Source: a virus. Taken from it: a DNA stretch of 22,406 nucleotides. Under the pieces are notes generated by a model that worked only from the letters and a program-made list of their open reading frames with translations, was not told where the DNA came from and did no database searches. Of this stretch, positions 1 to 22,406 are shown piece after piece (positions within the stretch are counted from its first letter, which is position 1; each line of letters opens with the position of its first letter). The position numbers were made by a program, and so were the translations under genes. The stretch covers positions 1 to 22,406 of the IMG/VR virus record IMGVR_UViG_3300032323_001669; one strand, 5' to 3'.

Positions 1-468
1 ACTAATCCAGAAACAAAGGAAGAAGAATTAGTAAATTCAGATCTTCAAACAATGGAGTATAAGAAAATTGATGAATCATTATTTAAATCAGGTAAAAATG
101 AATTTGAATTTGAATTACCATTTTCAAAAAACAAAGTAACTTTTAAATTACTTACTGTTGGCGATGATAAGAAAATGGACGAAGAGATTAAAGGCATGAA
201 AAAAGCATTAGGTCAAGAAGCTGGAGCAATTAGTATGAGAATGAAATACCAAATTACATCGGTAAATGGCGATTACACTACTAAGACTATTCGCGAATTT
301 GTTGATCAGGCCTTAATGTCAAGAGACTCTAGTGCACTACGTCAATACATTAACACAGTCACTCCTGATATATCAAATAAAGTAATTGTTACATTTAAAG
401 ATGGTCAACAAGAAGTAGTTGATCTTCCAATGAATGCGTCATTTTTCTTTCCAGGAGCAGAAGACTAG
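1..468 (+). CDS. gp26-like baseplate hub / tail assembly chaperone, 5' end outside window
   Basis: The reading frame is open from base 1, so the gene starts upstream; the first internal Met is at base 52 and 155 residues are visible. The protein is acidic to neutral, has no membrane segment, and ends in an aromatic run plus Pro (SFFFPGAED). A terminal FF(W/F)P motif of this kind is typical of the T4 gp26 baseplate family. Its place just before a small partner gene and a tape-measure gene fits the tail assembly chaperone slot of contractile phages. The likely role is in hub assembly in the infected cell. It ends with UAG, and the next gene begins in the same frame two codons later. The family call rests on motif and gene order, not on an alignment. 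Confidence 0.5.
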   Translation, partial: TNPETKEEELVNSDLQTMEYKKIDESLFKSGKNEFEFELPFSKNKVTFKLLTVGDDKKMDEEIKGMKKALGQEAGAISMRMKYQITSVNGDYTTKTIREFVDQALMSRDSSALRQYINTVTPDISNKVIVTFKDGQQEVVDLPMNASFFFPGAED

Positions 469-474
469 TTTAAT

Positions 475-816
475 ATGAGTCTTGAAAAAAACAATATCAG
501 ATCTACAGAACCGTACTCATATCTGTTTCCAGGTCCAGAGTATAGAGCAATCTTTATGACTGAAGTTTTTGAATTGACATATCATGGTAATGGTGGGTTT
601 AGTTGGCATGACGCCTGGAACATGCCAATTTCTCATCGAAGATTTAGTCTAAAAAAGATTAATGAGTTTCTAGGAAAAGTTGAAGAGCAGCGTAATGCGC
701 AGCAACAGACGATTACCGAGAAAACAGATATGTCTAAATTTAAAATGCCAGATGAAGTAAAACAGGCAATGGAAAAGACACCAGATTTTGTTTCTAAAGC
801 AAAATCAAAAAAGTAA
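475..816 (+). CDS. gp51-like small baseplate hub assembly protein
   Basis: This 113-residue protein carries a central block (GGFSWHDAWNMPISHRRF, about residues 40-57) followed by a Lys-rich, probably helical tail. A short protein with a W/Y-N-x-P-I-x-x-R-R pattern placed between gp26 and the tape measure is what T4-like phages annotate as gp51, a hub assembly catalyst or chaperone partner. The gene lies in the same frame as the preceding one, six bases after its UAG stop. The only Shine-Dalgarno-like AGGAG (453-457) is about 17 bases from the AUG, too far to be a good site. It could therefore be initiated by coupling or reached by readthrough. The function is inferred from context; an unrelated structural role is possible. 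Confidence 0.5.
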   Translation: MSLEKNNIRSTEPYSYLFPGPEYRAIFMTEVFELTYHGNGGFSWHDAWNMPISHRRFSLKKINEFLGKVEEQRNAQQQTITEKTDMSKFKMPDEVKQAMEKTPDFVSKAKSKK

Positions 817-826
817 ACATGTCTGA

Positions 827-834
827 TATTTATT
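827..834 (+). promoter_or_regulatory. TATTTATT element before the tape-measure gene
   Basis: TATTTATT lies 25 bases before the AUG at 852, in a 35-base gap. It is the first of six such elements near gene starts in the window. Promoter activity is inferred from this recurrence. Confidence 0.35.
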
Positions 835-851
835 CACATACAGTGTAGACT

Positions 852-3203
852 ATGGCTGATCAAAATCAACAATCAGGAAAAGAATTATTGAGTAGTTTAA
901 AGGAAGCTTTAAATATTCAAGGGGATTTTCGTGATATATTAAAAGATTCTATAAAAGAATTAGATAAAACATTAGGCTCTTATGATAAAATATTAGCTAA
1001 AGTTGGAGCCATTAATAAGTCTGTTATTAATACAAAAGATATTAATAAAACTATTCAAAAAACTGTAGAATCTCAATTTACAAATAAGCAAAAATTAGAA
1101 GATCTAGAAAAAAAATTTACCGCATCAGGAGGTATCCAAATACAACAAGCAAATACTCTTTTATCTAACATAAATGAGATTAAAAAATTAGAAGATGAAA
1201 TTCTAACTGCTACAAAAGAAAGAGAATTAGAAATTAATCAAGAATTAGCCGTATTAGAACATCAATTAACTATAAAGAAAAATAGTCTAGATATTGAAGT
1301 ATTAGCGTATGCAGAAGCAGTTAAGAAACAAGAATTAGATAAAGAATCATTAAAGATTCTTAATGAACAACTTACAGAAGAGAAAAAAATAGAAAAAACA
1401 ATAGGTTCAGCAGGAGCATTAGCTAAATTATTTGGTCAAAACTTAAATGTTGGAAATGAGACCTATGAAAAAATGGTCGAAAAAGCTAGAGAATTAGAAA
1501 AAACAAATGCATCATTTAAATCATTACGAGTTTTAATGTTTGGAATGAAAACTGCTATAAAAGAAGGTTTACAAGATCCTTTAGTTAGCGTAGGCATGGT
1601 TATGAAAGCTAATTCTATGATAATGTCTGGCTTAAAATCAGCTTTTGGATTTATTACTAGTGTTGTAAAAAAAGTACTAGACATAATTACTGGTTGGAAT
1701 GGTAAAATATTTGAGTTTGGTAAAAATTTAGGTGTAGGAGAAAGGGACTCTAGGAGACTAATGGGTCATTTCAAAAATATATCTGATAATTCTGGGCCTT
1801 TACTTATTAGAACTAGTAAAATAGCAGAAGCTTTTACTAGTATGACAGAGAGTCTTGGATTTATGGCTCCTATGAATAGTGAGATGTTGACAACTGCAAC
1901 TCTTCTACAAAGACAATTTGGTTTTACAGCAGAACATATTAATTCAATCAATCAACTTCAGGCACTAAGTGGAAAATCTTTTAAAGAAACATTTGATACT
2001 ATAAATGGTGTTAGTAAAGCAGAAGGTGGAAGATTAAAATTCATGATGACTGAAAGACAAGTCATGGGTGAAATTTCAAAAGTCTCATCTCTTGTTCTTC
2101 TTAATTTTAAAGGTAACGTACCAGCATTAACATCTGCAGTAGTTCAGTCAAAAAAATTAGGAATAAGTCTTAATGAAGTTGCTGCTACGGCAAACGGATT
2201 TTTAGATTTTGAATCAAGTATATCAAAAGAATTTGAAGCTCAACTACTTACTGGAAAAGATTTAAATTTACAGACTCTTAGACGTTTAGCTTTAAATCAT
2301 GATACAAAAGGCATGATGGACGAGATAGGAAAAAGAATTCCATCTATGTTAGCCTTTGAAAAAATGAATACTATCGAAAGACAATCATATGCAGAAGCGC
2401 TGAATATGACTGAAGAGGGTATGGCTGAAATCATTAAAAAACAAGAAATTAATAATAAACTAGGTACTCAAGGCGCAAAGGACGGTGCTGAGGCGTATAG
2501 AATATTAAAAGAAAGAGGATTAACACATGATCAAATAATCCAAAAAATGAGAGCAGAGGGCGCGGAAACTTATGCGACCCAATCTATTACTGAAAGATGG
2601 AATGCTCTTATTGAAAGAATACAGGATAAAATCGGTCAAATGGCCGAAGGCCCATTAGGAAAGATAGTCAATCAATTTATAGATATAGTTAGCCAAGCTG
2701 GTTTTTTTGAAGGCTTAATGGAAAAAGTTAAAGGCGTAATCGAATCTATAACTAATTTCTTTAAAGACCTACCAGGAAGAGTTCAACAATTATTAAAAAT
2801 GGCACAAACAATACTTGATATTGTTAGTATGATTCAAGCGGCAGCTGCAGTAGCATTGACATTTGTACCAGGCGGGCAAGCTGCTGCAATTGGAATGGGC
2901 ATCAGTGCTTTAAAAACTGCCACTGCGGGATATGCTGCTGGAGAGGCGGCTAATTTTGTTGGAGAAATGGCGCTAAAATCAAAACAAACGTCTAATCAAG
3001 CTGCTGCAGGTAGTACTGGAAATCAATCTAATAATAATCAGAATAAGCAGCCAATAAATATTACTATCTCTCCAAAATATGATGGACAACACACAGCAGT
3101 AGTTGCTCAAGCTAACAATCAATCTTCTGCAGGTTTAGATAATACTAATACAACAGTTTATGCGCCAACAAATATAGGGAACTCTGGACAAACGACCCGT
3201 TAA
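852..3203 (+). CDS. tail tape-measure protein (gp29-like)
   Basis: At 783 residues this has the layout of a tape-measure protein. There are long charged helices likely to form coiled coil (roughly residues 30-215), then a mixed central region with conserved-looking tape-measure phrases such as LLTGKDLNLQTLRRLAL. A hydrophobic Ala/Gly-rich stretch follows (about 660-705), and the tail is Asn/Gln/Ser-rich. It sets tail length and fills the tube lumen before ejection. T4 gp29 has about 590 residues, so a somewhat longer tail would be expected here. It follows the gp26/gp51-like pair, the normal position for this gene. A TATTTATT element lies 25 bases before the start codon. Confidence 0.75.
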   Translation: MADQNQQSGKELLSSLKEALNIQGDFRDILKDSIKELDKTLGSYDKILAKVGAINKSVINTKDINKTIQKTVESQFTNKQKLEDLEKKFTASGGIQIQQANTLLSNINEIKKLEDEILTATKERELEINQELAVLEHQLTIKKNSLDIEVLAYAEAVKKQELDKESLKILNEQLTEEKKIEKTIGSAGALAKLFGQNLNVGNETYEKMVEKARELEKTNASFKSLRVLMFGMKTAIKEGLQDPLVSVGMVMKANSMIMSGLKSAFGFITSVVKKVLDIITGWNGKIFEFGKNLGVGERDSRRLMGHFKNISDNSGPLLIRTSKIAEAFTSMTESLGFMAPMNSEMLTTATLLQRQFGFTAEHINSINQLQALSGKSFKETFDTINGVSKAEGGRLKFMMTERQVMGEISKVSSLVLLNFKGNVPALTSAVVQSKKLGISLNEVAATANGFLDFESSISKEFEAQLLTGKDLNLQTLRRLALNHDTKGMMDEIGKRIPSMLAFEKMNTIERQSYAEALNMTEEGMAEIIKKQEINNKLGTQGAKDGAEAYRILKERGLTHDQIIQKMRAEGAETYATQSITERWNALIERIQDKIGQMAEGPLGKIVNQFIDIVSQAGFFEGLMEKVKGVIESITNFFKDLPGRVQQLLKMAQTILDIVSMIQAAAAVALTFVPGGQAAAIGMGISALKTATAGYAAGEAANFVGEMALKSKQTSNQAAAGSTGNQSNNNQNKQPINITISPKYDGQHTAVVAQANNQSSAGLDNTNTTVYAPTNIGNSGQTTR

Positions 3204-3222
3204 TAATAAAACTATTTAAATA

Positions 3223-5319
3223 ATGCCACTAGTAAATTTAAAAACTGTATATAAATCTGGGAGTTGGACACAGGATGGAGGTGTTCCACATACTGATTAT
3301 ACGCCAAATATGGCGCCCGGTAGTGTGGGATTAAGATATAATACAGTATCTACATCTAATCAATTTGCTTTTTATAAAAATAATATAAATAATATTGGGT
3401 TAGATCAAATTAAATCTGTTAAAAATAATGGGTATGGTTTAGCTAATCTAAAAACAGACTATAAAACATTAAAGTTTGGTAATGATCAGCCTAATGGTGG
3501 ATCATCTGGCCAACCTTTTATTACTTCAAATCAATTTGGAGTAATTACTACACCAGAAGGTAATATTTTTGTAAATGGAGGTAATGATTATAGATCGTTA
3601 TTTAATGATTGGCCTGTTAGAGGCGGCACATATCCTTCAAATGAAATTGACTATAGAAGAATTAATGCTTTTTTAAAAACAGCAAAAGGACAACAATTCA
3701 TAGATAAGCAAAAAACATTGCAGTTTATGAATCCTAAAATAGAGACAGCCCCTAGTTTCCTAGATGCTGGAGAAAATAGTGTTATACCTGGTCTTATTGA
3801 AAATACAAGAGTCTATAATGAAAATAACACATTAAATCAAGTAGCAATTCAAGGTGGCGGTTTTCATTTACCTAGAGTAGGAATACCTGGAATTGGTATT
3901 TTCCAAGAATTCTATGCTAATACAGTAGGTTTACAGAATCTAAGTAATTCTAGTACACTAAATAGACTTGAATTATTAAGAAAAATAAAAATTAGTGGAT
4001 TACAAAATAGTGGATTAACTAATTTTGGTAGTATTGCTAATATAGCACTAGCTAAAAAACTAGGTATAGCTTTAAGCCCATTTACCATGTTTAACTATCC
4101 AGGTGGCCCCACGTCATCAGATAGACAACGAAATACAATAATCGGCAGATACACAGATACGACATTAGTTAGCTCAGATACAGCTATGGTGTATGCCCAG
4201 TTAGCTAAGCAAAAACCTTTTCAAGGAAATCCTGTAGATTTTATTAGAGATTTTAGAAGTGGAATTCCTGCATATAAGAATAATTCATCAGGATCTTTAA
4301 GATGGACGCAATCAAAATCTCAACAGTTTAGAATAGGATTACAAAACCCAGGCGCAATACAACAAGGATTGCCGCATGGAAAACCTACAGATTATACTGT
4401 AAGAGTTGCATCAGACGCCCTTAATATGCTAATGCCTAAAATTCAAAATAATTTAGATATTGATCCTTGGTTAGAATTAGGGTATAAAGATTCTATAAAA
4501 TTAGGATTTGAATGTTTAAGTAATGATAATACAACAAAATCAACAGCTTTACTATTTAGAGCTTTGTTAACTAATGGATTTACTGATAATAATACAGCAG
4601 TATTAAATCCATTAAGATATATGGGTCGCGGAGAAGAATTTTTTACATATCAAGGATTTACAAGAGATATATCATTTTCATTTAAAATTGCAGCATTATC
4701 AAGAGATGAATTAAAGCCACTCTATAATAAACTAAACTATCTTATTTCACAAGTATATCCTGATTATTCTCCTACTAAAGGAATAATGAGAGCGCCTATA
4801 GTAAAAGTTACTTTAGGAGATTATTTATATAGAGTACCAGGTTTTTTACAAAGCGTAAATGTAACAGTAGATAATTCAACTAGTTGGGAGATTAACTTAG
4901 AAAATAGCACTAGTGTTCAAGAATTACCGCATGTGTTAGAAGTACAGATATCATTTAAACCAATACACGATATTTTACCAGAAAGATCTGCGTATAAAGA
5001 GATTATTAGAAAAAGTACACAGGTTGTTAAAAATCCATTTAATACTTTATCCGGTTACGGGGTTGGAAATACAGAAGTTGATACATCAAATCTTCAACCA
5101 ATAAATCAAGTAAGTAGATTAATTGGAAATTCTGAAAATAATTTTATATCTCCTAGTATTGGATTAGAGGCGGTACCTCCAACTTTACGCTCTGCTGGGT
5201 TAAACATACCTCCTAGAATATTACCACCAACTCCTTTAATATCAGACTCAGAATTAACATTATTCCCACCAGGAACTGCAAGACCTGAATTTGAAACAGA
5301 AAGACCTTTCGGTGCTTAA
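3223..5319 (+). CDS. baseplate tail-tube cap / tube initiator protein (gp48/gp54-like C-terminal domain)
   Basis: The first ~390 of 698 residues are Asn/Gly/Tyr-rich and I do not recognise them. From about residue 395 to 590 the protein resembles the tube-like fold shared by T4 gp48 and gp54. It has a block with YNKLNYLISQVYPDY, then RAPIVKVTLGDYLYRVPGFL and a STSWEINLE segment near residues 520-565, followed by a strand ending in ISFKPIHDILP. These proteins sit on the baseplate hub and start tube polymerisation. The last ~90 residues are Pro-rich and probably extended. It is about twice the length of T4 gp48, so the N-terminal half may be an added decoration or hub-contact domain. It could also be described only as a baseplate structural protein. 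Confidence 0.55.
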   Translation: MPLVNLKTVYKSGSWTQDGGVPHTDYTPNMAPGSVGLRYNTVSTSNQFAFYKNNINNIGLDQIKSVKNNGYGLANLKTDYKTLKFGNDQPNGGSSGQPFITSNQFGVITTPEGNIFVNGGNDYRSLFNDWPVRGGTYPSNEIDYRRINAFLKTAKGQQFIDKQKTLQFMNPKIETAPSFLDAGENSVIPGLIENTRVYNENNTLNQVAIQGGGFHLPRVGIPGIGIFQEFYANTVGLQNLSNSSTLNRLELLRKIKISGLQNSGLTNFGSIANIALAKKLGIALSPFTMFNYPGGPTSSDRQRNTIIGRYTDTTLVSSDTAMVYAQLAKQKPFQGNPVDFIRDFRSGIPAYKNNSSGSLRWTQSKSQQFRIGLQNPGAIQQGLPHGKPTDYTVRVASDALNMLMPKIQNNLDIDPWLELGYKDSIKLGFECLSNDNTTKSTALLFRALLTNGFTDNNTAVLNPLRYMGRGEEFFTYQGFTRDISFSFKIAALSRDELKPLYNKLNYLISQVYPDYSPTKGIMRAPIVKVTLGDYLYRVPGFLQSVNVTVDNSTSWEINLENSTSVQELPHVLEVQISFKPIHDILPERSAYKEIIRKSTQVVKNPFNTLSGYGVGNTEVDTSNLQPINQVSRLIGNSENNFISPSIGLEAVPPTLRSAGLNIPPRILPPTPLISDSELTLFPPGTARPEFETERPFGA

Positions 5320-5347
5320 TAATAGAATAATACATAAATAAAAACTA

Positions 5348-5665
5348 ATGAATAATAGATATCAAAATATAAGAACACTTTTAAGTGATCCAAATAATGT
5401 AAGATCACAAAAGCTCTATGCCAATTCTATATATCCAGATATTCCACTATCTAATAATGATAGCTATGTTATAACAGTTTTAGGCGATAGGTTAGATCTA
5501 TTAGCATTAGATTTTTATGGAGATATTGGATATTGGTGGATTATCGCATCTGCGAATTCTTTACCTGGAGACAGTTTATTTCCACCTCCCGGAATGCAAT
5601 TAAGATTACCAGCAGATTTACAAACAACGTTAAATAATTACAATCAAGTAAATATAGTAAGATAG
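5348..5665 (+). CDS. LysM-like baseplate protein (gp53 / P2 gpX / Afp7 type)
   Basis: This is a 105-residue protein with one compact domain. The segment LGDRLDLLALDFYGDIGYWW (about 44-63) is followed by IIASAN and by PPPGMQLRLP (about 77-86). The order 'D-x-L-x-x-I-A-x-x-x-Y-G-D, W-W, I-A-x-x-N, P-x-G-x-x-L-x-(I/L)-P' is characteristic of LysM-like proteins that lock the hub in contractile injection systems, and of the N-terminal part of T4 gp53. It lies directly before the large hub gene, as Afp7-type proteins precede the spike/hub gene. It ends with UAG, followed by one GUU codon and the AUG of the hub gene in the same frame. Confidence 0.7.
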   Translation: MNNRYQNIRTLLSDPNNVRSQKLYANSIYPDIPLSNNDSYVITVLGDRLDLLALDFYGDIGYWWIIASANSLPGDSLFPPPGMQLRLPADLQTTLNNYNQVNIVR

Positions 5666-5668
5666 GTT

Positions 5669-8600
5669 ATGGACTTAGAAAAAATATGTAATATTGCAGG
5701 ATATCCCATGTATCCATGGGCATCTGCTCAATTAAAAAAAAGAAGTGAAATTTTATCAAAATCAATTCGTTCTGAAGAAGAGATAAATTATCTTGGTAAT
5801 AAAGGTGCTTGGATTAGAGTTATATCTTCAGTCAATTTAGAAGAATCATTTATTAAATATTTTAAAGATCAATATGGTTCTTTTACGGGTTTTACAGATA
5901 CTAGTAATAGCCCTGAAATTTTAGCTAAAAACTTTATACTATTTGGTGGAACTTCTGTATATGAATCTAGACTACGATCTGGTATTAATCTAGGTGGTGC
6001 TTACTCTATACTTGGAGATAAAGAAGTAAAAGAATATGGATATCGCCCAATGCCAGGTATTACAGCAATGACTATAGAATCAACTGGTAGAATGGGATCT
6101 CTTAGACAGGCAACCGTCAACTTTAGAGTCTCAGATAAAATGCAGCTTGATGTTATGGATGCGCTATATTTTAGACCTGGTTTTTCATTATTAATAGAAT
6201 ACGGACATGCCAAATATATAGATAATAATGGAAATCTGCAGTCTACAGAGAGTCTAATGATAGATCCTTTTAAAACAACAGATAAAGAAAATATTGGTAT
6301 AGAAATATCAAGAAAAATAAAAAAATCAGCTGGTAATTATGGTGGAATGTTATCGATAATAACTAGTTTTAACTTCTCAATGACATCTGATGGCGGATAT
6401 GATTGCGTTTTAAAAACAGTATCGCTTGGTGGCGTTATGGGTAATTATCCAATTAATAAATTAGAGTCTTTACCAGCAATCTATATTAAACAATTAAAAG
6501 CTTTTTTAGATAAGCAGAGAAAGGAAAGAGAAGCAGCTGAAAGAGCGGCTGTTGAAGCGGCAGCAAAAGAAGAATTAGGTAAATTACCAAAATCTACTAA
6601 GGATAATTGGGCTGATTTAAAAATAACAGACATAGCCTCTAATTTAATTTATAACATATATCCAGAGTATTTTGCCCCTGCGGCTAATAATAACGCTACC
6701 ACAGCTGAACGAGCAAATTTTGCTGTCAATAATGGATTACAAACATACATTAAATATGATAAAGATGAAGTAGCTGCTGATACGAAACGTTATCTTAATG
6801 ATGATAACAACGAGGTGGCCTTTCAAAACACAGATATTAAGGCTTTCATGATTGGGCAATTTGGCCCGGGACAAAACGCTGGTGCAATCGCTTTTGGCAA
6901 ATCTAGTTTTGATGAAGGAACACGACTCAAATATATAGCAACGCCAGAATCGACACCTCAACAAAAAGGTGACATATACGTGCGCATCGATCCTAGTTGG
7001 ATATTTGAGTCCTTTACAGGCGCTGGCGGGACTTTTACTGATGATAGAACTGTTCCTAATACTTCAACCACTCAAAGAATCAAATATGTAGAATCTACGG
7101 ATGGTTCTGATACTACTACTTCAGAAGTAATAGTATTTAGTAACTGGTTTGATGCAGTTGATGACATTTTTGATAAAAAATTAACTTACTGGGACAACTC
7201 TCAAAAAAATCGACCAAAAGCCGAAAGGCTGAAATTCACTATTGGCATTACTTATACTGGAGATAAGGCAGATGCAAGAGACGTATTTCTTTCAGATTCT
7301 ACGGAGTGGAAAGTAAAAAATATATTTTTTCGTAAAAGGATAACTACAACGCCTAATATTAAAGAACCGCCTATTCCTAATTTAGTATTAGAACATGAAA
7401 ATGATGGCCAAACATATCAAATTATTTTAGGAGATGTTATTTCTTTTGTAGGAATCACTAATCCGGATTTATCAGTTATTATAGATATTATAGAAGATGG
7501 ACCTAATCAAGATTTAAAGAAAAACAAAGTTGCTATACAAACTGATGAAATAAACGAACGCGTTGCGACTCAAATACAGGACATTAGCAATAGATATCAA
7601 ATAGAAACTGATGCAAAGACTCTTCAAGCTCTTGCAAGTTCTCAATCTGCTATCGAATTAATGTTAAGATCTATCTCATTATATGCTATAAGCCAACAAA
7701 AACCAGATGTAACACTGGATGATAATTTTATAAAAGATTTATTTTCTGAAGGCGCCTATTCAAAAATATTTAAAAAAATCAACGGAGGCAAACTTCCTGC
7801 TAAAAAATATGAATTAAGTGATTTTACTAGGTATATAAATGGATCGATGAATGCCTCAGACAGATTAGAAGTTAATCTTCGATATGGAAATAGTGCATAT
7901 TTAATGTCTGCTGAAAATACATCTGAAGATATTAATTTATTAGAAATCATACCACAGGTTGAATTAACAAATTTATTTAAAGTTAAACAATTACCATATG
8001 GTGAACGAGCAGATGTTTTAATTGATGATGCACCTGATGTATCTATTTATATAAGTCTTGGCTTATTTTTAATGATGTTAAATCATTGTAGTCTATTATA
8101 TAATAAAGGAAAACAAGATGATACAGTAGTGCCTATGACATATGTTGATTTTAATCCATCAACTAATTATTATTTGAGTAGTATAAATCAGTTTTCTATT
8201 GATCCATTTAGTTTTATTCTGCCATATTACGGAAATGATACTACGTATAAAAAATTGTTTAAACCCGGTATTATCAATAGTAATAATCAAATAGAACTTA
8301 AAATACCAGGTTCTACTATACAACCGCACTCTGTTTTTAAATTTAGTAATGATAAATTAAGTAAAGGACTTTTAAACAATAAAGTGGATTTAAATGGTAA
8401 ATCAGATGGTTATATTGGTAGAACAATGGATACTCTAGTAAATATTAATTTTCTACTAAAAATAATTAAAGATTATAGTACATCAAGCGATTTTGGTGAA
8501 ACCTATTTTCAATCAATATTAGAAAATATTACCGGTGCTTTAAATAAATCAACAGGATATTATAACGCTTTTAGATTATCTTATAGTGACAGTGCTAATA

Positions 8601-9832
8601 CATATATGATTGTTGATGATCAAGTGCAATTAAAACCAGATCCAAAAGTACAATCATTGCAATATAATATAATAACGCCTTCACCTGAATCTCCAGAAAT
8701 ACCTATACAAGGAAAAGGCTCTATTGCTAGATCATTTGAACTAAGAACAGACATTAGTAATCGTATTTCAAGTATGTTGGCTATTTCTACAAACGCTGGA
8801 GCTGGTACCCAAGTCGGTATGGGCAAAAATATGGGCGATTTTGGAGTATATAATACTGGATCATATGATAGATATATGCCGGTTAAAACAAGTGATTCAT
8901 CTTCAATAGCTCCGCAAAATAATGTTCAAGAATGCCAAGCAGCTATAAACTTTGATACGGTTGTAACATCTATATATGGACTATCTAATAGTCAAAATAA
9001 AGAGATTCTTTCAACTCAACAGGTACAGAATGCTATGTCATACTATAAAGATAGAATGGCTCGCGTTAAAAATGAACAGCCGCAGTCTGTATCGGCTATG
9101 ATTATACCAATCAGAACTACTATTACAATGGATGGATTTAGTGGTATGTATCCATTTCAATTATTTACGGTAAATGAGAATGTATTACCATATAGATATA
9201 GTTCAGCTAATTTAAATAATGGAAAAGTAGCATTTACTACAACTAAAATAACTCATAACTTTAGTAATAATGAGTGGGTGACTTCTATGGATGGACTTAT
9301 GACATTCCTTAAAAATCCAACAGATGAACAAGTAACCGCGACTATAACACAGGGAGCAATTGAAGTAAACATTACTGCAACGGGTAATGTAGTGCCTTCT
9401 ACTGGAGATTATCCAAATATAATATTTGCAGATAAAGTAGTCGGTCCATCTACACCATCAAAAGATAATATATATAAACCTCTTTTACAAGATGTTCAAG
9501 CTGCCGCTGCAGCTGCTGGGCTTACGGTTAGTATTACAACTGCTGTATCAGGTCATAATGAAACTACTAATACAGGCACACCGAGTAGACACGTTTCAGG
9601 TAATGCCGTTGATATCGCAGTAATAAATGGAGTAGGTTCTGGTGGAGCATTTAGTAGTACTAGTGGCAATGCAACATTTAGAGAACTTGGAAATAAATTT
9701 AAAAATGAACTGGTTTCACTAGGGTATAGTTGGAATGTAGAAGACGGCCAACCTAAAGCAGTTTTATGGCAAACTAGTGCTGGAGGAAACCACTTTAACC
9801 ATGTTCACGTTTCTCGTAAACCATCACCTTAA
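5669..9832 (+). CDS. large baseplate hub protein with C-terminal LAS/M15-type zinc peptidase
   Basis: This 1387-residue protein appears to combine a gp27-like hub with a cell-wall lysin. The N-terminal ~260 residues include a hub-like block (RPMPGITAMTIESTGRMGSL, then YFRPGFSLLIEYG). A charged Ala-rich helix follows near 270-305, then a long unrecognised middle. The C-terminal domain starts near residue 1264. It has PSRHVSGNAVDIA, giving H1308 and D1315 six residues apart, and HFNHVHVS with H1375, H1378 and H1380. That H-x6-D plus H-x-H pattern is the zinc site of LAS-superfamily peptidases (M15 D-Ala-D-Ala or endopeptidase type). The likely job is to cut peptidoglycan stem peptides as the tail tip crosses the envelope, where T4 uses the lysozyme domain of gp5. 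The start is three bases after the previous stop. Confidence 0.7.
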   Translation: MDLEKICNIAGYPMYPWASAQLKKRSEILSKSIRSEEEINYLGNKGAWIRVISSVNLEESFIKYFKDQYGSFTGFTDTSNSPEILAKNFILFGGTSVYESRLRSGINLGGAYSILGDKEVKEYGYRPMPGITAMTIESTGRMGSLRQATVNFRVSDKMQLDVMDALYFRPGFSLLIEYGHAKYIDNNGNLQSTESLMIDPFKTTDKENIGIEISRKIKKSAGNYGGMLSIITSFNFSMTSDGGYDCVLKTVSLGGVMGNYPINKLESLPAIYIKQLKAFLDKQRKEREAAERAAVEAAAKEELGKLPKSTKDNWADLKITDIASNLIYNIYPEYFAPAANNNATTAERANFAVNNGLQTYIKYDKDEVAADTKRYLNDDNNEVAFQNTDIKAFMIGQFGPGQNAGAIAFGKSSFDEGTRLKYIATPESTPQQKGDIYVRIDPSWIFESFTGAGGTFTDDRTVPNTSTTQRIKYVESTDGSDTTTSEVIVFSNWFDAVDDIFDKKLTYWDNSQKNRPKAERLKFTIGITYTGDKADARDVFLSDSTEWKVKNIFFRKRITTTPNIKEPPIPNLVLEHENDGQTYQIILGDVISFVGITNPDLSVIIDIIEDGPNQDLKKNKVAIQTDEINERVATQIQDISNRYQIETDAKTLQALASSQSAIELMLRSISLYAISQQKPDVTLDDNFIKDLFSEGAYSKIFKKINGGKLPAKKYELSDFTRYINGSMNASDRLEVNLRYGNSAYLMSAENTSEDINLLEIIPQVELTNLFKVKQLPYGERADVLIDDAPDVSIYISLGLFLMMLNHCSLLYNKGKQDDTVVPMTYVDFNPSTNYYLSSINQFSIDPFSFILPYYGNDTTYKKLFKPGIINSNNQIELKIPGSTIQPHSVFKFSNDKLSKGLLNNKVDLNGKSDGYIGRTMDTLVNINFLLKIIKDYSTSSDFGETYFQSILENITGALNKSTGYYNAFRLSYSDSANTYMIVDDQVQLKPDPKVQSLQYNIITPSPESPEIPIQGKGSIARSFELRTDISNRISSMLAISTNAGAGTQVGMGKNMGDFGVYNTGSYDRYMPVKTSDSSSIAPQNNVQECQAAINFDTVVTSIYGLSNSQNKEILSTQQVQNAMSYYKDRMARVKNEQPQSVSAMIIPIRTTITMDGFSGMYPFQLFTVNENVLPYRYSSANLNNGKVAFTTTKITHNFSNNEWVTSMDGLMTFLKNPTDEQVTATITQGAIEVNITATGNVVPSTGDYPNIIFADKVVGPSTPSKDNIYKPLLQDVQAAAAAAGLTVSITTAVSGHNETTNTGTPSRHVSGNAVDIAVINGVGSGGAFSSTSGNATFRELGNKFKNELVSLGYSWNVEDGQPKAVLWQTSAGGNHFNHVHVSRKPSP

Positions 9833-9852
9833 AAATTTAAAAAGAATAAAAT

Positions 9853-10512
9853 ATGGCTTTAAGATACTATCCCGCTTTTAGAATAAAACCAAACCAGAGT
9901 ACTACTGGTGGGCAATATTCATTAAATGGAAAACCATATATTGGTAAATACTATATTACATATGATGGCCAAGTCTTTTCAGGAGCAGATCCAGTAAGTG
10001 GACCTAATCAAAAATTAGAACCGCTTAATCTATATATTAATAATCCAATACTTTCAAATAACGCACTTCCTGGAGTACTAGTACAATCTTTAGCGTCAAC
10101 TACTACAAATTTAAATAATCAGTTGCGCGCTAATATACAAAAAAATGCTGCTAAAGCAGATAAACCAACTCCGTATTATCCTTATCCACTTCAAGAAGAC
10201 TACACTCGAGGCTATATTACAAGATACTTTATAAAAAAAATAAACAACATTGGATATATTACTGAGATATCTCAAGAAGAATATACTGATGTGCAAAATG
10301 GTGATGTACTATACGATATTGAAATGTATATGTATAATTCAATATTTTGGAAATTAACGGGACCTTTAAACACAATCAGACTTTCTCAATATGATATAAG
10401 AGAAGGTATTATAGATACTAATAAAAGATTGACTGAAAAACTAAATTTAACAATGCTAGGAATTACTGATTTTATTGGAGGAAAATACGATAAATTTGCA
10501 AAACCTAGTTAA
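9853..10512 (+). CDS. unrecognised phage structural protein
   Basis: I do not recognise this 219-residue protein. It is rich in Tyr, Asn and Pro, with an N-terminal phrase GKPYIGKYYITYDGQVFSGA (about residues 26-45) and a C-terminal part with alternating polar and aromatic residues. It has no signal peptide or membrane segment. It directly follows the hub gene in the late tail block, with a 20-base gap and an A-rich leader, so a baseplate, wedge or fibre-attachment component is the natural guess. Nothing in it is diagnostic. Confidence 0.55.
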   Translation: MALRYYPAFRIKPNQSTTGGQYSLNGKPYIGKYYITYDGQVFSGADPVSGPNQKLEPLNLYINNPILSNNALPGVLVQSLASTTTNLNNQLRANIQKNAAKADKPTPYYPYPLQEDYTRGYITRYFIKKINNIGYITEISQEEYTDVQNGDVLYDIEMYMYNSIFWKLTGPLNTIRLSQYDIREGIIDTNKRLTEKLNLTMLGITDFIGGKYDKFAKPS

Positions 10513-10521
10513 TTATCTGTA

Positions 10522-10529
10522 TATTTATT
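10522..10529 (+). promoter_or_regulatory. TATTTATT element before the first leader-peptide gene
   Basis: The octamer TATTTATT lies 29 bases before the AUG at 10551. The same element occurs before five other gene starts in this window. Promoter function is an inference from recurrence and position. Confidence 0.35.
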
Positions 10530-10550
10530 AAAAAATTAAAACATAAAATA

Positions 10551-10793
10551 ATGAACGAATTTCAAAGAATGCAAAAATTAGCTGGTTTACTAGTAGAATC
10601 TGATTTAACAGAAGATAAAAGTAAAGGATTTGAGATATATTGGGGAGATAGTGATAATCCAATGTTTAAAACTTTTTCAAGTGCTCAACAAGCTATTAAG
10701 TATGGAGAAAAAAATATAGATCTAGAAGACAAAGATTTTTCTTATTTTACAGTAAAAACTCCTAAAGGCGATATTATATATAAATCTAAATAA
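10551..10793 (+). CDS. small putative head-packaged protein 1 with capsid-targeting-like leader
   Basis: This 80-residue protein begins MNEFQRMQKLAGLLVE|SDL. The bar marks a predicted cut after Glu16 that matches the T4 gp21 protease rule (L/I)-x-E followed by a small residue. The remaining 64 residues are acidic and mixed, with YWGDSDNPMFKTF and a terminal VKTPKGDIIYKSK that looks like a short alpha/beta domain. I do not recognise the mature part. The leader is nearly the same as those of the genes at 11664 and 12166, whose bodies are unrelated, so it is a detachable signal and not a shared fold. The inferred role is a cargo protein placed in the prohead core and ejected with the DNA. Confidence 0.6.
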   Translation: MNEFQRMQKLAGLLVESDLTEDKSKGFEIYWGDSDNPMFKTFSSAQQAIKYGEKNIDLEDKDFSYFTVKTPKGDIIYKSK

Positions 10794-10805
10794 AAAATTA
10801 AAACA

Positions 10806-10873
10806 GTGAATGAAATCAAAAAGGTATGAAGACTATGTATGGCAAGAAATATCCTAATTGCGTAAAAAAATAA
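10806..10873 (+). pseudogene. possible gene remnant between two small genes
   Basis: The 96-base gap between genes holds fragments that read like coding sequence broken by frame changes. A GTG at 10806 reads (M)NEIKKV then stop, echoing the MNEI start of the neighbouring leaders. In another frame, an ATG at 10826 gives MKTMYGKKYPNCVKK and stops at 10873. The fragments may be what is left of another small gene of the cluster, or chance. There is no direct proof. Confidence 0.25.
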
Positions 10874-10875
10874 TA

Positions 10876-10883
10876 TATTTATA
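10876..10883 (+). promoter_or_regulatory. TATTTATA element before the 10890 gene
   Basis: TATTTATA lies 14 bases before the AUG at 10890, closer than in the other cases. Its reverse complement is TATAAATA, the T4 late promoter consensus, but no minus-strand gene would use it. Its role as a forward promoter element is inferred from the repeated pattern. Confidence 0.3.
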
Positions 10884-10889
10884 CATAAA

Positions 10890-11207
10890 ATGATAAACCT
10901 ACTCCAATTATTAACTGAAGTTAAAGAAAGCTTTGAAACATTTGCTCAAATACGAGGCAAAGGCGCTGCTAAAATTGCTTCTACTGCTGAAGAAAAAGGT
11001 GGATTAGCTCTATTAACATGGCATCATTTTAAAGTTAAAGCTCCATATTATAAAAAAGCGACTGAGGGTAAATTTGATAAAGAGGCTGCTAAAAAAGAAT
11101 TTGAAGAAACATATAAAAAAATCTCATTAGATATGACTCAAATTGAATTTCAACGTGAAGTTGGACGTTTAGAGGTGTTAGGCGAATTATTAATAAGAGA
11201 AAAATAA
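10890..11207 (+). CDS. small putative head-packaged protein 2 with short capsid-targeting-like leader
   Basis: This 105-residue protein starts MINLLQLLTE|VKES, a 10-residue leader of the length seen in T4 internal proteins, with the predicted cut after Glu10 in L-T-E. The mature part is helical and Lys/Glu-rich, with GKGAAKIASTAEEKGGLALL and a later TQIEFQREVGRLEVLGELLI, consistent with a small helical bundle. I cannot name the family. It is followed after five bases by the next leader-bearing gene, so the two are co-transcribed. The protease recognition is inferred from the sequence only. Confidence 0.6.
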   Translation: MINLLQLLTEVKESFETFAQIRGKGAAKIASTAEEKGGLALLTWHHFKVKAPYYKKATEGKFDKEAAKKEFEETYKKISLDMTQIEFQREVGRLEVLGELLIREK

Positions 11208-11212
11208 ACAAT

Positions 11213-11653
11213 ATGGATACTTTTGATTTAAGACAATATTTAGCTGAAGGAAAATTATATGAAGCAGCCATGGCTTGCCCTCTTCCTACTCAAGATCTAG
11301 AACTTAATACTAGAAACAGAGATTCATCTATTAAAGCAGATTATATTAAATACGGTCCTTTAAATGTTGATGAACCTGGAAAATTTTGGGACGAATTAGC
11401 AAAACATTGGGATACAACCACTGAAGCAGCACAACAATCACTATGTGGTAATTGTGCCGCATTCGATATTTCACCAAGAATGGAAGATTGTATGCCTGGT
11501 CCATTATCAGACGATGATGGTAGATTAGGATATTGTTGGATGCATAGTTTTAAATGCCATTCGGCTCGTACTTGTAGAACATGGGCTAAAGGCGGACCTA
11601 TAGAAGAAGATTCTATATCTTATGAATGGCAAGAACGTAAAGAAGAACAATAA
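11213..11653 (+). CDS. cysteine-rich putative head-packaged protein 3
   Basis: This 146-residue protein begins MDTFDLRQYLAE|GKLYE, a leader of 12 residues ending in L-A-E before Gly. The body has a compact cysteine set: CGNC at 78-81, then C93, C108, C115 and C121, in the phrases CGNCAAFDISPRMEDC and GYCWMHSFKCHSARTCRTW. The spacing suggests a zinc or iron-sulfur site, and I recall similar Cys-rich proteins in marine T4-like phages without a known function. An additional Cys22 lies near the leader. The start was chosen because the next upstream stop belongs to the previous gene and the leader begins exactly here. If cleaved as predicted, 134 residues including the whole metal-site region would enter the head. 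Confidence 0.6.
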   Translation: MDTFDLRQYLAEGKLYEAAMACPLPTQDLELNTRNRDSSIKADYIKYGPLNVDEPGKFWDELAKHWDTTTEAAQQSLCGNCAAFDISPRMEDCMPGPLSDDDGRLGYCWMHSFKCHSARTCRTWAKGGPIEEDSISYEWQERKEEQ

Positions 11654-11663
11654 AATAAATACA

Positions 11664-12143
11664 ATGAACGAAATTACTAGAATGCAACTGTTGGCTGGCC
11701 TTATTACAGAGGCTGAAGCAGCACATCCAAGTCAATATAAAGCACCTGAAGGCAGTGATAGAGATGAGAAGTTAGATAAAGCAAAAGAACTATTAAAAAA
11801 AGGCGATAAAGAGGCGGCGTATAATCTACGTGATAAGATGGAAAAAGACGCAAGATCTAAACCAGACTTTAAAAATAAGCCACGTAAAGACTCTAAAGTA
11901 GATGAAGCTAAAAAGAAAGCTGGCAAAAATCTAAGTAAAGAAACTGAAGCAAAAATAAGAGCAGTGGCAACTAAAAAAGACTATTCATTTGCAGATCTTA
12001 AAAGAGAATACGTTAAAGGATTAGGAGCATTCTACTCCTCAGGATCTAGACCAGGAATGACAGCGCATCAATGGGCCATGGCAAGAGTTAATTCAGCATC
12101 ACCCAGCAAATCATGGGCAGACGTAAAAAAAGTTAAAAAGTAA
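11664..12143 (+). CDS. basic putative head-packaged protein 4 with RPGxxAHQWAMARVNS domain
   Basis: The start is taken at 11664, not at the earlier in-frame ATG at 11622. The latter lies inside the previous gene, while 11664 gives the leader MNEITRMQLLAGLITE|AEA, which matches its neighbours. The protein is then 159 residues. After the leader comes a Lys/Asp/Glu-rich, strongly charged, probably helical region. The C-terminal domain contains GLGAFYSSGSRPGMTAHQWA followed by MARVNS, a conserved phrase I associate with phage proteins of unknown function (DUF5824-like, from memory). The high Lys content would suit a protein packed against DNA, as T4 internal proteins are. No enzyme motif is visible. 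Confidence 0.6.
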   Translation: MNEITRMQLLAGLITEAEAAHPSQYKAPEGSDRDEKLDKAKELLKKGDKEAAYNLRDKMEKDARSKPDFKNKPRKDSKVDEAKKKAGKNLSKETEAKIRAVATKKDYSFADLKREYVKGLGAFYSSGSRPGMTAHQWAMARVNSASPSKSWADVKKVKK

Positions 12144-12165
12144 ACTGCAATTAAAATAAAATATA

Positions 12166-12429
12166 ATGAACGAATTTAAAAGAATGCAGCAAATAGCTGG
12201 TATCATTACTGAGTCTGAATTAAAAGAAAATGAATTACAAAACTATATGTTCTTTTCAAATTTAAAACAGATGAAAAGACAAATTGAAATGATAATGGAG
12301 ATGAATCCTATTGTGGTTGATAGCATTCTTCAAAATGGTCATGATTGGGCCGATGATCATATTTCTGAAGCAAAAACAAATATGGATCAAGTATTTGATT
12401 TTTTAAAAAATGAAATGGATAAAAGCTAA
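12166..12429 (+). CDS. small putative head-packaged protein 5 with capsid-targeting-like leader
   Basis: This 87-residue protein starts MNEFKRMQQIAGIITE|SEL; 13 of the 16 leader positions match or conservatively match those of the genes at 10551 and 11664. The mature 71 residues are helical and Met-rich, with FFSNLKQMKRQIEMIMEM and NGHDWADDHISEAKTNMDQV. The pattern suggests a short helical hairpin, possibly a protein-binding module. I recall related short proteins from cyanophages but cannot give a function. It is the last clear gene before the terminator and so closes the late operon. Confidence 0.6.
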   Translation: MNEFKRMQQIAGIITESELKENELQNYMFFSNLKQMKRQIEMIMEMNPIVVDSILQNGHDWADDHISEAKTNMDQVFDFLKNEMDKS

Positions 12430-12484
12430 TTAATTTTCTTATTGTAAATAAAAAAATAAAATTGAAAATTCTTCTGAAGGTAAA

Positions 12485-12580
12485 ATGTTAAAACTTATAG
12501 TAAAAAATCAATTAGAATATGATGGAGCCCGTAGAGGTGGAACAATGCTAGATATATTTAATTTAGTTGATAGATACTAA
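12485..12580 (+). CDS. possible 31-residue protein
   Basis: The ATG at 12485 opens a frame reading MLKLIVKNQLEYDGARRGGT then MLDIFNLVDRY and a stop. The frame is open upstream to 12452, so a slightly longer product from a non-AUG start is possible. A GAAGG sequence lies four bases before the ATG. Composition is protein-like (mixed charged and hydrophobic residues, ending in an acidic helix), and it fills the space between the last leader gene and the terminator. It could equally be the 3' remnant of a larger gene. I recognise no family. Confidence 0.35.
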   Translation: MLKLIVKNQLEYDGARRGGTMLDIFNLVDRY

Positions 12581-12601
12581 TAACAATAAAAATTTTAAAT
12601 T

Positions 12602-12627
12602 AAGCCTAGGTTTTCTAGGCTTTTTTT
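12602..12627 (+). terminator. intrinsic terminator closing the late tail/cargo operon
   Basis: AAGCCTAG (12602-12609) pairs perfectly with CTAGGCTT (12615-12622) around a GTTTT loop, and seven T residues run from 12621 to 12627. This is a classic rho-independent terminator. It separates the tail and small-protein block from the replication block. The 73 bases after it (12628-12700) are AT-rich leader in which I see no clear element. Confidence 0.9.
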
Positions 12628-12700
12628 ATGCGACTTAGAATTTAAACTTTACGATTACAAAACAAAAGACTATATTTAATTTAATCAAAGGTTATGTTAA

Positions 12701-14005
12701 ATGTATTTTATAGTTGAAACACAAGATCAGTTATGTCAACTATCTCCTAAAGATAATTGTTTCATTCAAGTTATACCATCTTCAGATAGATATCATCCAA
12801 CGCTATCCAGATGCTCACTAGTCTACTATAATGATGGAACCAAAGGTTATATATTCCCGATAAATCATAGCGAAGGATTCAGCCTAGAAATAGCCCAAAT
12901 TGAGTCTTTTATTAATGCCCATAAGAAAGTTTATTTACTAGATAGAAAATTCCACTCTTATTTCTTAAATGTTGAAAATTCAGTCGATGTAAACTTTATA
13001 CGAGTAGATCAAGGCATAGAAGAATCTAAGATAGAATGCGATACACTTTTGCATAGAGACTTTAATCAAAAATACAGTACTGGATGGATTAATGAGATTA
13101 TTCCTATTGTCAAACATTATGAGAAGTGCGAAGACTTATATAGTAAAATAGAACCACTATTTGAATTAGAAGCAGACTACTCAATACTAAATAAATCTAC
13201 TGATGCGTATAAATGGGTTGAAACGCAAGGCATAAAAGTAGACACTCAAAAACTAAAAGACGCATACAAAAATGATAATATAAAGTATGGAATAAAAGAT
13301 GATATGGCCTATACATACTATAATATGTATAATATAACTGGTCGACCTACTAATTCATTCAATTCTATTAACTTTGTAGCAATACCCAAAACACAAGAGT
13401 TTAGAGACTGTTTTATTCCAGAAAATGATTTTATGGTTGAGTTTGACTTTGATGCATATCACTTAAGACTTATCGCTAAAGCTGTAGAATATGAATTTCC
13501 AAATAGTGATACTTCAATCCACGAGCAATTAGGCAAATTTTACTTTGAAAAAGATCAACTTACTGAAGAAGAATACTCAAAGTCAAAAGAGATAACATTC
13601 AAACAACTTTATGGCGGAATTGAAGACAGATATAAAAACATTGAATTTTTTACAAAACTTGATAGCTTTATAGAATCTTTATATGCCACATATAAAAAAC
13701 AAGGATCGATAAAACTTCCTACTGGAAAGCTACTTAGAAGATCTGAAGATATGAACAAACTTAAATTATTTAACTATTGGGTTCAAAACTTAGAAACCAA
13801 AGTTAATACAGAAAAAATCTTGGACATAAAAGATTATATAGAGAGTGCTAAATGCAAAACTAAGCTAATACTTATAACATATGATGCATTCTTATTTGAC
13901 TATTCTATACAAGATGGAAAGCAATTTCTTATAGACATTAAAAATATTATGCAAAAAGACGGATACGGAGTAAAACTAAAAAGAGGCACTTCATACTTTC
14001 TATAA
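12701..14005 (+). CDS. short family A DNA polymerase with degenerate exonuclease-like N-terminus
   Basis: This 434-residue protein carries the three family A polymerase motifs. Motif A is VEFDFDAYHLRLIA (about 246-259), with D249 aligned to the catalytic Asp705 of E. coli Pol I. Motif B is KEITFKQLYGG, giving K296, F300 and Y304 in the O-helix positions. Motif C is TYDAFLF, with D395 in the catalytic place. Position 254 is His where Pol I has the ribose-excluding Glu710. The first ~150 residues follow the strand order of the 3'-5' exonuclease domain (GYIFPINH, then VYLLDRKFHSY), but the D-x-E and D metal ligands are absent. It opens the replication block and is probably the replicative polymerase. 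T4 relatives normally encode a family B enzyme (gp43) here. The total length is well below Klenow fragment (~605 residues). Confidence 0.75.
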   Translation: MYFIVETQDQLCQLSPKDNCFIQVIPSSDRYHPTLSRCSLVYYNDGTKGYIFPINHSEGFSLEIAQIESFINAHKKVYLLDRKFHSYFLNVENSVDVNFIRVDQGIEESKIECDTLLHRDFNQKYSTGWINEIIPIVKHYEKCEDLYSKIEPLFELEADYSILNKSTDAYKWVETQGIKVDTQKLKDAYKNDNIKYGIKDDMAYTYYNMYNITGRPTNSFNSINFVAIPKTQEFRDCFIPENDFMVEFDFDAYHLRLIAKAVEYEFPNSDTSIHEQLGKFYFEKDQLTEEEYSKSKEITFKQLYGGIEDRYKNIEFFTKLDSFIESLYATYKKQGSIKLPTGKLLRRSEDMNKLKLFNYWVQNLETKVNTEKILDIKDYIESAKCKTKLILITYDAFLFDYSIQDGKQFLIDIKNIMQKDGYGVKLKRGTSYFL

Positions 14006-14028
14006 AACAAACTAGACAAATAATCAGA

Positions 14029-14040
14029 TATTTATAAATA
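14029..14040 (+). promoter_or_regulatory. TATTTATAAATA palindrome before the 14048 gene
   Basis: This perfect 12-base palindrome contains both the recurrent TATTTATA element (14029-14036) and TATAAATA (14033-14040), which is identical to the T4 late promoter -10 box. It ends seven bases before the AUG at 14048, so a conventional start from TATAAATA would leave almost no leader. TATTTATA as the element would leave 19 bases from its first base. Confidence 0.35.
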
Positions 14041-14047
14041 ATAAGTT

Positions 14048-14479
14048 ATGAATCAACATGAAACAATAAGGTTAACACAATCACAATTAATGAACAGACT
14101 ATTTTGTAGTTTTACTCCAAAAGATAAACTCGAAGATAAGCTTTACGAAATAAATTCCCAATATAAGATTTTGTACAGTAAAATATTCGTATTGACATCT
14201 CCTGAGTCAGATGAATACATGTGTACATATAATATAGAAATAGAAGGTGAAGAGACTAAGATTCTTCATAACACTATTTTATTGCATAGAAAAAAAGAAA
14301 CTAATACCCTCTATACCATAAATGCCCTAAATACTCTAATCATGAATCTTAATGGTGGAGTTATGGATACACGATATCCTATCAATTGGCAAGATTATCG
14401 CAACTCGGTACTACTTACTCAAGGTACTGATTTCAGAAAATTAAATACAATAGTGCACAAAATTGTCGCTACTTCGTAA
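14048..14479 (+). CDS. unrecognised protein of the replication block
   Basis: This 143-residue protein sits between the polymerase and ssDNA-binding genes. The N-terminal third is polar and probably helical. The middle forms alternating strands ending in TILLHRKKETNTLYTINALN. The C-terminal part has LNGGVMDTRYPINWQDYRNS followed by VLLTQGTDFRKLNTIVHKIV. The HRKK-x-NTLYTINALN phrase seems familiar from other T4-like phages, but I cannot assign a function. The location suggests a replication, recombination or translational-control accessory factor. It has no similarity that I can see to T4 RegA, UvsY or gp59. Confidence 0.6.
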   Translation: MNQHETIRLTQSQLMNRLFCSFTPKDKLEDKLYEINSQYKILYSKIFVLTSPESDEYMCTYNIEIEGEETKILHNTILLHRKKETNTLYTINALNTLIMNLNGGVMDTRYPINWQDYRNSVLLTQGTDFRKLNTIVHKIVATS

Positions 14480-14537
14480 ATAAATTTTTTTATCGCGATT
14501 TAATTAAGTATTTTTATTTAAACAAACAGTTATATTT
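14480..14537 (+). other. AT-rich leader of the ssDNA-binding gene
   Basis: This 58-base leader is almost entirely A/T except for the palindrome ATCGCGAT (14492-14499). T4 gp32 represses its own mRNA by binding an unstructured AU-rich leader next to a structured element. The layout here would allow the same but does not prove it. Confidence 0.3.
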
Positions 14538-15362
14538 ATGGACATTCAAGCTTTAAAGGCAAGACTATCCGCTTTGCAGAATCCAGTAAAAGGTTCAGGC
14601 TCAAGTAATCAGCCTAAAACATTATGGAGAGCGGCAGTAGGAAAACATTCGATCAGAATCCTACCATCTGCATTTGACAAGACAAATCCGTTTAAGGAGG
14701 TTTACATCTACTACGGAATTAACAACAAGACGATGATGTCTTTACAATGCTTTGGAGAAAAAGATCCAATAGTAGAGTTTACTCAACAACTTCGTAAATC
14801 ATCTAATAAAGACGACTGGCAAATGGCTAGAAAGCTTGAACCAAAGATGAGAGTAATGGTCCCAGTAATCGTACGTGGCGAAGAAGAAAAAGGCGTTATG
14901 CTTTGGGAGTTTGGTAAGCAAGTCTACATGGAACTTCTTGCAATTGCAGAAGACGAAGACGTAGGAGATTACACAGATATTATGCAAGGTCGTGATATCA
15001 CAGTTGAGACAACATCTCCAGAACAAAATGGTTCTAACTTTAACCAATCTAAAGTACGTGTTAGAACTAAATCTACTCCACTATCTGAAAATAGTGATGA
15101 GGTTAAAAAATGGCTAGCAGAACAGCCAAATCCACTAGATGCTTACAAGCGTTATTCATATGAAGAAATGAAAGCTGCTTTGCAATCTCATCTAAATCCT
15201 GAAGAAGAAGTAGCCAGTACACCTGCACCTGAAACTGAAAAGCAGACAGCAGCAGATGATTTGCCTTGGTCTAAATCAGAAGAAGCACCAACAAAAGCTT
15301 TTTCACTAAGTACTCAGAAAACTGATATCGATCAAAAAATCGATGATCTATTTAATATCTAA
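14538..15362 (+). CDS. single-stranded DNA-binding protein (gp32-like)
   Basis: At 274 residues this has the three-part layout of T4 gp32 (301 residues). A short basic N-terminal segment (MDIQALKARLSALQNP) would mediate cooperativity. The core has aromatic and basic DNA-contact residues (WRAAVGKHSIRILPS, VYIYYGINNKTMMSLQCFG). An acidic, flexible C-terminal tail ends in KIDDLFNI and would recruit replication partners. It would coat ssDNA at the fork and in recombination. The zinc ligands of T4 gp32 (one His, three Cys) are not evident: only one Cys is present, in SLQCFG. It is placed directly before the recombinase, as expected for partners. A 58-base, AT-rich leader precedes it. Confidence 0.85.
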   Translation: MDIQALKARLSALQNPVKGSGSSNQPKTLWRAAVGKHSIRILPSAFDKTNPFKEVYIYYGINNKTMMSLQCFGEKDPIVEFTQQLRKSSNKDDWQMARKLEPKMRVMVPVIVRGEEEKGVMLWEFGKQVYMELLAIAEDEDVGDYTDIMQGRDITVETTSPEQNGSNFNQSKVRVRTKSTPLSENSDEVKKWLAEQPNPLDAYKRYSYEEMKAALQSHLNPEEEVASTPAPETEKQTAADDLPWSKSEEAPTKAFSLSTQKTDIDQKIDDLFNI

Positions 15363-15384
15363 ACTAAAAAGGTTATAAAACACT

Positions 15385-16464
15385 ATGGCAAAAGCTGTAA
15401 AAACAGAAGGGCTCACTGGAGCCGTGTCTACTGCTATTAAATCAAGTTTTAGCTTAGATAAATTTAAACAGTCTAAAAACCTATCAAGTACATCTGTAAA
15501 GTTTAAGGAGCAGCGGTGGATACCGCTCTCCAAAGCTTTTCAGGATACTCTAGAAATCCCAGGTATTCCAGTTGGACACATCACTCTTTTACGAGGTCAC
15601 TCAGATACTGGTAAAACAACAGCGCTATTAGAAGCTGCAGTACAATGTCAAAAGATGAATATCTTACCGGTATTCATTATTACAGAGATGAAGTGGTCTT
15701 GGGAACATGCAAGATCAATGGGTCTTCAATTTGATGAAGTAGTAGATACGTCTACTGGCGAAGTTGTTGATTATAATGGGTTTTTCATTTATGTAGATAG
15801 GGAAAAAATGGCATGCGTAGAGGATGTTGCTGGATTTATGGCAGACATTCTTGATGAGCAAAAGAAAGGTAATCTTCCTTATGATATTTGTTTCTTTTGG
15901 GACTCAGTAGGATCTATTCCATGTAGACTAAGTATTGAATCAAATTCAAATAATAACGAATGGAATGCTGGTGCAATGTCTCAGCAGTTTGGTAACTTTA
16001 TCAACCAGCGTATTATTATGTCAAGAAAAGAAAGCCAACCATATACCAATACATTTGTTGCAATTAATAAAGTTTGGGTAGCAAAACCTGAAGTTAGAAT
16101 GGGTCAACCTAAAATGCAAAACAAAGGCGGTAATACAATGTGGTTTGATGCATCATTAGTAATTACATTTGGTAATATTGCCAATGCAGGAACTAATAAA
16201 ATTAATGCATCTAAAGGCGGTAAGATTATAGAATTTGCTAAACGTACAAGGTTATCATGCGATAAAAACCATATTACTGGAGTTACCGCTGTTGGTAAAG
16301 CGATTATGACTGTTCATGGCTTTATTAACGATGATAAAAAAGAATTAGACAAGTATAAAAAAGAACATTCATCAGAGTGGTCAAAAGTATTAGGTTCTAG
16401 TGATTTTGATGTCATTGAAGAAACAGAACCAAGTTCAGATATCTATGATGATTCTGAAGTATAA
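15385..16464 (+). CDS. uvsX: UvsX-like RecA-family recombinase
   Basis: This 359-residue protein has the RecA core. The Walker A loop is GHSDTGKTT (71-79), a catalytic-Glu segment follows at ITEMKWSWEHA, and Walker B is YDICFFWDSVG with D173. Downstream, SQQFGNFINQRI and the Gly-rich KGGNTMWFDASLVITFG resemble the DNA-binding loops and the ATP-cap region of UvsX. It would form filaments on ssDNA and drive strand invasion for recombination-dependent replication and repair, with the upstream gp32-like protein as partner. The C-terminus is acidic (SSDIYDDSEV). Length is close to T4 UvsX (391). Spacing to the genes on each side is 22 and 15 bases, so it is in the replication operon. Confidence 0.85.
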   Translation: MAKAVKTEGLTGAVSTAIKSSFSLDKFKQSKNLSSTSVKFKEQRWIPLSKAFQDTLEIPGIPVGHITLLRGHSDTGKTTALLEAAVQCQKMNILPVFIITEMKWSWEHARSMGLQFDEVVDTSTGEVVDYNGFFIYVDREKMACVEDVAGFMADILDEQKKGNLPYDICFFWDSVGSIPCRLSIESNSNNNEWNAGAMSQQFGNFINQRIIMSRKESQPYTNTFVAINKVWVAKPEVRMGQPKMQNKGGNTMWFDASLVITFGNIANAGTNKINASKGGKIIEFAKRTRLSCDKNHITGVTAVGKAIMTVHGFINDDKKELDKYKKEHSSEWSKVLGSSDFDVIEETEPSSDIYDDSEV

Positions 16465-16479
16465 AAACAAAACAAACGT

Positions 16480-17493
16480 ATGAATAAAAGTTATCAAGAC
16501 ATCCTGGATTCTTTAACGAATGAGAAGGAAGATTTAAGTATTAATAGTAAAGTATTCATAATAGATGGACTCAATAACTTTTTGAGATCTTTTGCAATGA
16601 TTCAACATGTAAATCCAAATGGACATCATATTGGAGCATTGACTGGATTTCTAAAATCAATGGCATACGCTATGAGACTAGTAAGACCTACTAGAGTAAT
16701 AGTTGTATTTGATGGTAGAGGTGGCTCAACAAATAAACGCTACCTCTACCCCGAATACAAAGCCAACAGAGGATTGACAAGAATTACCAACTGGGATATG
16801 TTTGATTCTCAAGAAGAGGAATCAGAGGCGATTAAAAATCAAATTCTTAGACTAGTTGACTATTTAAAATGCTTACCAGTTGATTTAATCTCAATTGATA
16901 AGATTGAAGCTGATGATGTTATAGGACACATTGCTAAAAAAATAGGTAAAGAAGTCACGATTATGTCATCAGACAGAGACTTTTTACAATTAGCATCAGA
17001 TAGAATCAGCATTTATTCTCCTATTAAAAAGAAATTCTATGGTCCAGCTCAAGTACTCGCTGAATATGGAGTAACTTCACAAAACTTTTTAACTCAAAAG
17101 GTTTTACTGGGCGATAAAGGAGACAATGTACCAGGAATAAAAGGATTAGGCATAAAGACTTTGCTAAAACATTTTCCAGAGTTAGGAGAAAGTAATACTA
17201 TTACTATAGAACAAATACTAGATAAGTGTGAGACTGGTAAAACAAAAGCACATAGCAGTATTTTAAATTTTAAACATCAGTTATTTATTAATCATAAGTT
17301 AATGGACTTAGAAAATCCTAATATTCCAGAAGATTCATTGATAGAAATAGATGAAATGATACAAGATCCTAATAAAGGATATGATCCAGCGACATTTACA
17401 GCAATGTATGAAGAGGATTTATTAGGAAACAGCATAACAAATCTTCCAGCTTGGTTGTTTACAAATTGGAAGTACTTATCGTCTTATTCTTAG
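16480..17493 (+). CDS. rnh: 5'-3' exonuclease / RNase H of the FEN family
   Basis: The 337-residue protein has the whole acidic metal site of flap endonucleases. This comprises IIDGLNNF with D29, VVFDGRGGSTNKRYLYPEYK with D78 and the basic helical-arch residues, KIEADDVIG with E143, D145 and D146, SSDRDF with D165 and D167, and LLGDKGDNVPGIKGLGIKTL with D212 and D215 leading into the helix-hairpin-helix. T4 RNase H (rnh, 305 residues) removes Okazaki RNA primers and adjacent DNA; the same fold forms the 5' nuclease domain of bacterial Pol I. With the separate family A polymerase upstream, the two Pol I functions are here on different genes. It ends with UAG. Confidence 0.85.
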   Translation: MNKSYQDILDSLTNEKEDLSINSKVFIIDGLNNFLRSFAMIQHVNPNGHHIGALTGFLKSMAYAMRLVRPTRVIVVFDGRGGSTNKRYLYPEYKANRGLTRITNWDMFDSQEEESEAIKNQILRLVDYLKCLPVDLISIDKIEADDVIGHIAKKIGKEVTIMSSDRDFLQLASDRISIYSPIKKKFYGPAQVLAEYGVTSQNFLTQKVLLGDKGDNVPGIKGLGIKTLLKHFPELGESNTITIEQILDKCETGKTKAHSSILNFKHQLFINHKLMDLENPNIPEDSLIEIDEMIQDPNKGYDPATFTAMYEEDLLGNSITNLPAWLFTNWKYLSSYS

Positions 17494-17501
17494 TATTTAT
17501 T
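17494..17501 (+). promoter_or_regulatory. TATTTATT element before the homing endonuclease
   Basis: TATTTATT starts directly after the stop codon of the FEN gene, 29 bases before the AUG at 17523. It matches the element at 827, 10522 and 19689 at nearly the same distance. A promoter of its own would suit a homing gene inserted in an operon. Confidence 0.35.
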
Positions 17502-17522
17502 ATAGAATAAACCCATAATAAA

Positions 17523-18260
17523 ATGGCATATATCTATAGACATATAAGATTAGACACAAATGAAGTTTTCTATATTGGCATAGGGTCTGATCAAAGCGGA
17601 GAATTTACGAGAGCATACTCTGAACATGGTAGAAATTATTTTTGGAAAAATATAACGAAGCTTGCAAATTATAAAGTAGAAATAATTTCTGAAACTTGGC
17701 TAACTTGGCAAGAAGCCTGTGAAAAAGAAAAATTTTGGATTACTTTTTATGGAAGAGCAGATTTAAAAAAAGGATCTTTAGTTAATATGACAGATGGAGG
17801 AGATGGCGGATTTGGAGTAATACCGTCAAAAGCAACAAGAAAAAAAATTAGCGATGCTAATAAAGGACATAAAACAACTAAAGAGACTAGAGAAAAAATA
17901 AGTATAGCTAATAAAGGAAAAAAAAGATCAGATGAATTTAGAAAGTTTATGAGTGAAATTAATCTTGGTAATAAAAAGATGGTTGGCAAAAAACACTCAG
18001 AAGAAGCAAAGAAAAAGATGAGTGAAAAAGCTTTGCAAAGAGGCGTTGAATTTTCTAAAAAAATGTCAGAGATTAAAAAGGGACCTAAAAATCCTAAAGC
18101 AAAAAAAGTAGATCAGTATAGTATAGATGGAAAATTTATAAAAACATGGTCTTATATTACAGAAGTTATAGAAAAATTAGGTATACTTCATATAGATCAA
18201 GTATGTTTAGGTAAAAGAAAAACTGCTGGAGGATTTATTTGGAAATATAATAATAAATAA
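17523..18260 (+). CDS. GIY-YIG homing endonuclease with NUMOD3 repeats
   Basis: This 245-residue free-standing homing endonuclease is of the SegA type. The catalytic domain opens with YIYRHI at residues 3-8 and FYIGIG at 16-21 (the GIY and YIG elements). R30 in FTRAYSEHG and a Glu in ACEKEKFW (about 68-75) complete the site. Residues ~100-170 hold repeated NUMOD3 modules (TRKKISDANKGHKTTKETR, REKISIANKGKK, SEEAKKKMSEKALQRG) that wrap DNA. The end (KKVDQYSIDGKFIKTWS to FIWKY) matches a NUMOD1-like helix-turn-helix. It cuts a specific site in phages lacking it and so spreads itself with flanking DNA. The adjacent FEN and helicase genes are the obvious target candidates. Both neighbours are intact, so it is intergenic and not within an intron. 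Confidence 0.9.
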   Translation: MAYIYRHIRLDTNEVFYIGIGSDQSGEFTRAYSEHGRNYFWKNITKLANYKVEIISETWLTWQEACEKEKFWITFYGRADLKKGSLVNMTDGGDGGFGVIPSKATRKKISDANKGHKTTKETREKISIANKGKKRSDEFRKFMSEINLGNKKMVGKKHSEEAKKKMSEKALQRGVEFSKKMSEIKKGPKNPKAKKVDQYSIDGKFIKTWSYITEVIEKLGILHIDQVCLGKRKTAGGFIWKYNNK

Positions 18261-18285
18261 AAATTAATAAAAATCAATAAAGTTT

Positions 18286-19671
18286 ATGGCTCAATTAAAT
18301 ACACTTAATGCGTATGGTAGTGGTTTTCAAATAAAAATACTTTCTTCACTTTTAAAACACAAAGAGTTTCTACAAACGATCAATGACGTAGTAGAACCAG
18401 AAATGTTTGATAGTCCTGCTTCTCAGTGGATAGTTAAAGAAATATTACGCTACTATTACAAATATCATACCACTCCTTCTTTAGAATTTTTAGGCGTAGA
18501 AGTCAAAAAAATAGATAATGAAGTGCTTAGAATTTCTGTAGTAGAACAGATGAAAGAAGCACTAAAAACTGTTAATGAAGACAGGGACTATATAGAATTA
18601 GAATTTTCTAATTTTTGTAAAAACCAACAACTTAAAAAAGCATTATTAAGTTCAGTTGATTTACTAAGTAAAGGACAATTTGAAGATATTAGATCAATAA
18701 TCGACTCTGCGCTTAAAGCTGGAGCTGATAAAAATATTGGTCACGAATATACTAAAGATATTGAACAAAGATATCGAGAAGATGATCGTGCAGCAATCCC
18801 TACACCATGGGCTGGTATTACAGAACTTTTAATGGGCGGACTTGGAAGAGGTGACTTAGGCGTAATCTTTGGTGGTCCTGGTTCTGGTAAATCATGGTTC
18901 TTAGTAAATCTAGGAGCTGCGGCGGTAAAAGCTGGATACACTGTCGCTCATTATACATTAGAGCTTTCAGATATTTACACAGGTAAAAGATATGACTCTG
19001 TATTTTCTGGAATTGAATTTAAAGACATTCATAATCATAGAAGTACAGTAGAACAACTTATCGATACACTACCAGGTAAGCTTATAGTAAAAGAATTTCC
19101 AATGGGCAAGACCACAGTATCTGCCGTTGAATCACATATTAGAAAGTGTAGCGATTTGGGCCATAAACCAGATTTGATTATTATTGATTACATAGATCTT
19201 CTTAAATCAAAGAGAAAAGGCGCAGAAGTTAAAGATGAGATTGATGATGTGTATACAGCTGTAAAAGGCATGGCTAGAGAGTTAAATACTCCAGTTTGGT
19301 CAGTATCACAGGTAAATAGAGCAGGCGCTAAAGATGATGTAGTAGAAGGTGATAAAGCAGCTGGATCTTATAATAAGATTATGATTGCCGATTTTATCTT
19401 ATCATTATCAAGAAAAAGAGCTGATAAAATTAATCAAACAGGTAGAGTGCATGTTATGAAGAATAGATACGGTAGAGATGGTATGACATACAATGCTCAA
19501 ATAAATACCGATAATGGTTCTATAAAAATAGATGATACTGAATTATCAGAAGAAGACATTCAGACAATGCAAAATGCAACGAATTCATCGTTTAAAACAT
19601 CGGACAAGTCTAGCTTAACATTCGAAGAAAGATCTATACTAAGTAAGAAATTCTTTGAGCTTTCTAAATAA
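18286..19671 (+). CDS. replicative DNA helicase, DnaB/gp41 type
   Basis: This 461-residue protein is close in size to T4 gp41 (475). The N-terminal ~140 residues are helical, like the DnaB collar. A linker then leads to the RecA-fold motor. Walker A is GGPGSGKS (196-203), the downstream catalytic Glu is in AHYTLELSD, and Walker B is PDLIIIDYIDLL with D301. SQVNRAG follows as the sensor, and MKNRYGRDG supplies the arginine finger region. It would unwind the fork as a hexamer on the lagging strand and recruit primase; no primase gene is in the window. It starts 25 bases after the homing endonuclease, which separates it from the rest of the replication operon. The acidic, Ser-rich C-terminus is as in gp41. 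Confidence 0.85.
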   Translation: MAQLNTLNAYGSGFQIKILSSLLKHKEFLQTINDVVEPEMFDSPASQWIVKEILRYYYKYHTTPSLEFLGVEVKKIDNEVLRISVVEQMKEALKTVNEDRDYIELEFSNFCKNQQLKKALLSSVDLLSKGQFEDIRSIIDSALKAGADKNIGHEYTKDIEQRYREDDRAAIPTPWAGITELLMGGLGRGDLGVIFGGPGSGKSWFLVNLGAAAVKAGYTVAHYTLELSDIYTGKRYDSVFSGIEFKDIHNHRSTVEQLIDTLPGKLIVKEFPMGKTTVSAVESHIRKCSDLGHKPDLIIIDYIDLLKSKRKGAEVKDEIDDVYTAVKGMARELNTPVWSVSQVNRAGAKDDVVEGDKAAGSYNKIMIADFILSLSRKRADKINQTGRVHVMKNRYGRDGMTYNAQINTDNGSIKIDDTELSEEDIQTMQNATNSSFKTSDKSSLTFEERSILSKKFFELSK

Positions 19672-19688
19672 TATTAGAATAGTGCCGA

Positions 19689-19696
19689 TATTTATT
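19689..19696 (+). promoter_or_regulatory. TATTTATT element before the 19719 gene
   Basis: TATTTATT lies 30 bases before the AUG at 19719, matching the arrangement at 10522 and 17494. It may start a transcript reaching the ribonucleotide reductase genes. Confidence 0.35.
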
Positions 19697-19718
19697 GATA
19701 CAAATAAAATATTAAACT

Positions 19719-19919
19719 ATGGCAAATTTTATAATAGATTTATTCAAGAAATCTCAAAAAAATGACAGCTTCAGAACGCCTGACGAAGTAACTAAATACA
19801 ACGATGGTATTTCTGCTTTGAATGCTACAAATCAAAATAGACCTTCAACGTCTAGACTTAGTAAGGTAAACGCTGCTCCAGTACAAGCTTCTGGAAATAG
19901 CACTGTACCAGGTAGATAA
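19719..19919 (+). CDS. unrecognised 66-residue protein
   Basis: This small basic protein starts MANFIIDLFKKSQKNDSF, a short amphipathic helix, then becomes Ser/Thr/Asn/Pro-rich and ends VQASGNSTVPGR. The second half looks disordered. It has no signal peptide, cysteines or leader of the capsid-targeting type. It sits between the helicase and the ribonucleotide reductase genes with its own TATTTATT element. It could be a small adaptor or regulator; no family is recognised. Confidence 0.5.
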   Translation: MANFIIDLFKKSQKNDSFRTPDEVTKYNDGISALNATNQNRPSTSRLSKVNAAPVQASGNSTVPGR

Positions 19920-19950
19920 TCTGAGAAATTTTACTGAAAAACAAACTAAT

Positions 19951-19970
19951 AGGGTTCATACCGAACACCT
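19951..19970 (+). other. hairpin in the leader of the ribonucleotide reductase genes
   Basis: AGG plus GTTC (19951-19957) pairs with GAAC (19963-19966) and CCT (19968-19970), with a bulged A at 19967 and a five-base ATACC loop. It is in the 90-base gap before nrdB. It is not followed by a T run, so it is not a terminator. It could modulate nrdB translation or be chance; the rest of the gap is AT-rich leader. Confidence 0.3.
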
Positions 19971-20009
19971 AAATCATAAACTATTCTTAAAAAAATAAAG
20001 TTGCATTGA

Positions 20010-20990
20010 ATGAACAATGATATATTTAAACCTAGAGTAAATATACTACCTTACGAATACCCGTCATTATTGGCATATAAAGATGCAATTAGACACTCCT
20101 ACTGGATAGACACAGAATTTAATTTTACCACTGACATAGACGATTTTAAAACAAAAGTATCTGACTCTGAAAGAGAAGTCATTAAACGTTCTATGTTGGC
20201 CATTGCTCAAATTGAAGTTAATGTTAAAACATTCTGGGCAGACATGTATAAAAGAATGCCCATTACAGAAGTTGGCGATGTTGGTATGACATTCGCTGAA
20301 TCTGAAGTTAGGCACAAAGATGCATATGCTCGTCTTATAAGAATACTAGGATTAGAAGATGAGTTTCAGCATGTAATTGAAATACCAGCCATCAAAGACA
20401 GAATTGCATATCTATCTAAATATTTAGATGGAACCAGAAGCAAAGACAATAAAATGTATACAAAGTCAGTATTACTATTTTCTTTGTTTATTGAGCATGT
20501 GAGTCTATTTAGTCAATTTTTGATTATGATGTCATTTAACAAAGAGAAAAACCTATTTAAAGGAATTTCCAATGTAGTAGAGGCGACATCTAAAGAAGAA
20601 GAAATCCATGGCAACTTTGGTTCAGAAATCATAAACATAATCAAAAGAGAGAATCCAGAATGGTTTGATGAAGAGTTTGAAATTCTGATTGATTCAGCTT
20701 GTAAAAAAGCCTACTTAGCAGAAGTTAAAATTCTTGATTGGATTTTTGAAAATGGAGAACTTGAATTTTTATCAAAAGACACAATTAAGCAATTTATCCA
20801 AAATAGATTTAATAATTCCTTACAAAGAATCGGCATGAAACCTGTATTTGATGTGGATTTTGTAGAAATTGAGAAAACACTATGGTTTGATGTAGAAATT
20901 ACTTCAACAAAAGAGGGAGACTTCTTTTATAAGAAATCCATCGATTATAACAAAAAAAGCAAAAGCATTACAGAAGACGATTTATTTTAA
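20010..20990 (+). CDS. nrdB: class I ribonucleotide reductase small subunit
   Basis: This 326-residue ferritin-like protein generates and holds the radical used by NrdA to make dNTPs. Metal ligands are visible in order. ESEVRH gives E99 and H102, FIEHVSLF gives E162, and EEEIHGNFG gives E197 and H200. Y106, four residues after H102, is in the position of the E. coli radical Tyr122. The only acidic residue near the first ligand site is E69 (AIAQIEVNV), where E. coli has Asp84; this needs an alignment. The sequence style (VNVKTFWADMY, FAESEVRH) is like Bacteroidota NrdB. It is 13 bases ahead of nrdA, the reverse of the T4 order (nrdA then nrdB). The start is at the ATG after an A-rich leader. 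Confidence 0.9.
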   Translation: MNNDIFKPRVNILPYEYPSLLAYKDAIRHSYWIDTEFNFTTDIDDFKTKVSDSEREVIKRSMLAIAQIEVNVKTFWADMYKRMPITEVGDVGMTFAESEVRHKDAYARLIRILGLEDEFQHVIEIPAIKDRIAYLSKYLDGTRSKDNKMYTKSVLLFSLFIEHVSLFSQFLIMMSFNKEKNLFKGISNVVEATSKEEEIHGNFGSEIINIIKRENPEWFDEEFEILIDSACKKAYLAEVKILDWIFENGELEFLSKDTIKQFIQNRFNNSLQRIGMKPVFDVDFVEIEKTLWFDVEITSTKEGDFFYKKSIDYNKKSKSITEDDLF

Positions 20991-21003
20991 TAAAGAACAT
21001 AAA

Positions 21004-22406
21004 ATGGAATACGAAAAATATTATTGGTTAAACGAAGACAGCAGAACATTTTTATCTAGAGGATATATTGATGAAACACCAGAGCAAAGAATTAAAGATG
21101 TAGCAAATACTGCTGAAAAATATCTTAAAATTGAAGGCTTTGCCAAGAAATTTGAAGACTATATGGCAAAAGGATTTTATAGCCTTTCTACGCCAGTCTG
21201 GATCAATTTTGGCAAAGAAAAAGGTCTACCTATAAGTTGTTATGGGTCTAATGTAGATGATACGCTAGACAGCATCCTAAACGCTAGCAGAGAGATTGGA
21301 ATGATGTCTAAATATGGAGGAGGTACTTCTGCATTTTTAGGTAATATTAGAGCAAGAGGTACTAAAATTTCTACTGGTGGCACAGCTGATGGACCAGTAC
21401 ACTATGCTCGTCTATATGATACAACAGTTGACGTATCTAAGCAATCAGAAGCTAGACGTGGAGCATGTGCAGTTTGGTTACCAGTTGAACATAGCGATAT
21501 CTTAGAATTTTTAGATATTGGAACTGAGGGCAATCCTATTCAAAATCTTCAGTATGGAGTTACTGTTACAGATGCTTGGTTAGAAGAAATGAAAGCTGGA
21601 GATGCTGATAAAAGAAAAATATGGGCAAAGATAATTCAAAGACGTAATGAGTTTGGATTTCCATATATTATGTTTAAAGACAACTCTAATAATAATTCTC
21701 CATATAAAGAATTAGGATTAGACATTACTGCTTCAAATCTTTGTTCAGAGATTCAATTACCAACAGACTCATTCAATTCTTTTGTATGTTGTCTAGGTTC
21801 ATTAAACCTTTTACATTGGGATGAAATTAAAGCATGTGATGCTATTGAAGTCTATACAATGTTTCTTAATGCAGTAATGGATGAATTCATTAAGAAATCA
21901 TACAATATGCCCGGAATGAAGCGTGCTCATAGGTTCGCAGAACAACATAGAGCTATTGGATTAGGCGTATTAGGATATCATTCATTGCTCCAGTCTAAAT
22001 TGATTCCTTTTGAATCTCTTCAAGCAAAGCAATTGAATTATGATATTTTTAAAACCCTTAAAGATAAAAGTGAAGCTGCGTCTAAATGGCTACACGATGA
22101 AAAAGGCTATAAATCAATAAGAGAAGGCTATGCTAATACCACAATGGTAGCAGTTGCTCCTACTAAATCAAGTTCATTTATATTAGGCCAAGTCTCAATG
22201 GGAATAGAGCCTATTAAATCAAACTACTTTATTAAAGACTTAGCTAAATCAAAGACAATCTATAAGAACCCATTCTTGATTCAAGAGCTTGAAAAATATG
22301 AAATGAATACTCCAGAAATATGGGAGAGCATTCTAAAAAAAGATGGTTCAGTTCAGCATTTAGATTTTCCAACAAAAGAAGTGTTTAAATCATTTATTGA
22401 AATATC
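21004..22406 (+). CDS. nrdA: class I ribonucleotide reductase large subunit, 3' end outside window
   Basis: The frame runs from ATG 21004 to the window end (467 complete codons). It reduces ribonucleotides to deoxyribonucleotides using the radical from NrdB. Catalytic residues are visible. C79 (PISCYG) and C262 (FVCCLGSLNL) form the redox pair, and N245, C247 and E249 lie in SNLCSEI. A phosphate-binding segment near VAPTKSSSFI and then MGIEP follows. The radical-transfer Tyr pair and the C-terminal Cys pair would be beyond the window. The protein starts MEYEKYYWLNEDSRTFLSRG, directly in the catalytic part. The N-terminal ATP-cone of E. coli NrdA is missing, so dATP feedback through that domain is not expected. 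Confidence 0.9.
   Translation, partial: MEYEKYYWLNEDSRTFLSRGYIDETPEQRIKDVANTAEKYLKIEGFAKKFEDYMAKGFYSLSTPVWINFGKEKGLPISCYGSNVDDTLDSILNASREIGMMSKYGGGTSAFLGNIRARGTKISTGGTADGPVHYARLYDTTVDVSKQSEARRGACAVWLPVEHSDILEFLDIGTEGNPIQNLQYGVTVTDAWLEEMKAGDADKRKIWAKIIQRRNEFGFPYIMFKDNSNNNSPYKELGLDITASNLCSEIQLPTDSFNSFVCCLGSLNLLHWDEIKACDAIEVYTMFLNAVMDEFIKKSYNMPGMKRAHRFAEQHRAIGLGVLGYHSLLQSKLIPFESLQAKQLNYDIFKTLKDKSEAASKWLHDEKGYKSIREGYANTTMVAVAPTKSSSFILGQVSMGIEPIKSNYFIKDLAKSKTIYKNPFLIQELEKYEMNTPEIWESILKKDGSVQHLDFPTKEVFKSFIEI

Follow-up and report, generated by a model that had tools for sequence, protein, structure and literature searches.

Five consecutive small genes in a fragment of a T4-like phage appear to form a cassette of head-targeted, protease-released cargo, in which one class of N-terminal leader (class B) would mimic the docking tail of the head scaffold; we put the probability of this reading at about 85%. 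The head of this virus probably carries selected proteins and injects them. The fragment, a virus record of 22,406 bases, is called the window below. It is related to Flavobacterium phage vB_FspM_immuto (immuto; 160 kb, Baltic Sea), to which its UvsX protein is 61% identical, and its virus is a virus of Bacteroidota bacteria. The nearest long relative is an uncultured record of 158 kb (G006), with 85% identity to the window in both helicase and UvsX. A search for closely similar DNA of the region among phage records gave no match, and an Rfam scan of the window found no family.

The five genes and their leaders

Baseplate and tail genes occupy the window up to position 10512, the five cargo candidates follow, and replication genes come after them; the head genes, including the phage's own scaffold and protease, are outside the 22-kb fragment. 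Elsewhere in the window, the baseplate region encodes a 1,387 aa protein (5669-9832) whose C-terminus looks peptidase- or carboxypeptidase-like and whose immuto counterpart is annotated as a carboxypeptidase, and an ORF at 17523-18260, between the exonuclease and helicase genes, resembles GIY-YIG homing endonucleases, with several similar copies in another record (G009). The features of the cassette region are the following, with an arrow marking each candidate cut.

10551..10793, + strand: P1, cargo candidate of 80 aa; an ORF with class B leader MNEFQRMQKLAGLLVE↓S at 10551-10598, the leader being in the top 28 of the scaffold-tail profile ranking
10826..10873, + strand: relic of a sixth cargo gene, its last 15 codons (MKTMYGKKYPNCVKK) and stop; matches the end of the gene found before P2 in relatives
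10890..11207, + strand: P2, 105 aa; class A leader MINLLQLLTE↓V at 10890-10919, all-helical body
11213..11653, + strand: P3, 146 aa; class C leader MDTFDLRQYLAE↓G at 11213-11248, Cys-rich body
11664..12143, + strand: P4, 159 aa; class B leader MNEITRMQLLAGLITE↓A at 11664-11711, DUF5824 (PF19141) body
12166..12429, + strand: P5, 87 aa; class B leader MNEFKRMQQIAGIITE↓S at 12166-12213, body corresponding to the first domain of longer proteins elsewhere
12602..12622, + strand: terminator-like hairpin with a T run, downstream of the cassette; the sole such site in 10400-12800, where 0.7 is expected by chance

The original prediction, made by reading the sequence, had described five adjacent ORFs whose products begin with a short leader ending in (L/I)xE and continue into bodies unrelated to one another. 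All of this was confirmed: the ORFs and their N-termini are as described, the sites are LVE↓S, LTE↓V, LAE↓G, ITE↓A and ITE↓S, and the bodies are indeed unrelated. The further claim that one leader is common to all five genes was not upheld, since there are three leader classes and only the leaders at 10551, 11664 and 12166 are alike. The longest ORF of P4 begins at 11622, and we favour the ATG at 11664 despite this because of the leader homology that follows it. The sequence TATATTTAT, present upstream of P1 and P2, has a frequency not above chance.

With the E placed at residue 10-16, the pattern [LI]xE[SVGA] turns up in 2.3-3.1% of matched control stretches taken from further inside the same proteins, over 2,155 genes from related phages, which gives a p of about 3e-8 for such a site in five consecutive genes; it is found in none of the other 17 window genes. 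All five leaders have the length and ending of T4-type CTS cargo (about 7-20 residues, ending in (L/I)xE), and classes A, B and C all differ from the T4-type leader itself, MKTYQEFIAE with its targeting residues 4 and 7. Class B (P1, P4 and P5) has the consensus MNE(F/I)xRMQx(L/I)AG(L/I)(L/I)xE, or in short MNExxRMQxLAGxxxE; class A (P2) reads M-I-K/N-L-x-x-I/L-L-x-E and class C (P3) FDLRxYLAE, and each of the latter two is common in other phages. The class B coding stretches of P1, P4 and P5 share 67-76% DNA identity, with synonymous differences among the changes, and thus do not come from one recent duplication.

The class B leader and the scaffold tail

In the loci where the gene is readable, the scaffold (in the gp22 position, just before gp23) nearly always has the C-terminus [IVL]xE...R(M/W/F)(Q/K)KLAG(I/L)(I/L). 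We ran a profile built from 28 unique scaffold tails, with the window excluded, over 630,690 eleven-residue segments of 20 records. Terminal positions make up 13% of the segments scanned, and the best 28 of the 630,690 comprised 15 scaffold tails, 12 N-terminal leaders, of which the window supplied 3, and one further C-terminus; internal matches began at rank 29, with a score of 18.3. The leaders of P1, P4 and P5 scored 27.2, 21.4 and 19.4 with this tail-only profile and contain the motif R(M/W/F)(Q/K)xLAG(I/L), and in ten shuffled proteomes used as a control one best score was 22.2 and all others were at most 19.1. From this ranking against internal segments and shuffled proteomes, class B is, as far as sequence can tell, the N-terminal counterpart of the tail that ends the scaffold. 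The order of the parts differs between the two: in the scaffold the protease-type site precedes the tail, and in the cargo it comes after. We saw no fine covariation between leaders and the phage's own scaffold tail (the immuto tail has RWQ, its leaders RMQ), which speaks against recent copying. A point against the preferred reading is that class B leaders are absent from G006 even though that record has the scaffold tail.

Two other proteins end in similar fashion. The one non-scaffold C-terminus in the top 28 belongs to a 914-residue protein (G019:C1:112288-115032, in L104) that has the RMQxLAG motif at both termini and no Pfam match, and a 263-aa protein encoded just before a scaffold gene (G042:C1:25004 ff., in L269) has the scaffold-like end INRLKKLAGL.

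The T4 counterpart of the scaffold, gp22, has the same gene position before gp23, and its short C-terminal tail likewise comes after an xxE site (FVTE↓A in T4); T4-like tails, however, are Y-centred (MGAYVDALSR and similar), whereas those of this clade read RMQKLAGII. An extension of scaffold mimicry to T4 was tried and rejected: with a small profile from seven non-T4 gp22 tails, MKTYQEFIAE ranked 691 of 50,545 in T4 and is not significantly similar, so mimicry is claimed here for this clade only. By visual alignment, the conserved Y of those gp22 tails and one of their hydrophobic residues can be set against the leader residues needed for targeting in T4 (4 and 7).

Leader exchange, cassette turnover and the prohead protease

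Leaders of classes A to D are found on many different proteins in immuto, in the records G001, G019 and G006 and in others, concentrated upstream of the terminase gene, and several genomes have about ten or more leader genes each. Examples from immuto are these.

immuto gp082: body about 80% identical to P2
immuto gp083: leader with candidate site MKKQILSEQFRRMQKLAGIITE↓S
immuto gp230: leader with candidate site MKKQILSEQFKRMQFLAGIITE↓S
immuto gp231: leader with candidate site MIKLIDLLTE↓S

In unscored comparisons by eye, class A resembles major capsid protein N-termini (MELNQLFEG, MEINNLLES), class C the N-terminus of a small gene adjoining the protease (MENFNLKKFLVEN) and class D that of a gene upstream of the protease (MKKSQLVAIVKEVLEE). 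Such likeness of classes A, C and D to head-operon N-termini would also be expected if the proteins helped to shape the head as accessory proteins of the core or scaffold, like T4 gp67/gp68, and were then digested by the protease, rather than being cargo delivered to the host. We consider this unlikely, since the cassette lies outside the head operon, its bodies are variable and are gained and lost, and some leader-bearing proteins of relatives have bodies that look enzymatic, among them a Zeta-toxin-like kinase (L239:11579-12280), a NUDIX hydrolase (L236:15979-16488) and a ferritin-like protein (L105:1590-2138). The cassette does turn over: it is absent from G006, where the same two flanking genes are separated by a 67-base gap, and the window holds the relic of a sixth gene. 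This relic (10826-10873) is identical at 14 of 15 positions to the sequence just upstream of P2 in four loci (L281, L305, L106 and L317) and at 13 of 14 in a fifth (L307), and the gene is intact in relatives.

As read from homologues in other phages, the leaders are swappable modules, with unrelated bodies behind interchangeable leaders as in T4-type CTS cargo. P2 bodies are 80-83% identical in immuto and G001, where the leaders are MRLLELLREA and MIKLTDILNEV. Relatives of P2 occur at 320 viral loci, and 58 of 62 unique homologues retain [LIVM]xE at the leader end, G replacing the E in a few; bacterial genomes gave one partial match, in a metagenome-assembled genome. The 19 members of the P3 family carry a class A leader in 16 cases and a class C leader in 3 (that of the window included), and a homologue in phage DSL-LC01 is without a leader. 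P4 has a class B leader in the window, its homologues in other phages have T4-like leaders (for example MILTFDQYCILE↓S and MYVKPFNEYISLLE↓K), and a homologue in Pelagibacter phage HTVC026P is leaderless. A relative of P5 is encoded in at least 598 of the 599 matched stretches listed; among 91 such proteins from retrieved loci the leader is mostly MKTVKLTESDLNRIVKKVLSE↓Q, and it is of class B in the window and in one other locus (L404). Finally, one more body (KGLWxNIxAKRxRGExPARKG), unrelated to P1-P5, follows different leaders in two phages: in cyanophage P-SSM7 it stands behind MKTYSQFIEE, which very closely resembles the capsid-targeting sequence of T4, and in G006 behind the class A leader MISLISILQE.

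Pfam and PHROGs gave a confident family for P4 only (PF19141, 35.1 bits against a gathering cut-off of 25), and P1 is an orphan whose body has no homologue among viral contigs. The AlphaFold model of P2 (pLDDT 94) is all-helical; it has no fold match in the PDB, and its single confident match in a viral library is an uncharacterised phage protein. P3 homologues are annotated as 'high potential iron-sulfur protein' and have 7 invariant Cys, the predicted model of P3 being of low confidence (pLDDT 37).

Among the classes, B alone matches a scaffold terminus strongly in a scored comparison, and one might therefore suppose that it is the only true head-targeting signal and that the class A and C N-termini are simply the natural starts of P2 and P3. 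The exchange of leaders makes this quite improbable: the P3 body stands behind class A or class C depending on the phage and is leaderless in a phage without an S77 protease, and P2-type leaders sit on many unrelated neighbouring bodies.

The original prediction had named a genome without a gp21-like protease as grounds for its refutation. None is encoded in the 22-kb fragment, but relatives do encode the Pfam S77 family (PF03420), namely immuto, G001, G019 and the nearest long relative, G006. Of the 19 large records in which P2, P4 or P5 has a leader-bearing homologue, 17 encode an S77 protease; of 3 complete phages with leaderless P3 or P4 homologues, none does. Major capsid proteins in this clade retain the cut site to be expected, ENQAKQ(L/I)VxE. 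The presence of the protease in relatives, its distribution, the swapping of leaders (T4-type ones included) and the scaffold tail match support the predicted head targeting and gp21-type release. They also make it very improbable that the leaders, short and amphipathic as class B is, have nothing to do with the head and serve in regulation or localisation, for instance as tags for the host membrane or for degradation, with an incidental xE, since the scaffold-tail match is close, the E is conserved, leaders swap with T4-type ones and their presence is tied to the S77 protease.

Two head genes of G006 are unusually long. Its prohead protease ORF (G006:C1:81498-83207, in L095; 569 aa) has about 365 extra, intein-like residues directly after the conserved GELDHPE, and its portal (gp20) ORF (G006:C1:85675-88968, in L095) runs to 1,097 aa where relatives have about 620 and may hold an intein or other insertion.

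A model for loading and delivery

In the head-cargo reading that we prefer, a capsid-address peptide at the N-terminus of each protein, with (L/I)xE at its end, would dock the protein into the core or shell during prohead assembly; the S77 (gp21-type) prohead protease would then cut after the E and free the body inside the head, and the freed bodies would be ejected together with the DNA. Address peptides would be swappable, with several classes side by side, and the simplest reading would have class B cargo and scaffold use one docking surface. We infer that the proteins are packaged, cleaved and ejected and that cargo and scaffold share a docking surface; docking, cleavage, head retention and ejection are established for T4 internal proteins (PMC9026906, PMC3012670). 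It seems about an even bet that, across this large group of T4-like phages, cargo is recruited more generally by mimicry of head-assembly parts, with class B copying the scaffold tail, the other classes copying capsid or core N-termini, and any body becoming cargo through its tag.

T4 leaders are cut after L/I-x-E and precede unrelated bodies, the internal proteins co-purify with gp22, and targeting needs leader residues 4 and 7 (PMC9026906). The present proteins resemble T4 IPI-IPIII and Alt in their short N-terminal (L/I)xE leader, their unrelated small bodies, the S77 protease of the phage and a variable gene complement (PMC9026906, PMC12373910); they differ in having several leader classes in place of MKTYQEFIAE, one of which copies the scaffold C-terminus, and in their number, about ten or more leader genes against a handful in T4. 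In phiKZ and SPN3US, head proteins, ejected ones included, likewise bear propeptides cut by a gp21-like protease (PMC10052503), but the motif is AXE in SPN3US and the propeptides are mostly much longer (20-254 residues). In herpesviruses the scaffold attaches to the major capsid protein through its C-terminal end, and maturation involves a related protease (PMC8539031; protease homology, PMC9026906), so docking of the tail to shell or core is a natural reading here; this is an analogy only, and we found no described herpesvirus cargo that uses the same tail.

T-even ip genes were found earlier by leader detection (PMC12373910), and leader-tagged head cargo is known from T4. The literature searched, with subscription papers and preprints outside it, yielded no virion proteomics of this clade and no account of the present leader classes, of swapping between them or of copying of the scaffold C-terminus by cargo leaders; classes, swapping and mimicry appear to be new. 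T4 internal proteins are described as held in the core by affinity, and a docking site for the leader is not given in the literature searched; the tail-like leader names a candidate docking surface.

What the bodies do is a matter for speculation. T4 Ip1-3 all inhibit type IV restriction enzymes (PMC12373910) and immuto has genes annotated for 7-deazaguanine DNA modification, so a similar pressure is plausible, and the bodies might counter host defence or aid host takeover. By analogy with Ip1-3 (PMC12373910) they are candidate counter-defence or take-over factors. Used as a sequence rule, the leader classes point to many candidate head-cargo proteins in environmental phages, with NUDIX, Zeta-toxin-like kinase, ferritin-like and nucleotidase-like ones among them, and the mimicry, if true, would give a widespread and readable code for finding injected phage proteins.
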